64,000 nucleotides of DNA from assembly GCF_003862475.1 (NCBI RefSeq), contig NZ_RRCO01000001.1, forward strand, positions 124,001 through 188,000, read 5' to 3'. Every line of letters begins with the position of its first letter. Within the stretch, counting starts at the first letter, position 1. The position numbers and the translations under genes were made by a program. The notes under the pieces were generated by a model. That model saw only the letters and a list, made by a program, of their open reading frames with translations. It had not been told where the DNA came from and made no database searches. Below, one piece after another: positions 1 to 64,000 of this stretch. This stretch comes from Lachnoanaerobaculum gingivalis. Lineage in GTDB: Bacteria; Bacillota; Clostridia; Lachnospirales; Lachnospiraceae.

Positions 1-598
1 CATATACGGACTGTACAAATGATAAATGTATAATTCCGAACATCAGTGATGAAACTATAAGTGCATATTTCGTATTCACTCTTTTTTCAAGGAAATTAAA
101 AGTTACTCCTCTATATATAATCTCCTCATTGATAGGTGCAAGAATTCCTGCAACCACCAGACTTATAATAAATGATACAGTTGATTTATTTGCTGATGAT
201 GCATTCAAATACTCCAGACTGCTCTTTATAAAACCTATATTTGACAGTGCCGTGTTTTTTAATAACATTACCCATAATGTAGATATACCTCCAAAGGCTA
301 TACCTGCCATTATGCTACACACCACTCCTGTCTTTATATCCCAATGTACTTGTGCTTCCTTCTTATCCCTATTTATCCATTTAAAGAATATAATTGAATA
401 TACAAGAATTGATAAAGGATAAATCACCAGATAAATCCTATCCATCTCCTGTGGCAGAGTCAGCCAGTCAAGTATGGCACTTCCGGTCTTATTATAGGCA
501 AAACCTAAACTGATTATCACAAGATCCGTAATTACAAAAAATATAAATCCCAGTAAAACAGCTATAAATGTAGCCCATGCAATCTTTAGTATTTTCAT
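1..598 (-). CDS. CPBP family intramembrane protease, C-terminus beyond window
   Basis: About 199 residues are visible before the reading frame runs off the window start. The protein is hydrophobic with several membrane segments. It carries the CPBP (Abi/CAAX-protease-like) signature EEIIYRG, the catalytic Glu-Glu...Arg motif, followed by the FGIIHLSF histidine motif. Members are membrane-embedded glutamic proteases that process prenylated or peptide substrates. The actual substrate here is unknown. The start is ATG at 598 after a GGGGGAAG ribosome site, 10 bases after the CXXC gene, so it looks like the last visible gene of that operon. The piece FVQSVY after the histidine motif is shared with the second CPBP protein at 27123-27962, so the two are probably paralogues. 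Confidence 0.85.
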   Translation of the reverse strand, partial: MKILKIAWATFIAVLLGFIFFVITDLVIISLGFAYNKTGSAILDWLTLPQEMDRIYLVIYPLSILVYSIIFFKWINRDKKEAQVHWDIKTGVVCSIMAGIAFGGISTLWVMLLKNTALSNIGFIKSSLEYLNASSANKSTVSFIISLVVAGILAPINEEIIYRGVTFNFLEKRVNTKYALIVSSLMFGIIHLSFVQSVY

Positions 599-607
599 TT
601 CTTCCCC

Positions 608-769
608 CTATCCTATGCCTATACACTCAAGGCATATATTAACAGCTTTTTTTAATACCACCAGATGTTCATCTCTCATTACACCTGCAATAATCATTAC
701 CACACCTACTCCCAGCATAATATAAGGAAGTGCTTTATTCTTTTCCAACTTTTTTAAAATCTTTTTCAT
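608..769 (-). CDS. CD1871A-like small CXXC-motif membrane protein (53 aa)
   Basis: This short gene encodes a lysine-rich start, one hydrophobic segment (about residues 14-31) and a C-terminal CLECIGIG, a CXXC-type pair of cysteines. That architecture matches the CD1871A family of CXXC membrane peptides, often found beside membrane 4Fe-4S proteins as here. The pair of cysteines could bind a metal or act in thiol redox chemistry, which is inference. It starts 4 bases after the kinase gene ends and stops 9 bases before the CPBP gene, so it is clearly part of that operon. Assignment rests on size, the C-terminal motif and context. Confidence 0.8.
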   Translation of the reverse strand: MKKILKKLEKNKALPYIMLGVGVVMIIAGVMRDEHLVVLKKAVNICLECIGIG

Positions 770-773
770 ATTT

Positions 774-1850
774 TCATCCTTTAAAATCTATTATAAACTC
801 TACAAAATCACCATCTACGCTGTTTGCGCTTATTCTGAATTTATGTCTGTCCAATATTTCCTTTACTATGGCAAGACCAAGACCGCTTCCACCGAATTTT
901 TTAGCTCTGGACTTATCCACGCAGTAAAAAGCTTCAAATATCTTTTCAAGACTCTCTTTAGGAATACTTTCTCCATGATTTTTTATACTTAATGAATTGT
1001 CTCCAAGCTTTATTTCTATAAATGCATTTTCCCATGAATACCTTATAGCATTATGCACTATATTAAAGATAGCCTGTTTTATCAAAACTCTATCAGCATC
1101 TATAGTCATATTTTTATTATCACAAGTAAACTCTATATTCTGATTTTTTTCTTTGATTTTATAATCTAAATCCTCGATTATCTCATTTATAATTTTATAC
1201 AAATAAACCTTTTCAATATTTAAGCTCTCTTCATTACTTAAAAGCCTAAGTCCCACTACTATCGAGTTCATCATCTCGATCTGTCTGCCCACAACTTCTA
1301 CAAAGTCTTTATAATCCTCTATCTCCGGCTCTTCATCCAGATTTAATACCTCCAGGTTTGCCCTTATGGCTGCTACGGGAGTCTTTAATTCATGGGCAGC
1401 ATTTTGCGAAAACCTTTTTTGCCTTTCATAGGATTCCCTTATATTCCCAAGCATATGGTTGAAGGCATTTTGCAGATCACCCAATTCATCAGTGCTTTTT
1501 ACTATATGTATATCATCATTTATTTTAGTGATATCAAGCTTTTTTATTTCTCTGCTGAATTTATTGAGCGGCATCAAAACCTTACCTACCACCCACCACA
1601 TCAAAGCGGTTCCCGCAACGGAAAATATTATCAATGTATAAAGACTGTTGATTCTAAATACACGCTGTGCAATATCAAAATCAAAAGTAAAGCTCGCATC
1701 ACTGTTAAACGGTATATCCACATTATCGGGTATTATAAAAATATTGGATGCACTTTCTATATTAAACAAGAATAACAACACCGAGATTACACAGAGCACT
1801 GCAGCTGTAAGTAATGTTACCTTTATTCTTATAGACAGTTTATTCCACAT
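774..1850 (-). CDS. Membrane sensor histidine kinase (HAMP, HisKA, HATPase)
   Basis: A 358-aa sensor kinase with two membrane segments bounding a short extracytoplasmic loop of about 60 residues, a HAMP linker, the phospho-acceptor motif AAHELKTPVAAI (His in the HisKA box), an N box and the ATP-lid glycines GGSGLGLAIV. The start at 1850 is chosen because a GAGG ribosome site lies about 10 bases upstream; a longer frame back to 1928 runs inside the 4Fe-4S gene. It overlaps that gene by 11 bases, suggesting translational coupling. No response regulator gene lies next to it, so its partner must be elsewhere. The short sensor loop argues for a membrane or small-ligand signal. Confidence 0.92.
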   Translation of the reverse strand: MWNKLSIRIKVTLLTAAVLCVISVLLFLFNIESASNIFIIPDNVDIPFNSDASFTFDFDIAQRVFRINSLYTLIIFSVAGTALMWWVVGKVLMPLNKFSREIKKLDITKINDDIHIVKSTDELGDLQNAFNHMLGNIRESYERQKRFSQNAAHELKTPVAAIRANLEVLNLDEEPEIEDYKDFVEVVGRQIEMMNSIVVGLRLLSNEESLNIEKVYLYKIINEIIEDLDYKIKEKNQNIEFTCDNKNMTIDADRVLIKQAIFNIVHNAIRYSWENAFIEIKLGDNSLSIKNHGESIPKESLEKIFEAFYCVDKSRAKKFGGSGLGLAIVKEILDRHKFRISANSVDGDFVEFIIDFKG

Positions 1851-2784
1851 TTGCACATCCTCTGCAACCACTCTTACAAGCTTTGACATTAACAGGCTTT
1901 TCTTCTTTTTTCTTTCCAAGACCTGCATATGTCATAACCAAGGCATCATGTCTGCAGGCTGCAGTACATGCACCGCATCTGATACATTCCAAAGAGTTAG
2001 GATTGGCTCTTACATTTATATCCATCTTACATGATCTTTCACATAAGCCGCAGTTTACACATTTATCGGATACAAATTCCATCTTGTAAAATCCTATTTT
2101 ATTAAAGAAGGAATAAAAAGCTCCAAGCGGACATATATATTTACAAAATGGTCTGTACGTAAATATTGATAAAGCTATTATTACTATTAAAATACTTAGT
2201 TTCCAAAAGAATAAAAATCCTATTGTATTTCTAAGTCCTTCATTTTTAGCAAGTAAAGGTAATGCTCCTCCAAGTGTTCCGGCAGGACATATCAGTTTAC
2301 AAAAATACGGTGCTCCAAGCCCGAACTGATTTGTTAAAAACATAGGCAGCAATATTACAAATACTAAAAGTATAAAGAACTTTAGATATCTGAGCGGTCT
2401 GTCAACCTTTTCCGGTATTTTAAACTTCGGGGTAGGTATCTTATATAAAAGATCCTGTACAAAGCCGAAAGGACATAAAAGTCCGCATACCAGTCTGCCA
2501 AATAATGCTCCTATAAGTATCATTATTCCAAGTACATAATAGGATATGCTGAATTTTTTACTTCCTATTACCGCCTGTAATGAGCCAATCGGACAGGAAC
2601 CTACCGCTCCCGGACATGAATAGCAGTTCAGTCCCGGAACACATGCCACTTTTGTATTTCCTGTATATATCCTTCCCTCAAAAAAGCCCTTTAAATTCGC
2701 ATTGGTAGCAAGGCTCGCCAATGCCTGTATAATATTTTTCTTCCTCTCTTGAAGCTTTGTATATTTATTCTCGAAGTATTTCAT
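1840..2784 (-). CDS. Polytopic membrane 4Fe-4S binding protein (NapH/NosR-like)
   Basis: A 314-aa electron-transfer protein. Cysteine clusters appear in the order CYSCPGAVGSCPIG near residue 55, CGLLCPFG, CKLICPAG and CKYICPLG next to membrane segments, then two ferredoxin-type clusters CVNCGLCERSC and CIRCGACTAAC, and a C-terminal CKSGCRGC. This matches the NapH/NosR/CcgA-like membrane ferredoxin family, which moves electrons between the membrane and redox partners. The CXXC peptide and sensor kinase downstream suggest a redox-sensing or thiol-reducing unit, which is inference. It is the first gene of the operon. The extra cysteine-rich tail after the ferredoxin domain is a notable feature. 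Confidence 0.9.
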   Translation of the reverse strand: MKYFENKYTKLQERKKNIIQALASLATNANLKGFFEGRIYTGNTKVACVPGLNCYSCPGAVGSCPIGSLQAVIGSKKFSISYYVLGIMILIGALFGRLVCGLLCPFGFVQDLLYKIPTPKFKIPEKVDRPLRYLKFFILLVFVILLPMFLTNQFGLGAPYFCKLICPAGTLGGALPLLAKNEGLRNTIGFLFFWKLSILIVIIALSIFTYRPFCKYICPLGAFYSFFNKIGFYKMEFVSDKCVNCGLCERSCKMDINVRANPNSLECIRCGACTAACRHDALVMTYAGLGKKKEEKPVNVKACKSGCRGCANVE

Positions 2785-2860
2785 TTTTTGTCTCCTACAA
2801 ATTTTCTTTTGTATATATTATCATGTTTTCGGTTAAGATAAAGTAAATTTTTTTCAATAA

Positions 2861-2902
2861 AAATAACTCTATCGAAATTAGCTTCATCCGATAGAGCTAT
2901 TT
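2861..2902 (-). terminator. Rho-independent terminator below the defence island
   Basis: A stem of 14 pairs with one mismatch (CTCTATCG against CGATAGAG at its core) has a 14-base loop. On the minus strand it is followed by TTATTTTTATTG. It would end transcription coming from the methyltransferase remnant and gajB before the Fe-S operon. Confidence 0.75.
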
Positions 2903-2921
2903 GAGTTTGTTTTATGATTTC

Positions 2922-3351
2922 TTATTCTTCGTCTGTTTTTTTATTATATGATTTACCGTCATATGCAACTTTGCCTAGACTGACCATAAATTTGCCAGGG
3001 TTTATTTTTGCTTTTTTATTTTGAACCTTTTTAGAGTCACCATCTTACCAATTACATAATTTATATCGCTCTTTAATGTACTACCTTTTTGAATGTTGCT
3101 TAAACCATCTCCCCTAAGTATCATATTTGTAGCAGTTAAAGTGTACATTTGTTCATTTAGTTCAACTACTAAAAGTCTTTTTTTCTCCATTTTTTTTGTT
3201 TTGCCCTTGTTTTATCTTTCCCATACTTATTTTCATCACTTGCTATCATAAGTTCCATGCCGCTAATAATAAAACCTACACTGTCTGTAGTGAAATAATT
3301 TAGGAATATCAATGGTCGTAGATATAATTTTTTTTTATCACTTAAATGCAT
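2922..3351 (-). pseudogene. Shattered gene, probably an N6-adenine methyltransferase remnant
   Basis: Three overlapping reading frames on the minus strand look like pieces of decayed coding sequence. The middle piece (3002-3190) contains EQMYTLTATNMILRGDG followed by SNIQKGS, which resembles the conserved stretch between the SAM-binding and catalytic motifs of N-6 DNA methylases of HsdM type. The last piece ends MVSLGKVAYDGKSYNKKTDEE just before the terminator at 2861-2902, as a normal gene end would. The first piece (3169-3351) ends in a lysine-rich string and is not recognised. Frameshifts link the pieces. It differs in type from the HsdM fragment at 7486-8202. Assignment is based on one short motif. 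Confidence 0.5.
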
Positions 3352-3368
3352 CTATTCTATAATATAAT

Positions 3369-5231
3369 TTAATACTCTATTTTTTTTACAATCCCAGTAT
3401 CCTTAAACAATTCGTAAAACTCATTAATGCAATCATGCTTCTGTATACTTGAAAATTGTGTTGGTCTATTTGAGCTAAATGTAAAATCAATTCTTCTTTT
3501 TGCTCTTGATAATGCAACAAAAAATGTACATCTATCCTCATCAGGTTGATTTTTAAAATTCCAAAATGCCGAATCCTCTAATCCAACAAAAAATATAGTA
3601 TCGTATTCAAGTCCCTTACTTTTATGAATTGTCATTATTGGGATTGAATTTTTTCCTTCAAAGTTATCAATAGCTTTAATCCAATCTTTAGTCTCATCAT
3701 ATTCAATCCATACTAACCTTTTAAACTGTTCTACCAAATTATCAAAATAGTCTCTAGATTTGTATTGTTGAAACTTTGATGCAAATTTTTCATATGAAAT
3801 ATATTTAATTGTATAATCAACTAAATCCGAGAATTGTTCTTCATAAGTAATATTTAATTTTTTCTTAGTATCATTAATCATTAATTCAACTTTTCTAATA
3901 AAATCTTTTATTATTTGAGGGTTACAACTTTCATCTATTCCGTCTAATTCGCATAGTATATCGTAAATATAATCCCAGTCATCTGGCATACCATCCTTTG
4001 ATGCCAACCTAAAGAGTGAAACCAATATCTTTATTACGTCTTCTTTCAATAAATCCTGATATACTGCTTCATTGCGTGCCTTAATATTATGTTGGGCAAG
4101 TTTATCAATAATCTCTTGTGAATAAACATCGACCATCTGCTTTACTATTATACAAATTTCATTAATTTTTATACCAGTTGATATTAAACTATCAATTTCC
4201 TCACTTAGTACATCAGCTTCTTTTATATAATCTTCAAAAAGTCTTAAATAAGCTTCTCCATCTTCTTGATTCCATTTTTCATTAGTTTTTAAGTCAATTA
4301 TGTCTTCATTCAAGCTGTTATACATAGCTTTTTGTATCTCTACGAGTCTTGGTGCTGAGCGATGATTCATCATTAATGTTCTTTTTTGACTTAAAAAATC
4401 ATTTTGAAAATCTGAAAATATTGACTTTCTAGCGCCAGCCCATAACATTATTCGTTGTTTGCTATCCCCTACAGCAGTAATTATTGTCCCTGTTTGAAAA
4501 AAACAAGTTTTAACAAGATCATATTGAATTGATGTAGTATCTTGAAACTCATCTAAAAACACATGACTATAAGTCATTTCAATCGCTTTCTTAATATACC
4601 TATTCGTTCTAATCAAATACTCTGCTAAACGTGATATCATCTCAAAAGTAAGTGAACTTTCAAAATTATCATTTCTACTGCCTTTAAGTAATATATTCCA
4701 AGTACAAATGAAAATTTCAGCTATACAATCTGTAGATAAAGGCAATATATTTGCTGAAAGTATATTACCCACTCTATTAAATTCAGTTTGATTTTCTCCG
4801 AAGTTCAATCCAGCTATCTCAAATGCTCTCTTAATATCTTTAGTTTCAGCTATTTTGTAGTTATTTAATGGTCTATATGATTCATCTAAACTATTTTTAA
4901 ATCTATCTACAATTTCTTTGGCAAATGCATCATAGGTCTTTGATTCAAACCTTAAAGATAATTCTTTCCCACATCTCAATTCAACACGTTCTCTTAAATT
5001 GTCAGCTGCGTCCTTTTTAAAACTAATAGCAAGAATTTTTTTAGGATATCTACATGTATTAGTCTCTAGTAAAAAGCATGCTCTCTGAGCTAATAATTCT
5101 GTTTTTCCAGCTCCAGGACCAGCTACAACAAGTGTATTTTTATCATTAACAACCGTATCCATAGCCTCAGCTTCTAATCTAAATCCATCAGCTGGACACC
5201 ATTCTTCCTTGTCGACCCAATTTCTATTCAT
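3369..5231 (-). CDS. gajB: UvrD/PcrA-like SF1 helicase, Gabija GajB
   Basis: A 620-aa superfamily 1A helicase-like protein. Visible motifs are Walker A AGPGAGKT (residues 37-44), DEFQD (motif II), GDSKQRIMLWAGA (motif III), MTIHKSKGLEYD (motif V) and VALSRAKRR (motif VI). In Gabija, GajB senses DNA ends or nucleotides and works with the GajA nuclease against phage. The start is ATG at 5231; its ribosome site AGGAG overlaps the gajA stop and only 4 bases separate the genes, so the pair is coupled. It is longer than the roughly 500 residues usual for GajB, with extra sequence between motifs III and V. A plain UvrD-type helicase is possible, but adjacency to an OLD-family ATPase makes Gabija the best call. 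Confidence 0.85.
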   Translation of the reverse strand: MNRNWVDKEEWCPADGFRLEAEAMDTVVNDKNTLVVAGPGAGKTELLAQRACFLLETNTCRYPKKILAISFKKDAADNLRERVELRCGKELSLRFESKTYDAFAKEIVDRFKNSLDESYRPLNNYKIAETKDIKRAFEIAGLNFGENQTEFNRVGNILSANILPLSTDCIAEIFICTWNILLKGSRNDNFESSLTFEMISRLAEYLIRTNRYIKKAIEMTYSHVFLDEFQDTTSIQYDLVKTCFFQTGTIITAVGDSKQRIMLWAGARKSIFSDFQNDFLSQKRTLMMNHRSAPRLVEIQKAMYNSLNEDIIDLKTNEKWNQEDGEAYLRLFEDYIKEADVLSEEIDSLISTGIKINEICIIVKQMVDVYSQEIIDKLAQHNIKARNEAVYQDLLKEDVIKILVSLFRLASKDGMPDDWDYIYDILCELDGIDESCNPQIIKDFIRKVELMINDTKKKLNITYEEQFSDLVDYTIKYISYEKFASKFQQYKSRDYFDNLVEQFKRLVWIEYDETKDWIKAIDNFEGKNSIPIMTIHKSKGLEYDTIFFVGLEDSAFWNFKNQPDEDRCTFFVALSRAKRRIDFTFSSNRPTQFSSIQKHDCINEFYELFKDTGIVKKIEY

Positions 5232-5235
5232 AATC

Positions 5236-7293
5236 TTAGTCTCCTAAATTATCTTTAATCTTTTCAATAACACGACTTACAAAATCTTTTAGACAGTCTG
5301 GAAAACTTTCAAAATCTATGTTAGTACTATTAGAAAATAAAGATAAATGAGTGGTTGGTTTACCTCTTCCTAAAAAGAAATATGAATACCATATCATAAG
5401 TTCTTTCTCTTTCTCAGTATAAGTAGATCCATCTCCACCTTCTTGTTTTAACGTCAATTTAATATCACTATCTATTCTAGCTTTATAAGCTGTTTTTAGT
5501 TCATCTTCAGTAGCTTCGTTAATAACAATATCTTGTATTCTTCCATGACCTTTTATCCTAGGACCCTCACTACTGGTTAATACTGAAATATATTCATCTT
5601 TAAAACTTTGTAACATTGTAAAATCTATATCTAACGGAGTTGAAAAATAAACATCATAACTTTTTAGACGTTCAATCCATCCCAACATAATGTTAGTTTC
5701 AGCTACATCCCAAGTATGCATATTTTCTAATTTTTCATCTGATAGAGTTCCTTCACTTGTGCTAAGCAATGAATTTTTGTCATAACCAATCTTGATTAAT
5801 TGTTGTATTGCATACTTTATGCGTCCCCAACCACCTCCGTCTCGTTCTCTATCTAAATCAAGCAAAGTAATAAATGGAATTTCTAAATCATTTAATAAAC
5901 GCCAAAAATGATTAACATGTCTACCACCTAATGGGACTATTGAAATTTCTGATGAGTCTACAGATTCCTTTTTTAATTCAATCATTTTCTTAATAATAAT
6001 CTCTTCACTGTCACCTTCGCCCAATACAACAAGTTTCGCAAAATAAAGTTCTGGATATGCTAATACTGCTTCTTTTACAAATTTAAATTGATCCGCTTCA
6101 TTTTCTTCGTCTGGTAATATAATTGAATTCACCTTTGTACATTCATGTTCCTTACAAATTCTAAAATATCTTATATTTGTTGGTTCAACTCTCTTTACTA
6201 TCGCTGGTGAATGTGATGTCAATATTGTCTGCGAATTTTCTTTTGTAGAAATAAGTTTTAACTTTTCAACTACTCTTCCTAAAAGTTGAGGTGAAATATG
6301 ATTTTCTGGTTCTTCAACTGCAACAATTGTTAATACAGGTGGTACTAATGTAAATATATCTTCTTCTTTACCTTCATTAATAGATTCTAGAATTTCTTCT
6401 TCAATTTCTAAAAATGTATTTACAAGTGATAGATAAAATAAAGAACGTAAACCATCCCCAAGTTCTTCCACACGATAATCTCGATGTGTCCCTGTAGGTG
6501 AAAATGTAACTTCAACTTTATTTAAAATTGTCTCTAAATTAGTACTATTGAAATTAATTTTGGGACTAGAATATCTAATATCCCTATGATAACTATTCCA
6601 TTGATTTTCTAGCGATTTCTTTAATAATTCAACCCCTTTTTCTTCAAAGAAAATTTTCTCCGTTTCACTTACTTTCATTTTGATTTTTTCCTTTGTTTGT
6701 TCTGACCAACTTATACCATTTAATAATCTTGAAATTATTGTTCCTGAAACATTTTTTAATTGTTCATCCGGCTTCCTAATAGCAGGTACATAAATCATCT
6801 TTATTTGATCAAGATCATGTCTTCTGACATTACGCTTATCTTCAATACTTATTTCTTTTGTTGATGATGTTATATAATATATGTTTGTATCAATACTTCC
6901 TTCAGGATTTGAGCTTTTTTCCCAATTTGCTTCAAGTCTAATCCTTAAATAAGGCTTTCCGCTTGGGTCACTAACCAACATATTTTTGAAAAATATTGGT
7001 ACAGATGCATTGTCTTTTCCTCTATCCAATTCGGGAAACATAAATTGTGCTTCAATATATAATTCACTATTATTAACACTATCGGGGTCAATACTTTCAG
7101 GTATATGAAAATCTGATCTTTCAATAATTCTATCACTGGATTTTTCTCCAAATAGTTTCATAAGTGCACTTAATAAAGCAGTTTTACCACTGCTATTACG
7201 ACCTATAAATCCTGTTAAATTATTAATTTCAATATTTGTAGGTTCTTTTCCGAAGCATCTATAGTTACTAAGAATTATTTTTGTCAGTTGCAT
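5236..7293 (-). CDS. gajA: OLD-family ATPase-TOPRIM endonuclease, Gabija GajA
   Basis: A 685-aa ABC-type ATPase joined to a TOPRIM nuclease. Visible are Walker A GRNSSGKT (residues 31-38), a signature-like LGDGLRS, Walker B AVEEPENH, a switch histidine in TSHSPAIV, then TOPRIM motifs VVLGEGDSEE and LLDLDRE. This is the class 2 OLD arrangement found next to a UvrD-like helicase, that is Gabija anti-phage defence, where GajA nicks DNA when nucleotides are depleted. The start at 7293 follows GGAGG by 9 bases; the frame extends 24 bases further upstream without a ribosome site. About 150 residues follow the TOPRIM motifs, making it longer than the best-known GajA (about 580 residues). Confidence 0.88.
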   Translation of the reverse strand: MQLTKIILSNYRCFGKEPTNIEINNLTGFIGRNSSGKTALLSALMKLFGEKSSDRIIERSDFHIPESIDPDSVNNSELYIEAQFMFPELDRGKDNASVPIFFKNMLVSDPSGKPYLRIRLEANWEKSSNPEGSIDTNIYYITSSTKEISIEDKRNVRRHDLDQIKMIYVPAIRKPDEQLKNVSGTIISRLLNGISWSEQTKEKIKMKVSETEKIFFEEKGVELLKKSLENQWNSYHRDIRYSSPKINFNSTNLETILNKVEVTFSPTGTHRDYRVEELGDGLRSLFYLSLVNTFLEIEEEILESINEGKEEDIFTLVPPVLTIVAVEEPENHISPQLLGRVVEKLKLISTKENSQTILTSHSPAIVKRVEPTNIRYFRICKEHECTKVNSIILPDEENEADQFKFVKEAVLAYPELYFAKLVVLGEGDSEEIIIKKMIELKKESVDSSEISIVPLGGRHVNHFWRLLNDLEIPFITLLDLDRERDGGGWGRIKYAIQQLIKIGYDKNSLLSTSEGTLSDEKLENMHTWDVAETNIMLGWIERLKSYDVYFSTPLDIDFTMLQSFKDEYISVLTSSEGPRIKGHGRIQDIVINEATEDELKTAYKARIDSDIKLTLKQEGGDGSTYTEKEKELMIWYSYFFLGRGKPTTHLSLFSNSTNIDFESFPDCLKDFVSRVIEKIKDNLGD

Positions 7294-7485
7294 AATATTT
7301 TTCCTCCACAATCTCAATGATTCCTTTTAATACTATATTTTTCCTTTATGTGGATATACTGTTTACAACATTTATTTGCGTAATGACTACTATAAACGGC
7401 ACACCAACTCTTCATTTTTCTGGTTTTAAACTTTGGCTAATCTCTAAAAACTCTGTGTTTACTCGACTATTTGCCTATGTCATTA

Positions 7486-8202
7486 TTATGTCACTAGACC
7501 ACAGGCATGATCATATACCTTGTTAATTTCAGTCTTTCCAACTGTGCCAAGCCTTGTACGTAGCTCTGAGACATCCGCAGGTGTAAAGAATTCTCCACCG
7601 GACTTACCTGCATTTGATGCATATATTGTCATAATGTATTCATAGGTATCTCCAAAGGCATCAATATAATGTTTTTTTACATATCCAAGATTCATACCGG
7701 CAAAACCATCAAGAAGCTTGCAAAGTTTTTCATTCCTCTTTGCTACTGTTGAACCAAGCTTATTAATGTTTACATCAAAGTCATTGAACAAAAATGCAAA
7801 GTCAGATTCCGATTCACTTCCCTTTGCTGATTCTTCAATATGACGAAATACATTCTCAAGAGTTTCATTAAGATTTTCATCATCTTTGGCTTTTGCTCTG
7901 ACATTACAAAACAGCTCTGACGGCAAAATAAAGAATCTTTTTTCTTCAACAAGCTTCTGTCTGGCTTCTTCTGCTTCAGTGTCATCCATCTTTGCATAAT
8001 CAAAGTATGTGTTCCCTGCTTCAATTTCTCCTACATTAATACAATCCGTTATATTTTCAGAAATATATCTATAAAACATAGTGCCAAGTACATAATTCAT
8101 AAAATTCCAACCATCTACTGCACCTCTAAGTTCATCCGCAATTACCCATATTGCACGATGAAGTTCATCACGTTCCTGCTCTTTCTTATTATCTATAGCC
8201 AT
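7486..8202 (-). pseudogene. hsdM: Truncated type I restriction-modification methyltransferase HsdM
   Basis: 238 residues match the N-terminal half of HsdM: the helical domain beginning ELHRAIWVIADELRG and then SGGEFFTPADVSEL leading into the SAM-binding motif. Where intact HsdM reads DPACGSGS, this one reads DHACG followed by LVT and a stop, so motif I is broken and the catalytic NPPF region is absent. The start is ATG at 8202 after AGGAGAGG and its upstream region looks normal. Matching hsdM 3' sequence, hsdS and hsdR are not in the window. The gene is dead as a methyltransferase; the Gabija pair begins about 190 bases beyond the break. Confidence 0.88.
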
Positions 8203-8526
8203 CGCTATTTATCCTCTCCTGCATTAACCTAGCTACATATAAATAAGATAAACGGTGAAAACAACTCATATTATTTTAATTATTTATAAAACACTGCATT
8301 ATTATACCATATATACTTTATAACTCCTATGTATACAACCAACATAATCTTTAACATCCACTAAAAAGCGGGTTGAAGATCAACCCACCACACATTTCAC
8401 AAATAAACTATTTTATAGAGCATCTAAAGTCATCTGCTTTTGAAACTCCTCGACCTTGTCTGCTTTTAAAGCTATGCTTACGAGTGACTCTATCATCATA
8501 AGGAACAATAGATTTATAAACTTTTC
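8203..8526. other. Intergenic stretch with gene-end remnant
   Basis: No intact gene is seen. It holds a terminator at 8360-8386. A short open frame (8413-8499, minus strand, 28 codons, beginning MMIES and ending MTLDAL) lies in the same frame as the upstream antitoxin gene after its stop. It could be a chance frame or the tail of a lost neighbour. The last part, next to hsdM, is AT-rich and would hold the hsdM promoter. Confidence 0.4.
8360..8386 (-). terminator. Rho-independent terminator after antitoxin gene
   Basis: A perfect 7-bp stem GGGTTGA/TCAACCC with a 3-base loop is followed on the minus strand by GCTTTTTAG. It would terminate transcripts of the 8527-9024 gene. Confidence 0.65.
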
Positions 8527-9024
8527 CTATCTTTCAACATCCTCATAATCTTCAAATTCATCCAGATACATATCCCATATATGGTCATAAGGCCTAACCT
8601 TTTTGGCATCATTTTCGATATCCTCCAAAGATAGTTTGTTGTATCCGTTTTCAGATGTACTCAAACCTTTGCGTGCATTTTTCCATGAAGTCTCATCATG
8701 TGAAAGTTTGCTAAGTTTCCATGATGCCAGCTCTCCATACTGTGCTATCACATTAGAAACAATGTATATATCTTTATCCGATATATTTTCCGTTTCTTTG
8801 GAAATAATTTCTCCATCAAAAAAACTCTTTCGAACTGCAACACAGACCGGACCGTAACGCCATCCTTCAAATTCATCAATGAAAAGTGGCTCCCCTGTAA
8901 TTGCAAAACTTTCTCGCTGTGAAAAATAAAGCAGCTTGTGCAATTTCATTTCGTCAATTGCTTCACCTGACATTTTGCGATATTCGTCGCAAATATATCG
9001 TGCAACATTAATCGCTCTTTCCAT
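8527..9024 (-). CDS. SocA/Panacea-type antitoxin-like protein (DUF4065)
   Basis: A 165-aa soluble protein with the Panacea/DUF4065 pattern: N-terminal NVARYICDEY, then KLHKLLYFSQRESFAITGEPLF, then FEGWRYGPVCVAVRKSF. Family members include the proteolytic adaptor antitoxin SocA and many antitoxins with diverse toxins. No toxin gene is adjacent on either side, so it may be an orphan or act on a target elsewhere. The start is ATG at 9024 with a GGAGG site upstream. A promoter (9122-9150) and a folded leader (9039-9095) precede it. It lies at the edge of the defence island with the broken hsdM and Gabija genes. Confidence 0.8.
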   Translation of the reverse strand: MERAINVARYICDEYRKMSGEAIDEMKLHKLLYFSQRESFAITGEPLFIDEFEGWRYGPVCVAVRKSFFDGEIISKETENISDKDIYIVSNVIAQYGELASWKLSKLSHDETSWKNARKGLSTSENGYNKLSLEDIENDAKKVRPYDHIWDMYLDEFEDYEDVER

Positions 9025-9038
9025 AGTTTTTCCTCCAT

Positions 9039-9095
9039 TCTTTTCTTGTGAAATCTGCCATATAAAATGGCACCAATAAAAATAGCAAGAAAAGA
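9039..9095 (-). promoter_or_regulatory. Nested inverted repeat in antitoxin-gene leader
   Basis: A perfect 10-bp repeat, TCTTTTCTTG (9039-9048) against CAAGAAAAGA (9086-9095), encloses a second stem TGCCAT/ATGGCA (9056-9061, 9067-9072). It lies between the predicted promoter and the ribosome site of the SocA-like gene, so it would form a hairpin in the leader RNA, or bind a dimeric protein as DNA. Confidence 0.6.
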
Positions 9096-9121
9096 CTTAT
9101 CTATGAACATATGATATCACA

Positions 9122-9150
9122 ATTGTAGCCTTTTATATGTTAAATTTCAA
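9122..9150 (-). promoter_or_regulatory. Sigma-A type promoter for antitoxin-like gene
   Basis: On the minus strand TTGAAA (-35) and TACAAT (-10) are separated by 17 bases. The implied start near 9115 leaves a leader of about 90 bases containing the nested inverted repeat. Confidence 0.6.
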
Positions 9151-9180
9151 TGAATTTTAATATGTGGAATTATCATCCCC

Positions 9181-10134
9181 TTATTCGATTAACTCCGGCT
9201 GACCTTTTTTTATTTTAAATTTCTGCTCCTCTATATTCACATTGTTTTTTTTATCAATACTGATTCTTAGCATAAGCCCCTCATCAGTGCCCTTTGGTAT
9301 CTGCTTATCAAATATGCAATTACCCAGACTGTAATAAATATATTTGTTTTTATAAACCTCGCTCTCCTGTATTACATGAGGATGGGCTCCCACCACAAAG
9401 TCGGCACCATTATTTATGGCATATCTTGCAAGATCTTTTTGCATCTTGCTTGCAAATCGTTCATATTCAATTCCCCAGTGAAAATATACAATTTTAAAAT
9501 CAGCTTTCATATTTTCAAGTTCAGCTTTTATTTTTTCGGATTTATTTCCGTCATAATCTAAAAGATAATTTATATTGGCTTTGTCCGCATTATATACAAA
9601 GCCCTCCGGCGGAAATATGCTGTATGCCAAAACCCCCAGCCGAAAGCCGTTCTTTTCAAAAATATAGCTCATATCCTCTCCGACTCTTTCACCGGCTCCC
9701 ACATATGAGATGCCGGCTCTTGCCAGTCCATCCATGGTATCTTTTAAACCCTCGGATCTATAGTCCATTGTATGATTATTTGCCAGGTCACAGAGGTCTA
9801 TACCCGCTTTTTTCATGGCTTTTGCATTGTCGGCTGAGGCTTTAAACACAAAGCGACTCGCCTTATTGGCTCCACGGCTGTATTCGGTAATAGGACATTC
9901 AAGGTTAACTATCGTAAGATCATCCTCTAAGAAAATATCTTTCATATTCTCATAGAGATAATCATACCCACTCTTTTTTATATAGCTGTCCACCCCTCTT
10001 GAAAGCATAATATCACCGACAATTGTAAGTTCTATACTTTCATTTTTTTTGCTTCGAAAACAGCAGACAGCTATACCTGATACGGACATTATAATTAAAA
10101 TCAATATAAAAATATTTTTTTTATTTTTTAACAT
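9181..10134 (-). CDS. CapA-family metallophosphatase-like exported protein
   Basis: A 317-aa protein of the CapA/PGA_cap family. An N-terminal hydrophobic segment (about residues 7-25, ending AVCC) would anchor or export it. Family motifs are TIVGDIMLSRGV near the start, NLECPIT, LANNHTMDY and VGAHPHVIQ, the likely metal-binding residues of a calcineurin-like fold. CapA proteins take part in poly-gamma-glutamate capsule synthesis, but many clostridial homologues lie outside capsule operons, as here, and their substrate is unknown. It overlaps the DUF3160 gene by 7 bases, so the two are probably co-expressed. Confidence 0.85.
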   Translation of the reverse strand: MLKNKKNIFILILIIMSVSGIAVCCFRSKKNESIELTIVGDIMLSRGVDSYIKKSGYDYLYENMKDIFLEDDLTIVNLECPITEYSRGANKASRFVFKASADNAKAMKKAGIDLCDLANNHTMDYRSEGLKDTMDGLARAGISYVGAGERVGEDMSYIFEKNGFRLGVLAYSIFPPEGFVYNADKANINYLLDYDGNKSEKIKAELENMKADFKIVYFHWGIEYERFASKMQKDLARYAINNGADFVVGAHPHVIQESEVYKNKYIYYSLGNCIFDKQIPKGTDEGLMLRISIDKKNNVNIEEQKFKIKKGQPELIE

Positions 10135-12311
10135 CCTGAACTGTAAGGAACTTCAGGAGTTATTATCTCCTCTCCCTCCTCCTCTTGCATATAATCTTCT
10201 ACAAACAGAGGTCTCTTGGGCGGTCTTTTAACCATATTCTGCCATGCCTCATCCGTCAGTCTTTCATTACCTATAAATTCAAAATAATCAAACACTGCAC
10301 CTCTTGTCAAATACAGCTTGCCCTCTATAGGTACAGCAACATATATTTCAGCGGCATTTCCTACACCTACTTCAAGATATCCCATACCGCCGCTTGTATT
10401 TGCAGAATGAATATCCGCTATCTGTGCCATATTCTTATCTGTATCGGACTCTATCTGATACCAGTCTTGAGCCTCTGCAATACTGCTGCTTAAATACTCA
10501 AGTGTTCCTCCATATGTCATTAAGGTATCATTCTCTTCATATGTAAGACTTTCTCCCTTAAGTTCCTTTATAGAGCATTTCTTTAAAAATTCCAGCAATT
10601 CAATTATATTTTCACATTTTTCTTTCATACTGTCACTTATTCCGTTTCTTTGTGACAGTCCTTCCATAGTTTGCTTTGTAAGCCATATAAGTCTGTTATA
10701 AAATTCAGGGTTAGGCTCCACATATCCTGTAACTTTTGGCGGCTCCTCTTCCTCTCCTCCACATTCCACACTGCTTTGGGCACCGTATAATATGGTATCA
10801 TGTCTAAGTTCCGCCCAGCTTCCCAGTGCTGTGGCAAGTGATTTGCTCTCCCATGCCTTATTCCTCATAAAGTTCGGATAACCCTCAGGGAATCTCTGAT
10901 TTAAACTCTCAAGACTGTAAAGCCATGTGGTATATATATTACCCGTCTTATCCTTAATGCTTCTTTCATCAAATTCGGATTTTACCTCATTGTATTCTTT
11001 TTTATAACCATCCCATTCCTTTGAAGGATTATAAAGTGAATCCAATAACTCCTCCGCTCTTTGAGAGCCGAATACAGCCATAACATCAAGTCCGCTCGGG
11101 AAAGGTCTTTTTTCATTTGATAGTCTGCTTAAAATTTCCGAATCCGGTATATATCTTTGTCCCATAAATCTAAAGCATAAGCCTATAGAACTGTTCTTTA
11201 TCTTTGCCTGACCTACTTTATCAAGCTCGGCATAAAGCTTATCCATACCTCCCGCTATATCTTTAGTCTCAGGCATTTCTCCATAAGCAGCCTTTACTAT
11301 AGCTCCAAACTCCATCGGATTTATATCATTGGTACTTCCTACAAAGAACTCTGTGATTGTATATATATCTTCCCACAGATCCATTCCTTTTTCCTTTGGC
11401 AACTCCTCCAGCGCCTCGGTGGCAATGATTGACATATAGGCTCCGTCTTCATTTCTTTTGCCTACTGAATCGGATAAAATAAAGGGTACAACGCCATACA
11501 TACTCATAGCACCGAAATACGCCTTTAATTCATCACTTCTTGTATAATGTCCCCTAACTTTAAACAAACTGTAGTCAACATCCGTACCGGTGATTGAAGA
11601 CAAAGTTTTGCTCTCCGCCTTTACATTTGCATAATCCTCTTCTACAAGTGTTTTTATTTCATCCGGCAAACTGCTGTCTTCGCCCAAAAGCTTTTCACAT
11701 AGGGCAAAATATGCCAAGGTCTTTCCTACAAGTTCTTTATCCTTCTGATTTTTGGTATCCTGATATTTTTGATTTAAAATATTCACCATATTTTTATTCA
11801 GCTCTTTAAGTTCTATATAAAGCTTTTCAACCTCCGTCTGCCTGAGAGTATAATCATAAAAAATATGATAGAGCTGTAAAACGGAATCTGTGGTTATAAA
11901 ACTCGGTATTCTATTATATGTATTTGCCTCATATATATAAAACAACTGTTGGCTGTCCGTAGGATTTACAACAAAACCGTTTTTTTCAATCATTTCCTTT
12001 TGCACATCATTAAGATTCCCGAATTGATTCAGATTTTCAATATTTGAAAGAGAGCTCTGTATCTTAATATCAGGAACATTCGCCTCTATTTCAAGTGGAG
12101 TGTACTCTCCGTTTGCGGAATAAAACTCCTTTGGCTTTGGCAATTCATAGCCAAGATTTTTTGCTGTAATCGTATTATTTTTCTTATCACTATCAACGCT
12201 CTGAGTTTTTTCATCCTTATCATTATTATGTACCTTTATATCGATACTGTATCTGCAGGAAGTTAAAATCAATATAAAAATTATCATTATTGACAAAAAT
12301 CGTTTTTTCAT
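10128..12311 (-). CDS. DUF3160 domain lipoprotein
   Basis: A 727-aa exported protein. The N-terminus has a signal with lipobox LTSC, so it is likely a surface lipoprotein. The rest matches the large DUF3160 family in its alpha-helical, Tyr- and Glu-rich character, with IYEANTYNRIPSFITTDSV early and AEIYVAVPIEGKLYLTRGA late. The function of the family is not known. It overlaps the CapA-like gene downstream by 7 bases and follows the FG-GAP lipoprotein gene by 33 bases, giving a three-gene surface-protein operon. Confidence 0.8.
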   Translation of the reverse strand: MKKRFLSIMIIFILILTSCRYSIDIKVHNNDKDEKTQSVDSDKKNNTITAKNLGYELPKPKEFYSANGEYTPLEIEANVPDIKIQSSLSNIENLNQFGNLNDVQKEMIEKNGFVVNPTDSQQLFYIYEANTYNRIPSFITTDSVLQLYHIFYDYTLRQTEVEKLYIELKELNKNMVNILNQKYQDTKNQKDKELVGKTLAYFALCEKLLGEDSSLPDEIKTLVEEDYANVKAESKTLSSITGTDVDYSLFKVRGHYTRSDELKAYFGAMSMYGVVPFILSDSVGKRNEDGAYMSIIATEALEELPKEKGMDLWEDIYTITEFFVGSTNDINPMEFGAIVKAAYGEMPETKDIAGGMDKLYAELDKVGQAKIKNSSIGLCFRFMGQRYIPDSEILSRLSNEKRPFPSGLDVMAVFGSQRAEELLDSLYNPSKEWDGYKKEYNEVKSEFDERSIKDKTGNIYTTWLYSLESLNQRFPEGYPNFMRNKAWESKSLATALGSWAELRHDTILYGAQSSVECGGEEEEPPKVTGYVEPNPEFYNRLIWLTKQTMEGLSQRNGISDSMKEKCENIIELLEFLKKCSIKELKGESLTYEENDTLMTYGGTLEYLSSSIAEAQDWYQIESDTDKNMAQIADIHSANTSGGMGYLEVGVGNAAEIYVAVPIEGKLYLTRGAVFDYFEFIGNERLTDEAWQNMVKRPPKRPLFVEDYMQEEEGEEIITPEVPYSSGC

Positions 12312-12344
12312 AAATTTATCCCCTTTTTTATATTTTTTGCCTCT

Positions 12345-13070
12345 TTATTCCAACAATATACTTTTGTTTACTATTTTCACCTCTCTTTCCTTTCCGTCCG
12401 CTATAATCTTTATTCCATACTTATTATTATCAAAATTTATTTTTTTAAATTCTTCACTGCCCTGAATAAACAGGTTAAATCCGAAACCTTCCCATTTATA
12501 TACCGACAAAATTCTGTTTTTATTTTCAAGTTCTTCTATCGCTATAAGCTCCGCTATACCGTCTTTATCGATATCATCAAGAATAATATCATCAAATGGT
12601 CTTGACAGTCTTGAACCAAGCCAAAGCGGTATCAGTTTTTGTGAATCAAAATTATAGAAAAAAGGTCTTTTAGCCAATGCATTGTGAAACTTTACCTTTT
12701 TATACATTATAATATTTATATCAGCTCTTTTATCGCCGTCCACATCACCAAGCTGCACCTTTGAAGGCTTCATATTTGTAAAATCAAAGCTGTAATCCGG
12801 CTTTTCCCCCAATACTACCTTGCCGTCCAATAATTTAAAATCTCTGTATATTTCTATAAATTTGCCATACGGCTCTCCGCTTGGCAACCTCTTTCTTTCT
12901 CCACCGTCATTTATTGCTATAAGTTCATCAGCACCGTCAAGGTCTATATCTCCGATGCTGTATGAAATAATATCTTTATTTGATATATTTGATGATTCCG
13001 TTTTCTTACAGGATGAAAGCATAAAAAGCATCAAAATAAATACAACTGTTTTTATTATACAATCTCCCAT
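12345..13070 (-). CDS. FG-GAP/VCBS-repeat lipoprotein
   Basis: A 241-aa protein with a signal sequence and lipobox LSSC. It contains three calcium-binding-like repeats of the form GDIDLDGADELIAI, GDVDGDKRADINII and DDIDKDGIAELIAI, characteristic of FG-GAP/VCBS beta-propeller blades. Three blades are too few for a full propeller, so it may dimerise or be a reduced version. The start at 13070 follows AAGGGG. It appears to head the operon with the DUF3160 and CapA-like genes. Its role is unknown; extracellular binding is a reasonable guess. Confidence 0.75.
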   Translation of the reverse strand: MGDCIIKTVVFILMLFMLSSCKKTESSNISNKDIISYSIGDIDLDGADELIAINDGGERKRLPSGEPYGKFIEIYRDFKLLDGKVVLGEKPDYSFDFTNMKPSKVQLGDVDGDKRADINIIMYKKVKFHNALAKRPFFYNFDSQKLIPLWLGSRLSRPFDDIILDDIDKDGIAELIAIEELENKNRILSVYKWEGFGFNLFIQGSEEFKKINFDNNKYGIKIIADGKEREVKIVNKSILLE

Positions 13071-13129
13071 ATATTCCCCTTACGAACTCTTAATATACCA
13101 TTATTATAATTGCTGTAATGATTTTTTAC

Positions 13130-13158
13130 AACAAAAACAGGCTCCCAATGGGAGCCTG
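13130..13158 (-). terminator. Terminator of RNase P RNA gene
   Basis: An inverted repeat CAGGCTCCC/GGGAGCCTG (13138-13158) with a 3-base loop is followed on the minus strand by GTTTTTGT. It immediately follows the 3' end of rnpB. Confidence 0.85.
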
Positions 13159-13159
13159 A

Positions 13160-13470
13160 GCAAAACATAAGCCGGGTTATGTATTAAACGGTCATCTATC
13201 TGGTCCTTATGTTACCACAAGGCTCTAGCAACCTACCTGAATTTCGGACGGGCCGCCCTATTCGCTTCGGTCTTGCTTTGGATGGGGTTTACACTGTCCC
13301 CATATGTTACCATATGAGCGGTAGTCTCTTACACCACCTTTTCACCCTTACCTTTCGGCGGTTATTTTCTGTTGCACTTTCCTTGGAGTCACCTCCACCG
13401 GATGTTATCCGGCATCCTGCCCTATAAAGCCCGGACTTTCCTCACATTTGTGCGACCGTCTGTTTTACTA
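13160..13470 (-). ncRNA. rnpB: RNase P RNA
   Basis: This is the catalytic RNA of ribonuclease P, which trims the 5' ends of tRNA precursors. On the minus strand the conserved 5' block GAGGAAAGTCCGGGC and the matching 3' block ending ACCCGGCTTATG are present. Between them are other conserved pieces, including GGTAAGGGTGAAAAGGTG and AGATAGATGACCG. The 5' end is placed near 13470, about 7 bases after a TAAAGT -10 box; the 3' end is just before the terminator. Ends are accurate to about 5 bases. No protein is encoded here. Confidence 0.95.
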
Positions 13471-13476
13471 AAAGAT

Positions 13477-13505
13477 ACTTTAACATCCAAAAAAAGATTT
13501 GGCAA
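13477..13505 (-). promoter_or_regulatory. Promoter of RNase P RNA
   Basis: On the minus strand TTGCCA and TAAAGT are spaced by 17 bases. They lie just below the tmcAL stop and place the RNA start close to the expected rnpB 5' end. Confidence 0.55.
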
Positions 13506-13513
13506 GGTAAAAA

Positions 13514-14767
13514 TTATACCATAACCACATTCCTTCTGTACGGATTACAAAGCTTTTCACCATATTTTTCAAAGTAAATCGAATTATATAAAAAATCGGC
13601 ATAAATATTGTTTTCAAATATTTTAAGACTTACAGGACTTAATATATACTTGGCATTACTTATCTTACTGATTATTGGAAGCTCACTTCTCTTTTTCAGC
13701 TCTGATAAAAGCTCGCTTGCCTCTTTTTTGAAACCTAAAAGAAGAGGATAGGCGGCCATATTTTTCTCCGACTTTATATCTTCCAACATATTTTTTTTAT
13801 GATTTAAAAGCAAATGAAATATAGCTCTGCTTATTCTTGTATAAGTAAAATTCTTACTCTTCAGTTTTAATATAAAATCGCTGTAGCTCTTATTTTCAAG
13901 TTCAAATATATTTTTTTCTACAGTATTGGCAAGTTCTTTTGAAACATCACAATATGCTGAGAGATCTTCACCCTTACCTAGCTTTTCCAGTATACTTCTT
14001 TGAACAGTAAATAAAAAATCATCATCAAATATCGACTTGCTGTTTTTAAACAGATTAATATTTTTATCCGGTATGGCTGATTTAATGCTGTCGTTAAATA
14101 TATCAAAGTTTGATTCGCTTACAAGTCTCCTTATAGCTGTAGCAGATGAAAACTTGTTTTCTTCTATCTCCTTTTCATGATAACCGCTGCCGCTTCTGCT
14201 GATTATAACAGGCTTTATAGCTACATTATTAATTCTTATACTTTTTAAATACTCTATTGCAAGTATATTGTTCGGAGAAGCCAGTAATTTTTTTATTTCA
14301 TTTATATCTTCTTTACTTTCTTTAAGTTCCTCAAGTATTGCATTATGCCTTGCTTTGGCATAGTTAAGACCGGCTTCCATATGTTTTTTTACTGCAAGCT
14401 CCTGCTCTTTATCTGTCAAAACTTTGGCAACAGTATCCAGAAGTTTATAATTATCATTTTCCGCACCGAATGATATAAAGTCTGCTCCGAGTATTTTTAA
14501 AAGGCTTATTCCATATCCTGCAAAATCATTTGCACTTGCTGTGCTAAATAGAGCCGGAATTTCAAAAACCGCATCAATTCCGGCATTTAACGCCATCTTT
14601 GTTCTTATGCTTTTATCAAATATAGCCGGTGCTCCTCTTTGTACATAATTTCCGCTCATAATTGCGATTATGTAATCGGCGCCTGAAATTTCTTTAGCTT
14701 TTTTTATTTGATACTCATGTCCTTTGTGGAAAGGATTATATTCCGCAATAATCCCCAATATCTTCAT
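13514..14767 (-). CDS. tmcAL: tRNA(Met) cytidine acetate ligase
   Basis: A 417-aa protein of the YlbM/TmcAL family. It uses ATP and acetate to form N4-acetylcytidine at the wobble position of elongator tRNA-Met. The nucleotidyltransferase motif is IIAEYNPFHKGHEYQ near the start, with the HxGH-type signature, followed by MSGNYVQRGAPAIFDKSIR, which is typical of the family. The C-terminal half is helical and lysine-rich. The start is ATG at 14767, two bases after dapB ends, so it is in the ilvA-clc-dapA-dapB run. Confidence 0.93.
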   Translation of the reverse strand: MKILGIIAEYNPFHKGHEYQIKKAKEISGADYIIAIMSGNYVQRGAPAIFDKSIRTKMALNAGIDAVFEIPALFSTASANDFAGYGISLLKILGADFISFGAENDNYKLLDTVAKVLTDKEQELAVKKHMEAGLNYAKARHNAILEELKESKEDINEIKKLLASPNNILAIEYLKSIRINNVAIKPVIISRSGSGYHEKEIEENKFSSATAIRRLVSESNFDIFNDSIKSAIPDKNINLFKNSKSIFDDDFLFTVQRSILEKLGKGEDLSAYCDVSKELANTVEKNIFELENKSYSDFILKLKSKNFTYTRISRAIFHLLLNHKKNMLEDIKSEKNMAAYPLLLGFKKEASELLSELKKRSELPIISKISNAKYILSPVSLKIFENNIYADFLYNSIYFEKYGEKLCNPYRRNVVMV

Positions 14768-14769
14768 AT

Positions 14770-15522
14770 TTAAATCACATCGCTCATATCATATAGTCCT
14801 GTAGTCTTTCCCTGTAAGAATTTTGCTGCGGATATTGCACCGTTTGCAAATATCTTTCTGGAATATGCCCTGTGACTAAATGTGATGACCTCATCTTCAC
14901 CTGCAAAGATCACATCATGATCTCCGACTATTGTACCGCCTCTTACAGCAGAAAGACCTATCTCATCAGCTCTTCTAGGCTCATGTCTAGTGCTTCTGTC
15001 ATATGTATAAGAAAGTTTTTCATCCATATTTTCATTTACCGCATCTGCAAGTAAAATAGCCGTACCGCTCGGTGCATCCAGTTTTCTTCTGTGATGTGCT
15101 TCCACTATCTCTATATCAAAGCCGGCAGCTCTAAGTGTAGGAGCTATCTGTGCCAAAACTTTTGATAAAGTGTTTATACCCAAAGACATATTTGCGGAGC
15201 GAAGTATTGCTGTAGCTTTTGAAAGTTCGTTGATTCTTTCAATCTGTTTTTCACTGAGTCCTGTAGTACAGATGACGGCCGGTATTTTTTTCTCTTCAAT
15301 AAAATCCAGAAGATTATCCACAGCCTTCACTGAAGCAAAGTCAATTACAGCATCCACCTCTATATCTATTTTTCTTATATCATCAAATACCGGGAAGTCC
15401 CGATTCACATCAGTATTTAAATCAACTCCCGCCACTATTTCAACAGTAGAATCCAAAGCTATAAGCTCGCTAACCACCTTACCCATAGCTCCGTTTGCAC
15501 CGTTTAATATTATTTTAGTCAT
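14770..15522 (-). CDS. dapB: 4-hydroxy-tetrahydrodipicolinate reductase
   Basis: A 250-aa enzyme that reduces hydroxy-tetrahydrodipicolinate to tetrahydrodipicolinate with NAD(P)H in lysine and diaminopimelate synthesis. The nucleotide-binding motif GANGAMGK is at residues 8-15, and the catalytic and substrate motif EAHHRRKLDAPSGTA includes the His and Lys of the active site. The start ATG shares a base with the dapA stop (TAATG), so translation is coupled to dapA, which makes its substrate. Confidence 0.97.
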   Translation of the reverse strand: MTKIILNGANGAMGKVVSELIALDSTVEIVAGVDLNTDVNRDFPVFDDIRKIDIEVDAVIDFASVKAVDNLLDFIEEKKIPAVICTTGLSEKQIERINELSKATAILRSANMSLGINTLSKVLAQIAPTLRAAGFDIEIVEAHHRRKLDAPSGTAILLADAVNENMDEKLSYTYDRSTRHEPRRADEIGLSAVRGGTIVGDHDVIFAGEDEVITFSHRAYSRKIFANGAISAAKFLQGKTTGLYDMSDVI

Positions 15523-16403
15523 TATAATATACCATACTCCTTCATAGCCTTAGCTAAAGCATCCTCGTGTGCCTTTTCCATCTGTGTAAGCGGAAGTCTA
15601 AGCGGTCCCACATTCTTTCCCTGTAAGTTCATTGCAGCCTTTACAGGTATAGGATTTACCTCTGTAAACAAATTCTCTACAACGTCAAGAGCCTCTATCT
15701 GCATCTTTCTTGCCTTTACAAAATCACCGTCAAGTGCGGCCTGACACATATCATGTGTCTGTCTTGGAGCTACATTTGACAATACTGAAATAACTCCTTT
15801 TGCTCCGATACTCATAAGCGGAACCACCTGGTCGTCATTTCCTGAATACATATCTATCTCAGGACATAATCTCAAGGTCTTTACAGCATTTGAGAAGTTT
15901 CCGCTTGCCTCTTTTACACCTACTATATTAGGTACATTATTTACCAAGTATGCAATAGTCTCAGGCTCTATATTTACTCCTGTTCTTCCCGGAATATTGT
16001 AGAGTACTACAGGAATATCTATTGCATTTGCTATTGCGCTGAAATGCTGTATAAGTCCCTTTTGTGTAGCTTTATTGTAATAAGGTGAAACCACAAGTAC
16101 ACCGTCCGCACCGTATTCCTGTGCCTCTTTTGAAAACTCTACAGCAGTTTCTGTAGAATTTGAACCTGTACCTGCAATTACCGGAATTCTTTTATTTACT
16201 ATCTCAATTGTTCTCTTTATAACGTCTAAATGTTCTTCTACCGTAAGAGTTGACGCTTCGCCTGTTGTACCGCATGCAATAATACAGTCCGTACCGCCTG
16301 CTATCTGCTCCTCAAGTATTTCCTCCAATTTATTGTAATTTACACTACCGTCTTCATTCATAGGTGTAATAAGCGCAACACCTGCTCCTTCAAATATAGC
16401 CAT
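15522..16403 (-). CDS. dapA: 4-hydroxy-tetrahydrodipicolinate synthase
   Basis: A 293-aa class I aldolase that condenses pyruvate with aspartate semialdehyde, the first committed step to lysine and diaminopimelate. Visible are GTTGEAST near residue 46, the tyrosine motif VLYNIPGRTGVN, and the Schiff-base lysine in VGVKEASGN. The length is normal for the family. It sits between the chloride channel gene and dapB. Aspartokinase, the pathway entry enzyme, is encoded at 31858-33177 in a different transcription unit. Confidence 0.97.
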   Translation of the reverse strand: MAIFEGAGVALITPMNEDGSVNYNKLEEILEEQIAGGTDCIIACGTTGEASTLTVEEHLDVIKRTIEIVNKRIPVIAGTGSNSTETAVEFSKEAQEYGADGVLVVSPYYNKATQKGLIQHFSAIANAIDIPVVLYNIPGRTGVNIEPETIAYLVNNVPNIVGVKEASGNFSNAVKTLRLCPEIDMYSGNDDQVVPLMSIGAKGVISVLSNVAPRQTHDMCQAALDGDFVKARKMQIEALDVVENLFTEVNPIPVKAAMNLQGKNVGPLRLPLTQMEKAHEDALAKAMKEYGIL

Positions 16404-16413
16404 AAATGACCTC

Positions 16414-17739
16414 CTAACTGTTTTGTCTTTTCTTTCTGATACTTATTGCATCTGAACCTACATATCTCGCTTCTGTCTTTGAGTATGCAAACTTTTGCGA
16501 ACTGTATAATCCGTAATAGCCTGATAAAACGAAACTGACTCCCACTACTATAGCATAATAATTAAGTCCGAGGCTACCGCAAAACTCTATTCCCATAAAA
16601 ATGGAAGCTATCGGACAGTTGGTTACTCCCACAAAGCATGCAATCATTCCACATGCGGTACATAGCTCATACGGAAGTCCGAACACCTTTGCAAAAGCAC
16701 CTCCGAAGGTTGCTCCTATAACAAATGTCGGAACTATCTCTCCACCTTTAAAGCCTCCTCCAAGGGCTACTGCAGTAAAAAGTATTTTCATAAGAAATGC
16801 TTCGTATCTCACATCTCCTTCCATACTTCTTTCTATCAGCCAAAATCCGCCTCCGTTATAATCTCTGCTTCCCGAGATTATAGTTAATATTATAAATAAA
16901 ATTGATGCAACTACAATCCTAATATAATGATTTTTAAAATATTTTTTATAAAGATCCGCACTTTCATGCATCACTACAGAAAACAATATAGCCACCGTTG
17001 CGCTTAAAGCCGCAAGTAATATCATAAATAATACCATCCTAAGGCTCCACTCCGGCGCATTTTGTAATATAAATTTCTCTTCAGGTGTATGTAAAAGTCC
17101 TGCAATATATACCGCAACATATGATGAAAGTATACATGGAATAAGTGCCGCATGATACATTACACCTACGCTGAATATTTCCATACTGAATATTGATGCT
17201 GTAATCGGTGTTCCGAAAAGTGCCGAAAAGCATGCCGCCATTCCACACATTATTGCAATATTTATATCGGCCTTATCTGAAAATTTGCTCTGTCCAAGCT
17301 TTAGTCTTCTTCCTATAAAACTTCCGATACTTCCGCCTATCTGCAATGCCGCACCTTCTCTTCCCGCACTTCCTGAAGTCAAATGTGTAAGAAATGATGA
17401 TATATAAATAGCCGGTGCCATCTTTAAAGGCAGTCTTTCTCCTGATGAGATTGAATCAATTACATAGTTGGTTCCCCTTGGATTGTCGGCATGTATAAAA
17501 TGATAAAGCAACGCAATCAAAAGTCCCGCTATAGGCATAAGGTAAAGTGTATAGCTGTGACTTCTCCAGATTCTTGTCGCAAAATCTATGGCATGTCCGA
17601 AGCTTGAGCCCGCAACACCTACAACTACTCCTATTATAACTGAAACTATCCCCCATTTTATGCAATAAATTATATTGGTTTTAAAATGAAATTTATTTAA
17701 AAATCCTCTGAAATCTACATTTACTTTTTCATCAAGCAT
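16414..17739 (-). CDS. ClC-family chloride channel or exchanger
   Basis: A 441-aa polytopic membrane protein. The ClC selectivity region SGSAGREGAALQIGG carries the gating glutamate of the GREG motif. The later motif GGGFKGGEIVPTFVIGATFGG is the equivalent of the second anion-binding loop. There is no C-terminal CBS domain. It overlaps the end of ilvA by 8 bases. Whether it works as a channel or an H+/Cl- exchanger cannot be told from sequence alone. Its role in an amino-acid operon is unclear; acid or osmotic balance is a guess. Confidence 0.93.
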   Translation of the reverse strand: MLDEKVNVDFRGFLNKFHFKTNIIYCIKWGIVSVIIGVVVGVAGSSFGHAIDFATRIWRSHSYTLYLMPIAGLLIALLYHFIHADNPRGTNYVIDSISSGERLPLKMAPAIYISSFLTHLTSGSAGREGAALQIGGSIGSFIGRRLKLGQSKFSDKADINIAIMCGMAACFSALFGTPITASIFSMEIFSVGVMYHAALIPCILSSYVAVYIAGLLHTPEEKFILQNAPEWSLRMVLFMILLAALSATVAILFSVVMHESADLYKKYFKNHYIRIVVASILFIILTIISGSRDYNGGGFWLIERSMEGDVRYEAFLMKILFTAVALGGGFKGGEIVPTFVIGATFGGAFAKVFGLPYELCTACGMIACFVGVTNCPIASIFMGIEFCGSLGLNYYAIVVGVSFVLSGYYGLYSSQKFAYSKTEARYVGSDAISIRKKRQNS

Positions 17740-18961
17740 TATAAGTTCCCTTACTCCTTACAAGTTTTGGTCTATATCCCTCTTTATTCAATCTTTCAAC
17801 TATCTGTTTCTTATGCTCCGTTCCGTAGGCTTCAATAGTGATTCTAAGCTCTACTGCAGCATTTCTGTTGATACTTATAAACTGATTATGCTCAAGCTTT
17901 ACAACATTTCCTCTCTCACTTGCCAAAAGGTCCGCCACCTTTGCAAGCTCACCCGGCTTATCCGGCAAAAGCACCGAAACGGTGAATATTCTGCCCCTCT
18001 CAATAAGACCATGCTGTATAAGTGATGCCATTGTTATAACATCCATATTCCCGCCGCTTAGAATTGACACTATCTTTTTTCCCTTTACATTCAGATGTTT
18101 CAGTGCGGCAACGGTAAGTAAACCTGAATTTTCAACTATCATCTTGTGGTTTTCCACCATATCAAGAAATGAAACTATAAGCTCATTGTCATTGATAGTT
18201 ATAATATCATCCACATTTTCTTTGACATAATTAAACAGCTTATCCCCCGGTGTCTTTACCGCGGTTCCGTCTGCAATTGTATTTGCGGAATCCAAAGTTA
18301 TTATATGTCCTTCTTTTATAGATGCCTTCATACATGCCGCATTTTCAGGCTCGACACCTATAACATGTATATTCGGATTCAACATCTTTGCAAGTGTTGC
18401 CACTCCTGCACATAGGCCACCGCCACCTATCGGTACCAGTATATAGTCTACAGTAGGAAGCTCTTTTATTATTTCCATGGCAATGCTTCCCTGTCCTGTA
18501 GCCACTGTCAAGTCATTGAAAGGATGCACAAAGGTTGCCCCACTCTCTTTGGCATACTCCATAGCCTTTGTGGCCGCCTCATCAAATACATCTCCGTAAA
18601 GTTCTACATTTGCACCGTAGTTTTTTGTTCTGTTTATCTTTATAAGAGGTGTTGTGGTAGGCATAAATACTGTAGCCTTTATCCCTGCAAGTTTTGCGGC
18701 ATATGCCACTCCCTGTGCATGGTTACCTGCCGATGCCGTTACAATTCCTTTTTTCTTTTCTTCTTCAGATAAAGTCGATATCTTATAGTATGCTCCTCTT
18801 ACCTTGTATGCTCCTGTATACTGCATATTTTCAGGCTTGAAAAATACTTTATTTCCTGATTGCTCTGAAAAAAACTCACTGAAAACCAGCTTGGTCTCCG
18901 ATGTAACTTTTTGCACCAGCTCGCTGGCTTCTTCAAATTTTTCTAATGTAAATTCCTTCAT
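17732..18961 (-). CDS. ilvA: Threonine ammonia-lyase with ACT domain
   Basis: A 409-aa PLP enzyme that deaminates threonine to 2-oxobutyrate, feeding isoleucine synthesis or threonine catabolism. The PLP lysine lies in TGAYKVRGAYYK, the glycine-rich phosphate loop is GGGGLCAG, and SAGNHAQG is present. The last about 80 residues form an ACT-type regulatory domain (FTVSVLLPDKPGELAKV). At this length it resembles the short biosynthetic or TdcB-like forms with one ACT domain. Other isoleucine genes are not nearby. Confidence 0.94.
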   Translation of the reverse strand: MKEFTLEKFEEASELVQKVTSETKLVFSEFFSEQSGNKVFFKPENMQYTGAYKVRGAYYKISTLSEEEKKKGIVTASAGNHAQGVAYAAKLAGIKATVFMPTTTPLIKINRTKNYGANVELYGDVFDEAATKAMEYAKESGATFVHPFNDLTVATGQGSIAMEIIKELPTVDYILVPIGGGGLCAGVATLAKMLNPNIHVIGVEPENAACMKASIKEGHIITLDSANTIADGTAVKTPGDKLFNYVKENVDDIITINDNELIVSFLDMVENHKMIVENSGLLTVAALKHLNVKGKKIVSILSGGNMDVITMASLIQHGLIERGRIFTVSVLLPDKPGELAKVADLLASERGNVVKLEHNQFISINRNAAVELRITIEAYGTEHKKQIVERLNKEGYRPKLVRSKGTYNA

Positions 18962-19005
18962 GATTGCCTCGATTCTATTTTTAATAATTTGTAACAGCTT
19001 TTTTA

Positions 19006-19935
19006 TTACTCATTACTAAACAGTGCATCTACAAATTCCTGTGAATCGAACTTGTGTAAATCGTCTATTTTCTCCCCCACACCGATATACTTTACCGGAA
19101 TTGAAAGCTCAGCCTGTATTGCTACGGCAATACCTCCCTTTGCACTTCCGTCAAGTTTTGTCAGTATTATTCCTGTTATATTTGCGGCTTCATTAAATAC
19201 CCTTGCCTGCTCAAGTGCATTTTGTCCTGTAGTACCGTCAAGCACTACCAATGTCTCTCTGTAGGCATCCGGATATTCTCTTTCAATTATTTTATTTATC
19301 TTTTTCAGCTCTTCCATAAGATTTTTCTTATTGTGAAGTCTTCCTGCCGTATCGACTATCATTACATCGGTATTTCTTGCTATTGCGGCTTTGCAGGCGT
19401 CAAATACCACTGCTCCCGGGTCCGAACCCTCGTTTTGAGCGATTATATCCACACCGGCTCTCTTTGTCCACTCTTCAAGCTGCTCTATTGCCGCGGCTCT
19501 GAAAGTATCCGCGGCTACCACAAGTACTTTCTTTCCGTCTTTTTTAAGCTGACTTGCAAGCTTTCCTACAGATGTGGTCTTTCCTACACCGTTTACACCT
19601 ATAACAAATACTACGGATTTTCTGTTTTCAAATTCATAAGCATTCTCACCCAGATCCATTCTTTGCTTTATAGTTTCAATAAGCACATCTTTACACTGTG
19701 AAGGTGAAGTCAGATGTTCTTCCTTTACTCTTTTTCTGAGCTCTTCTATGATATCTGTGGAAGCTCTGATACCGATATCACCCATAATAAGTGTCTCTTC
19801 AAGCTCCTCATAAAAATCCTCATCTATTACATCATATCCAAGAAAGACATTTTCTATTCCGCTTACAACGGCATTTCTTGTCTTTGTAAGGCCTTCTACC
19901 AGCCTCGAAAAAAATCCTCTTTTCTTTTCTTCCAT
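19006..19935 (-). CDS. ftsY: Signal recognition particle receptor FtsY
   Basis: A 309-aa GTPase that docks SRP-ribosome complexes at the membrane. It has the N domain, the P-loop GVNGVGKTTSVGKLA, DTFRAAAIEQL, VDTAGRL and TKLDGSAKGG (G1 to G5 elements). The acidic A domain of E. coli FtsY is absent, as in many Firmicutes. It follows smc by 9 bases in the standard rnc-smc-ftsY order. Confidence 0.98.
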   Translation of the reverse strand: MEEKKRGFFSRLVEGLTKTRNAVVSGIENVFLGYDVIDEDFYEELEETLIMGDIGIRASTDIIEELRKRVKEEHLTSPSQCKDVLIETIKQRMDLGENAYEFENRKSVVFVIGVNGVGKTTSVGKLASQLKKDGKKVLVVAADTFRAAAIEQLEEWTKRAGVDIIAQNEGSDPGAVVFDACKAAIARNTDVMIVDTAGRLHNKKNLMEELKKINKIIEREYPDAYRETLVVLDGTTGQNALEQARVFNEAANITGIILTKLDGSAKGGIAVAIQAELSIPVKYIGVGEKIDDLHKFDSQEFVDALFSNE

Positions 19936-19944
19936 GTCAAACTC

Positions 19945-22900
19945 CTAATTATCCAATTCATTCTCTATAAGATTTACTGAAACAAGTGTTGAAACTCCTT
20001 TTTCCTGCATAGTAATTCCATAAAGTCTGTCCGAAGATACCATAGTACCACGTCTATGTGTAATTACTATGAATTGTGTATGATCTGTCAACTTATGCAA
20101 ATACTTTGCAAATCTGTCTACATTTGAATCATCCAAAGCCGCCTCTATTTCGTCAAGAAGCGCAAAAGGTGAAGGTTTCAGATTTTGTATTGCAAAAAGA
20201 AGTGCAATAGCTGTGAGCGCCTTCTCGCCTCCTGAAAGCTGCATCATATTTTGAAGTTTCTTTCCCGGCGGCTGTGAAATAATTGCAATACCAGCTTCAA
20301 GCATATCATCCTGCTCTTCAAGTACCAACTTACCGCTACCACCGCCAAAGAGCTCCTTAAATACTTCATCAAATTCTTTGGCTATTTCTTCAAACTTTTC
20401 AGCGAACTGCTTTTTCATAGCAATATCAAGTTCTTCAATAATCTTTATCAAAGTCTCTTCAGCTTCTAAGATATCCGAATGTTGCTTTTTCATAAGCTCA
20501 TATCTTCCCGAAACTTCATTGTAATCTGAAATGGCATTTACATTTACATTTCCAAGAGCTTTGATTTTTGATCTGAGTTCCTGTATCTTTGCTCTGATAT
20601 CATTTAAACTCATACCTGTATCAGTCTTTAGCTCCAAAGAAGAATTATATGTGAGTTCATATTCATTCCACATATAGTTTGTTCTCTCTGAAATTCTTTC
20701 TTCAGATTTTTCTATCTGACCTCTTAGCCTATAGATATCTCTGTCAAGAAGTGAAACCCTGTCACTGTAAACATCTCTGTTTTCAAATATCTTATTCTGT
20801 GACTTACTCTTTGTTTCCTTGATTTCACTCAGCTCTTCTTCTTTTTTCTTAAGCTCCTCTATTTTTTGAGCAAGTTCCTCTCTTGCCGTTTGCTCTTCTT
20901 CAATTCTTTGATTTTTCTCCGTTATGTTTCTTATGATATCTTCGGCCTTACCCTTTAGCCCTGATTTTTCGGCTATAAGAGCATCCATATCCGCTTTTGT
21001 TCTGTTTACATTCTCATCGCTGAATTCAAGTCGCTGCGATATATTTGCATATTCAAGCTTTGAAGAATTAAGTCTTTCAACCACAGTTTCTCTTTTGCTT
21101 CTATGGCTTTGGATTTCTTTTTCAATACTTTCAATATCTTTTCCGACTTTTCCAAAGTCCTCGCCTACATTAAGAAGTGTATTATCAAGTCTCTTGGTCT
21201 CATTTTCTATTTCTGTAAGTTCATTGTCGATATTTTCAAAATCTGTCTGAACGGAAACAGATGAAGTCTTTAATTCATCAAGCTTCTCTATAAGACTGTT
21301 TTTTCTATGCTCTATATTATTTTTTTCAATAATAAGTTCCTGGCTCTGTACTCTGTTTTCTTCAAGTTTTGCAGTTATAGAATTTCTCTCAGCCTTGAAG
21401 CCTTCCACCTTATCATTTGTCTCTGTATAATTTTTTAAAAGTTCTGTTATTTCAGCTTCAAGTTCGTCTATTTCACGCTTTCTACCAAGCAGATTTCCTG
21501 CCCCTTTAAAAGCACCACCGCTTATAGAACCTCCGGGACTTAAAGACTCACCGTCAAGTGTAACAACTCTGTACTCATATCTGAACTTCTTTTCAAATGC
21601 GATTGCATTATCAATATTGTCGATAACAACAATCTTACCTAGTAGGCTTCCTACCAAATTTACATAATCACTGTCAAACTCTACAAGCTCCGATGCTATT
21701 CCTATAACACCTTTTTCTTTTAGAAATTCTTTATTTGAAAATGTTGAATTTCTTACTGAAGACAGCGGCAGGAATGTGGCTCTTCCGTATTTATTTTTCT
21801 TAATATAGTCAATAAGAATCTTTGCTGTGTTCTCGGAATCTGTAACTATATTCTGAATTCTTCCTCCGAGAGCCGTTTCTATGGCAATCTCATACTTTTG
21901 TGATGCCTTGATAATATCTGCAACAACTCCGTGAATACCGCCGATTCTGTCTCTGGTCTCCATAATTTTTTTTATGGAATTGCCATATCCCTCATATCTT
22001 TCGGCAATATTTTTCATCGAAGTGAGTCTTGCGGATTCTCTTTGGTATTTTATCTGCAAGTCCGATGCCACCTTTGCAAATCTTGTTATCTCCGTATGAA
22101 TTGCTTCATTTTTATTTTCAAGCTCTTTCTTTACCTCATTGACGGCATCTATCGAAGCGTTTATCTTTGAAAGATTTTTATCCTCTTCTTCAACCTTTAT
22201 CTCTAAAGTATTTTGTCCTGTTTTACTCTCCAAAAGTCTCTGTGTCATTTGAGATTTTCTGAGTCGTACCTGCTCAAGGATACCTTTATATCTTTCCTTC
22301 TTTGCTCTAAGATCGGCATTCTTTGAGTTAAACTCTTCTGAAGCATTTTTTAAATCTTCAAGTCTTTTTGTGAGTTCATTGATATTCTTATCAATATTTT
22401 CAAGTTCCTTAAAAACACTGTTTTCTTTTTCTCGTGCTTCATTTAAAAGCCTTTGTAAAGAATTCTTTTCCTCTTCAAGTTTATCAAGCTCTTTTTGCTT
22501 TTTTTCTATATCACTGTCTATATTCTCGCCTCTGGATGCAAGATTTTCATTATTCTTGTTTTCGGAATTTATCTGCTCCTTTAAGATTTCAATATGAGAA
22601 GTGATTTCCTGCAATGTAATACTTGTAGTACTTCTTGTATTTCTTAATTCATCCAGCTCTTCATCTATCTTTTTTAAATCTGCAGTGATATTTTCATAGT
22701 CCAGTTTCGATTTTTCAAGTGAAGCTTTTGCATCGTTTAAGTCATCTGAAAGAAGTTTTTCTCTCTTTTTATATTCATTCAGGTTTTGTGTTATGCTGTC
22801 ATACTCCATTATATAGCTGTTCACATCAAAGGTTTTCAGTTCTTCACGCAATGCTAAAAACTCTTTGGCAACCTTTGCCTGTCTTTCAAGAGGACCAACC

Positions 22901-23502
22901 TGTTTTTCAAGCTCTGTAAGAATATCGTTTACTCTCACGAGGCTTTCTCTCTCAGACTCCAGTTTTTTTAGAGCCAGACCTTTTCTTCTTTTAAACTTTG
23001 TGATGCCTGCAGCCTCGTCAAAAAGTTCTCTTCTTTCTTCAGGTTTTCCGTTGAGTATCTTATCTACCTGTCCCTGTCCTATAATGGAATATCCATCCTT
23101 ACCTATACCTGTATCAAAGAAAAGCTCACTGATATCCTTTAACCTGCAGGCGGAACCGTTTATCATATACTCACTTTCTCCGGATCTGAAAAGCCTTCTT
23201 GAAACCGTAACTTCTTCAAAGTCGATATCAAGCTTATGATCGGAGTTATCCAAAGTAATCGCAACATATGCAAATCCCAGCGGTTTTCTAAGCTCGGTCC
23301 CTGCAAATATGACATCCTGCATATTTCCGCCTCTGAGCTGCTTTGCACTCTGTTCACCAAGTACCCATCTTACCGCATCCGAAACATTACTTTTTCCTGA
23401 GCCGTTCGGTCCTACAATACCGGTTATTCCATTGTGGAAATCAAATACAATTTTATTTGCAAAGGATTTAAATCCTTGAATTTCAATACGTTTTAAATAC
23501 AT
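19945..23502 (-). CDS. smc: Chromosome segregation ATPase SMC
   Basis: An 1185-aa SMC protein that loops and compacts the chromosome with ScpA and ScpB. The Walker A motif GPNGSGKS is at residues 31-38, followed by long coiled coils, a hinge near residues 510-650 containing GIHGVVADII and LDGESLSPGGSISGG, a second coiled coil, then the signature LSGGEKALTAIALL and Walker B FALLDEIEAALD. The length is normal. It overlaps rnc by 10 bases. Confidence 0.99.
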   Translation of the reverse strand: MYLKRIEIQGFKSFANKIVFDFHNGITGIVGPNGSGKSNVSDAVRWVLGEQSAKQLRGGNMQDVIFAGTELRKPLGFAYVAITLDNSDHKLDIDFEEVTVSRRLFRSGESEYMINGSACRLKDISELFFDTGIGKDGYSIIGQGQVDKILNGKPEERRELFDEAAGITKFKRRKGLALKKLESERESLVRVNDILTELEKQVGPLERQAKVAKEFLALREELKTFDVNSYIMEYDSITQNLNEYKKREKLLSDDLNDAKASLEKSKLDYENITADLKKIDEELDELRNTRSTTSITLQEITSHIEILKEQINSENKNNENLASRGENIDSDIEKKQKELDKLEEEKNSLQRLLNEAREKENSVFKELENIDKNINELTKRLEDLKNASEEFNSKNADLRAKKERYKGILEQVRLRKSQMTQRLLESKTGQNTLEIKVEEEDKNLSKINASIDAVNEVKKELENKNEAIHTEITRFAKVASDLQIKYQRESARLTSMKNIAERYEGYGNSIKKIMETRDRIGGIHGVVADIIKASQKYEIAIETALGGRIQNIVTDSENTAKILIDYIKKNKYGRATFLPLSSVRNSTFSNKEFLKEKGVIGIASELVEFDSDYVNLVGSLLGKIVVIDNIDNAIAFEKKFRYEYRVVTLDGESLSPGGSISGGAFKGAGNLLGRKREIDELEAEITELLKNYTETNDKVEGFKAERNSITAKLEENRVQSQELIIEKNNIEHRKNSLIEKLDELKTSSVSVQTDFENIDNELTEIENETKRLDNTLLNVGEDFGKVGKDIESIEKEIQSHRSKRETVVERLNSSKLEYANISQRLEFSDENVNRTKADMDALIAEKSGLKGKAEDIIRNITEKNQRIEEEQTAREELAQKIEELKKKEEELSEIKETKSKSQNKIFENRDVYSDRVSLLDRDIYRLRGQIEKSEERISERTNYMWNEYELTYNSSLELKTDTGMSLNDIRAKIQELRSKIKALGNVNVNAISDYNEVSGRYELMKKQHSDILEAEETLIKIIEELDIAMKKQFAEKFEEIAKEFDEVFKELFGGGSGKLVLEEQDDMLEAGIAIISQPPGKKLQNMMQLSGGEKALTAIALLFAIQNLKPSPFALLDEIEAALDDSNVDRFAKYLHKLTDHTQFIVITHRRGTMVSSDRLYGITMQEKGVSTLVSVNLIENELDN

Positions 23503-24191
23503 TCTTCAATTTTCCCCAATTTTTTTAGTGCTTCATAGGCTGCCGCCTGTTCCGCCGACTTTTTACTTACACCTTCTCCCATTCCTATTGTTTTACCGTC
23601 AATTTTTACCGCAACTACGAATTTTTTTAAATGATCGGGCCCCTCTTCAGATAATAGGGCGTATTCCACAGTTTTAGAATCCTGTGATTGAATCACTTCC
23701 TGTAATATAGTCTTGCTATCATAAAAGAAGACTTTATTTTCGTATTCATTCAGAATGAATTTTAAAATCACCTCTTTTGCATTAGCAAAACCACCATCTA
23801 AATAGATGCTGCCGATGAGTGCCTCAAATGCATCACTTATAATGCTGGGTCTCATCCTTCCGCCTGTATGTTCCTCGCCTTTTCCAAGTTTTAAAAACTT
23901 ACTTAGTTTTATATTTTTGGCACAATCCGCCAAAGCCGGTTCACAAACAAAACTCGCTCTTATTTTTGTAAGCTCACCCTCCGGCTTATCCGGGTAGACT
24001 CCATAGAAAAATTCACTGCTTACAAGTTCCAAAACGGCATCCCCCAAAAACTCAAGTCTTTCATTTGACCCGTTTTTACCGAGCTGATGCTCATTTGCAT
24101 ATGAACTGTGAGTAAGTGCCTGACTCAAAAGCTCTTTATTCTTATACTCATATCCTAATAATTCCTGTAATTCATTTAAATTATTATTCAT
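23493..24191 (-). CDS. rnc: Ribonuclease III
   Basis: A 232-aa double-stranded RNA endonuclease that processes rRNA and structured mRNA. The catalytic motif is NERLEFLGDAVLELV near residue 43. A second acidic cluster lies about 75 residues later, and a C-terminal double-stranded RNA-binding domain ends KKSAEQAAAYEAL. A 240-bp foldback element lies directly upstream, between it and acpP, which in most relatives is the immediate neighbour. Its long hairpin RNA could be an RNase III substrate, which is inference. Confidence 0.98.
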   Translation of the reverse strand: MNNNLNELQELLGYEYKNKELLSQALTHSSYANEHQLGKNGSNERLEFLGDAVLELVSSEFFYGVYPDKPEGELTKIRASFVCEPALADCAKNIKLSKFLKLGKGEEHTGGRMRPSIISDAFEALIGSIYLDGGFANAKEVILKFILNEYENKVFFYDSKTILQEVIQSQDSKTVEYALLSEEGPDHLKKFVVAVKIDGKTIGMGEGVSKKSAEQAAAYEALKKLGKIEECI

Positions 24192-24223
24192 ACAAACCCT
24201 CTACTATTTCTAATTTTATAAAA

Positions 24224-24463
24224 GAGGCTATTATCATTAGATTAAATATTATGCTTCTTATTTTACAATCCTTGTAGCGTTTAACACTTTCGTAAAGCGA
24301 GACAGGATTCAGCAGTCGAGGACCTGTTTGAGTGCAGTTCGCTGCTCTTCAAGCGAACAAACGAGTTCCGCAGACTGCGTAAAATCCTGCGAAGCTTTAA
24401 GAAAGTGTTGCGATTAGGATTGTAAAATATAAGCGATAATAACTCATAATGGTTAATAGCCTC
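24224..24463. repeat. 240-bp foldback (long inverted-repeat) element
   Basis: The two halves are imperfect reverse complements over about 115 bases. Matching blocks in order are GAGGCTATTA, TATTTTACAATCCT, AACACTTTC, TAAAGC, CAGGATT and GCAGTC. At the tip, GTTCGC pairs with GCGAAC. The whole unit can fold into one long hairpin. No other copy occurs in this window. A 64-codon frame across it (24281-24475, minus) has the biased look of a chance frame. It could be a non-autonomous mobile element or a structured intergenic RNA; sequence alone does not decide. Confidence 0.75.
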
Positions 24464-24482
24464 ATTATCTTTCATCCAGGAG

Positions 24483-24716
24483 TCAATTACCGGTTGCCTT
24501 CTTTATTTCTTCTACCGCATCATTTACAGTATGAATATTCTCTGCAACTTCCTGAGGTATCTCAAGCTCAAATTCTTCTTCAATTCCTGTGATAATCTCA
24601 AACAGGTCAAGTGAATCGGCTCCCAAATCGTCTACAAAAGCTGAATTAAGTTCAATTGTACTCTCATCAATATTTAAAACCTCAGCGATAATTTTCTTTA
24701 ATTTCTCAAACTCCAT
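24483..24716 (-). CDS. acpP: Acyl carrier protein
   Basis: A 77-aa acidic protein carrying fatty-acyl chains on a phosphopantetheine arm. The modified serine is in GADSLDLFEI, with the typical flanking helices. The start at 24716 is preferred because the sequence GGAG seven bases upstream is a ribosome site; the frame also has an ATG four codons earlier that contains that GGAG. It lies 13 bases after plsX in the usual order. Confidence 0.95.
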   Translation of the reverse strand: MEFEKLKKIIAEVLNIDESTIELNSAFVDDLGADSLDLFEIITGIEEEFELEIPQEVAENIHTVNDAVEEIKKATGN

Positions 24717-24729
24717 TTTTTTCTCCATT

Positions 24730-25722
24730 CTAATTCTTTGTCATTTTTTCTCTTATAATATCACTCAAAGCTTCTTCTTTAAAGCTCTTGCATTGCAAAA
24801 TTGAATTACAAATTTCATTTGCCTTTGAATTACCATGTGCTTTTACCACAAGGCCATTCAAACCAAGCAAAGGCGCTCCGCCGTATTCACTCGCATCAAA
24901 GGACTTCAATGTCTCTTTTAATGATGATTTTATCATCATTGCACCTATCTTTGTAAAGACATTTTTCATCAAAGCATCTTTTATCTTACCGAGCAGTGTA
25001 GAACCCAAGCCTTCATAAAGCTTTAGTATAACATTACCCACAAATGCTTCACAAACTATAATATCGGCACCGCCCTTAGGTATCTCTCTTGACTCTACGC
25101 TGCCGATGAAGTTGATATCATCACACTCTTTCAAAAGCGGCATGGTCTCTTTTACAAGAGCATTTCCTTTTTCTTCCTCGGCACCTATATTTACAATGCC
25201 GACTCTCGGATTTTTTATACCTATTACTTTTTCCATATACAATGAACCTATTCTGGCAAACTGAACCAGATGTTCAGCCCTTGCATCCACATTTGCACCA
25301 CAGTCTATAAGCAAAGACACACCTTTTTCTGTAGGAATAAGCGGCGCCAGTGCAGGTCTAAGTATTCCCTTAATCCGGCCTACTATAAGCTGTCCGCCTA
25401 CAAGAACGGCTCCTGTGCTTCCGGCACTTACAAATCCGTCCGCCTTACCTTCCTTTACAAGGTTCATTCCCACTACTATCGATGAATCTTTCTTTGCTCT
25501 GATAGCCGCTACAGGTGCTTCCTCATTTGTTATTACCTCTGTTGCGTAAACCGCACTGCATCTGTCCTTATACTCTTCAGTTATCTTCCCCTCTAAAACC
25601 TCCTTCTTACCGACTAAAATAACATTAATGTCTTTATCTTTCTTTAAGGCATCAAACGCCCCTTTTATTATTTCTTCGGGTGAATAATCTCCACCCATTG
25701 CATCTAATGCAACTGTAACCAT
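24730..25722 (-). CDS. plsX: Phosphate acyltransferase PlsX
   Basis: A 330-aa enzyme that converts acyl-ACP to acyl-phosphate, the first step of membrane phospholipid synthesis with PlsY. The N-terminal VALDAMGGDYSPEE, the SAGSTGAVL loop and the C-terminal GAPLLGLNGLVVKAHG are diagnostic. The start is ATG at 25722 after CGAGGTGTG. A promoter lies about 40 bases upstream. It heads the acpP, rnc, smc, ftsY group. Confidence 0.97.
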   Translation of the reverse strand: MVTVALDAMGGDYSPEEIIKGAFDALKKDKDINVILVGKKEVLEGKITEEYKDRCSAVYATEVITNEEAPVAAIRAKKDSSIVVGMNLVKEGKADGFVSAGSTGAVLVGGQLIVGRIKGILRPALAPLIPTEKGVSLLIDCGANVDARAEHLVQFARIGSLYMEKVIGIKNPRVGIVNIGAEEEKGNALVKETMPLLKECDDINFIGSVESREIPKGGADIIVCEAFVGNVILKLYEGLGSTLLGKIKDALMKNVFTKIGAMMIKSSLKETLKSFDASEYGGAPLLGLNGLVVKAHGNSKANEICNSILQCKSFKEEALSDIIREKMTKN

Positions 25723-25761
25723 AACACACCTCGAAAGTAAGTTTTACTTTGATACCATTGT

Positions 25762-25790
25762 ATCATATATGAATAGAAAAATATTCGCAA
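25762..25790 (-). promoter_or_regulatory. plsX promoter
   Basis: On the minus strand TTGCGA and TATGAT are spaced by exactly 17 bases. Directly after the -10 box lies GATACAATGGTATC, a 5-bp inverted repeat around four bases that could be an operator over the transcription start. Confidence 0.6.
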
Positions 25791-25865
25791 TATGAAATTG
25801 TTAATATCAAAAATATTTTTGTTATATTTGGTATAACCTGTATTTATAGTCTAATAATTTGTCCG

Positions 25866-26114
25866 TCAAATCCTTAACACCGTAAGCTCCTTGTCACGCA
25901 AAAGATATACCGCCTTTGCACCGGACAGTTTCTTTCTTACGATTCTTCCCTTTTCTTCCAAAGCTTCCCCCTCTTTGCCTAGAGGTGTAATTACCCTGTT
26001 GTCTTCTATGATACATTCTACATCATCATGATAGATATTCTGCAAATAAATTTTATAATAATTTATTTTTTCAAAATCATTTTCATTTTTTTTATCAACT
26101 ATCAGATATACCAT
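25866..26114 (-). CDS. Hypothetical protein, coupled to cbiG (82 aa)
   Basis: I do not recognise this protein. It starts MVYLIVDKK and its middle holds YHDDVECII. The C-terminal half is basic and charged, with GKEGEALEEKGRIVRKKLSG, and it ends KELTVLRI. It has no membrane segment or metal motif. It begins 20 bases inside the end of cbiG, so translation is probably coupled, and nothing follows it before plsX. The close overlap suggests a role linked to CbiG, but it could also be a general housekeeping peptide of the lineage. Confidence 0.55.
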   Translation of the reverse strand: MVYLIVDKKNENDFEKINYYKIYLQNIYHDDVECIIEDNRVITPLGKEGEALEEKGRIVRKKLSGAKAVYLLRDKELTVLRI

Positions 26115-27117
26115 ATAACCCCCGTCCTATCGCAAGAGTCATTCCGTCTTTTGCCGTCTTTTTAAGTATAAGATTATTGCACTGTATAAGAACCGATCTT
26201 TCACATACATTTCCTACACCTACAGTCTGTTTTACAAAATCAGATTCGTTAAACTCTCCTTCGACCTCATTTAATTCATCCTTTGAAAAAGTATTAAATG
26301 GAACTAAGAGTTTGTCGGCAAGTTCTTTGATTGCATTTTCATCTTTCTTTATATCAATGCTTCCTACAGCTTTTACGGCTCTTATATCAATGCCCTCTTC
26401 TTTTAGTACTTCATTTACAAAATCCCACATTTTTTGTGAATTAGTATTTTTTTTACATCCCACGCCAAGATATATATCCTTGGGTATAAGAGTCAGTACA
26501 TCGTCATCATAAACTCTGTCGGTAATCCTTACTCTAAGTTCACAGTCCTCATTTAAAGGATTCAATTTCTTTTGGATATCTTCCACATTTATACCGTCAA
26601 TATCACTGTCAATATCCACAGCTTTTTTATCAAGCAATGCGGCACTCACATCTTTTGCAAGTTTTCTTGATGAGATTATTAGACTATGCTTTTTAGCAAA
26701 TACATCCACCGCAAATTCTCCGTTTATATCAGTGGCTGTAGTAATAATAGGAGTGGCACCAAGTGCCCCTCCTATATATTCCGCCAATTCATTTGCACCG
26801 CCCACATGTCCTGAGAGCAAAGATATCACATATCTGCCAAGCTCATCTATAACAAGTACCGCGGGATCACTAAATTTATCTTTTACATATGGTGCAATGC
26901 TTCTTATCGCAATTCCTGTAGCTCCGACAAAAATAATTGCATCATCACTAAAATGCTCTTTTACTGTTTCTTTCAAATCCGTAAAGGCTTTCATTCTACT
27001 GTCTGAAATATACTTTGGCATTGTATATGATGATATATTGTTATTCTTTAATATATCCATCAATCTGATATTTATATCTTCACCATTTTTTGTAAATGAA
27101 AAAACAGTTATATTCAT
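26095..27117 (-). CDS. cbiG: Cobalt-precorrin 5A hydrolase (CbiG)
   Basis: A 340-aa protein of the CbiG family, which opens the lactone ring of cobalt-precorrin 5A and releases acetaldehyde during anaerobic cobalamin synthesis. The N-terminal domain has IFVGATGIAIRSIAPYVKDK and ISLLSGHVGGANELA, the family signature. The C-terminal domain starts IYLGVGCKKNT and ends near GVGNVCERS. It is alone here: no other cobalamin gene is in the window, so the rest of the pathway must be elsewhere or lost. It follows a CPBP gene by 5 bases. Confidence 0.9.
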   Translation of the reverse strand: MNITVFSFTKNGEDINIRLMDILKNNNISSYTMPKYISDSRMKAFTDLKETVKEHFSDDAIIFVGATGIAIRSIAPYVKDKFSDPAVLVIDELGRYVISLLSGHVGGANELAEYIGGALGATPIITTATDINGEFAVDVFAKKHSLIISSRKLAKDVSAALLDKKAVDIDSDIDGINVEDIQKKLNPLNEDCELRVRITDRVYDDDVLTLIPKDIYLGVGCKKNTNSQKMWDFVNEVLKEEGIDIRAVKAVGSIDIKKDENAIKELADKLLVPFNTFSKDELNEVEGEFNESDFVKQTVGVGNVCERSVLIQCNNLILKKTAKDGMTLAIGRGLYGISDS

Positions 27118-27122
27118 ATCTT

Positions 27123-27962
27123 TTATAATCCGTATGTATATGTTTCGGTTTCACTTGTTTCAGGTTTCTTTAAGCAGAAAATAACAAGCAAAATAATAGC
27201 CGGAATAACCATAGCATATGATATATGGTTTATAGCCGTATTTACCAAATCGGTATCAAGAGCGTGAGGCAGATTTCCTATTGTATTGTTTACCATATGT
27301 ATAAAAATTGTGTAAAAAATATTTCTTGTTTTGTAGTAAATAAGTCCCATAATGCAGCCCATTATCGCCGTATATACGCTCTGAACAAAGATCATATGCC
27401 AGATACCGAATAATACTCCCGATACAATTATTGCAAACCACGGACTCTTTGTTATTCTCTCAAGAGAATTGAAGATAAGAAGTCTGAAAAGTATCTCCTC
27501 AACTATAGGTCCTATAATTGATATTGAAAGTAATGACCAGATATATGCTCCTGACTCAAGATCGTCATATACTCCTGAAAAATATTCTGCATTTTTAGCT
27601 ATAAAAGGTATTGCTACCAAAAATCTGTCAACTATTTCAAACCAAAGACCTGCTATACCATAGAATGCAAATCCCATTACAATACAGAAAATAAATCCTT
27701 TTACAAATCCGAGTTTAATTCCTTTTTCATGCTTTTTCACTATAAAAACAGCCAATATCAGGTAGATAACAATAAGCACCACAGATATCAATGTATCCAC
27801 AAAAGCATTTATACTCGGCAAAAGTACATCAGGTACTATCATGTATTTTACATCCAGATAATTAAATCCTCTGAATATAATATCACTGAGCCACTCGTAA
27901 CTAAGGTATAAAAGTGCAACTACAATACACCAAAACACTATATTTCTATAATTTCTCTTCAT
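27123..27962 (-). CDS. CPBP family intramembrane protease
   Basis: A 279-aa polytopic membrane protein with the motif PIVEEILFRLLIF (EExxxR) and then FGIWHMIFVQSVYTA, the CPBP histidine region. About seven hydrophobic segments are seen. The start at 27962 is chosen over a longer frame because it has GGAG just upstream and the longer frame would run through the S1 terminator. It shares FVQSVY with the partial CPBP protein at the left end of the window. The substrate is unknown. Confidence 0.9.
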   Translation of the reverse strand: MKRNYRNIVFWCIVVALLYLSYEWLSDIIFRGFNYLDVKYMIVPDVLLPSINAFVDTLISVVLIVIYLILAVFIVKKHEKGIKLGFVKGFIFCIVMGFAFYGIAGLWFEIVDRFLVAIPFIAKNAEYFSGVYDDLESGAYIWSLLSISIIGPIVEEILFRLLIFNSLERITKSPWFAIIVSGVLFGIWHMIFVQSVYTAIMGCIMGLIYYKTRNIFYTIFIHMVNNTIGNLPHALDTDLVNTAINHISYAMVIPAIILLVIFCLKKPETSETETYTYGL

Positions 27963-27979
27963 ATATCTCCTTATTTTTC

Positions 27980-28017
27980 CCTTTAAAAAGGTCGCAGATG
28001 AAAACACCTACGACCTT
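27980..28017 (-). terminator. Terminator of the 24-kb nusB-to-rpsA run
   Basis: A 13-bp stem (27988-28000 with 28005-28017, G-U pairs allowed) has a 4-base loop and is followed on the minus strand by TTTTTAAA. It lies 19 bases after the S1 stop codon. Confidence 0.8.
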
Positions 28018-28036
28018 GGATTAACTAAAGTATTTC

Positions 28037-29143
28037 TTATTCTTCGCTAGACTCTGAATTTCTTGCGTTCTCTTTCTCAAGCTCTTCATTTGCCTGTGTT
28101 AAAGCCTTGATACTTAATGAAATTTTCTTATCAGCCTCGTTGAACTCAACGATAACTGCCTCAACCTCATCTCCTACCTTAAGTACATCTGAAGGTTTTT
28201 CAACATGGTCGTGTGAAATCTGAGATACATGCAACAATGCATCGACACCGTTTGAAATCTCAACGAATGCTCCGAAGTCTGTCATTCTTGCAACTTTTCC
28301 CTTAACAACATTTCCACGTGCGAACTTCTCTTCAGCGTCAAGCCATGGATTCTGATCAGGGAACTTCATTGAAAGTGCAATCTTCTCTCCTGAGATATCC
28401 TTAATGAAGGCTGTAACGGTATCACCCGACTTAAATACCTTCTTTGGATTCTCTACTCTACCCCAGCTCATCTCTGAGATATGTAAAAGACCGTCTGCAC
28501 CGCCAAGGTCAACAAATGCTCCGAAATCTGTAACATTCTTTACTGTACCTTCAATTACATCACCCGGTGTTATCTTCTCAAATAAAGCCTTCTTCTGCTC
28601 TTCCTTCTTAGCTACAAGAAGCTGCTTTCTGTCACCGATGATTCTTCTTCTCTTAGGATTGAACTCTGTGATAACGAACTCAATCTCTGTATCCTTATAT
28701 TTAGATAAATCTCTTTCAAATGTATCTGATACAAGTGATGCAGGTATAAATACTCTTGCATCCTCTACCACTACACTGAGACCACCCTCAACTACCTGTA
28801 TAACTTTTCCTGTAAGAACCTCATGGTTGTTGAAAGCATCCTCAAGCTTCTTATTACCTCTATCTTGAGCCAATCTCTTGTATGAGAGGAGAACCTGACC
28901 TTCTCCGTCGTTTATCTTTAAGACTTTTGCTTCCATGTCATCACCGACATTTACAACTGTTCTTAAATCTAAACTGTTGTCATTACTATATTCACTTCTT
29001 GTGATGATACCATCTGACTTAAATCCGACATTAAGAATGATCTGATCTTCCTTAACATCAATTACCTTACCGTTGACAACTTCTCCCGTGTGTAGAGTCT
29101 TGAATGACTCATCTAACATTTGTTCAAAACTTAGATCTGACAA
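28037..29143 (-). CDS. rpsA: 30S ribosomal protein S1 homologue
   Basis: A 368-aa protein with four S1 RNA-binding domains, starting SFEQMLDESFKTLHTGEVV, the usual opening of clostridial S1. The domain openings are at GEVVNGKVID, EVLTGKVIQV, DVIEGTVKNVTDFGAFVDLGG and NVVKGKVARMTDFGAFVEI. The start is taken as TTG at 29143: GAGGAGG lies nine bases upstream and the protein then begins MSDLSFEQ, matching relatives. No ATG start fits. It overlaps ispH by 20 bases in another frame. S1 helps mRNA binding to the ribosome. Confidence 0.9.
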   Translation of the reverse strand: MSDLSFEQMLDESFKTLHTGEVVNGKVIDVKEDQIILNVGFKSDGIITRSEYSNDNSLDLRTVVNVGDDMEAKVLKINDGEGQVLLSYKRLAQDRGNKKLEDAFNNHEVLTGKVIQVVEGGLSVVVEDARVFIPASLVSDTFERDLSKYKDTEIEFVITEFNPKRRRIIGDRKQLLVAKKEEQKKALFEKITPGDVIEGTVKNVTDFGAFVDLGGADGLLHISEMSWGRVENPKKVFKSGDTVTAFIKDISGEKIALSMKFPDQNPWLDAEEKFARGNVVKGKVARMTDFGAFVEISNGVDALLHVSQISHDHVEKPSDVLKVGDEVEAVIVEFNEADKKISLSIKALTQANEELEKENARNSESSEE

Positions 29144-29972
29144 TATTTTGAACCTCCTCAATGATATGTTTTGGGGTTGACGCCCCTGCCGTAATACCTA
29201 CACTATCCACAGAAAGTAAAGCATCATAATCTAGGTCTTCAAGAGTTTGAATAAAAACTGTATTCTTACATTCTTCCTGACATATTTCCACAAGCTTGCC
29301 TGTATTGGAGCTTTTTTTGTCTCCGATAACTATCATGGCATCCACATTTGATGCTATATTTTTTGCCTCAGCTTGTCTTTCCTGTGTTGCATTGCAAATC
29401 GTATTAAAACATCTTACATCATAACCCAAAAGCGATATTTTATCAATGATTTCTTGAAATTTTTTATGATTAAATGTCGTTTGAGCTACAATTATTATTT
29501 CTTTATCTTTTTTTAATTCTAAATTTATAAATTGTTCGATGTTTTCAACCGCATAGGTATTTTCATCTCCCCAGCCTCTTATTCCCATTACTTCAGGATG
29601 CTCGGGATTTCCTATTATTACCACAGTTTTTCCTTTGCCGCTTTGTACGGAAACTATGGCATGAATTTTTTTTACAAACGGACAGGTGGCATCTACCACT
29701 CTATGTCCGCTTCTTTTTACAAAATTAAATATCTCTCTGCTTACCCCATGTGAACGTATGATTACAGTTCCCTTCGGCAGTGAAGCCAAATCTTCTATTC
29801 TAACGGCTTCCACACCTCTTTTTTTCATATCCTTCACAACTTCCTCATTGTGAATTATGGGTCCCAGAGTATAGACTATATCATTGCCTTTTTTGGCTTC
29901 TTCATATACGGTATTTACCGCTTTCTCAACTCCAAAGCAAAAACCGGCACTTTTTGCTAATTCGACTTTCAT
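29124..29972 (-). CDS. ispH: 4-hydroxy-3-methylbut-2-enyl diphosphate reductase
   Basis: A 282-aa 4Fe-4S enzyme that makes IPP and DMAPP, the last step of the MEP pathway. The cluster cysteines lie in GFCFGVEKAV, DATCPFVKK and TICNATQERQ. The conserved histidines are in IIHNEEVV, GNPEHPEV and RSHGVS. Dxs, the pathway entry enzyme, is encoded in the same run at 47116-48993. It shares 4 bases with cmk (ATGA). In many clostridia IspH is fused to S1; here the two are separate overlapping genes. Confidence 0.97.
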   Translation of the reverse strand: MKVELAKSAGFCFGVEKAVNTVYEEAKKGNDIVYTLGPIIHNEEVVKDMKKRGVEAVRIEDLASLPKGTVIIRSHGVSREIFNFVKRSGHRVVDATCPFVKKIHAIVSVQSGKGKTVVIIGNPEHPEVMGIRGWGDENTYAVENIEQFINLELKKDKEIIIVAQTTFNHKKFQEIIDKISLLGYDVRCFNTICNATQERQAEAKNIASNVDAMIVIGDKKSSNTGKLVEICQEECKNTVFIQTLEDLDYDALLSVDSVGITAGASTPKHIIEEVQNIVRSKF

Positions 29973-30634
29973 CTTTCCTCTTTTACCATTGACAGTATCT
30001 TTGATACCACCTCTTCAAGTGTCATATCGGATGAATCCAGATAATAAGCATCATCAGCCTGCTTTAGAGGTGATATTTCTCTGTTCATATCGGCTTCATC
30101 CCTTTTTATTATCTCATCCTCTATCTCATTTATGTCCAAATCCGTATGTCCTTTTTCTAAAAGTTCCAGATATCTTCTTTTAGCTCTGACTTTTGAACTT
30201 GCACTTAAATAAATCTTTAAACCGGCATTTGGAAGTACTACGGTACCTATATCTCTGCCGTCCATCACTACATTTTCTTTTTGTGCCAGTTTTCTTTGAA
30301 GTGCCACCAGCTTTTCTCTTACGCTGCCTATGGCACTGAATTTACTTGCCAGCTTTCCTATCTCTTCAAGTCTTAACTTACCTGTGACATCTTCTCCGTT
30401 TAGGATAACTTTCTGTGTACCGTCTTCGTACTTTATACTTATTTCAAGCTTTTCCAAAAGACTCTCTATTCTGCTGTCCGTACCGTCCTTTACATCATTC
30501 TCCAAAAAGAAAAACGCTACAGCTCTGTACATTGCACCTGTGTCTATATAAATATAACCAAGTCTTTTACTTAAAGCCTTTGCTATACTCGACTTACCCG
30601 CTCCCGCAGGTCCGTCAATCGCTATACTGTTCAT
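29969..30634 (-). CDS. cmk: Cytidylate kinase
   Basis: A 221-aa kinase that phosphorylates CMP and dCMP. It has the P-loop IDGPAGAGKSS, the DTGAMYRAV substrate motif and DGRDIGTVVLPNA. The start at 30634 is preferred because GGAG lies just upstream and the protein then begins MNSIAIDG; an upstream in-frame start at 30658 would add eight residues. It overlaps the flavoprotein gene by 20 bases. The cmk-ispH-rpsA order is common in clostridia. Confidence 0.96.
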   Translation of the reverse strand: MNSIAIDGPAGAGKSSIAKALSKRLGYIYIDTGAMYRAVAFFFLENDVKDGTDSRIESLLEKLEISIKYEDGTQKVILNGEDVTGKLRLEEIGKLASKFSAIGSVREKLVALQRKLAQKENVVMDGRDIGTVVLPNAGLKIYLSASSKVRAKRRYLELLEKGHTDLDINEIEDEIIKRDEADMNREISPLKQADDAYYLDSSDMTLEEVVSKILSMVKEER

Positions 30635-31856
30635 TTCCTGCTCCTTCTCCTGCCGCATATCCTGTTGACCATGCTATCTGAAGATTATAACCGCCTGTGA
30701 ATGCATCCAAGTCAAGCACCTCACCTGCAAAGAACAACCCCTTTATTTTCTTTGATTCCATAGTCTTAGGATTTATTTGTGAAACTTCAACTCCACCCTT
30801 TGTTATTATAGCCTCATTAAAGCCTCTTGTAGAGCTTATCACATATTCAAGATTTTTTGTAGCATGAACAAGACTATGTCTTTCCTCTTTTGTAAGTAAG
30901 TTCACCTTTTTATCGGGATTGAGTTTACTTTGAAATATGACCTCATCTATCAGCTTTGCAGGAAAGAGCTTATTTAGAGAGTTTTTCAAACTTTTATTTT
31001 TTTGCTCCGTAAAATCTCTAAGAATTCTTTCATCAAGCTTTTCCTCATCCAGAGCCGGCTTTAGATCGATACTCAATCTGTAACCTTTTATATTCTTGTT
31101 TCCGATAACTGCAGATGCGGATATTATTACAGGTCCACTCACTCCGAAATGTGTGAAAAGCATTTCACCGAATTCGTCATATACAAGTTTTTTGTCATTG
31201 TAGATATAAGCATGAATATTCTTTAAAGAAAGTCCCTGCAATGCTTTTATTCTCTCACCCTCTATATTAAAAGGTACTAAAGAAGGATAGAGTTTACTTA
31301 CACTTAAGCCTGCCTCTTTTGCAAATCTGTATCCGTCACCGTCGGAGCCTGTAGCCTGATAGGACATTCCTCCTGTAGCCACTATTACGGCATCAGCCAT
31401 AATTTTATTTTTTCCGATTGCCACACCGATGCATCTGTCATTTTCTATTATAAGCTCATCCACCTTTGTATTAAGCCTTATATCCACATGCAAATCTCGT
31501 ATGGCATTTTCAAGCGACTTTATTATATCCGAGGAATGGTCGCTGACAGGGAATACTCTGTTTCCTCTTTCAATCTTAAGCTTCGTTCCGTTGTTCTCCA
31601 CAAGATTCATAATATCTTCATTTGTGAAGTTTTTAAATGCACTGAATAAAAATCTTTTATTACTTACAACATTTTCCATCACTATATTCATGTCTGAAGC
31701 ATTTGTAAGATTACATCTGCCCTTGCCTGTAATAAATATCTTTTTACCGAGTTTTTCGTTTTTCTCCAGCAGTATTACCTGCTTTGATGTTAAAGCAGCG
31801 GAGTATGCTGCTATCATTCCTGCCGCACCTCCGCCTATTATTATTACTTTTGCCAT
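30615..31856 (-). CDS. HI0933/BaiN-family FAD flavoprotein
   Basis: A 413-aa flavoprotein with the dinucleotide-binding motif VIIIGGGAAGMIAAYS at the start, FITGKGRCNLTNAS (a signature of the family) and a C-terminal FAGEVLDLDAFTGGYNLQIAWSTGY that closes the FAD site. Members are annotated as aminoacetone oxidase family or BaiN-like reductases, but for most the substrate is unknown. It lies between lysC and cmk with a one-base gap on one side and an overlap on the other. Confidence 0.88.
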   Translation of the reverse strand: MAKVIIIGGGAAGMIAAYSAALTSKQVILLEKNEKLGKKIFITGKGRCNLTNASDMNIVMENVVSNKRFLFSAFKNFTNEDIMNLVENNGTKLKIERGNRVFPVSDHSSDIIKSLENAIRDLHVDIRLNTKVDELIIENDRCIGVAIGKNKIMADAVIVATGGMSYQATGSDGDGYRFAKEAGLSVSKLYPSLVPFNIEGERIKALQGLSLKNIHAYIYNDKKLVYDEFGEMLFTHFGVSGPVIISASAVIGNKNIKGYRLSIDLKPALDEEKLDERILRDFTEQKNKSLKNSLNKLFPAKLIDEVIFQSKLNPDKKVNLLTKEERHSLVHATKNLEYVISSTRGFNEAIITKGGVEVSQINPKTMESKKIKGLFFAGEVLDLDAFTGGYNLQIAWSTGYAAGEGAGNEQYSD

Positions 31857-31857
31857 T

Positions 31858-33177
31858 TTAAGATACCGATTTCACAAACATATCATATATAGCCTTTATA
31901 GTTGTTTCAAAGTCGTTTTCCTTAACACCTACAATGATATTAAGCTCTGATGAACCCTGATCTATCATCTTTACATTGACTCTGGCATGCGCAAGTGCCG
32001 CAAATATTCTTCCTGCAGTACCTCTGTTTGCCTTCATACCTCTTCCGACTACAGCTATAAGTGCAAGTCCTGATTCCATTTCTACAGTATCAGGGCCTAC
32101 AGCTCTATGTATACCTGAAACTATCTGCTGCTCATGCTCTTCAAACTCAGACTGATGTACAAGTACGGTCATAGTGTCAATACCTGAAGGCATATGTTCT
32201 ATAGATATATTGTTCTGTGCAAAAACATCCAATACTCTTGCGCAGAATCCTACTTCCGAGTTCATCATTGCCTTATCGACATTTATGGCGCAAAATCCCT
32301 TCTTACCTGCAATACCTGTGATAGTAAACTTTGAGCTCTTGCAAGTACTCTCTACTATCATTGTACCCTTATCTTCAGGCTTGTTGGTATTTCTTATATT
32401 AATAGGAATACCCTCTTTTCTTACAGGGAAGATTGCATCCTCATGAAGTACTGAAGCACCCATATATGCAAGCTCTCTAAGCTCCTTATATGTTATTGAT
32501 TCAATGGTCTCAGGGTTTGGGATTACTCTCGGATCAGCCACCAAAAATCCCGATACATCAGTCCAGTTCTCATACATATCAGCCTTTATACCTCTGGCAA
32601 CTATGGAACCTGTGATATCTGAACCTCCTCTTGAGAATGTTCTGATTTTTCCGCTATGGTCACTGCCGTAAAATCCCGGTATTACCGCTCTTTGAACTTT
32701 TTCAAGTCTTTCCGCAACTTCCTTATTTGTAGCCTCCGAGTCAAATGTACCGTCCTCAAAGAAAAATATCATTTCAGCAGGATCTACAAACTCCACACCC
32801 AGATATTTTGCCATTATAAGGCCGTTTAAATACTCTCCTCTTGATGCCGCATATTCTCTGCCTGCTTTATTTAAAAAGTTTTCCTCTATCTTTGCAAACT
32901 CATGATCAAGATTTAAATCAAGTGAAAGTCCGTCTATAATCTCTTCATATCTTGCTTTGATCTTTTCAAATTTTTTCTTATATGAACCGCCTTCTACAGC
33001 CGCATCATATGTCTCATATAAAAGGTCTGTTACCTTCTCATCCTTGGAATTTCTTTTTCCGGGTGCGGACGGAACAACAAATCTTCTTGATTTATCAGCC
33101 TTTATGATATCTCCCACTTTTTTAAATTGATGTGCACTGGCCAGTGAGCTGCCTCCAAATTTTACTACTTTTATCAT
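31858..33177 (-). CDS. lysC: Aspartate kinase
   Basis: A 439-aa enzyme that phosphorylates aspartate at the head of the lysine, threonine and methionine pathways. It has the kinase motif VVKFGGSSLA, the second motif FSRGGSDITGSIVA, and a pair of C-terminal ACT domains that usually bind lysine or threonine for feedback. The start is ATG at 33177 with GGAG seven bases upstream; a TTG at 33189 in frame is less likely. No lysine riboswitch is possible in the 27-base gap to purL, so control must act from upstream or at the protein. Confidence 0.95.
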   Translation of the reverse strand: MIKVVKFGGSSLASAHQFKKVGDIIKADKSRRFVVPSAPGKRNSKDEKVTDLLYETYDAAVEGGSYKKKFEKIKARYEEIIDGLSLDLNLDHEFAKIEENFLNKAGREYAASRGEYLNGLIMAKYLGVEFVDPAEMIFFFEDGTFDSEATNKEVAERLEKVQRAVIPGFYGSDHSGKIRTFSRGGSDITGSIVARGIKADMYENWTDVSGFLVADPRVIPNPETIESITYKELRELAYMGASVLHEDAIFPVRKEGIPINIRNTNKPEDKGTMIVESTCKSSKFTITGIAGKKGFCAINVDKAMMNSEVGFCARVLDVFAQNNISIEHMPSGIDTMTVLVHQSEFEEHEQQIVSGIHRAVGPDTVEMESGLALIAVVGRGMKANRGTAGRIFAALAHARVNVKMIDQGSSELNIIVGVKENDFETTIKAIYDMFVKSVS

Positions 33178-33204
33178 TATCTTCTCCAAACCTTTTTATC
33201 TGAT

Positions 33205-36200
33205 TTATCTGAAATATTTTACACCAGATTCAAAGATTTGCAAGTCCTGTTTTTCAAAAACATTTATGGCAACGCCGTTTTCTCTTCTTTCGGAGTGTGC
33301 CATCTTACCGAAAATCCTTCCGTCCGAGCTTGTAATTCCTTCTATAGCTGCGTAAGAACCGTTCGGATTGTACTCACCGCACATTGTAGGATTTCCGTTT
33401 AAATCCACATATCTTGTAGCTACCTGTCCGTTTTTAAACAACTCATCTATTTTTTCTTTCGGAGCTACAAATCTTCCCTCTCCATGTGAAACCGGATTTG
33501 CATACACATCTCCAAGATTTGCATTTATAAGCCATGGTGATTTATTACTTACAACTTTAATATATGCCATTTTTGAAATATGTCTGCCGATAGTATTTGT
33601 AGCCAAAGTTGCTGAAAACTCTTCCTGTGCTTTTATCTTTCCGTCAGGCAAAAGTCCAAGCTTTATAAGCGTCTGGAAACCGTTGCAAATTCCAAGTATC
33701 AGACCGTCTCTCAAAAGCAAATCTTCAACTTCTTTTTTCAAAACTTCATTTCTGAAAACTGTAGCAAAAAACTTTGCGGAACCGTCAGGCTCATCACCTG
33801 CAGAAAATCCTCCCGGGAACATTATTATCTGTGAATTTCTTATTTCATTTTTATAATGCTCAACAGATTCCTTTATAGCTGAAGGTGAACTGTTTCTAAA
33901 TACAAATGCCTCAGCACTTGCACCGGCTCTTCTAAACGCTCTTATAGAATCATACTCGCAGTTGGTTCCCGGCATAACGGGAATGAATACTCTTGGTAGA
34001 GCATTTTTTTCTTTTGCAATATAAATGCTCCCCGCTTGGTATAATTTATCTTCAAGCTCCTCTTTATTCTCAGGCTCTTCTACTGAAGGGAATACACTCT
34101 CAAGCGGTTTTTTCCAGTTTTCCAATATCTTATCAAGTGAAATTTCTTCTGAATTTACTATAATCTTCGGCTCTTTAATTACCTCTCCGATACAGCTTGC
34201 TCCTTCAAAATCAAGTTCCGACTCGGATTCCAGCAAAAAGCCTCCAAACTCCGGACTGAATAAAGTCTCTTCATCCGCTTTAAGGCTTACGCCCAACATA
34301 TTTCCAAAGCACATCTTTGAAACGGCCTCCGCTATTCCGTTTCTCTCCAAAACAAATGCACTTACTATTTTTTTATTTTCTATCTCTGTTTGAATATCAC
34401 TGTATATTCTCTTTAAATATTCAAAATCAGGAAGATCGTATTTATCTCTCTTTAATTTTACGAAGTAGAGCTTATTCCCGGAATTTTTAAACTCTGTAGA
34501 TATAATATTTTTATTATCACCTACCGCCACCGCAAAAGAAACCAAAGTAGGAGGTACATTTATATCATTAAATGAACCTGACATTGAGTCTTTACCGCCT
34601 ATGGACGCAAGTCCAAGCTTCATCTGTGCTTCATACGCTCCAAGAAGTGCCGATAGCGGCTCTCCCCAAGTAGAACTCTCAGTCATTCTTCTAAAGTATT
34701 CCTGGAAAGTAAAATGTACTTTTTTATAATCTCCACCTGCTGCTACAATTTTACTTAAAGAGCTGACTATAGCATACATTGCACCATGATATGGGCTCCA
34801 GCTTGACAGATACGGATCAAATCCATAGCTCATAATGGTAACCGCATCACTTTTTTCATCCAAAAGCGGCAACTTGGCTACCATACTCTGAGTCTCTGAA
34901 AGCTGATATTTTCCACCGTATGGCATGAGTACACTCTTTGCGCCTATACTTGAGTCAAACATCTCTACAAGTCCCTTTTGTGAAGCCACATTCAGATCCG
35001 AAACTGTTTCAATCCATCTTTTTTCTATATTTTTTTCTGTTTTTTTGTATTTAAAAGGATTTTTTTCTTCATTTGGAGCTTTTACACAAACATCTGTTGT
35101 AGAGGTAGCACCGTTTGTATCAAGAAATGCCCTTGATAAATCAACTATAGTTTTGCCTCTCCATGTCATTTTCAGCCTTTTTTCTTCCAAAACCTTTGCT
35201 ACAATACCGGTTTCAAGATTTTCTTCCTCTGCATATTTGCAAAATTCTTCTACCGATTCAGGTGAGAGTACCACAGCCATTCTCTCCTGTGATTCGGATA
35301 TTGCAAGCTCTGTACCGTCAAGTCCTTCATATTTTTTAGACACTTTATCAAGATCGATAATAAGTCCGTCTGCAAGTTCTCCTATTGCCACAGATACTCC
35401 ACCGGCACCGAAGTCGTTACATTTCTTTATAAGTATTGTTACCTCAGGTCTTTTAAAAAGCCTTTGTATCTTTCTCTCGGTAGGTGCATTTCCCTTTTGC
35501 ACCTCTGCACCTGCAGTCATTATGGAATCAGTCTTGTGAACTTTGCTTGAACCTGTAGCACCTCCTATGCCGTCTCTTCCCGTTCTACCTCCAAGAAGTA
35601 CTATGATATCACCCGGATCCGATGTTTTTCTGATAACATTTGCTCTCTTTGCGGCTCCCATTACCGCTCCGATCTCCATTCTCTTTGCAACATAGTTTGG
35701 ATGGTATATCTCTTTTACATATCCTGTGGCCAGACCTATCTGATTGCCATATGATGAATATCCGTGTGCTGCTCCTGTTACTATCTTTCTTTGCGGAAGT
35801 TTACCCTGCATTGTCTTTTCAATAGGCAATGTAGGATCTGCGGCACCTGTAATTCTCATAGCCTGATAAACATAAGTTCTTCCTGAAAGCGGATCTCTTA
35901 TAGCACCTCCAAGACAGGTTGCCGCCCCACCGAACGGCTCTATCTCAGTAGGGTGGTTATGAGTTTCATTCTTAAAATTGATAAGCCACTCCTCCGTTTT
36001 ACCGTCAACAACTATCGGCACTACAATTGAGCAGGCGTTTATCTCATCACTTTCCTCCACATCAGTAAGAATCTTATCGGCCTTAAGCTTCTTCATAGCC
36101 AAAAGTGCAATATCCATCAGGCAGATTTTCTTGTCTTTTTTGTCCTTATAAAGAACCTTTCTGTCATCTAAATATCTTTCATATGATTCTTTTATAGGAA

Positions 36201-36939
36201 CGCCAAAAAATCCCTCCTCAAAGCTTACGTCTTTTAGCTGAGTTGAAAAAGTGGTATGTCTACAGTGGTCGGACCAATATGTATCCAGTACTCTTATCTC
36301 AGTGACAGAGGGATTTCTGTTTTCATCATTTTTTAAATAATCTTGTATAAATTTAAAGTCATCAAATGTCATAGCCAAGGAAAGACTCTCATAACAATCT
36401 TTCAAGTCCTTTTCATCCATAGTTATAAAGCATTCTATAGACTCCACATCCTTAGGCATTTCAAAGTCTGTTTTTAAAGTTTCGGGTATAAACTCATCGG
36501 CAATCCTTGAGTCTACAGGATTTATACAGTAATTTCTTATACTCTCCTTGTCGGTTTCACTAAACTGCCCCGAGAAAATATAAGTTGTTGCCGAACAGAT
36601 ATTTATATCATCTTCACTTCCAAGCAACTTCACACATTGTATTGCGGAATCAGCCCTTTGATCAAACTGTCCCGGCAAATACTCTACAGTGAAGTAAAAG
36701 TCACTTTCAAGATGTGAAAACCTATTTTCGTAACAGATATCAAGCGGCGGTTCACAAAATATAGTATCCAGGCTTTTTTTATAGTCTTCATCCGATATGT
36801 TTTCAATATCGTACCTGACCAAAACCCTGACATCATCAAGGTTTTTCAAGCCCAAATAGCTCCTAAGCTCACTCAAAAGTTCCTTTGCTCTTATAGCAAA
36901 ATCCGGCTTCTTTTCTACATAAATCCTTCTAACGCCCAT
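33205..36939 (-). CDS. purL: Phosphoribosylformylglycinamidine synthase (single chain)
   Basis: A 1244-aa enzyme of purine synthesis that converts FGAR and glutamine to FGAM. It is the large fused form: an N-terminal PurS-like part, two AIRS-like ATP domains with NFKNETHNHPTEIEPFGGAA, and a C-terminal glutamine amidotransferase with MPGTNCEYDSI, the nucleophile Cys near 1085 in GICNGFQT and a His in SHGEGRFV. Bacilli split this into PurS, PurQ and PurL. The start is ATG at 36939 after AGGAGG. No other purine gene is nearby. Confidence 0.97.
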   Translation of the reverse strand: MGVRRIYVEKKPDFAIRAKELLSELRSYLGLKNLDDVRVLVRYDIENISDEDYKKSLDTIFCEPPLDICYENRFSHLESDFYFTVEYLPGQFDQRADSAIQCVKLLGSEDDINICSATTYIFSGQFSETDKESIRNYCINPVDSRIADEFIPETLKTDFEMPKDVESIECFITMDEKDLKDCYESLSLAMTFDDFKFIQDYLKNDENRNPSVTEIRVLDTYWSDHCRHTTFSTQLKDVSFEEGFFGVPIKESYERYLDDRKVLYKDKKDKKICLMDIALLAMKKLKADKILTDVEESDEINACSIVVPIVVDGKTEEWLINFKNETHNHPTEIEPFGGAATCLGGAIRDPLSGRTYVYQAMRITGAADPTLPIEKTMQGKLPQRKIVTGAAHGYSSYGNQIGLATGYVKEIYHPNYVAKRMEIGAVMGAAKRANVIRKTSDPGDIIVLLGGRTGRDGIGGATGSSKVHKTDSIMTAGAEVQKGNAPTERKIQRLFKRPEVTILIKKCNDFGAGGVSVAIGELADGLIIDLDKVSKKYEGLDGTELAISESQERMAVVLSPESVEEFCKYAEEENLETGIVAKVLEEKRLKMTWRGKTIVDLSRAFLDTNGATSTTDVCVKAPNEEKNPFKYKKTEKNIEKRWIETVSDLNVASQKGLVEMFDSSIGAKSVLMPYGGKYQLSETQSMVAKLPLLDEKSDAVTIMSYGFDPYLSSWSPYHGAMYAIVSSLSKIVAAGGDYKKVHFTFQEYFRRMTESSTWGEPLSALLGAYEAQMKLGLASIGGKDSMSGSFNDINVPPTLVSFAVAVGDNKNIISTEFKNSGNKLYFVKLKRDKYDLPDFEYLKRIYSDIQTEIENKKIVSAFVLERNGIAEAVSKMCFGNMLGVSLKADEETLFSPEFGGFLLESESELDFEGASCIGEVIKEPKIIVNSEEISLDKILENWKKPLESVFPSVEEPENKEELEDKLYQAGSIYIAKEKNALPRVFIPVMPGTNCEYDSIRAFRRAGASAEAFVFRNSSPSAIKESVEHYKNEIRNSQIIMFPGGFSAGDEPDGSAKFFATVFRNEVLKKEVEDLLLRDGLILGICNGFQTLIKLGLLPDGKIKAQEEFSATLATNTIGRHISKMAYIKVVSNKSPWLINANLGDVYANPVSHGEGRFVAPKEKIDELFKNGQVATRYVDLNGNPTMCGEYNPNGSYAAIEGITSSDGRIFGKMAHSERRENGVAINVFEKQDLQIFESGVKYFR

Positions 36940-36961
36940 CTTCTTTCCTCCTCGGAAACCA

Positions 36962-38185
36962 CTACTTAAGACTAACTATATGACTTTGTATTCCTTCACA
37001 AACAATATTTGAAAGTTCACCCGCAATAAGCGGTTTCGCATACTCAATGAATTTTTCATTTACTCCAAATCCATCCTCGCTTATCCAACCTCTCGGGATT
37101 TCTTTTTCTATGTTTGCAACTAAATTTATATCACATTTTCTTACAATAGACAAATATGGGGCGTCATTTACCCTGTCAAAATACATCATAACTCCGGTTT
37201 CACCCTCAATTCCGGCCTTTACCCCTAAAAATCCGATATTGAAAGCCTCATCTATATCGGTTTTACTTTGAAGGTGAGCCGCCGCTCTTTGCAATGTATT
37301 TATTTCCACGGCTCTTGTTTTTACGCCAAGTTCACTTTTTATTTTTTTAGCAAGGTAAGCTGCAGTTCCTGAAAGCATCTTATGTCCGAATGCATCCACA
37401 TTTCCCTCATCCTCGCTTATATAATTTCCGTTTTGATCTTTTATACCCTCAGATACCGCCACAACAATATTATTCTTTTCATTTAGTCTGTTTCCAAGTA
37501 TATTTATAAATTCTTTCAGATTTAAACCTATTTCAGGTAAGAGAATAAAATCCGCTCCGTCATTGAAACTGTTCTTAGCCAAAGCTGCAGCTGCTGTAAG
37601 CCAGCCTGCATTTCTTCCCATTATCTCAACAAATGTCACACTCTTTAAATCATATACATTTGAGTCTCTTACAACCTCAGAAATACATGTAGCTATGTAT
37701 TTTGCCGCACTTCCGTATCCCGGTGTATGATCTGTAACAGGTAAATCATTATCAATAGTCTTAGGAATTCCGATAAACTTTATCTGGCTTCCTATAATTT
37801 TTGCATACTCCGACATCTTAAGTATTGTATCCATAGAATCGTTTCCGCCTATATAGACAAAGACATCTATACTGTGCTTTTCAAGAAGCTCAAATGCCTT
37901 TTGATAAACTTCATTACCTGCTTCAGGCTTTGGCAGCTTGTATCTGCAAGAGCCCAGATATGAACTCGGCGTTCTTTTTAAAAGTTCAATATTAAGTTCT
38001 GAATTAAGTGTTTCATCAAGGTCTACTATTTTTTCATTTAAGAATCCCTCGATTCCGAATCTCATTCCATACACCTTTTCAAATCCGAAATGCTTTGCTC
38101 CGCAACACACTCCCGCCAAAGATGCATTTATAGCCGCTGTAGGTCCTCCCGACTGACCTACAATCAAATTTTTTCTCTCTTCCAT
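36962..38185 (-). CDS. pfp: Pyrophosphate-dependent 6-phosphofructokinase
   Basis: A 407-aa phosphofructokinase. GQSGGPTAAIN starts the nucleotide site. The residues that set the phosphoryl donor are those of PPi enzymes: GGNDS where ATP enzymes have GGDGS, and PKTIDND with Lys where ATP enzymes have PGTIDND. The later MGRNAGWLTAAAA is conserved. It would run glycolysis reversibly on pyrophosphate. The start at 38185 uses GGAGGAG just upstream; an ATG four codons earlier holds that site. Confidence 0.9.
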   Translation of the reverse strand: MEERKNLIVGQSGGPTAAINASLAGVCCGAKHFGFEKVYGMRFGIEGFLNEKIVDLDETLNSELNIELLKRTPSSYLGSCRYKLPKPEAGNEVYQKAFELLEKHSIDVFVYIGGNDSMDTILKMSEYAKIIGSQIKFIGIPKTIDNDLPVTDHTPGYGSAAKYIATCISEVVRDSNVYDLKSVTFVEIMGRNAGWLTAAAALAKNSFNDGADFILLPEIGLNLKEFINILGNRLNEKNNIVVAVSEGIKDQNGNYISEDEGNVDAFGHKMLSGTAAYLAKKIKSELGVKTRAVEINTLQRAAAHLQSKTDIDEAFNIGFLGVKAGIEGETGVMMYFDRVNDAPYLSIVRKCDINLVANIEKEIPRGWISEDGFGVNEKFIEYAKPLIAGELSNIVCEGIQSHIVSLK

Positions 38186-38200
38186 AAGCTCCTCCATATT

Positions 38201-38719
38201 CTAAATATTTTTTTCCGGATCCATTGCATTCAAACTGATTTTTAGAAGTTCTTCCACTTCATCTTTTGGAACCATGAGTCTGTCCGAGAGTTCTTCCACA
38301 CTTGCTTCTCTGCCGTACTCCTGTGCCAAAATCCTTGATGCTTCCATTAAATCGTTCAGTCTGTCCGCCAGCATATTTGAAGCATTCTTTACCTTTGTTT
38401 CCTCATCAATTATCTCATTGAGTCTTTTTTCCACAGCTGTTCTTATCTGCTCTTTTAAATCTCCGGATTTATACTCAGCCACAGCCATTGTAAGCGCCAG
38501 ATGACTCTCACTTATCAAATCAGTTATTTCCTGACCGCAACCTACAAATGGCTGTATAAGCTCTGTAGCATACATCATATGACCTTCGATAATCCTGTTT
38601 TTTGCACTGTTATCTCCATTGGAGAGTGCTTTTTTTAATGTATCAAGTTCTGATTCTTCAAGAGGTTTTATCTCCTTCATATCCTCCAGATACATCTCAA
38701 GAATGCTCTTATCCTTCAC
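38201..38719 (-). CDS. Truncated sigma-70-like protein without region 4
   Basis: A 172-aa protein. The N-terminal LEMYLEDMKEIKPLEESELD resembles sigma-70 region 1.2. The next part, NRIIEGHMMYATELIQPFVG, resembles region 2.1, and a C-terminal REASVEELSDRLMVPKDEVEELL resembles region 3 (a helix-turn-helix). The region 2.4 residues that read the -10 box are weak and the whole region 4 is missing. It may be an inactive sigma, an anti-sigma-like competitor or a structural relative. It lies between DUF5721 and pfp. Confidence 0.7.
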   Translation of the reverse strand: MKDKSILEMYLEDMKEIKPLEESELDTLKKALSNGDNSAKNRIIEGHMMYATELIQPFVGCGQEITDLISESHLALTMAVAEYKSGDLKEQIRTAVEKRLNEIIDEETKVKNASNMLADRLNDLMEASRILAQEYGREASVEELSDRLMVPKDEVEELLKISLNAMDPEKNI

Positions 38720-38720
38720 T

Positions 38721-39200
38721 TTATTCTCCCGTTTCTTCCACTGTAATATTTATTCTTCTAAACATATTTTTTACATACATATCAAAGTCATTTATAATTT
38801 CTCTGTCAAGTAAAAAAGTTTTCGGTGAAAACGAAGATATTAAATTCATCTTTTTATCCGAATATCTTATATTCAAATACAAATCCCCATCTATATCTTT
38901 TGTTGTATTTTTCTTGATCCAATCTCTTGTAAATTCTTCTGAAAACTTAAAAATCAGCTTAAAAAAAGTAGGTCTTCTCTTCCCCTTTATTATTTGAAAG
39001 CAAATAGGCCTTATTTCACCCCAGGTACAAAAATCTCTGTTTTCCTCTTCGTCGAAATAAGACTTATTAAGCTTACCGTTAATATCAAATTTTACAAATG
39101 TATGAAACTCCGCTTCCACAACAGTAAATTTATCGAATATATCTGTCATAAAGAGCAATTTTGTAAATTCCTTAACTTCTAAAATCTCAAAGACCAGCAT
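38721..39200 (-). CDS. DUF5721-like protein
   Basis: A 159-aa soluble protein matching a conserved clostridial family (DUF5721) in its starting MLVFEILEVKEFTKLLFM and its central WGEIRPICFQIIKGKRRPTFFKLIF. No catalytic motif is evident. The start at 39200 follows GGAGGAAGC; a longer frame lacks a ribosome site and lies inside the next gene. It overlaps the foldase-like lipoprotein gene by 14 bases and lies one base from the sigma-like gene. The function is unknown. Confidence 0.65.
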   Translation of the reverse strand: MLVFEILEVKEFTKLLFMTDIFDKFTVVEAEFHTFVKFDINGKLNKSYFDEEENRDFCTWGEIRPICFQIIKGKRRPTFFKLIFKFSEEFTRDWIKKNTTKDIDGDLYLNIRYSDKKMNLISSFSPKTFLLDREIINDFDMYVKNMFRRINITVEETGE

Positions 39201-40164
39201 TTGCTTCCTCCGACCAAAGCGTAAAGAAATCTCTTCCCGAAAGATGAGAGCCTGAATTTTTGCAAACCTTATTAAACTCATTTTCGTTTATATCAATAGG
39301 ATTTTCTTTTACAAACTCATTATATAAATTCAACAGATATGCCGATTCTCTTTCCTCTTTTATTCTTTGCTTATTCTTTTTTGTAGCTTCCGCATTATAG
39401 CTCTTTACGCATTTATAAAGCACATATTTACCCTTGTTTGTAACTATAGGACTTACACTTCCGTCTTCCATTACTTCCAAAGTGTTCTTTACATCATCAG
39501 TTTCGTCATTTATCGCTATGCTTCTTGAAATACTGTCGCTTTCCGAAAATTGAGTTGCCAGTTTCACACAATTCTCGCCATTTTTTAATCTGTCTAAAAG
39601 AGTATTTGCCAGTTCAAAATCTGAAACCTCAATCACATGAAAATCCATTATTCTGGCTTCACTTTCGCTGACTTCTTTTACATTCTTTTCAATCAATTCT
39701 TTTTTTGTTTTATCCACCAAAACATAATCCATGAAAACCGTATCACAGTCTTCTTTTGTAAGTCCCGGGAAATTTTCACTGTTTGCTACATTTTCATCGT
39801 AAAATATCTTTGAAAGTTTTAATGCCTTTGTTTTATCCTGCTCAGATAATGTAATATTTTCGTTTCCCGCTATTTTTTTAAGTACAACAAGTTCTTTATA
39901 ATAATTTTTTAAGTCATTATAAAAATTATCTCTAAATGTAATATTTCTTTCCTTGTCAACATAGCTGTCCCATATTGCATCGGTATATGTATCGGTCATA
40001 ATTTGACTCTCCGACAGTGCGGGAATAAGCATCTGACTGTAATTATATCCAAGTTTGTTTTCTGATAAATTTATCTTTATATTTTCACTTATGCCGGAAG
40101 TTTTTATTCCACAACCTGAAATAAAAAGAGCCGTTATTAATCCGACTAAAAATTTTCTCTTCAA
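39187..40164 (-). CDS. PrsA/SurA-like foldase lipoprotein
   Basis: A 325-aa exported protein. The signal ends with the lipobox ISGC, followed by a linker and a helical region resembling the SurA/PrsA N-domain. The central part EARIMDFHVIEVSDFELANTLLDRLKNGENCVKLA followed by SVSPIVTNKGKYVLYKC resembles a parvulin-type peptidyl-prolyl isomerase domain. These help fold secreted proteins outside the membrane. It follows the HAD gene by 9 bases. Confidence 0.75.
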   Translation of the reverse strand: MKRKFLVGLITALFISGCGIKTSGISENIKINLSENKLGYNYSQMLIPALSESQIMTDTYTDAIWDSYVDKERNITFRDNFYNDLKNYYKELVVLKKIAGNENITLSEQDKTKALKLSKIFYDENVANSENFPGLTKEDCDTVFMDYVLVDKTKKELIEKNVKEVSESEARIMDFHVIEVSDFELANTLLDRLKNGENCVKLATQFSESDSISRSIAINDETDDVKNTLEVMEDGSVSPIVTNKGKYVLYKCVKSYNAEATKKNKQRIKEERESAYLLNLYNEFVKENPIDINENEFNKVCKNSGSHLSGRDFFTLWSEEANAGL

Positions 40165-40173
40165 TTTTGTCTC

Positions 40174-40953
40174 CTAAAGCAGATAGTTTAATATCTTCAA
40201 AACTCCAAGGTTTTCATTGCTGTCTGCCATAAATCTTGCCGCTTTTTTTGCTACCGGAGCCGCATTTTCTACTGCGAATGAATAGTAAGCGGCTTTAAAC
40301 ATTTCAACATCATTGGCCTGATCACCGAAAACCATTGTCTCGTTTTCCTTTATATCAAAAGCTTCCTGAAGCTTCTTTAGAGCATTTCCTTTGCTTACTC
40401 CCTTTGCGGTACAGTCAAGCCACATCTCACCTGCATAATTTACCAAAAGTTTATCCGAATATTTTTCTATAATATCATCGGCCTTACCGTATACATTCTC
40501 CGAATATGCGGAAATTTTTATTATATCTTCCACCTTGGTAAGGTCGTCTACAAGTTCTATTCTGCCCCTGTATCCTCCTCTTATCCAGTCTATAAGGAAT
40601 TCATTGTTTTCCTCAATATAGTATGATGATTCATCTGCAACTATTGCAATCAAATCCTTGTTTTTTCTTATATCAAGGATCAATTTCTTTGAAATCTCAT
40701 CATCCATTTTATTTATAAACAGACTTCTGCCGTTTACTCCGATATAAGCTCCGTTATCGGATATATAAAATATCTTGTCCTTTACTTCTTCAAAGACATT
40801 TTCTATACTCACCCACTGCCTTCCGGAGGCAACGACAAAATGAATTCCTTTGTCATGAACAGCCTTTATCATATCAACTATTCTTTTATCAAGCTTGCCA
40901 CCGCCGTCACTTACTAAAGTCCCGTCCACATCCGAGGCAATAAGTTTTATCAT
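40174..40953 (-). CDS. Cof-type HAD-IIB phosphatase
   Basis: A 259-aa HAD hydrolase. Motif I is ASDVDGTLVSD with the nucleophile Asp, motif III the lysine in KGVSKGNALKKL, and motif IV GDQANDVEMF. The cap has the type IIB fold pattern. Members remove phosphate from sugar or cofactor phosphates; the exact substrate here is unknown. Its stop overlaps the start of the PAP2-like gene by one base. Confidence 0.9.
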   Translation of the reverse strand: MIKLIASDVDGTLVSDGGGKLDKRIVDMIKAVHDKGIHFVVASGRQWVSIENVFEEVKDKIFYISDNGAYIGVNGRSLFINKMDDEISKKLILDIRKNKDLIAIVADESSYYIEENNEFLIDWIRGGYRGRIELVDDLTKVEDIIKISAYSENVYGKADDIIEKYSDKLLVNYAGEMWLDCTAKGVSKGNALKKLQEAFDIKENETMVFGDQANDVEMFKAAYYSFAVENAAPVAKKAARFMADSNENLGVLKILNYLL

Positions 40954-41411
40954 TAATATATTCCTCCAATTACAAATGCTATAACAATACCTAAAATCGC
41001 ACCCATAAATACCTGTAGCGGAGTATGTCCTACGAATTCTTTCAATCTTTCTTCAAAATGTTCAAAATTATCTTCAAAAATATTATTTTCCAGAATCATA
41101 TTAAGAAGTTTTGCCTGCTTTCCCGTCTCTCTTCTTACTCCCATTGCATCATACATAACAACCAAAGCAAAAATAAATGTAACGGCAAACTCAAAACCTG
41201 CAAACCCGTGTTTTAATGCACTTGAGGTTGCCAGAGCACATACCGTAGCCGAATGTGAACTCGGCATTCCGCCACTTCCCCAGAGTCTGTCGGGTGAAAA
41301 TGATTTATTATACCATATATCAATCATTGTTTTTAAAAACTGAGCAACCAGCCATCCGAGAGCCGCACTGATGAGCACCTGATTTGAAACAATCTCATCT
41401 AAAACACTCAT
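40953..41411 (-). CDS. Divergent PAP2-family membrane protein (DUF212)
   Basis: A 152-aa membrane protein with several hydrophobic segments and the motif GGMPSSHSATVCALATS, the phosphatase-like SHS element of the divergent PAP2 group. It is shorter than true PAP2 enzymes and its last histidine motif is not clear, so activity on lipid phosphates is uncertain. It overlaps the HD gene by 4 bases. Confidence 0.85.
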   Translation of the reverse strand: MSVLDEIVSNQVLISAALGWLVAQFLKTMIDIWYNKSFSPDRLWGSGGMPSSHSATVCALATSSALKHGFAGFEFAVTFIFALVVMYDAMGVRRETGKQAKLLNMILENNIFEDNFEHFEERLKEFVGHTPLQVFMGAILGIVIAFVIGGIY

Positions 41412-41893
41412 ACTGTCCCCTCCCCCGCTCTGTGAACATTTTTCATATTTGCAATTATTTCATTTATAGAAGTTGACTTGTCAGCCATTGTAAGCACCCA
41501 TCCCTCCCTTGAAAGAGGAGGAATCGGTGTTAAAGGAAACATATGAGTTTTAATCATACTTGCTTCTTTATTTGTTATATTAAAATACTCTTTTGCATTT
41601 TTTGCCGCCCTGTAAGGATGTGTGAAGCCATGTAAAAATGCTCCCGTTTCCTTTGTCGGTCTATGCCAGTCATATAGGTAAAAATCATGTAAAAGTGCCG
41701 CTCTTGCAGCAGATTTATAATTTAAACCAAGTTTTTTGCACACTAAATATGTTGTATATGAAACGTCTATACTGTGCTCCATTGTAGATGTGCATCCATG
41801 TTGAACGAAGCCGTCCAGTTTTTGAAAAATTTCACTGTTAAGTATATCTTTCACACATTCCATATACTCTATATTATTTAAATATTCTTTCAT
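41408..41893 (-). CDS. HD-domain protein
   Basis: A 161-aa HD-superfamily protein. The metal-binding residues are in the HSIDVSYTT and ALLHDFYLYDW segments, followed by HGFTHPYRAAKNAKEYF and KTHMFPLTP. It may be a phosphohydrolase on a nucleotide or lipid phosphate. The start is ATG at 41893, which overlaps the glgA stop (ATGA), so it is coupled to glgA. Confidence 0.8.
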   Translation of the reverse strand: MKEYLNNIEYMECVKDILNSEIFQKLDGFVQHGCTSTMEHSIDVSYTTYLVCKKLGLNYKSAARAALLHDFYLYDWHRPTKETGAFLHGFTHPYRAAKNAKEYFNITNKEASMIKTHMFPLTPIPPLSREGWVLTMADKSTSINEIIANMKNVHRAGEGTV

Positions 41894-43332
41894 CCTATTA
41901 ACCAATCATACAGAGCCTGATACTCAAGTGCAGACTGCTTCCATGAGAAGTCCACAGCCATCGCTCTGTCAATCATCTTATTCCATTCTCTTTTTTTATC
42001 ATAATAAATATGCTTAGCAAAATTTATTCTGTCAAGCATCTCATGTGCATTATAATTTGCAAATGAGAAACCTGTACCCTTTGACTCGAATTCATTGTAG
42101 CTTTCTACGGTATCACAAAGTCCACCTGTCTCACGAACTATCGGAAGAGTTCCGTATCTTAAAGACATCAGCTGGCTGAGACCGCAAGGTTCAAACAGCG
42201 AAGGCATAAGGAAGGCATCCGCAGCTGCATATATCTTATGTGACATCTCCTCGGAGTAATAGATATTTGCAGATACTCTGTCAGGGTATTTCCATGCATA
42301 ATGTCTGAACATGTTTTCATATCTGTCATCTCCGGTTCCCAGTACCACAAGCTGTACATTCTCCTCACAGATTTGATCCATCATATATTCTACCAAATCA
42401 AATCCCTTTTGATCCGTAAGTCTTGAAATGACCGCAAGCATAAACTTATTATCGTCTACAGGCAGTCCGAGCTCTTTTTGTAAAGCTCTCTTATTTTTAA
42501 TTTTTTCTTTTCTGAAGTTCTTACTGTTATAATTTTTATAAATAAGCTTGTCTGTTTCAGGATCAAACTCATTATAATCAATACCGTTTACAATTCCTCT
42601 AAGATCATTTTGTCTGGCTCTTAAAAGTCCGTCCAATCCTTCACCATAGAAAGGATTTTGTATTTCATTTGCATATGTCTTTGATACTGTTGTTATAGCG
42701 TCAGCATATACAAGTCCGCCCTTTAAGAGGTTCGCATCCTTAAATGCCTCAAGCTTATCAGGTGTGAAATAATAATCACTTAAGCCTGAAAAATACTGTA
42801 TTGTCTTAACATCCCAAGTACCTTGGAATTTAAGATTATGTATTGTAAATACAGACTTTATCCCTCTAAAGAAATCTCCGCCTGCAAATCTGTCCTTCAA
42901 ATATACAGGTACCAAACCGGTTTGCCAGTCATGACAGTGAATAAGGTCGGGTCTGAAGTCTACAAAAGGCAGCGCACAAAGAGCGGCCTGTGAGAAGAAA
43001 ATAAACTTTTCAATATCGTAAAGCCAGTCTCCATACGGCTTTGGGCCTCCGAAGTACTCTTCATTATCTATAAAATAAAATGTTACTCCTTCAACTTCCT
43101 TCTTTAATACTCCTACATACTTACTTGAGCCGGCATAATCAATATAGAAATCACCTATATATTCCAGAGAATTTCTTATTTCTTCCTTCATACACATATA
43201 CTTCGGCAAAATAACTCTGGCATCAAAATATCTCTTATCCAAATACTTCGGTAAAGAGCCGACCACATCCGCCAAACCGCCTGTTTTAATAAACGGTACC
43301 GCTTCCGATGCAACAAATAATATCTTCTTCAT
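41890..43332 (-). CDS. glgA: Glycogen synthase
   Basis: A 480-aa GT5 enzyme that adds glucose from ADP-glucose to glycogen. It starts MKKILFVASEAVPFIKTGGL, which contains the KTGGL donor-binding motif, and the C-terminal lobe has EPCGLSQLMSLRYGTLP and VRETGGL. The start at 43332 follows AGGAGGGAAC; a longer frame runs into recN. Other glycogen genes (glgB, glgC, glgP) are not in the window, so glgA is isolated after recN. Confidence 0.95.
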   Translation of the reverse strand: MKKILFVASEAVPFIKTGGLADVVGSLPKYLDKRYFDARVILPKYMCMKEEIRNSLEYIGDFYIDYAGSSKYVGVLKKEVEGVTFYFIDNEEYFGGPKPYGDWLYDIEKFIFFSQAALCALPFVDFRPDLIHCHDWQTGLVPVYLKDRFAGGDFFRGIKSVFTIHNLKFQGTWDVKTIQYFSGLSDYYFTPDKLEAFKDANLLKGGLVYADAITTVSKTYANEIQNPFYGEGLDGLLRARQNDLRGIVNGIDYNEFDPETDKLIYKNYNSKNFRKEKIKNKRALQKELGLPVDDNKFMLAVISRLTDQKGFDLVEYMMDQICEENVQLVVLGTGDDRYENMFRHYAWKYPDRVSANIYYSEEMSHKIYAAADAFLMPSLFEPCGLSQLMSLRYGTLPIVRETGGLCDTVESYNEFESKGTGFSFANYNAHEMLDRINFAKHIYYDKKREWNKMIDRAMAVDFSWKQSALEYQALYDWLIG

Positions 43333-43345
43333 AAGTGTTCCCTCC

Positions 43346-44995
43346 TTATTTTCTTGAGTCTGCTTCCTGTACCATTTCCCTTGCGGTTTTAAGTACAACT
43401 TCAGTCAAATTATTTCCGCCTATCAATCTGGCTATCTCTTTTATTTTACCATCCTTATCCAGTAAATCAATATTCGTTTGTGTAGACTTTCCGTCTGTAG
43501 ACTTTGATATAAATAAATTTTGATCCGCCATTACAGCTATCTGCGGCAAATGTGAAATACACAGTACCTGATGACTTCTTGATATATGACTGAGTTTTTC
43601 TCCTACTTTTACCGCAGTCTTTCCGCTTATACCCGTATCTATCTCATCAAATATTAAAGTCTGTATCTCATCATTGTTTGCAAAAACAGTCTTTAATGCC
43701 AGCATTATTCTGGACAGCTCACCGCCGCTTGCAACCGTTTGTAAAGGTTTTAGAGGTTGTCCCGGATTTGTACTTATCAAAAATTCAACTACGTCAAATC
43801 CGTCTCTTGAAATCTTCTCTCTTTTTGTGAATTTGATTTCAAATTCCACTCCGAGGAAGTTTAAATCTTCAAGTTCTTCTTTTATTCTTTTGGCCAATGT
43901 AATTGCAACATCTTTTCTTATTTCGCTGATTTTTGTACAGTCTTTTATTATACTGTCTTCAAGTTTTATTGCATTTTCCTTCAGTACAAGTACTTTATCC
44001 TCAAAATCTTTTAAAAATTCAAGTCTCTTTTCTTTTTCTTTTAAGAGCTCTTTGATTTTATTATAATCACTTGAATATTTTGTTTTTATATGTCTTATTG
44101 TATCCAGTCTCTCTATAACCCTGTCATATTCCTCTTCATTGTATTCAAGATTATCAAGGTATCTGCTTGTATAATGCATTGTTTCAGCTATAAAATCTTC
44201 AATGGTATTTAAATTTGACAATACAATATCCAAGCTGTCGTCCAATGCCGCAATTTCTGAAACCGACTTAATATTGCTTCCTATATCTTCATTTTCAAGC
44301 TCTTCAAGCAAATCTGAAAGCACATCATTTATCTTTGAGATACTCTTTCCCTTTTTAAATACCTGCTCAAGTTCTTCTTCTTCATTAGGCTTTATATCGG
44401 CTTTTTTTATCTCGGATATTTCAAAATCCAGAATATCGATTTCTCTTTTCCTGAGTCTTTCATTTATTCCTTCCTGAATTCTTTGATTTATCTTTTTTAA
44501 CTCACTGTAATTTTTTGATAAATTCTTCTTTATCTCCATAAGCTTTTCAGGACAAAAAGAATCTAAAAGTATCAGATTATTACCTGCACTTAGAAGTGAC
44601 TGATGTTCATGCTGTCCATGAATGTCTATCAAAGTGTCTGTAATCTCCCGCAGCTTTGCAAGAGTTACGGTTTCATCATTGATTCTGCACACACTTCTTG
44701 TAGAGCTTATTTTTCTGGTTATTATGAGCAAGTCGTCTTCAAAAGAAATATCCAGTGTTTTCAGTTTTTCTTTTCGCTTCTCATCCAATGTGAAAATAAG
44801 TTCTACAATTCCCTCATTTTCACCTGTTCTTATAATATCTTTACTCGTCTTTGCACCCAAGGCAAGATTTATTGAATCTATCAAAATAGATTTTCCCGCA
44901 CCTGTCTCACCGCTAAGTACACTAAGTCCCTCTTTAAAGTAAATATCCGCTTTTTTTATTAATGCAAGATTTTTTATATGTAATTCTATCAGCAT
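43346..44995 (-). CDS. recN: DNA repair ATPase RecN
   Basis: A 549-aa SMC-like protein that helps join broken DNA in recombination repair. Walker A is GETGAGKS (residues 29-36), followed by a long coiled coil, the signature VASGGELSRIMLA and Walker B TLIFDEIDTGISG. The length is normal for the family. It lies downstream of argR with a 40-base gap, the longest gap inside the 24-kb run. Confidence 0.97.
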   Translation of the reverse strand: MLIELHIKNLALIKKADIYFKEGLSVLSGETGAGKSILIDSINLALGAKTSKDIIRTGENEGIVELIFTLDEKRKEKLKTLDISFEDDLLIITRKISSTRSVCRINDETVTLAKLREITDTLIDIHGQHEHQSLLSAGNNLILLDSFCPEKLMEIKKNLSKNYSELKKINQRIQEGINERLRKREIDILDFEISEIKKADIKPNEEEELEQVFKKGKSISKINDVLSDLLEELENEDIGSNIKSVSEIAALDDSLDIVLSNLNTIEDFIAETMHYTSRYLDNLEYNEEEYDRVIERLDTIRHIKTKYSSDYNKIKELLKEKEKRLEFLKDFEDKVLVLKENAIKLEDSIIKDCTKISEIRKDVAITLAKRIKEELEDLNFLGVEFEIKFTKREKISRDGFDVVEFLISTNPGQPLKPLQTVASGGELSRIMLALKTVFANNDEIQTLIFDEIDTGISGKTAVKVGEKLSHISRSHQVLCISHLPQIAVMADQNLFISKSTDGKSTQTNIDLLDKDGKIKEIARLIGGNNLTEVVLKTAREMVQEADSRK

Positions 44996-45035
44996 AATTC
45001 TCCTTTTTAGATACTACCCTGATACATCGTTATAC

Positions 45036-45491
45036 TTATTCATTCTTATAAACAAGTTTTCTTATTCTTTCCATGACAACCACTGTATCATCTACACTTC
45101 TTATGGCCGCCATAATTGTATCATCACCTGCAATACAACCTACTATCTCACTCATCTGCATGGAATCAAGAGCTGCCGCAGCCGCCATAGCCATACCCGA
45201 CACAGTCTTTACAACAAGAATATTTTGTGCCATATCCATTGATACAAAGGCTTCTCTAAGTATCCTTACATATTTTTCAGAAATCCCGTCCTGCTTAGGC
45301 ATCAGAGAATACTTTTGCTTTCCGTTAGCCATTACCACCTTTGAAAGCTTTAAATCTCTGATATCTCTTGAAACTGTAGCCTGAGTTACTGCAAAACCGC
45401 CCTCTTCCAGCCTTTGAGCAAGTTCCTCCTGTGTCTCGATATCATACGAGTTAATGAGTTCCACAATCTTTGAATGTCTTTTTGTTTTCAT
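45036..45491 (-). CDS. argR: Arginine repressor
   Basis: A 151-aa transcription factor. An N-terminal winged helix (residues about 5-60, with TQATVSRDIRDLKLSKV) binds ARG boxes, and the C-terminal domain (VGCIAGDDTIMAAI) binds arginine and forms hexamers. It controls arginine synthesis and catabolism, none of which is in the window. The argR-recN order is usual in clostridia. Confidence 0.95.
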   Translation of the reverse strand: MKTKRHSKIVELINSYDIETQEELAQRLEEGGFAVTQATVSRDIRDLKLSKVVMANGKQKYSLMPKQDGISEKYVRILREAFVSMDMAQNILVVKTVSGMAMAAAAALDSMQMSEIVGCIAGDDTIMAAIRSVDDTVVVMERIRKLVYKNE

Positions 45492-45492
45492 A

Positions 45493-46317
45493 TCAAATCC
45501 TATTCATCTTATTTCTGATGTTGTCCAGAAAACTCCCCTTCTTTAATTTTATAAGTCCGGCATATATTTCCGACTCTCTTAATTCAATCACGTCCTTATT
45601 TTCCAGGATCACACTCTCATCGCCGTCCACTACAAGTTCTCTGTTGGACTTTAAATTGTCATTAAATGAAACACGTATTACTTTTGAGGATGAAAGTACT
45701 ATGCTTCTTTGACTTAGGGCATGAGGACAAATTGCCGTTATCAGCATCATCTTGGAGCTTGGCTCTATGATAGGTCCTCCCGCACTCAAATTGTATGCGG
45801 TTGAGCCTGTAGGCGTTGCTACAATTATACCATCAGATGAATATTCATTCAAGAAATCCCCATCAATATAAACATTGCATCTTATAGTTTTTAATCTTTC
45901 AAGCCTCGTGATAACAGCTTCATTTAATGCATTCAAAGTACGTATTTCTTTCCCGTCTCTCATGACGGTGGCGGATATCATCATTCTTTTCTCTATAAAA
46001 TATTCGTCATTGATAAGTATATCCACCATATTCTTTATATCACCTGCTTTATTGATACTTGTAAGATAACCCATATGCCCCATATTGATGCCTATGATCG
46101 GTATTCCTAAATGTGATATATCCCTTGCAGCTCTTATAAGAGTTCCGTCACCACCAAGTGTAATAACACAATCTACAGCCGGGAAGTCATTTGTATCAAT
46201 ATAGCCATAGGATTTATAACATACTCCACCCTTTGACTTTATCTTATTTTCCAAATTGAAAAGTGCTTTTTTGATTCCGTCCTTCTCACTGTTTCCAACA
46301 AGAAAAAAACTTTTCAT
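45493..46317 (-). CDS. nadK: NAD kinase
   Basis: A 274-aa enzyme making NADP from NAD and ATP. It has ITLGGDGTLIRAARD, the GGDGT motif of the family, INMGHMGYLTSI, and the second NAD-binding motif SSDGIIVATPTGSTAYNLSAGG. The length is typical. It sits between tlyA and argR with one-base and 17-base gaps. Confidence 0.97.
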   Translation of the reverse strand: MKSFFLVGNSEKDGIKKALFNLENKIKSKGGVCYKSYGYIDTNDFPAVDCVITLGGDGTLIRAARDISHLGIPIIGINMGHMGYLTSINKAGDIKNMVDILINDEYFIEKRMMISATVMRDGKEIRTLNALNEAVITRLERLKTIRCNVYIDGDFLNEYSSDGIIVATPTGSTAYNLSAGGPIIEPSSKMMLITAICPHALSQRSIVLSSSKVIRVSFNDNLKSNRELVVDGDESVILENKDVIELRESEIYAGLIKLKKGSFLDNIRNKMNRI

Positions 46318-46334
46318 TCTTCCTCCGCTTTCTC

Positions 46335-47126
46335 TTATAAACTCTCATGAGCTTTATTTACCACTGCCTCTATGTCTATATTGCTTTCTTCTTTTTTGTT
46401 TTTTACCAGATGATATAAGTACTCTATATTTCCCTCAGGGCCCTTTACAGGTGAAAATTCAAGTTCTTCTACGGAGAAATTATTTTCTCTTGCATATTCA
46501 AAGCAATTTTCTATAACTTCTATATGTGTGGATTTTTCTCTGACAACACCTTTTTTACCTACCTTTTCTCTTCCGGCCTCAAACTGCGGTTTTATAAGTG
46601 CAACTATCTCGCCGTTTTCCTTTAAAAGGTTGAAAGCTGCCGGTAAAACTTTTGACAATGATATAAAAGATACATCTATACTTGCAAAATCTATTTCCTC
46701 ACCTATATCCTCAGGTTTTACATATCTTATATTCGTCTTTTCCATGACTACTACTCTTTCGTCATTTCTAAGTTTCCAGGCAAGCTGTCCATGTCCTACA
46801 TCCACTGCGTACACTTTTATTGCACCGTTTTGAAGCATGCAGTCGGTAAAGCCTCCGCTTGATGCTCCTATATCCATACAGACTTTATTTTCCACACTTA
46901 CATCAAAGCACTCCATAGCCTTTTCAAGTTTCAGTCCGCCGCGGCTCACATATTTTAATGTATTGCCGCGAACTTCAATATCTACCTCCTCGGCAAATGT
47001 CTGTCCGGCTTTGTCCTCCTTTTGTCCGTCAACATATACAATGCCCGACATTATTATGGCCTTTGCTTTTTCTCTGCTTTCGGCAAGTCCGCGCTTTACC
47101 AAAAGTATATCCAATCTATCTTTCAT
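46335..47126 (-). CDS. tlyA: TlyA-family rRNA 2'-O-methyltransferase
   Basis: A 263-aa protein with an N-terminal S4 RNA-binding domain (RLDILLVKRGLAESREKA) and a FtsJ-like methyltransferase domain with DIGASSGGFTDCML. TlyA methylates ribose in 16S and sometimes 23S rRNA and also occurs as a hemolysin-like name. It overlaps dxs by 11 bases, and nadK follows closely. Confidence 0.92.
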   Translation of the reverse strand: MKDRLDILLVKRGLAESREKAKAIIMSGIVYVDGQKEDKAGQTFAEEVDIEVRGNTLKYVSRGGLKLEKAMECFDVSVENKVCMDIGASSGGFTDCMLQNGAIKVYAVDVGHGQLAWKLRNDERVVVMEKTNIRYVKPEDIGEEIDFASIDVSFISLSKVLPAAFNLLKENGEIVALIKPQFEAGREKVGKKGVVREKSTHIEVIENCFEYARENNFSVEELEFSPVKGPEGNIEYLYHLVKNKKEESNIDIEAVVNKAHESL

Positions 47127-48993
47127 TTTTCATCATCTCATATTTGTCTAAAACTTTTTTCAGTATGGAATTTGAATCTATCTCAAGTTTCTCTCTTAGA
47201 AGACTCACATCTCCATGCTCCACATATCCGTCAGGCAGTGCAATATTTAAAACTTCCACATCACTATGATTCTCATGAATATATGCTTTCACTTTTTCAC
47301 CTATGGACCCGTTTATCACATTTTCTTCCATGGTCACAATCAGCTTATGTTTTTCACATAATCTATCCACCAAATCAAAATCTATGGGCTTAAAGAATCT
47401 GGCATTGGCAACGGATACATTCAAATCTTTTGCCTTCAGCTTTTCCCTGAGGTTTTTAGCTGTACTTACCATACTTCCTATTGCAAGCAAGGCTATATCG
47501 CTTTCCTCAAAAAGTATCTCACCTTTTCCGAACTCTATAGGTGTTTCAAACTCATTTAAACTGTCATAAGCGATACCTCTCGGATACCTTATAGCAACAG
47601 GACCTGTATAATTTATCGCAAACTCAAGACATGATTCCAGCTCTTTTGCATTCTTCGGTGCAAGCAAAGTCATATTCGGAATGCAGCTAAGGAATGACAC
47701 ATCAAATATTCCCTGATGTGTTTCACCGTCAGCGCCTACAAGTCCGGCTCTGTCGATTGCAAATACCACATGAAGATTTTGCAAGCATACATCATGCACT
47801 ATCTGATCAAATCCTCTTTGTAAAAATGAGGAATATACACAAACAACGGGTGTAAGCCCTGACGCCGCAAGTCCTGCCGCTGATGTTATGGCATGCTGCT
47901 CCGCAATACCCACATCAAAGAATCTTTTCGGGAACTTGTTTTTAAAATCCAAAAGTCCGCACCCTTCCGGCATTGCCGCCGTTATTGCAACTATATCTTT
48001 ATTCTCACTTGCAAGCTCCACTATTTTTTTTGAAAAAACATCCGTATATGTAGGCTTTTTACTTCCCGACTTTGCATTACCGCTTGCAATATCAAATGCT
48101 CCTATTCCGTGGAAATTTTCAGGGTGATTTTCCGCCGGTGAATATCCCTTTCCTTTTTTGGTAAGTACATGTACAAGTACAGGTCCTTCCACCTTTTTTG
48201 CCTCTTCAAACACTTTTAAAAGTGCGGTAATATTATGTCCGTCTACAGGTCCCAGATAGGTAACACCCATATTTTCAAACAACATTCCCGGTATCAATAT
48301 CTGCTTTATACCGTTTTTTGTTTGTCTAAGGCTGTTTATTACAGGTTTTCCTATATAAGGCAAACGTTCCAATGAATTTACAACACTCTTTTTTAGATTA
48401 TTGTATCCGTCACCGGTTCTGATATTGTTCAGATAATCATTCATACCGCCGACATTTTTTGAAATGGACATTTCATTGTCGTTTAGGACCATAATAAAGT
48501 TTTTCTTTATCTGAGCCGCATTATTTAATGCTTCATAAGCCATACCTCCTGTAAGAGCACCGTCTCCTATTACTGAAATGACTCTGTAGTTTTCACCCTT
48601 TATATCTCTTCCGAATGCCATTCCCAGTCCTGCAGACAGACTTGTTGAAGAATGTCCGGTATTAAAGACATCAAATTTTGACTCACTGGTTTTTGGAAAT
48701 CCTGCCATTCCGCCGAATTTTCTAAGATTATCAAAGGCATTCTTTCTTCCGCTGAGTATTTTATGAGTATAAGACTGATGTCCTACATCCCATATTATCT
48801 TGTCTTTAGGCAAATCAAATGCAATATGCATAGCCATGGTGAGCTCCACAACTCCAAGATTGCTTGCCAAATGTCCGCCTGTTATACTTATTTTCTCAAT
48901 AAGAAAATCTCTTATTTCTCTGGCTAATATATCCAATTCTTTTTTCTTTAACTTTTTTATATCACTTGGCTTTTCAATATTTTCAAGTATCAT
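47116..48993 (-). CDS. dxs: 1-deoxy-D-xylulose-5-phosphate synthase
   Basis: A 625-aa thiamine-diphosphate enzyme that makes DXP from pyruvate and glyceraldehyde-3-phosphate, the entry to the MEP isoprenoid pathway. Motifs include VGHQSYTHKILSGRK, the thiamine-binding GDGALTGGMAYEALNNA, HQGIFDVSFL and AEQHAITSAAGLA. It sits directly after ispA, so both feed isoprenoid synthesis. IspH, the last step, is in the same run. Confidence 0.98.
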   Translation of the reverse strand: MILENIEKPSDIKKLKKKELDILAREIRDFLIEKISITGGHLASNLGVVELTMAMHIAFDLPKDKIIWDVGHQSYTHKILSGRKNAFDNLRKFGGMAGFPKTSESKFDVFNTGHSSTSLSAGLGMAFGRDIKGENYRVISVIGDGALTGGMAYEALNNAAQIKKNFIMVLNDNEMSISKNVGGMNDYLNNIRTGDGYNNLKKSVVNSLERLPYIGKPVINSLRQTKNGIKQILIPGMLFENMGVTYLGPVDGHNITALLKVFEEAKKVEGPVLVHVLTKKGKGYSPAENHPENFHGIGAFDIASGNAKSGSKKPTYTDVFSKKIVELASENKDIVAITAAMPEGCGLLDFKNKFPKRFFDVGIAEQHAITSAAGLAASGLTPVVCVYSSFLQRGFDQIVHDVCLQNLHVVFAIDRAGLVGADGETHQGIFDVSFLSCIPNMTLLAPKNAKELESCLEFAINYTGPVAIRYPRGIAYDSLNEFETPIEFGKGEILFEESDIALLAIGSMVSTAKNLREKLKAKDLNVSVANARFFKPIDFDLVDRLCEKHKLIVTMEENVINGSIGEKVKAYIHENHSDVEVLNIALPDGYVEHGDVSLLREKLEIDSNSILKKVLDKYEMMKNER

Positions 48994-49001
48994 ATTTCTT
49001 C

Positions 49002-49892
49002 TTATGAAGTTCTATTTACCATCATATCAATGATTTCAAAAATAGAGTTCATATTTCCCCTTACTTCTTTCAAGCATTTCTTAGCGTCAGCACTAAGTGA
49101 TTCAACTCTTCTTAAGCTTTCATCAATACCTACAATATTTACATATGTTGTCTTCTCATTTTTTTCATCCGAATGTGTAGGTTTTCCAAGTTCCTTTTCA
49201 TCCGCCACTATATCAAGATAATCATCTCTTATCTGAAACGCTTCTCCAATATAGCTTCCCGCTTTTTTAAGCATTTCGGTTTCTTCATCATTTGCACCTG
49301 CAAGTATACCTCCGATAACAAAGGATGCCTGTAATAACGCTCCTGTCTTTAATGCATATGTATATCTCATAACATCTTCACTCATTTGTTTACCGCAGTA
49401 TTCCACGTCCACACATTGTCCGCCTATCATGCCGAAGCCTCCTGTGGCTCTTGCCAATGTGTATAATGCTTTTGACATTCTTTTTAAAATAACGACATCT
49501 TCAATATCCTGCATTTTTTCGGATATGATTTCAAACGCCTGTACAGAAAGCATATCTCCTGCAAGTATTGCCATATCCTCACCATGACTTACCCAAGTGG
49601 TAGGTTTACCTCTTCTTAGCCTGTCATTATCCATTGCAGGAAGGTCGTCATGAATCAATGAAAATGTATGAATCATCTCTATTGCCGCCAAGAAAGGTGC
49701 AATTATGCCCTCATTATATTCCGCCCCCGCAACAGCCTTATAAGTTTCAAACATTATAAGAGGTCTAAGTCTCTTACCGCCGTTTTTTATTGCTTCATTT
49801 GCGGCTGTAATAACCTTTTTATTTAAATCATCCTCACTGAAAAAGAAGGACTCTATTATCTCTTCTATTTTCTTTAAATTGTCCTTATTCAT
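49002..49892 (-). CDS. ispA: Polyprenyl diphosphate synthase (farnesyl type)
   Basis: A 296-aa trans-prenyltransferase. The first Asp-rich motif is DDLPAMDNDRLRRGKPT, and the second is IRDDYLDIVADE. It joins IPP to DMAPP or GPP. The size and location between xseB and dxs match ispA, farnesyl diphosphate synthase; chain length cannot be read with certainty. It overlaps xseB by 8 bases. Confidence 0.95.
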   Translation of the reverse strand: MNKDNLKKIEEIIESFFFSEDDLNKKVITAANEAIKNGGKRLRPLIMFETYKAVAGAEYNEGIIAPFLAAIEMIHTFSLIHDDLPAMDNDRLRRGKPTTWVSHGEDMAILAGDMLSVQAFEIISEKMQDIEDVVILKRMSKALYTLARATGGFGMIGGQCVDVEYCGKQMSEDVMRYTYALKTGALLQASFVIGGILAGANDEETEMLKKAGSYIGEAFQIRDDYLDIVADEKELGKPTHSDEKNEKTTYVNIVGIDESLRRVESLSADAKKCLKEVRGNMNSIFEIIDMMVNRTS

Positions 49893-50097
49893 CTTTTGTA
49901 TCTCCCGACAGTATCTCCATCTGTCTCTCTACATGAGCTATTCTCTCACTTGCCTGTTTTACCAACTTTATACCCTCTTCATAGAGTACAAATGCCTCTT
50001 CAAGTGTAGTCTGAGGCTCTTCAAGTTTTGCTATTACATTTTCTATATTTGCAAGACTTTCTTCTATTCCCGGTTTTTTCTCTGCTTTTTTCGGCAT
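49885..50097 (-). CDS. xseB: Exodeoxyribonuclease VII small subunit
   Basis: A 70-aa acidic, helical protein that with XseA forms exonuclease VII, degrading single-stranded DNA. The pattern LANIENVIAKLEEPQTTLEEAF followed by LYEEGIKLVKQA is typical. It follows xseA by 13 bases and overlaps the start of ispA. Confidence 0.95.
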   Translation of the reverse strand: MPKKAEKKPGIEESLANIENVIAKLEEPQTTLEEAFVLYEEGIKLVKQASERIAHVERQMEILSGDTKDE

Positions 50098-50110
50098 ATT
50101 TCTCCCTCTA

Positions 50111-51289
50111 TTATAAGACCTTTGCTCTTACCTTGCCATCGGAAAAATATATATTTAATTCATCCTCAGGTTTTAGACTTTCGGCACTTAAAACTTTATT
50201 ATTTTTATTATCACTTATATATGCATAGCCGCCTGACAATCTTTTAATAGGTGATACGGTATCAAGCCTCTTACCTAAGTTTGCCAGTTCTATCTTTTTA
50301 TTTTCCAAATTGCTCTTAAAACTATTTTCTAATATCTTTGCAAAGTTTTCCAGTTTCTGCTTTTGTTCTCTTATACGTATCTGCGGACTGAGAGTATTCA
50401 GCTTTATAAGAAGCATATCTAAATCTCTTTTTACATAATCTATCTTTCTTTCAACTTGCTCTGTAAGCTTTCTATTATAGACGTCCAATGTATACATATA
50501 GTCATTATAGATAAAGTTTGCAATCTCCGCCGCCGCACTTGGGGTAGGAGCTCTCAAATCCGCCACAAAGTCGGCTATTGTAAAATCGGTTTCATGTCCC
50601 ACAGCACTTATTATAGGAGTTTTTGCATTAAAAATAGTTTTTGCAAGTTCTTCATCATTAAAACAATAAAGATCTTCTATGGAGCCTCCGCCTCTTCCCA
50701 CTATCAAAACGTCCAGATTCATCTTATCCAGTTTTTTTATAGCGGAAATAATACTTTTCGCTGCGGCATCACCCTGTACAAGGCATGGAGCCAAAACAAT
50801 TCTGACATAGGGATTTCTTCTGTAACTTACATTTTGTATATCATTTATTACGGCTCCGGTCTGAGCTGTTGCCACGCCTATACTCTGTACAAACTTTGGT
50901 ATTTCTTTCTTATAGATTTGATCGAACATCCCCATATCTTCAAGCTTTTCTTTAAGTTCCAGATATTTTTCATATAAATCACCTTTTCCGGCTTCCTCTA
51001 TCTTATTTGCATAAAGCTGATACCTGCCCTCTTTTTCATAGCAGGATATAGTTCCCGTAACGACTACCTTTTGCCCTCTTTTCATATCAAAAGAGAGACC
51101 TCCTCTCTGACCGGCAAACATAACCGCAGATAAGGTCCCTCCTTCATCCTTTATGGTAAAATATATATGATTAGAGTTTGCATATGTACAATTACTTACT
51201 TCTCCCTCTACCGATATCTTATTTAGTACAAAGTCCTGCATAAACATATTTTTTATATATGCATTAACTTTTGATACAGAATAAACCAT
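50111..51289 (-). CDS. xseA: Exodeoxyribonuclease VII large subunit
   Basis: A 392-aa catalytic subunit. The N-terminal OB fold has VEGEVSNCTYANSNHIYF. The catalytic core has VGRGGGSIEDLYCFNDEELA and GHETDFTIADFVADLRAPTPSAA. A coiled coil region precedes a C-terminal RLSGGYAYI, which pairs with XseB. The start at 51289 follows GGAGG by a few bases; a longer start exists at 51304 but holds that site inside it. Confidence 0.97.
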   Translation of the reverse strand: MVYSVSKVNAYIKNMFMQDFVLNKISVEGEVSNCTYANSNHIYFTIKDEGGTLSAVMFAGQRGGLSFDMKRGQKVVVTGTISCYEKEGRYQLYANKIEEAGKGDLYEKYLELKEKLEDMGMFDQIYKKEIPKFVQSIGVATAQTGAVINDIQNVSYRRNPYVRIVLAPCLVQGDAAAKSIISAIKKLDKMNLDVLIVGRGGGSIEDLYCFNDEELAKTIFNAKTPIISAVGHETDFTIADFVADLRAPTPSAAAEIANFIYNDYMYTLDVYNRKLTEQVERKIDYVKRDLDMLLIKLNTLSPQIRIREQKQKLENFAKILENSFKSNLENKKIELANLGKRLDTVSPIKRLSGGYAYISDNKNNKVLSAESLKPEDELNIYFSDGKVRAKVL

Positions 51290-51307
51290 ATATCCTCCAG
51301 GCATTTA

Positions 51308-51745
51308 TTACTCTACTTTAACCTTTGACAATATAGCATTTACAAATGAATAGGACTCATCTCTACCGAATGTCTTTGCAAGCTCTACCGCCTCATTTAT
51401 CGCCACACTTACAGGTATATCGCTGTCGTATTTCATTTCAGCTATTGCAAGTCTCAGAATATTTCTTTCCACTCTTCCTATTCTCTCAAGCTTCCAGCCT
51501 TGTGACAAATCGCTTATTATTTTGTCAATCTCAGAACGTCTCTCAATCACAAGCATTGCCTTTGACTTTATATATTCTATATCCTCATCACTGTAATTTG
51601 CATCATGAATAAGTGTATCTTCTTCATCCTCTAAAGACGGTGATTCAAAATAATTATCTATTTGGATCTCCACCTCTTCTTCCGGATAAAAATCTAAAAC
51701 AAATAATATTTTAAAACAATGTTCTCTTAGCAAATGCCTTGTCAT
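51308..51745 (-). CDS. nusB: Transcription antitermination factor NusB
   Basis: A 145-aa helical protein that with NusE (S10) binds boxA in rRNA leaders. The N-terminal MTRHLLREHCFKILFVLDFY and C-terminal VSVAINEAVELAKTFGRDES are conserved, with GWKLERIGRVERNILRLA between. The start at 51745 is chosen because GGAGG is close upstream and matches relatives; a longer frame starts at 51775. It opens the 24-kb run. Confidence 0.95.
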   Translation of the reverse strand: MTRHLLREHCFKILFVLDFYPEEEVEIQIDNYFESPSLEDEEDTLIHDANYSDEDIEYIKSKAMLVIERRSEIDKIISDLSQGWKLERIGRVERNILRLAIAEMKYDSDIPVSVAINEAVELAKTFGRDESYSFVNAILSKVKVE

Positions 51746-51778
51746 ATGATCCTCCATATTGTCTACATTAATCATATA

Positions 51779-51807
51779 ATTATAGCTTATAGAAAGGTTA
51801 AAAGCAA
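51779..51807 (-). promoter_or_regulatory. nusB promoter
   Basis: On the minus strand TTGCTT and TATAAT are separated by 17 bases, a near-consensus sigma-A promoter. It lies about 35 bases upstream of the nusB start and drives the long minus-strand run. Confidence 0.75.
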
Positions 51808-51820
51808 ATTAATTTATATA

Positions 51821-51849
51821 TTTACCTTATACGATATTACATATATAAT
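51821..51849 (+). promoter_or_regulatory. mgtC/sapB-like gene promoter
   Basis: TTTACC and TATAAT are separated by 17 bases, about 30 bases before the MgtC-like start. It is divergent from the nusB promoter, with 13 bases between the two -35 boxes. Confidence 0.65.
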
Positions 51850-51878
51850 ATGCACATTAAGTATTTTAAGGAGTGTGT

Positions 51879-52553
51879 ATGCCAAGGGAATTAAATTTTT
51901 ACTCGATGATACTTCGCATTATACTGTCCGTATTGATAGGCGGAGTATTGGGCTTTGATCGTGAAAGAAAAAACAGACCTGCAGGCTTTAGAACCTATAT
52001 TTTGGTTTGTCTCGGTTCAACCCTCGTCATGATGACAAATCAATATGTATATCAGGTGTTTAAAAGCGGTGATCCTGTAAGACTGGGGGCTCAAGTTGTA
52101 AGTGGAGTAGGCTTTTTAGGTGCCGGAACAATAATACTTACCGGTCGTAATCAGGTAAAAGGTATTACCACCGCAGCAGGTATATGGGCTGCCGCCTGCT
52201 GCGGTCTGACTATCGGAATAGGGTTTTATGAAGGCGCTATAGCAGGCGGATTTGCTATTTTTATTGTAATGGCATTGCTTCAAAATTTGGACGGATTTTT
52301 AAGAAAAGACTCAAACTCCGTCGAATTATATATAGAATACGACAGAAAAATACCTCTAAGTATTTTCTTAAGCAATGTCAGGCAAAATGACTTGGATATA
52401 GTCGAACTTGAATTAACCAAAAATAATTTAATACCCGACACCTGTGGTGCAGCCACAATTACGATAAAGGGTAAACAAAAGAACAGCCACGACATTATAT
52501 TGGATCTTGTAAAAAATACTCAGGGAATAATTTTTTTCATGGAATTATATTAA
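51879..52553 (+). CDS. MgtC/SapB-family membrane protein
   Basis: A 224-aa membrane protein. The N-terminal half has the MgtC signature GGVLGFDRERKNRPAGFRT, then GAQVVSGVGFLGAGTII and VKGITTAAGIWAAACCGL. A soluble C-terminal domain of about 80 residues looks like the usual regulatory ACT-like part. MgtC proteins affect Mg2+ or acid stress and, in pathogens, the host ATPase. The exact role here is unknown. The start is ATG at 51879, after AAGGAG. Confidence 0.9.
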   Translation: MPRELNFYSMILRIILSVLIGGVLGFDRERKNRPAGFRTYILVCLGSTLVMMTNQYVYQVFKSGDPVRLGAQVVSGVGFLGAGTIILTGRNQVKGITTAAGIWAAACCGLTIGIGFYEGAIAGGFAIFIVMALLQNLDGFLRKDSNSVELYIEYDRKIPLSIFLSNVRQNDLDIVELELTKNNLIPDTCGAATITIKGKQKNSHDIILDLVKNTQGIIFFMELY

Positions 52554-52623
52554 AATATATGTTGAAATGCTATTTTTAAATAGCTATAATACCCTAAGTA
52601 AATGTTTTAGAGTTTGGAGGAAT

Positions 52624-53616
52624 ATGAAGAGGATTATACCGTTCTTGTTACTATCATTAGGTATAGGTAGTAGTTTTTTAATAACAGGTTGCAAAAATAA
52701 GTCTTCAGTTGAAGAAGGAAGTCTTACAGCTGTAGACAATTCGGTTAAGACAGGTGTTGTAAGAGAATTAAACAGTTCTACAGATATAGGAGATGTTTAT
52801 AACAGTATCGGAGTCGACTATGAAAATGAATATGATGTGGATTCCATTGAAAAGAAAATGACAGGCCTTGCAATGGCAAATGCCGGTACTGATTCTGCCG
52901 ACGGATTGACTAAGCATCTTATTGTGGCTCCCACAGAGATGGATATGGAATTATTGTTTGATGTTGATACAAGTGCAATATTTTTAGAAGGCGGTATTTA
53001 TACCAATGTAAGCCAATTTGCCGTATGGAGTTCGGAGAATCCCGATATTGCAGATGTTTATCAAGGTGAGGTACATGCTAAAAAGGTCGGTGAGACCAAT
53101 ATCAATGTTACATACAGAGATATCACAAAATCTATTCATGTAAATGTCGTTGAGAAAACAAATTGGGAAGAAAAAGACGGATATTGGTATTATTATGATG
53201 CCAACGGTAAAAAAACCACAGGTTGGAAGGTAATAGACGGCAATTGGTATTATTTAAGCAATAACGGTTCAATGCTTACCGGTTGGCAGAAGATAAAAGA
53301 CGGTTACTACTATTTCCACTCAAACGGTACTATGGCACAAGGTGAGTGGGTTCAAAATCCTGACAACAGTCAGTGGTATTATTTCAATTACAATGGTAAG
53401 ATGGCTATGCGTAAGTGGATAAAAGACGGCAATAATACTTACTATGTGCATTCAAACGGTACTATGGCTACCAATGAATGGGTACCTAAAGATGACGGCA
53501 GCTGGTACTATATGCTTCTTGACGGCAAGATGGCCAGAGACCGCTCCATTGATATAAAAGGTGTCAGCTATCAATTTGATAAAGAAGGCAAATGCTTAAA
53601 TCCTGACGGAAACTAA
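52624..53616 (+). CDS. Lipoprotein with Ig-like domain and choline-binding-type repeats
   Basis: A 330-aa exported protein. A signal with lipobox LITGC (Cys at residue 23) is followed by a low-complexity linker, an Ig-like Big_2-type domain (about residues 95-175, with VWSSENPDIADVYQGEVHAKKVGETNI) and six short repeats such as GYWYYYDANGKKTTGW and GNWYYLSNNGSMLTGW. The repeats match the cell-wall-binding (CW_binding_1) family, which binds choline or other wall sugars. The combination of a lipid anchor and wall-binding repeats is notable. The start at 52624 follows GGAGG. Confidence 0.85.
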   Translation: MKRIIPFLLLSLGIGSSFLITGCKNKSSVEEGSLTAVDNSVKTGVVRELNSSTDIGDVYNSIGVDYENEYDVDSIEKKMTGLAMANAGTDSADGLTKHLIVAPTEMDMELLFDVDTSAIFLEGGIYTNVSQFAVWSSENPDIADVYQGEVHAKKVGETNINVTYRDITKSIHVNVVEKTNWEEKDGYWYYYDANGKKTTGWKVIDGNWYYLSNNGSMLTGWQKIKDGYYYFHSNGTMAQGEWVQNPDNSQWYYFNYNGKMAMRKWIKDGNNTYYVHSNGTMATNEWVPKDDGSWYYMLLDGKMARDRSIDIKGVSYQFDKEGKCLNPDGN

Positions 53617-53654
53617 AGTATACTTAATTTATTAAAGCTTTTCCTTCTCCTAAA

Positions 53655-53969
53655 AAGAGCGAATTTCAAGCCGGACCGGTATATCTCAGTAGAAAAAATC
53701 GAATCAAGGCACATTTCATTACCTGTTTCACCGCCCTGATTCTTTATAGTATTCTGGAAAAGAAGTTAGGTGAGAGTTATACCACTGAAAGCATTATAAG
53801 AACATTGAAAGAAATGAACATGCTGATAGCCCCCGGTGAAGGATATATCCCTGAGTACACACGAACCGACCTTACAGACAAACTCAACGACACATTTGGT
53901 TTTAGAACGTATTACGAGATTGTATCTCAAAGAGAAATAAAAAAGATTTTAAACGCAACGAGAAAGTAG
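53655..53969 (+). pseudogene. IS1634-type transposase C-terminal fragment
   Basis: About 104 residues, beginning at a position with no start codon and ending at a normal stop, match the end of an IS1634-family DDE transposase: AGPVYLSRKNRIKAHFITCF, ILYSILEKKL, LKEMNMLIAPGEGYIPEY and TFGFRTYYEIVSQREIK. The N-terminal and catalytic parts are missing. A hairpin (53998-54039) and the sequence TCCCAACTGTCAAAGACG follow, as expected for the end of such an element. It is a dead remnant. Confidence 0.8.
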
Positions 53970-53997
53970 AAATATTGCTAGAATTCAAAAAGAAAAC

Positions 53998-54039
53998 AAG
54001 AGCCTATAAATGGCGTAATTACGCCGTTTACGGGCTCTT
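53998..54039 (+). terminator. Hairpin at the end of the IS1634 remnant
   Basis: AAGAGCC pairs with GGCTCTT and encloses a perfect 14-bp palindrome GGCGTAATTACGCC. It lies 28 bases past the transposase stop and probably ended transcription of the element. The T-run after it is weak. Confidence 0.55.
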
Positions 54040-54083
54040 GACTCTTTCCCAACTGTCAAAGACGTGAGTATATATCGATTGAA

Positions 54084-54097
54084 TATTGTATACAATA
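54084..54097. repeat. 14-bp perfect palindrome
   Basis: TATTGTATACAATA is its own reverse complement. It lies between the IS1634 remnant and the DUF4491 gene, in AT-rich DNA, and could be an operator or a chance result of base composition. No gene is clearly served by it. Confidence 0.3.
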
Positions 54098-54118
54098 AGA
54101 ATTATTATTGTTTTTAAA

Positions 54119-54135
54119 TTAGTGCAGACTAACTT
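54119..54135 (+). repeat. Motif shared with the DUF438 operator (17 bp, 14 matching)
   Basis: TTAGTGCAGACTAACTT matches TTAGAACAAACTAACTT at 56286-56302, same strand, at 14 of 17 positions. One copy is upstream of the DUF438 gene and the other downstream of DUF4491, so the pair brackets the module. It could be a second binding site or part of an old insertion boundary. Confidence 0.35.
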
Positions 54136-54287
54136 TTATACAAAAATATCACAGGCGTATAAAAAATATTAAATAATAAATAAAAGTAAAACAATATAAA
54201 CAAAATATAAAAACAATACATGAGTTGTTGCCTAAAGAGAGCTTTCTATTTTTACAGCGTCTATAGCTTTATTTTCGTTGTATTGAG

Positions 54288-54572
54288 CTATTTTCTCTTT
54301 GGATTTTTCGGGAACCATCCTTTTTCCACTCTTTTTTCCTGCTCATATAATTCATGGATACTCCAAAAGCAGGAAATGCCAAAGATGGCCAAACTTCCGG
54401 AGAGGAAAAGAGAATGGAGAAAAATGCTGGCTACACAAGCGAATAGACCTATTATGAAAAAAAGCCAGGCTATTTTTTTACTAAAGTAATACTCCGCATA
54501 GACCACTATGGGGTGAAATATCCCTATGCAGAGAAAGCAAACCAAGCCTAATAGTAAACCTTGAAAGCTCAT
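54288..54572 (-). CDS. DUF4491 small membrane protein
   Basis: A 94-aa protein with three hydrophobic segments. The start MSFQGLLLGLVCFLCIGIFHP and the end EQEKRVEKGWFPKNPKRK are typical of the DUF4491 family, whose function is unknown. It overlaps the DUF438 gene by 4 bases (ATGA), so the two are co-translated. DUF4491 proteins often sit beside DUF438 or hemerythrin genes. Confidence 0.85.
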   Translation of the reverse strand: MSFQGLLLGLVCFLCIGIFHPIVVYAEYYFSKKIAWLFFIIGLFACVASIFLHSLFLSGSLAIFGISCFWSIHELYEQEKRVEKGWFPKNPKRK

Positions 54573-56209
54573 AGTTTAAAATACCCCCGAAGCTCTCGAA
54601 GCAGAGTGTTAAGATCCACCTCTGCCCGTTCACTCATCATCTTTACCGTGGCTTTCGGCATCATAATACGAGCAAGAGGAGTGTTTAAGGCCTTAAAGCG
54701 ATCGCTTAATCGGAAAAGGAGAGTCTTTACATTGGGATCTGCTTCCAAAATATCTTTTAACAGAGTGTCTTCGGTGATTTCTGTCAGCTTGCCGGCTGTC
54801 AAAGACTCTGTACTTTCTCTATTTTCTTCGTCTCCCAAAGTCTCTGCGTTTTCTTTATTGCCTACATCTTCAGAAGTCTCTGAATCTTCTCTCTTGTCTT
54901 CGTCTTCAGCAGTCTCTTTGCCTTCTCCCTTTTCCTGCTGCTCCCAGGTCAGAAGAGTTTGAGAGCCCTGTAGGGAACGGATATGGGTGCAGTCCTGCAT
55001 CATTTCCAGCACACCGCGGAACTTTCCCTTTTCATCTCGAACCGCATAGTAAACGATATAAATAAAGAGGTCCGGCTTGTTGATCCAAAACTCCGCCTTG
55101 TCCTGCTCTCCGGAACGAAACTTTTTGATGATTTCCTCAACGATATGTACAGAAGCCTTTGGATGACAGTTTTTCACATCTCTTCCGATGACATTTTTAC
55201 TTCTGGGAAAAACTCTGTGCTTGGTGTCGGTGTAGAAGCACACCAGTTCATTTTCGTCCACATAGGAAAGATCCACCGGCATGTGCCGGTAAATCAGGTT
55301 AATCTGATCCAGGGTAAGCTGACCGGTAGTAACATTCAACTTTTCTTCTTTATTGTTAAAGCCGTATTTTCCTAGAAGACCGGCAAGCTCTTCCGCAAAA
55401 CCGGGAGCGGAAGAAAGTCCGGATAGAGGATCACCTGATGTAGAAGCTGAGACAGAAGAGGAAGCCGAAGCTGAATTGTCGGACTTATCTGCTTGCACGC
55501 TAATATAGGCAAAACCGATTTCCCGGTCTCCCTCGGCCATATAACGGAACTCTTCTTCATTAATCATTTCCAAGGATGTGGGGTAGAGGATGTTTTCTTC
55601 CTTGTCCATCAAATCCCGAACATCAGCCACAAGTTCTGCCTGCTTTCCGATAAATTCCTCTTCCTTATCCTCTAAAAGAAGATTGTAGCACTCTGAAATC
55701 TCATCCCGGATAAAGTCATCCAAAGTCCACATGGTGGTGGTAGGGCGGGTAAACCCTTTCTTTTCCAAAACCGGGTATAATTGGTTTTGCTTTCTGGACA
55801 AATGAATCTTGAATTTCAACAAGTCTTCATAAAGCTCCAGCCATTGGTTTTTAATGAGAGGGTACTGCACCAAATCCTCAACGGAAAGCAGTAGTTCCTT
55901 CATTTTGGCATTTTCCCTACGGTAACAGGAGATGGGATGATTTTCCGGAAGCTCTTGATCCTTTGTGACTAAAACATCCTGGAAGACCTCCAGCATAGCT
56001 TGAATATCTTCCTTAATGCACTCATCTTCGGTTTCTTCCACCATTTCCTGCTCGATAATGGCGATTTCATAGGGGGCAAGGTGCTGTACTCTATCTTTAA
56101 GGGCTTTTCTTGCTTCTTCCAAAGAAATCTTTCCCTCATCATAGGCGGATTTTATTTTATGGACAATTTCTAACTTCTTGCCATCAATATTTTTAAAATT
56201 CTCTCTCAT
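54569..56209 (-). CDS. DUF438/hemerythrin/PAS protein with DUF1858 tail
   Basis: A 546-aa soluble protein. Its order is: a DUF438 N-terminal helical region (residues 1-90), a hemerythrin-like region with candidate di-iron residues in LPENHPISCYRRE, KFKIHLSRKQNQLYP and DKEENILYPTSLEM, an acidic linker rich in Ser and Ala, a PAS domain (about 315-420, with CFYTDTKHRVFPRSKNVIGRD), an acidic Glu and Asp linker, and a C-terminal DUF1858 domain. It probably senses oxygen, nitric oxide or metal; that is inference from family. Base use looks richer in G and C than its neighbours. A palindrome lies over its promoter. Confidence 0.88.
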   Translation of the reverse strand: MRENFKNIDGKKLEIVHKIKSAYDEGKISLEEARKALKDRVQHLAPYEIAIIEQEMVEETEDECIKEDIQAMLEVFQDVLVTKDQELPENHPISCYRRENAKMKELLLSVEDLVQYPLIKNQWLELYEDLLKFKIHLSRKQNQLYPVLEKKGFTRPTTTMWTLDDFIRDEISECYNLLLEDKEEEFIGKQAELVADVRDLMDKEENILYPTSLEMINEEEFRYMAEGDREIGFAYISVQADKSDNSASASSSVSASTSGDPLSGLSSAPGFAEELAGLLGKYGFNNKEEKLNVTTGQLTLDQINLIYRHMPVDLSYVDENELVCFYTDTKHRVFPRSKNVIGRDVKNCHPKASVHIVEEIIKKFRSGEQDKAEFWINKPDLFIYIVYYAVRDEKGKFRGVLEMMQDCTHIRSLQGSQTLLTWEQQEKGEGKETAEDEDKREDSETSEDVGNKENAETLGDEENRESTESLTAGKLTEITEDTLLKDILEADPNVKTLLFRLSDRFKALNTPLARIMMPKATVKMMSERAEVDLNTLLRELRGYFKL

Positions 56210-56279
56210 AGTTTTCTCCTTCAGGGGATATTCCTATCTGCTATCCAATTAGATTAGAAAGGAAAATATAGTATTGCAT

Positions 56280-56301
56280 AGTTAGTTAGAACAAACTAAC
56301 T
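56280..56301 (-). promoter_or_regulatory. Operator palindrome upstream of DUF438 gene
   Basis: AGTTAGTT and AACTAACT are separated by six bases, a perfect 8-6-8 inverted repeat. On the minus strand it overlaps the likely -35 box (TTGTTC, 17 bases from CTATAT), so a dimeric repressor bound there would block transcription of the DUF438-DUF4491 operon. Confidence 0.6.
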
Positions 56302-56352
56302 TATAATATTATAGCAAAAAAGAAGAAAGAAAAACAGTGAAATTTCCATATC

Positions 56353-56940
56353 CTAAATGTAATCTCTTAAATATTCCCTATAAAGTCTTCCTATAGGTAG
56401 TCCCATTACATTGTAATAATCACCCTCTATTCCTACTATATACCTTGAAAAATATCCCTGTATGGCATAGGCACCGGCCTTATCATAGGGTTCTTTTTTA
56501 TCCAAATAATCTTCTATTTCCTCATCTGAAAGCTTGGCTACTTCCACCAATGTATCATCTACAAAACTCTCATAGCTTTTCTTTATAGAATTATAAACAC
56601 ATACCGCCGTATATACTCTATGCTTTCTACCTGAAATGTCTTCAATCATCTGCTTTGCATCTTCTCTTGATTTCGGTTTCCCAAGTATTTTCCCTTCTAG
56701 TGCCACTATGGTGTCTGCGGCTATTACAATAAAATCATTATCCTTGTATTTTAATGCCGCCTGTTTTACAATATCCGCCGCCTTTTGGCAGGCCTGCTTT
56801 TCACAGGCCTCTCTCGGGTCTTTACTGTCTATCTCAGTTTCCTTATCCGAAACCATTATCTCAAAATCAAGTCCGATCTGACTTAATAATTCCTTTCTTC
56901 TGGGTGATGCCGAAGCAAGAATTATTTTTATATCTTTCAT
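56353..56940 (-). CDS. maf: Maf-family nucleotide pyrophosphatase
   Basis: A 195-aa enzyme that hydrolyses non-canonical nucleoside triphosphates and may be linked to cell-division arrest. It starts with the LASASPRRKELLSQIGL motif and has ADTIVALEGKILGKPKSREDA. The start is ATG at 56940 with AAGGAG upstream. It lies between the DUF438 gene and the IS110 element and faces away from the usual radC and mreB partners, so its position may have changed by insertion. Confidence 0.95.
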   Translation of the reverse strand: MKDIKIILASASPRRKELLSQIGLDFEIMVSDKETEIDSKDPREACEKQACQKAADIVKQAALKYKDNDFIVIAADTIVALEGKILGKPKSREDAKQMIEDISGRKHRVYTAVCVYNSIKKSYESFVDDTLVEVAKLSDEEIEDYLDKKEPYDKAGAYAIQGYFSRYIVGIEGDYYNVMGLPIGRLYREYLRDYI

Positions 56941-57059
56941 TCTGTTTTATCTCCTTAACAATTTGTTTTTAAAGGTATTATTGTTTTATATTTTTAATTA
57001 TAAAAATTAAATAACTCTCCTCATATAATCAAGTATTTTTTGTTGAAAATTCAAGGTTT

Positions 57060-57477
57060 TTTGACCTTGTCTGTCTCAGTAAATAAGCCAGAGTTATGAA
57101 CATTTCGGTGTATCTGGTACTGAAATAGCGGTAAAAGGGTACACGAAATAAAACGTCATTGTTTTTCGCTTTACTGGCCTTGTGTATACCCATCCCTCTA
57201 TGGCAGCTAACCTCCTATATCCACCAGGATCATCTCTGTCTCCAGAGGTCCTAACTTCCTTCGTCCTGCCTGCCCATAACCAGGGTGTCAGCTATGCTCC
57301 TTTACGGGGTCATGCCCCATGGTTACAATTCCTGCCGACTACCGGCTCATTCTTTGTATTGTTGATTACTGACTCGCTTCCTGTACCAGCACTTTGATCA
57401 GTGGACGTTATCTGCTACATTCTGCTTTGTTTAGTGACCTCCCATAGGACGGCCGCTGTATTGATTACATTGTACGC
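57060..57477 (-). ncRNA. Candidate bridge RNA region of the IS110 element
   Basis: A 418-base stretch after the transposase has no gene on the minus strand. It holds hairpin-forming pieces such as GGGGCATGACCCC and GCCGGTAGTCGGC. In IS110-family elements the non-coding end gives a structured RNA guiding target choice; in the IS1111 subgroup it lies on this side. The exact ends of any RNA cannot be set from the sequence alone. Confidence 0.45.
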
Positions 57478-58770
57478 TTATGCTACCTGCAGATATACTG
57501 CCGGTCTCTTTATATCACCAACCAGCTTTTTGGGATCATAGTCCACACCCTTGGTCAGCATTGCAAAGAAGACACGGAGCAGCTTTGCCGCCACAGCCAT
57601 CAGCGACTGCATCTTCTTTAATGGATTCAGCTTTCTGGTTGTATAGTATGAGTGGAGTTCCCTGAATTCCGGATTCTTTGACACAAGAGACATTGCAACC
57701 TCGAAGAGCAGATATCTTAGTCTCTTTCGACCTCGTCTGCTTATTGTTGTCTCACCCTTATGTTTACCCGAACTATTCTCAACCAATGCTAAACCTGCAA
57801 GTTTCTGCAGTTCTTTGGGGTTATTGAAGCGGCTTATATCGCCCACTTCAGCCAGGAATCCCGACACCGTCTTGATTCCTACTCCCTTAATTTCCAACAG
57901 CTTTTCAGCCATTGGAATCTTTTTTACCAGCTCTTCAATCAGAGCTACTACTTCCTGAAGACGAGTATTTCCGGACTCATAATCCTCCAGCAGCATACGG
58001 ATTTCCATCCTTGCAGATATTTCACCTTCTTTGCTTCCAACACTGTGCTCAGCAGCTTCTATCAGGGTCTTTGCCCTCGCTTTCCCAACTGCTCTCACCT
58101 TCGCATCTCGCCAGATTTGGTTCACACCATCGATACCCAACGTCAGGATATCTTCCGGAAGTGGCGCCACCTTGAGAATCAGCATTCCGCTTTTAGCATC
58201 CGGCTGCCCGTACACTGTTTTGTATTCAGGAAAATATATATTGAACCAACGACTGATCCTATTCTGAATTCTTGTAAGCTCCGCTTGTAGCTGAAATCTC
58301 ATGTTAGATGCAGTTCTAAGATCTGCATAAACACCCTCAGGCAGGTATGGGATCATGTAACGTCCCCCTCTAACTAGTCCTGCTATGACTTTCGGATCTT
58401 TACGATCGTTCTTTGTCGGATTGTTATCGTCGAGTTCTTTTGATTTCTTTACATGATGAGGATTCACAAGAACCGGCTTCATCTCGTTGTCCTGAAGGAA
58501 CTTACCAAGATTGAACCAGTAGTGGCCGGTAGGCTCCATTCCCGGAACCACCTTGTCCTTACCATGCTTTTCTTTGATGTCCAGAATCCATGCCTTAAAC
58601 ATCACGAATCCGGCCTCATCATTACTAAACTTAAACGGTTTCTTAGAATACTCGATTCCTCGGTAATCAAAAGCTCTTGCATAATGCGTTTCACTTCCGA
58701 CATCGATTCCGAGCACCAAAGTAGTTTCTGTAATTGCTTCAATTTTTGTATTTTGTGTGTTAGACTTCAT
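57478..58770 (-). CDS. IS110-family transposase (DEDD and serine)
   Basis: A 430-aa recombinase. The N-terminal RuvC-like domain has acidic residues in VLGIDVGSETHYA, the GMEPTGHYW motif and KNDRKDPKVIAGLVRGG. The C-terminal domain has IKGVGIKTVSGFLAEVGDISRF and ENSSGKHKGET, with the likely serine nucleophile. It appears intact. The start is ATG at 58770. No interruption or stop is seen, so the element could be active. Confidence 0.93.
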   Translation of the reverse strand: MKSNTQNTKIEAITETTLVLGIDVGSETHYARAFDYRGIEYSKKPFKFSNDEAGFVMFKAWILDIKEKHGKDKVVPGMEPTGHYWFNLGKFLQDNEMKPVLVNPHHVKKSKELDDNNPTKNDRKDPKVIAGLVRGGRYMIPYLPEGVYADLRTASNMRFQLQAELTRIQNRISRWFNIYFPEYKTVYGQPDAKSGMLILKVAPLPEDILTLGIDGVNQIWRDAKVRAVGKARAKTLIEAAEHSVGSKEGEISARMEIRMLLEDYESGNTRLQEVVALIEELVKKIPMAEKLLEIKGVGIKTVSGFLAEVGDISRFNNPKELQKLAGLALVENSSGKHKGETTISRRGRKRLRYLLFEVAMSLVSKNPEFRELHSYYTTRKLNPLKKMQSLMAVAAKLLRVFFAMLTKGVDYDPKKLVGDIKRPAVYLQVA

Positions 58771-58962
58771 TGTAGATACCTCTCTGTTTGATAAGATTTA
58801 CCAACCTGCCAGTCAGTAGTCTTATTTTACTCTGAGGTATTTTCAATTTTCAACGTCCACCATTTAAATTATACAGGAAGCTCCTTATAAAGCTATTATA
58901 TAATAACATTGACTGAACAATACAGGTAATTTTTCACATGTGTTTTTGTATGTTGTTACGCA

Positions 58963-58991
58963 TTGAAAAAGGTTATTTTTTATGATAATAT
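58963..58991 (+). promoter_or_regulatory. sod promoter
   Basis: TTGAAA and TAATAT are spaced by 17 bases, about 110 bases before the sod start. The long leader holds a palindrome just after it. Confidence 0.5.
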
Positions 58992-59001
58992 AGAAGAAAT
59001 T

Positions 59002-59024
59002 CAATATTATTTTATATAATATTG
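59002..59024 (+). promoter_or_regulatory. Palindrome in sod leader
   Basis: CAATATTAT and ATAATATTG are separated by five bases, a perfect 9-5-9 inverted repeat a few bases after the predicted transcription start. Its AT-rich form is like sites of Fur/PerR-type metal regulators, which is inference. Confidence 0.45.
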
Positions 59025-59103
59025 TTGTTTTGCTTAATATTTGCAAAATTTAATTTAAATAATATTGATATTTTAATATTTTATAAAGGAGGATTAGTTA
59101 ATT

Positions 59104-59748
59104 ATGTTCGAACAAATCAAATTATCTTATGCATTTGATGCATTAGAACCACATTTCGATACCCTTACTATGGAAACTCACTATTTAAAGCACCATGCTG
59201 CTTACACCAAAAACTTTAATACTTTGACTAAGGAAGCCGGTATTGATAATAAACCGGTGGAAGTTATTCTTGCTCACTGGAAGAATAAATCAGAAGGTAA
59301 GTCTGATGCACAAGGTATACGCAATAATGGTGGGGGCTATTTTAATCACAACTTATTTTTCGGACAATTTTCCGATACTCCGGCTCATGAACCGACAGGA
59401 GAATTTGCAAATAAAATTAATGCAGCTTTTGGCAGTTTAGACTCTCTTAAAGAGAGTTTAACTAAACTTGCAACAGGTCAGTTTGGTTCCGGCTGGGCAT
59501 GGCTAAGTACTGATATATCCGGTAATTTAAGTATTTCTTCAAGTCCTAATCAAGACAATCCTCTTCTTGAAAGTGAAGGCAAGATTTACCCTATTCTTGC
59601 CATAGATGTATGGGAACATGCTTATTATTTAAAGTATAAAAATTTAAGGGCTGATTATATAAAGGCTTTCTTTGAAGTACTTGATTGGAACAAAGTTGCC
59701 GAAAATTATGATGTAGCTAAGGATACTCTGGCAAATTTACAAAAATAA
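59104..59748 (+). CDS. sodA: Iron/manganese superoxide dismutase
   Basis: A 214-aa enzyme that turns superoxide into oxygen and hydrogen peroxide. Metal ligands are His26 in METHYLKHH, the His in GGGYFNHNLFFGQF, and the Asp and His in AIDVWEHAYYLKY. The GSGWAWLS motif is present. Residues that set iron or manganese choice were not judged. The start is ATG at 59104 after AAAGGAGG. In an anaerobe it protects against air exposure. A terminator follows, so it is monocistronic. Confidence 0.95.
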   Translation: MFEQIKLSYAFDALEPHFDTLTMETHYLKHHAAYTKNFNTLTKEAGIDNKPVEVILAHWKNKSEGKSDAQGIRNNGGGYFNHNLFFGQFSDTPAHEPTGEFANKINAAFGSLDSLKESLTKLATGQFGSGWAWLSTDISGNLSISSSPNQDNPLLESEGKIYPILAIDVWEHAYYLKYKNLRADYIKAFFEVLDWNKVAENYDVAKDTLANLQK

Positions 59749-59771
59749 AATTTAATTTTATATATTGTATC

Positions 59772-59803
59772 GGGTACTATAAATTGTAATAGTACCCTTT
59801 TAT
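59772..59803 (+). terminator. sod terminator
   Basis: GGGTACTAT pairs with ATAGTACCC and is followed by TTTTATTATAA. It lies 23 bases after the sod stop. Confidence 0.85.
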
Positions 59804-59889
59804 TATAATATGTTCTCTTAATTACCTTATATAATCTTGTTATCAATTTAATCATAAAAATATTATTAAATTATATATTTTTATATTTT

Positions 59890-59918
59890 TTGACAAAATT
59901 AGTTTTTTAGTTTATACT
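59890..59918 (+). promoter_or_regulatory. Promoter of the stress-protein cluster
   Basis: TTGACA and TATACT are separated by 17 bases, close to a perfect sigma-A promoter, about 75 bases before the GlsB-like gene. No terminator is seen before the end of the csbD gene, so the downstream small genes may share it. Confidence 0.75.
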
Positions 59919-59992
59919 ATTTTACAGATATATATTTTAGTTTTTTATTTTTTAAAATATATATTATATATTTTTAGAAAGGTGGTTAATTT

Positions 59993-60232
59993 ATGATTTG
60001 GTCTATTATTGTGGGCGGATTTATAGGTTTCATTGCAGGTGCACTTACTAAAAAAGGTGGTGCAATGGGGATCATTGCTAATATAATTGCAGGTTTATTA
60101 GGATCATCTGTAGGTCAATCACTATTTGGTTACTGGGGACCTACTATGGCAGGAATGGCATTGATTCCATCCATACTTGGTGCCGTAATTGTTATTGCTG
60201 TGGTTTCACTTTTATTTGGTAAGAGGGAATAA
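59993..60232 (+). CDS. GlsB/YeaQ/YmgE-family membrane protein
   Basis: A 79-aa protein with three hydrophobic segments, starting MIWSIIVGGFIGFIAGAL and ending SLLFGKRE. The glycine-rich hydrophobic pattern matches the transglycosylase-associated GlsB/YeaQ family, which in Enterococcus and E. coli responds to envelope or bile stress. The start follows AAAGGTGG. It leads a group of small stress genes and shares their promoter. Confidence 0.9.
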   Translation: MIWSIIVGGFIGFIAGALTKKGGAMGIIANIIAGLLGSSVGQSLFGYWGPTMAGMALIPSILGAVIVIAVVSLLFGKRE

Positions 60233-60291
60233 AGTTTTTGCATTTAAGAGTACAATTTAATAAATATATTTTATTCTAAGGGGGTTAGATT

Positions 60292-60456
60292 ATGACATTT
60301 AAAAAAACAATTGAACAAGCTAAAGATACTACAAAAGAGAGCTTAGATAAATTAAAAAACAATAAAAATATAACTGTAATATCATTAGTTTCCTCTATAA
60401 TAGTTGCAATCGTTGTTATAGGTGTTTTTTCCTTTTTCTTTTTTGAGAATGAATAA
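60292..60456 (+). CDS. 54-aa tail-anchored membrane peptide
   Basis: Too short for most gene finders. The start ATG at 60292 follows AAGGGGG. An N-terminal charged helix (FKKTIEQAKDTTKESLDKLK) leads into one membrane segment (ITVISLVSSIIVAIVVIGVF) ending in SFFFFENE. The membrane segment resembles the C-terminal one of the LEA-like protein next door (IIALVSSVISSLVVGVVLSFFF), so this looks like a short paralogue without the repeats. The function is unknown. Confidence 0.7.
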   Translation: MTFKKTIEQAKDTTKESLDKLKNNKNITVISLVSSIIVAIVVIGVFSFFFFENE

Positions 60457-60528
60457 ACATATTTAGGATTGAATACACATTTTTAATAAACTATATAAAA
60501 CATAATTTATACAGAAGGGGTTATTTCT

Positions 60529-61227
60529 ATGGCAAAAGAAGAAAAAGTTGAAGAGAAAGTAAAAGATACTGCAAAAGAAGTTAAAGAGAAGGTTGAAGAG
60601 AAAGTTGACAAGGCAAAAGATGCCGCTAAAGATGTTAAAGAGAAAGCTGAAGATAAAGTTGACAAGGCAAAAGATGCTGTAAAAGATGTTAAAGAGAAAG
60701 CTGAAGATAAAGTTGACAAGGCAAAAGATGCTATAAAAGATGTTAAAGAGAAAGCTGAAGATAAAGTTGACAAGGCAAAAGATGCCGCTAAAGATGTTAA
60801 AGAGAAAGCTGAAGATAAAGTTGACAAGGCAAAAGATGCTATAAAAGATGTTAAAGAGAAAGCTGAAGATAAAGTTGACAAGGCAAAAGATGCCGTAAAA
60901 GATGTTAAGGAAGATATAGAAGATAAATTAGAGGAAGTGGCTGATGAGGCTGAAAAAGAAAAAGATGAAATTTCAGAAAAAGTAAAAGAAGTCGCTACAG
61001 ATGTAAAAAATAAGGTGGAAGAAAAAGTTGAAGAAGCTAAAGAAGCCGTAAAACAAGGTGTGGATAAAATATCAACAGATAGAGATGTAGCTATAATAGC
61101 TTTAGTCTCTTCTGTAATATCTTCATTAGTTGTTGGAGTAGTACTATCATTTTTCTTTACCAGAAAAAATAAACAATCTTTTTTCAGCAAAAAATACGTT
61201 ATGAAAATGATTGACAAAATGCTTTAA
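60529..61227 (+). CDS. LEA-like 18-residue-repeat protein with C-terminal membrane anchor
   Basis: A 232-aa protein made mainly of one repeating helix. From residue 25 six units of 18 residues (consensus KVDKAKDAAKDVKEKAED) run in a row. 18 residues fit exactly five helical turns, giving a lysine- and glutamate-rich amphipathic helix. A more varied Glu- and Lys-rich helix follows (133-185), then a single membrane segment (about 190-215) and a basic tail. No signal peptide is seen, so it is probably tail-anchored with the repeats in the cytoplasm. Form resembles LEA_4 or apolipoprotein-like helices. Known function: none. Confidence 0.75.
   Translation: MAKEEKVEEKVKDTAKEVKEKVEEKVDKAKDAAKDVKEKAEDKVDKAKDAVKDVKEKAEDKVDKAKDAIKDVKEKAEDKVDKAKDAAKDVKEKAEDKVDKAKDAIKDVKEKAEDKVDKAKDAVKDVKEDIEDKLEEVADEAEKEKDEISEKVKEVATDVKNKVEEKVEEAKEAVKQGVDKISTDRDVAIIALVSSVISSLVVGVVLSFFFTRKNKQSFFSKKYVMKMIDKML
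60601..60924 (+). repeat. Six tandem 54-bp repeats inside the LEA-like gene
   Basis: Each unit codes for 18 residues beginning KVDKAKDA. Units 1 to 5 differ at only a few bases, mostly at the codon after KAKDA; the sixth is diverged at its 3' end (KEDIED). Such near-identical tandem units suggest recent expansion by slippage or recombination, so copy number may vary between strains. Confidence 0.9.
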
Positions 61228-61270
61228 TATTTAAGAACATCAAATAATATAATTATATGAGGAGGTTATT

Positions 61271-61474
61271 ATGTCTTTAGAAGAAAAAATTGACCAGGCT
61301 AAAGGTGCGATAAAAGAGAGTGTAGGTAAGGTAACCGGCGATAAGAAAATAGAAAAAGAAGGTGCTGCGGAAAAGGCTGCTTCAAAAGTTAAAGAGGTTG
61401 CTGAGGATGTTAAAGACGCCATAGAAGGAACTGTTGAAGGTGTAAAAAATATCGTTAATAAAGATAAGAAATAA
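61271..61474 (+). CDS. CsbD-family stress protein
   Basis: A 67-aa helical, highly charged protein starting [17 protein letters not shown] and with [12 protein letters not shown], the CsbD motif. CsbD-like proteins are induced by general stress in bacilli and by antibiotics in others. Its later half ([19 protein letters not shown]) echoes the repeats of the neighbour. The start is ATG at 61271 after GAGGAGG. It ends the cluster before a strong terminator. Confidence 0.9.
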
Positions 61475-61496
61475 TTTTTATATTATTTAAAAGAGT

Positions 61497-61535
61497 ATGG
61501 CGCGTAGATTTTAAAATTTACGCGCCATTTTTATA
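61497..61535 (+). terminator. Terminator between csbD-like gene and addA
   Basis: ATGGCGCGTA pairs perfectly with TACGCGCCAT around a 12-base loop, followed by TTTTATAAT. It lies 22 bases after the csbD stop. The stem is symmetrical and may also end addA transcripts from the other side. Confidence 0.85.
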
Positions 61536-61576
61536 ATATTTTAATTATTATTAGTAAATTGTTTTTTGCAGCTCAT

Positions 61577-64000
61577 TTATATTTTTATCTCCTTACCAAG
61601 TGCAAATGAATATATGAAAATATCACTTACCGTTTTACCTGTACTCATTTCAAGTGATTTTTTATAAAGCATGAGCTGGGTTTTATATCTCTTTATAAGT
61701 GTTTCTGCATCTCTTACATTATCAGTCTTATAATCCACCAAAATTATATTATCATCTTTTTCAATATATGCGTCTATAATACCCTGTATAAGTATAGTCT
61801 CATCGCTTTCTCCCATACCTGCTTCCTTAGCTGAGATTCCCATAATAAATTGATTTTCTCTTTTTAAGCACTCATTATACTTTATAAAATCAGCTCCAAG
61901 TTTACTGTCTAAAAACTTTACTATATCAAGGGGAACTATAAGTTCTCTGTATACAGGATTATTTAAAAGCGAAATTTCTTCTTTTACAAATTCCTCTCTG
62001 CTGCCGAATTTATCAATATTTTCATAGTGAATCTTTTGCATCAACTTATGGTATGCATTTCCTCTCTCACTTGCATTTCCGGCATTTATACTCGGCTTTT
62101 TATTTTCTTTCACCTCAAACTCTTCACTCTGTGACATTCTCTTTATCTCGGATACAGAGAACTTCGTCTTTAAATCAATGTTTTCAGCATATGGATAGGT
62201 GTATTCGAGCCTTTTTTTTAAATCATCATACTCATTTGTACGTGGCTCTTCAAACACCTTATGAAGATCTCTTACCTCTTTTTGAGTTGTGACCTCTTCT
62301 TTTAAGAGCATGTTATAATCATATGTTTTAATATCAAAATGTACATTGTCACGTCCTAAAAGTATCATATCCAGGTATGAATTACAGGATCTTATATCAA
62401 GAAAACTTGGGGATTCTTTCATTTTATCAAGTTCCTTTTTGGCATCACCACAACTACCTGAAATGATCATCTTTTCCATAGCTCTGGTAAGCGCCACGTA
62501 CAATACTCTCAGCTCCTCGCCCATAAGATCCACATTAAGCTTATGTTTTATTACATTCTGCTTTATAGAACTGTCTTTTATATTGTTTTCACTGTCAACA
62601 TATTGCACCCCCAGTCCAAAATCGGTGTCTATTACCATACCCTGCCTTAAGTCTGTTTTATTGAATTTTTTATGCGCACATGCAAGGAAACATACCGGAA
62701 ATTCCAGTCCTTTTGACTTATGTATGGTCATGATTCTTACTATATCATCATTTTCAGAAAGAATACTTGCCTCACCGAAGTCATTGTCAAAGTCCTTTAA
62801 CTTGGCAATATATCTGATAAAATTGTAAAGTCCGCTATATCCCGAGTTACTGAATGTCTTTGCCTTATTTATAAGCAACATCAGATTTGCTCTTCTGACC
62901 TGTCCTCCGGGCATTGCCGCTATCAGATTTAAAAAGTCTGTCTCATTATAAATATCCTGTAAGAGTGCCGCAATATTCATATATGCTGACTTTTTCCTGT
63001 ATTTATTTAAAAAATCCAGCGCAGTCTTTATTTTTTCTCTTGTTTCAAGCTCAATATTGCTTTCGCTTCCCTCATACAAAATGGCATCCATCATTCTTAT
63101 CTTTGCCGACTTTTCAATATTCTTTGATTTTCTGTAAGCTGAAACAATATTTGCAAGCTCCAAATCTGTTATTCCAACCAAATTTGAGTTGAGAAATGCT
63201 GTAAGGTCCACATCTGAATAAGGATTGTCAATTGCCGCAAGTATAGCAAGTATCTTTCTTACCTCAAAGGTCTTAAAATAACCCTTATTATTTTCAGCAT
63301 ATGCAGGAATATTTTCATCATTTAACACCTTTGCAATGCTCTCACCAATATTGTTGCGAACAAGGATCACAATATCGCTGTACTTTAAATCTCTGCCGTC
63401 ACCCACTTTAAGTTCCGTCTTAAGCTCCTTAATTCGCTTTGCAATAGCCCTTGCCTCAAGTTCTATAGCATTGGTATCATCCTCAATATCGGAGGTCTGT
63501 GTCAGCATTATCTCACTGATATATTCTTTTCCCTCTTTAAAATCCGCACCGAGATAGAGTGCCGCATCATTATCGTACTCAATTCCGCCTGTATTTTCTT
63601 TCATAATTTTTTTGAAAATAACATTTGCGGAACTAAGCACATTACTGCGGCTTCTGAAATTTTTACTTAAAATTACCTTCTTTTGTATTTCATCATCAAA
63701 ATCAGACTTCTCAAAATGTAAAAACCTCTTATACTTGTCCATAAAAAGCCCGGGTGAAGCCTGACGAAAACCGTATATAGACTGCTTTACATCACCTACC
63801 ATAAATACATTGTTCTTTTCGATAGCCTCCACAATGGCTTCCTGCAAGTAGTTTGAATCCTGATACTCGTCAATATATATTTCACTGAATTCTTTTCTAT
63901 AACGAAGTGCAATCTCTGTAGGATTTTTATTTTCATCCAAGAGTATTCCAAGTGCCATATGCTCTATATCCGAAAAGTCTACAATATTTTTATCCCTCTT
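61577..64000 (-). CDS. addA: ATP-dependent helicase/nuclease subunit AddA, 5' end beyond window
   Basis: About 807 C-terminal residues are visible; full-length AddA is about 1200. The part here has FSDIEHMAL, the helicase motif EIYIDEYQDSN, VGDVKQSIYGFRQA, MTIHKSKGLEFP, LYVALTRAMEKM and, near the end, the nuclease motif VDYKTDNV with the catalytic Asp and Lys. AddAB processes double-strand breaks for recombination and helps limit phage DNA. The gene continues past position 64000; addB would lie beyond. Confidence 0.95.
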   Translation of the reverse strand, partial: KRDKNIVDFSDIEHMALGILLDENKNPTEIALRYRKEFSEIYIDEYQDSNYLQEAIVEAIEKNNVFMVGDVKQSIYGFRQASPGLFMDKYKRFLHFEKSDFDDEIQKKVILSKNFRSRSNVLSSANVIFKKIMKENTGGIEYDNDAALYLGADFKEGKEYISEIMLTQTSDIEDDTNAIELEARAIAKRIKELKTELKVGDGRDLKYSDIVILVRNNIGESIAKVLNDENIPAYAENNKGYFKTFEVRKILAILAAIDNPYSDVDLTAFLNSNLVGITDLELANIVSAYRKSKNIEKSAKIRMMDAILYEGSESNIELETREKIKTALDFLNKYRKKSAYMNIAALLQDIYNETDFLNLIAAMPGGQVRRANLMLLINKAKTFSNSGYSGLYNFIRYIAKLKDFDNDFGEASILSENDDIVRIMTIHKSKGLEFPVCFLACAHKKFNKTDLRQGMVIDTDFGLGVQYVDSENNIKDSSIKQNVIKHKLNVDLMGEELRVLYVALTRAMEKMIISGSCGDAKKELDKMKESPSFLDIRSCNSYLDMILLGRDNVHFDIKTYDYNMLLKEEVTTQKEVRDLHKVFEEPRTNEYDDLKKRLEYTYPYAENIDLKTKFSVSEIKRMSQSEEFEVKENKKPSINAGNASERGNAYHKLMQKIHYENIDKFGSREEFVKEEISLLNNPVYRELIVPLDIVKFLDSKLGADFIKYNECLKRENQFIMGISAKEAGMGESDETILIQGIIDAYIEKDDNIILVDYKTDNVRDAETLIKRYKTQLMLYKKSLEMSTGKTVSDIFIYSFALGKEIKI

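Follow-up and report, generated by a model that had tools for sequence, protein, structure and literature searches.

Gene content of the locus

The window, that is, the whole stretch of 64,000 nucleotides that was analysed, carries a two-gene Gabija system flanked by the remains of two DNA methyltransferase genes, with the decayed end of an ICE standing between the pair and one of these remains (Table 1). A sequence-only reading of this DNA had described an OLD ATPase-TOPRIM gene and a UvrD-like helicase gene 4 bases apart, and both genes are indeed present and intact, with a gap of 4 bases (5232-5235) and without any internal stop in either gajA or gajB. Here, gajA is counted from the ATG at 7293; the ORF list starts it at an upstream TTG (7317).

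Table 1. Features identified at the Gabija locus (positions are those of the window).
Feature	Coordinates	Strand	Basis
Hairpin with T-rich tail, far edge of the island	2858..2912	-	Seen by eye; not reported by the terminator scan
Apparent 3' remnant (decayed) of another N-6 DNA methyltransferase, starting within about three residues of motif I	3059..3288	-	tblastn with five methyltransferases, PADLOC
Gabija cassette as a DNA unit	3355..7349	-	blastn against C. difficile contig L032 (11945-7934), 87.7% identity
gajB, UvrD-like superfamily 1 helicase, 620 aa, intact	3369..5231	-	PADLOC, Pfam
gajA, OLD-type ABC ATPase-TOPRIM nuclease, 685 aa, intact	5236..7293	-	PADLOC, Pfam, residue alignment
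Left end of a probably Tn1806-like ICE, decayed, 83% identical to the same end elsewhere	7342..7500	-	blast matches, S. agalactiae record CP138365
hsdM 5' part (hsdM'), 235 recognisable codons, cut in motif I (YDHACG), catalytic half absent	7486..8202	-	TIGR00497, PF02384
Terminator-like hairpin of an older toxin-antitoxin operon; right edge of the island against G004	8367..8389	-	Terminator analysis

The Gabija call, which had been made from the known pairing of class 2 OLD proteins with UvrD helicases, agrees with the PADLOC models, both of which are matched nearly end to end: the gajA product matches the GajA model PDLC00090 with 866 bits (residues 1-681, profile positions 1-656 of 659), and the gajB product the GajB model PDLC00103 with 738 bits (residues 5-615, profile positions 3-607 of 612). 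At the domain level, AAA_15 and OLD-like_TOPRIM are found above the Pfam cut-off in GajA, and UvrD-helicase and UvrD_C in GajB. The Walker A motif of GajA is GRNSSGKT (residues 31-38), while that of GajB (A-G-P-G-x-G-K-T) is invariant, together with DEFQD, in eight of eight aligned sequences, the window copy counted. The active-site residues E379, G409, D432 and D434 named for GajA in PMC10781630 align in the solved B. cereus protein (chains 8wy4 and 8jq9, positions counted along the printed alignment) with E426, G456, D479 and D481 of the window GajA; therefore, all four TOPRIM residues, whose loss would have spoken against the call, are in place. Counting the window copy, E426, D479, D481 and the whole pattern D-x-D-x-x-R-x-x-G-G-x-G-R (479-491) are invariant in nine of nine aligned sequences, and G456 is replaced by alanine in two plasmid relatives. 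The pair thus combines an ATPase plus OLD-type TOPRIM GajA having a complete TOPRIM site with a coupled UvrD/PcrA/Rep-like helicase, as expected of a Gabija member. The two-gene system is real and complete, and the pair itself is ordinary, adding one member to a known family. In characterised Gabija, GajA and GajB assemble into one complex whose nuclease is of the TOPRIM type (PMC10781630), and the Pseudomonas system prefers injected linear DNA kept from RecBCD (PMC12407980). By analogy, GajA and GajB of the window would form one complex, in which the TOPRIM nuclease attacks injected phage DNA and the activity of GajB is coupled to it.

A truncated hsdM joined to the end of an ICE

The gene next to the pair had been read as a broken hsdM, and TIGR00497 confirms that hsdM' is a 238-aa N-terminal piece of a protein of about 515 aa (profile positions 1-232 of 515). 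Only positions 3-56 of 311 of PF02384 are covered, and the full N6-methyltransferase domain is not present. At E 1e-40, hsdM has matches in 16 of 200 family genomes, the window's own among these; in all 11 examined of the 15 others, the relative matches hsdM' only up to residue 235, with an identity of 68-81% in ten relatives and 65% in L046. The open frames of nine of these 11 relatives are 528-551 aa long, those of L041 and L046 being 360 and 298 aa. At the DNA level, the homology to the relatives stops at 7498-7499. No homology to the C-terminal half was found in window positions 1-10200, and a search of the genome with the full-length relative L037 retrieved no close C-terminal half, finding hsdM' and, on other contigs, two distant methyltransferases (28% and 32% identical). 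With its catalytic half missing from the window, and no close duplicate of either half elsewhere in the genome, the hsdM of the window is dead.

The end of the hsdM homology (7498) directly adjoins an ICE end. Window positions 7342-7500 are 83% identical over 160 bases (E about 4e-42) to L060, a distant family genome in which the block precedes a KilA-N gene that appears broken by eye; a block of 29 bases in L062 was too short to be informative. The block also occurs in three plasmid records, the best being the S. agalactiae composite-ICE record CP138365 (strain R31), where it joins the start of an snf2-type methyltransferase gene to a backbone of KilA-N, PcfB and type IV secretion genes; about 50 kb beyond this join, the record has two annotated recombinase genes and the remainder of the SNF2 gene. 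This record looks like a product of the mating work described in PMC12942858. The element was probably Tn1806-like, a name that is based on gene content and on CP138365 and not on the sequence of Tn1806. Compared with Tn1806-like ICEs as represented by CP138365, the window shares the left-end sequence and a methyltransferase gene split at GG; those elements carry a triple serine integrase, whereas in the window a single end is left, and no integrase, right end or conjugation genes were found. Indeed, when the ICE left region (6.3 kb) was compared with window positions 1-14000, only the 160-bp end was matched (next E 0.26), and no conjugation module was detected by this DNA match beside the Gabija pair. 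The best match of the CP138365 right region in the same interval (E 0.004, 37 bases inside gajA) is not credible. No PF07508 serine integrase is encoded in the window, the two PF07508 matches of the genome lying elsewhere.

At the junction, the window has one base fewer than the other copies and some changes, and consequently the frame of hsdM' closes at once. The start of gajA lies about 50 bases past the last recognisable ICE base, the Gabija pair occupying the first gene slot behind the ICE end. Most of the plus-strand ORF 7317-7526 lies within the ICE end. The same ICE-end remnant occurs in genome G206, where an AAA gene and one of the McrBC family lie nearby.

The landing site of the ICE family

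The ICE end was searched for in 391 genomes of the class, in viral contigs (by pattern), in the three plasmids and in L060 and L061. At E 1e-3, 22 of the 391 class genomes (the window's own counted) have it, with 29 places in total; its start is present at the window's own place and at 14 others. The pattern recovered it in five viral contigs. For the junction blast, seven loci that duplicate the window, L060 or L061 were excluded beforehand; of the blast rows obtained, 20 lacked the start of the ICE end and were discarded, and the remaining 26 were merged into 22 distinct junctions. The ICE end is therefore joined to 22 distinct sites other than that of the window, in several families and in plasmids.

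These junctions have a common form. GAY stands exactly 15 nt before the ICE in 20 of the 22, and the full GAY-N9-GG is present in 19, the exceptions being L085 and L088, which have no GAY, and L081, which has GAY with TGG in place of GG; as a background, GAY stands at that distance before 132 of the 4611 GG sites of the window. In translation, the junctions read D-x-x-x-G (YDPACG, VCDPAVG, ILDPACG, YDPTMG, YDPTSG, CDPAMG, VLDSFLG, YLDFFAG and others), which we take to be the shape of DNA-methyltransferase motif I. Pfam was applied to 16 of the 22 junction genes, six being too short, and nine of them belong to a DNA methyltransferase family (seven N6_Mtase and two N6_N4_Mtase, counting L065, which at 20.0 bits is just under the cut-off of 20.4). 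The position of the cut is nearly constant within each family: all seven N6_Mtase (PF02384) genes end at profile positions 55-56 of 311, where hsdM' ends at 56, and both N6_N4_Mtase (PF01555) genes end at position 191 of 221. The remaining seven comprise one snf2-type gene (only DUF7149/DUF7814 in Pfam, and named from the annotation of its far half and from the published target), two other proteins (phage tail, symporter) and four genes without a family. In 13 of 16 junctions that were read further, the open frame enters the full constant tail FRVII...; in two the tail is shorter, and in one it is cut by the contig end. Together, these comparisons show that the ICE joined hsdM at the GG of the motif I codons, splitting the gene in two.

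Insertion of serine-integrase ICEs into hsdM has already been published (PMC4701971). In mating experiments, a Tn1806-like ICE used three genes of S. agalactiae SagR31 for insertion, namely snf2, hsdM and one for an Eco57I-type methylase; TGGG-GGGA/T repeats are named there, and two transconjugants had a double insertion, in hsdM and snf2 (PMC12942858). ICE insertions into diverse methyltransferase genes at a GGGG repeat have been described as being of low specificity (PMC13006639). A narrow literature search found neither GAY-N9-GG nor a motif I reading of the ICE site. GAY-N9-GG is longer than the published repeats and would explain how such different methyltransferases come to be hit. The truncated hsdM can thus be read as the footprint of a conjugative element aimed at the conserved SAM-binding motif of DNA methyltransferases, and the signature makes such footprints findable in any genome.

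Methyltransferase debris on the far side

On the other side of the pair, a shattered methyltransferase had been proposed at 2922-3351. The debris is real but smaller than claimed: the homology runs from about 3288 to 3059, and no trusted methyltransferase homology was found in 2922-3001. Two short ORFs match PADLOC type IIG profiles (E 1.9e-5 and 5e-9; profile positions 416-497 of 721, in two frames), and tblastn over about 3288-3059 gives E-values of 5e-4 to 0.4 in the first frame and of 5e-10 to 2e-13 in the second, values that are lenient as they come from a search of 701 bases. With four full-length enzymes, the homology starts between one residue before and three behind the glycine of motif I (start/glycine: T388/G389 in L. 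gasseri, T369/G368 in L048, 351/348 in Arthrobacter and 356/353 in E. coli), the fifth methyltransferase of the comparison being itself a fragment. The debris therefore seems to derive from the 3' half of another methyltransferase that was interrupted close to motif I, although the matches of the first frame are weak and the decay does not permit the cut to be placed firmly. If this holds, halves of two different target genes would border the island, an arrangement expected from recombination between two ICE copies.

The debris matches other N-6 methylases. Among 392 genomes of the order, no closer parent was found at E 1e-8 besides the window's own copy, and among 200 family genomes at E 1e-6 there was one other weak match. 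We also considered hsdM' and the debris as the two halves of one gene, which is rejected by the HsdM relatives matching about 8220-7498 and not the debris. A single match at chance level (E 0.098) lies inside gajB and comes from another ORF of L046. The known right end of the ICE is not recognisable at the debris, the search with the CP138365 right region having given no credible match near it.

The locus in other genomes of the genus

Both flanks are present and the island is absent in four of five genomes of the same genus, G003 matching on the left only. In G002, window position 2857 joins 9178; in G001, 2862 joins 13134, more genes being missing on the right; in G005, 2912 joins 8410; and in G004, 2861 joins 8363, with a second gap before 13133. 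The island-free site that the sequence-only reading had proposed to look for in strains lacking the pair was therefore found in four genomes. It had also been considered that the two remnants might belong to a normal locus of the relatives, and neither hsdM' nor the methyltransferase debris is at the locus in these four. A toxin-antitoxin module occupies the site in G004 and G005; neither the module nor the island is found in G001 and G002. Toward the right edge, L028 matches window positions 8363-8457. The hairpin at the far edge (2858-2912) is kept in G005, which has no island, and is absent from G001-G004; in G005 it may be the scar of an island that was once there and has since been lost.

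Relatives of the Gabija pair

The window Gabija shares with that of B. cereus VD045 the gene order, the domain make-up, the TOPRIM E/G/DxD residues and the tight coupling of the genes. Nevertheless, the solved chains have about 578 (GajA) and 494 (GajB) residues, whereas those of the window have 685 and 620; after DxD, the window GajA reads DLDRERDGGGWGR and the solved GajA chain DNDLKSKKG, and the similarity of the two GajA proteins is weak (E 1.7e-8). The window pair belongs to a longer Gabija lineage, in which nine GajA sequences (the window copy counted) can be aligned over most of their length. A helicase gene lies directly behind gajA in all eight other loci. In the Rhizobium locus (L052), the helicase is annotated as two genes. 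Among 72,556 plasmid records, 107 match GajA at E 1e-5, all with less than 60% identity; the plasmids p332A2 of Latilactobacillus sakei and pl12111-1 of Levilactobacillus brevis carry a long GajA about 39-41% identical to that of the window, with the helicase directly behind. A pattern scan with six short peptides, which misses distant relatives, yielded two GajA relatives from 32 pattern stretches of genome contigs, the nearest being that of C. difficile, and none from 34 pattern stretches of viral contigs. In a Ruminiclostridium relative, the Gabija genes are found among ORFs that read as serine recombinases.

The closest counterpart is in Clostridioides difficile strain 173070 (L032), with 86% identity for GajA, 83% for GajB and 87.7% for the cassette DNA; the limits of the shared cassette lie 14 bases past gajB and 56 bases ahead of gajA. 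There, the cassette lies behind an RNA m5U-methyltransferase gene (rumA-type, PF05958), with a full-length type IIG enzyme nearby. This setting would fit an element of the CTn5/CTn7 kind, as such elements of C. difficile adjoin a putative RNA methyltransferase gene, some of them with RM genes (PMC3158075). GajA was found at E 1e-40 in one of 200 family genomes, the window's own, and at E 1e-3 in none of the five other genomes of the genus. This absence from the congeners, the island-free flanks in four of them and a DNA identity of 88% to the C. difficile copy point to a recent acquisition of the cassette.

Origin of the Gabija island

Decayed hsdM genes are common, and hsdM' could in principle be an ordinary pseudogene, frameshifted or deleted, next to a chance match to the ICE end or to generic intergenic sequence. 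We regard this as extremely improbable, given that 22 further distinct junctions carry the ICE-end block, across several families and on plasmids. The sequence-only reading had instead proposed that one or two RM loci were replaced by Gabija or received it as an insertion, as in a defence hotspot, and RM genes are frequent neighbours of Gabija in lactic acid bacteria (PMC13304284). However, hsdM' and the cassette are kept apart by some 150 bp of ICE end, which excludes Gabija as the breaker of hsdM; moreover, hsdM' ends where the ICE splits other methyltransferases, and the two pieces of debris stem from different genes. This origin is thus very unlikely, while the idea of a hotspot holds insofar as the site behaves as a variable locus.

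A more serious alternative, although one we consider rather doubtful, is that the ICE cut hsdM and decayed to a scar, and that Gabija was acquired only afterwards next to it, in a separate event of recombination or of some unknown transposition. Such a course agrees with the sharp 4-kb cassette common to C. difficile, where no ICE end flanks it, and with the different surroundings of other Gabija relatives (e.g., plasmids or the serine recombinase-like ORFs of Ruminiclostridium); the remnant of G206 near its AAA and McrBC-family genes shows that scars can adjoin unrelated defence genes. Nevertheless, the Gabija homology starts where the ICE-end homology ends (7349 and 7342), the cassette takes the place of the first backbone or cargo gene of other ICE copies, and no repeat of at least 14 bases brackets it.

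The explanation that we moderately favour is that the Gabija pair would be the retained cargo of a lost, probably Tn1806-like ICE, the one that cut hsdM. The ICE landed in hsdM at the GG of the motif I codons and split the gene; it would have brought the cassette as cargo or received it there, and would then have lost its integrases and transfer genes, leaving the Gabija pair behind in the chromosome. What looks like the 3' half of a second methyltransferase points to a possible recombination between two ICE copies that sat in different methyltransferase genes, or to a rebuilding of the region by deletion. When the first ORFs beyond the other ICE ends were read by eye, over 54 bases to 4.2 kb of sequence, no Gabija was seen, and this ICE end was not found in the 18 kb of the C. 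difficile L032 locus. As no further part of the ICE was found beside the pair, no Gabija was seen behind the other ends and the end was not found at L032, the cassette could postdate the scar. A narrow literature search, including the available part of PMC12479173, found no link between Gabija and this ICE family. Both Gabija beside RM genes (PMC13304284) and ICE insertion in hsdM, snf2 and Eco57I-type genes are already in print. The explanation of the wreck matters more than the pair itself, the locus being a clear and instructive case of where broken neighbours come from.

A possible exchange of immune systems

The locus raises the question of whether these ICEs swap the RM genes of their host for defence genes of their own. 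In its strongest form, the idea would be that a widespread family of serine-integrase ICEs lands near-universally at methyltransferase motif I (GAY-N9-GG, that is, D-x-x-x-G) and thereby replaces the resident RM with its own defence. According to the accessible part of a survey of large serine recombinases, their targets are not enriched within or near anti-phage defence genes (PMC10083194), which speaks against such a general strategy; the Pfam enrichment of that survey counted only recombinases outside the multi-targeting clade. We consider the general reading unlikely. If it held, many unrelated RM genes would serve as targets, each cut in the same reading phase and each gaining the same ICE-encoded tail of about 35 residues, and the arrival of the ICE would disarm the resident modification gene while bringing a defence of its own, which would be Gabija in the present locus and, in G206, the McrBC-family gene near the end.

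Insertion sites of the ICE end

Copies of the roughly 160-bp left end of the putatively Tn1806-like integrative conjugative element (ICE) were also found inside four genes without a methyltransferase family (loci L107, L108, L109, and L101), namely those of a phage tail protein, a symporter, and two proteins of unknown kind. Because the GAY-N9-GG spacing of the junction signature, read as D-x-x-x-G, is kept in all four, the sequences suggest that the element recognises the DNA rather than the gene.

The genes cut by the ICE end gain a shared in-frame tail of about 35 residues, complete at 13 of the 16 junctions read. This ICE-encoded tail occurs on the cut gene in L064, L065, L066, L063, L110, L083, L084, L102, and other loci.

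At L060, a locus in a distant genome of the same family, a broken KilA-N gene comes after the remnant of the ICE end, and beyond it lie a gene for an AAA protein and one of the McrBC family. In L066, a protein matching a PADLOC candidate lies immediately behind the ICE end (Table).

Table. Coordinates of features in the window, its genome, and related loci
Feature	Location	Strand	Remarks
SocA/Panacea antitoxin gene	window 9024-8527	minus	within region 8410-9024
Distant N6-type methyltransferase relative	G000:C7:200353-201837		open frame 511 codons
Distant N6-type methyltransferase relative	G000:C6:278029-278961		open frame 675 codons
Second remnant of the window's ICE end, with the genes behind it	L060 8606-11993		genus other than the window's
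528-aa protein, PDC-S60 match	L066 6169-7752		Aerococcus tenax
Related Gabija pair	L050 (MT839996.1) 250-4038		both frames broken

Surroundings of the island and related genes

The SocA/Panacea gene beside the island is an orphan antitoxin that has lost its partner. In two same-genus genomes (G004 and G005), it is followed by a gene of 121-122 aa, of which just short ends remain in the window; this partner shows a weak PemK/MazF-like match, under the Pfam cut-off, in one genome and no such Pfam match in the other. Both N6-type methyltransferase relatives lie in the window's own genome (G000), away from the window locus.

The contig carrying the related Gabija pair is of faecal origin, filed as 'Bacteriophage sp.' and flagged unverified; instead of a phage, it may be a defence island from a bacterium. 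By eye, an apparent transposase fragment and an ATPase-HNH pair can be read after the Gabija genes.
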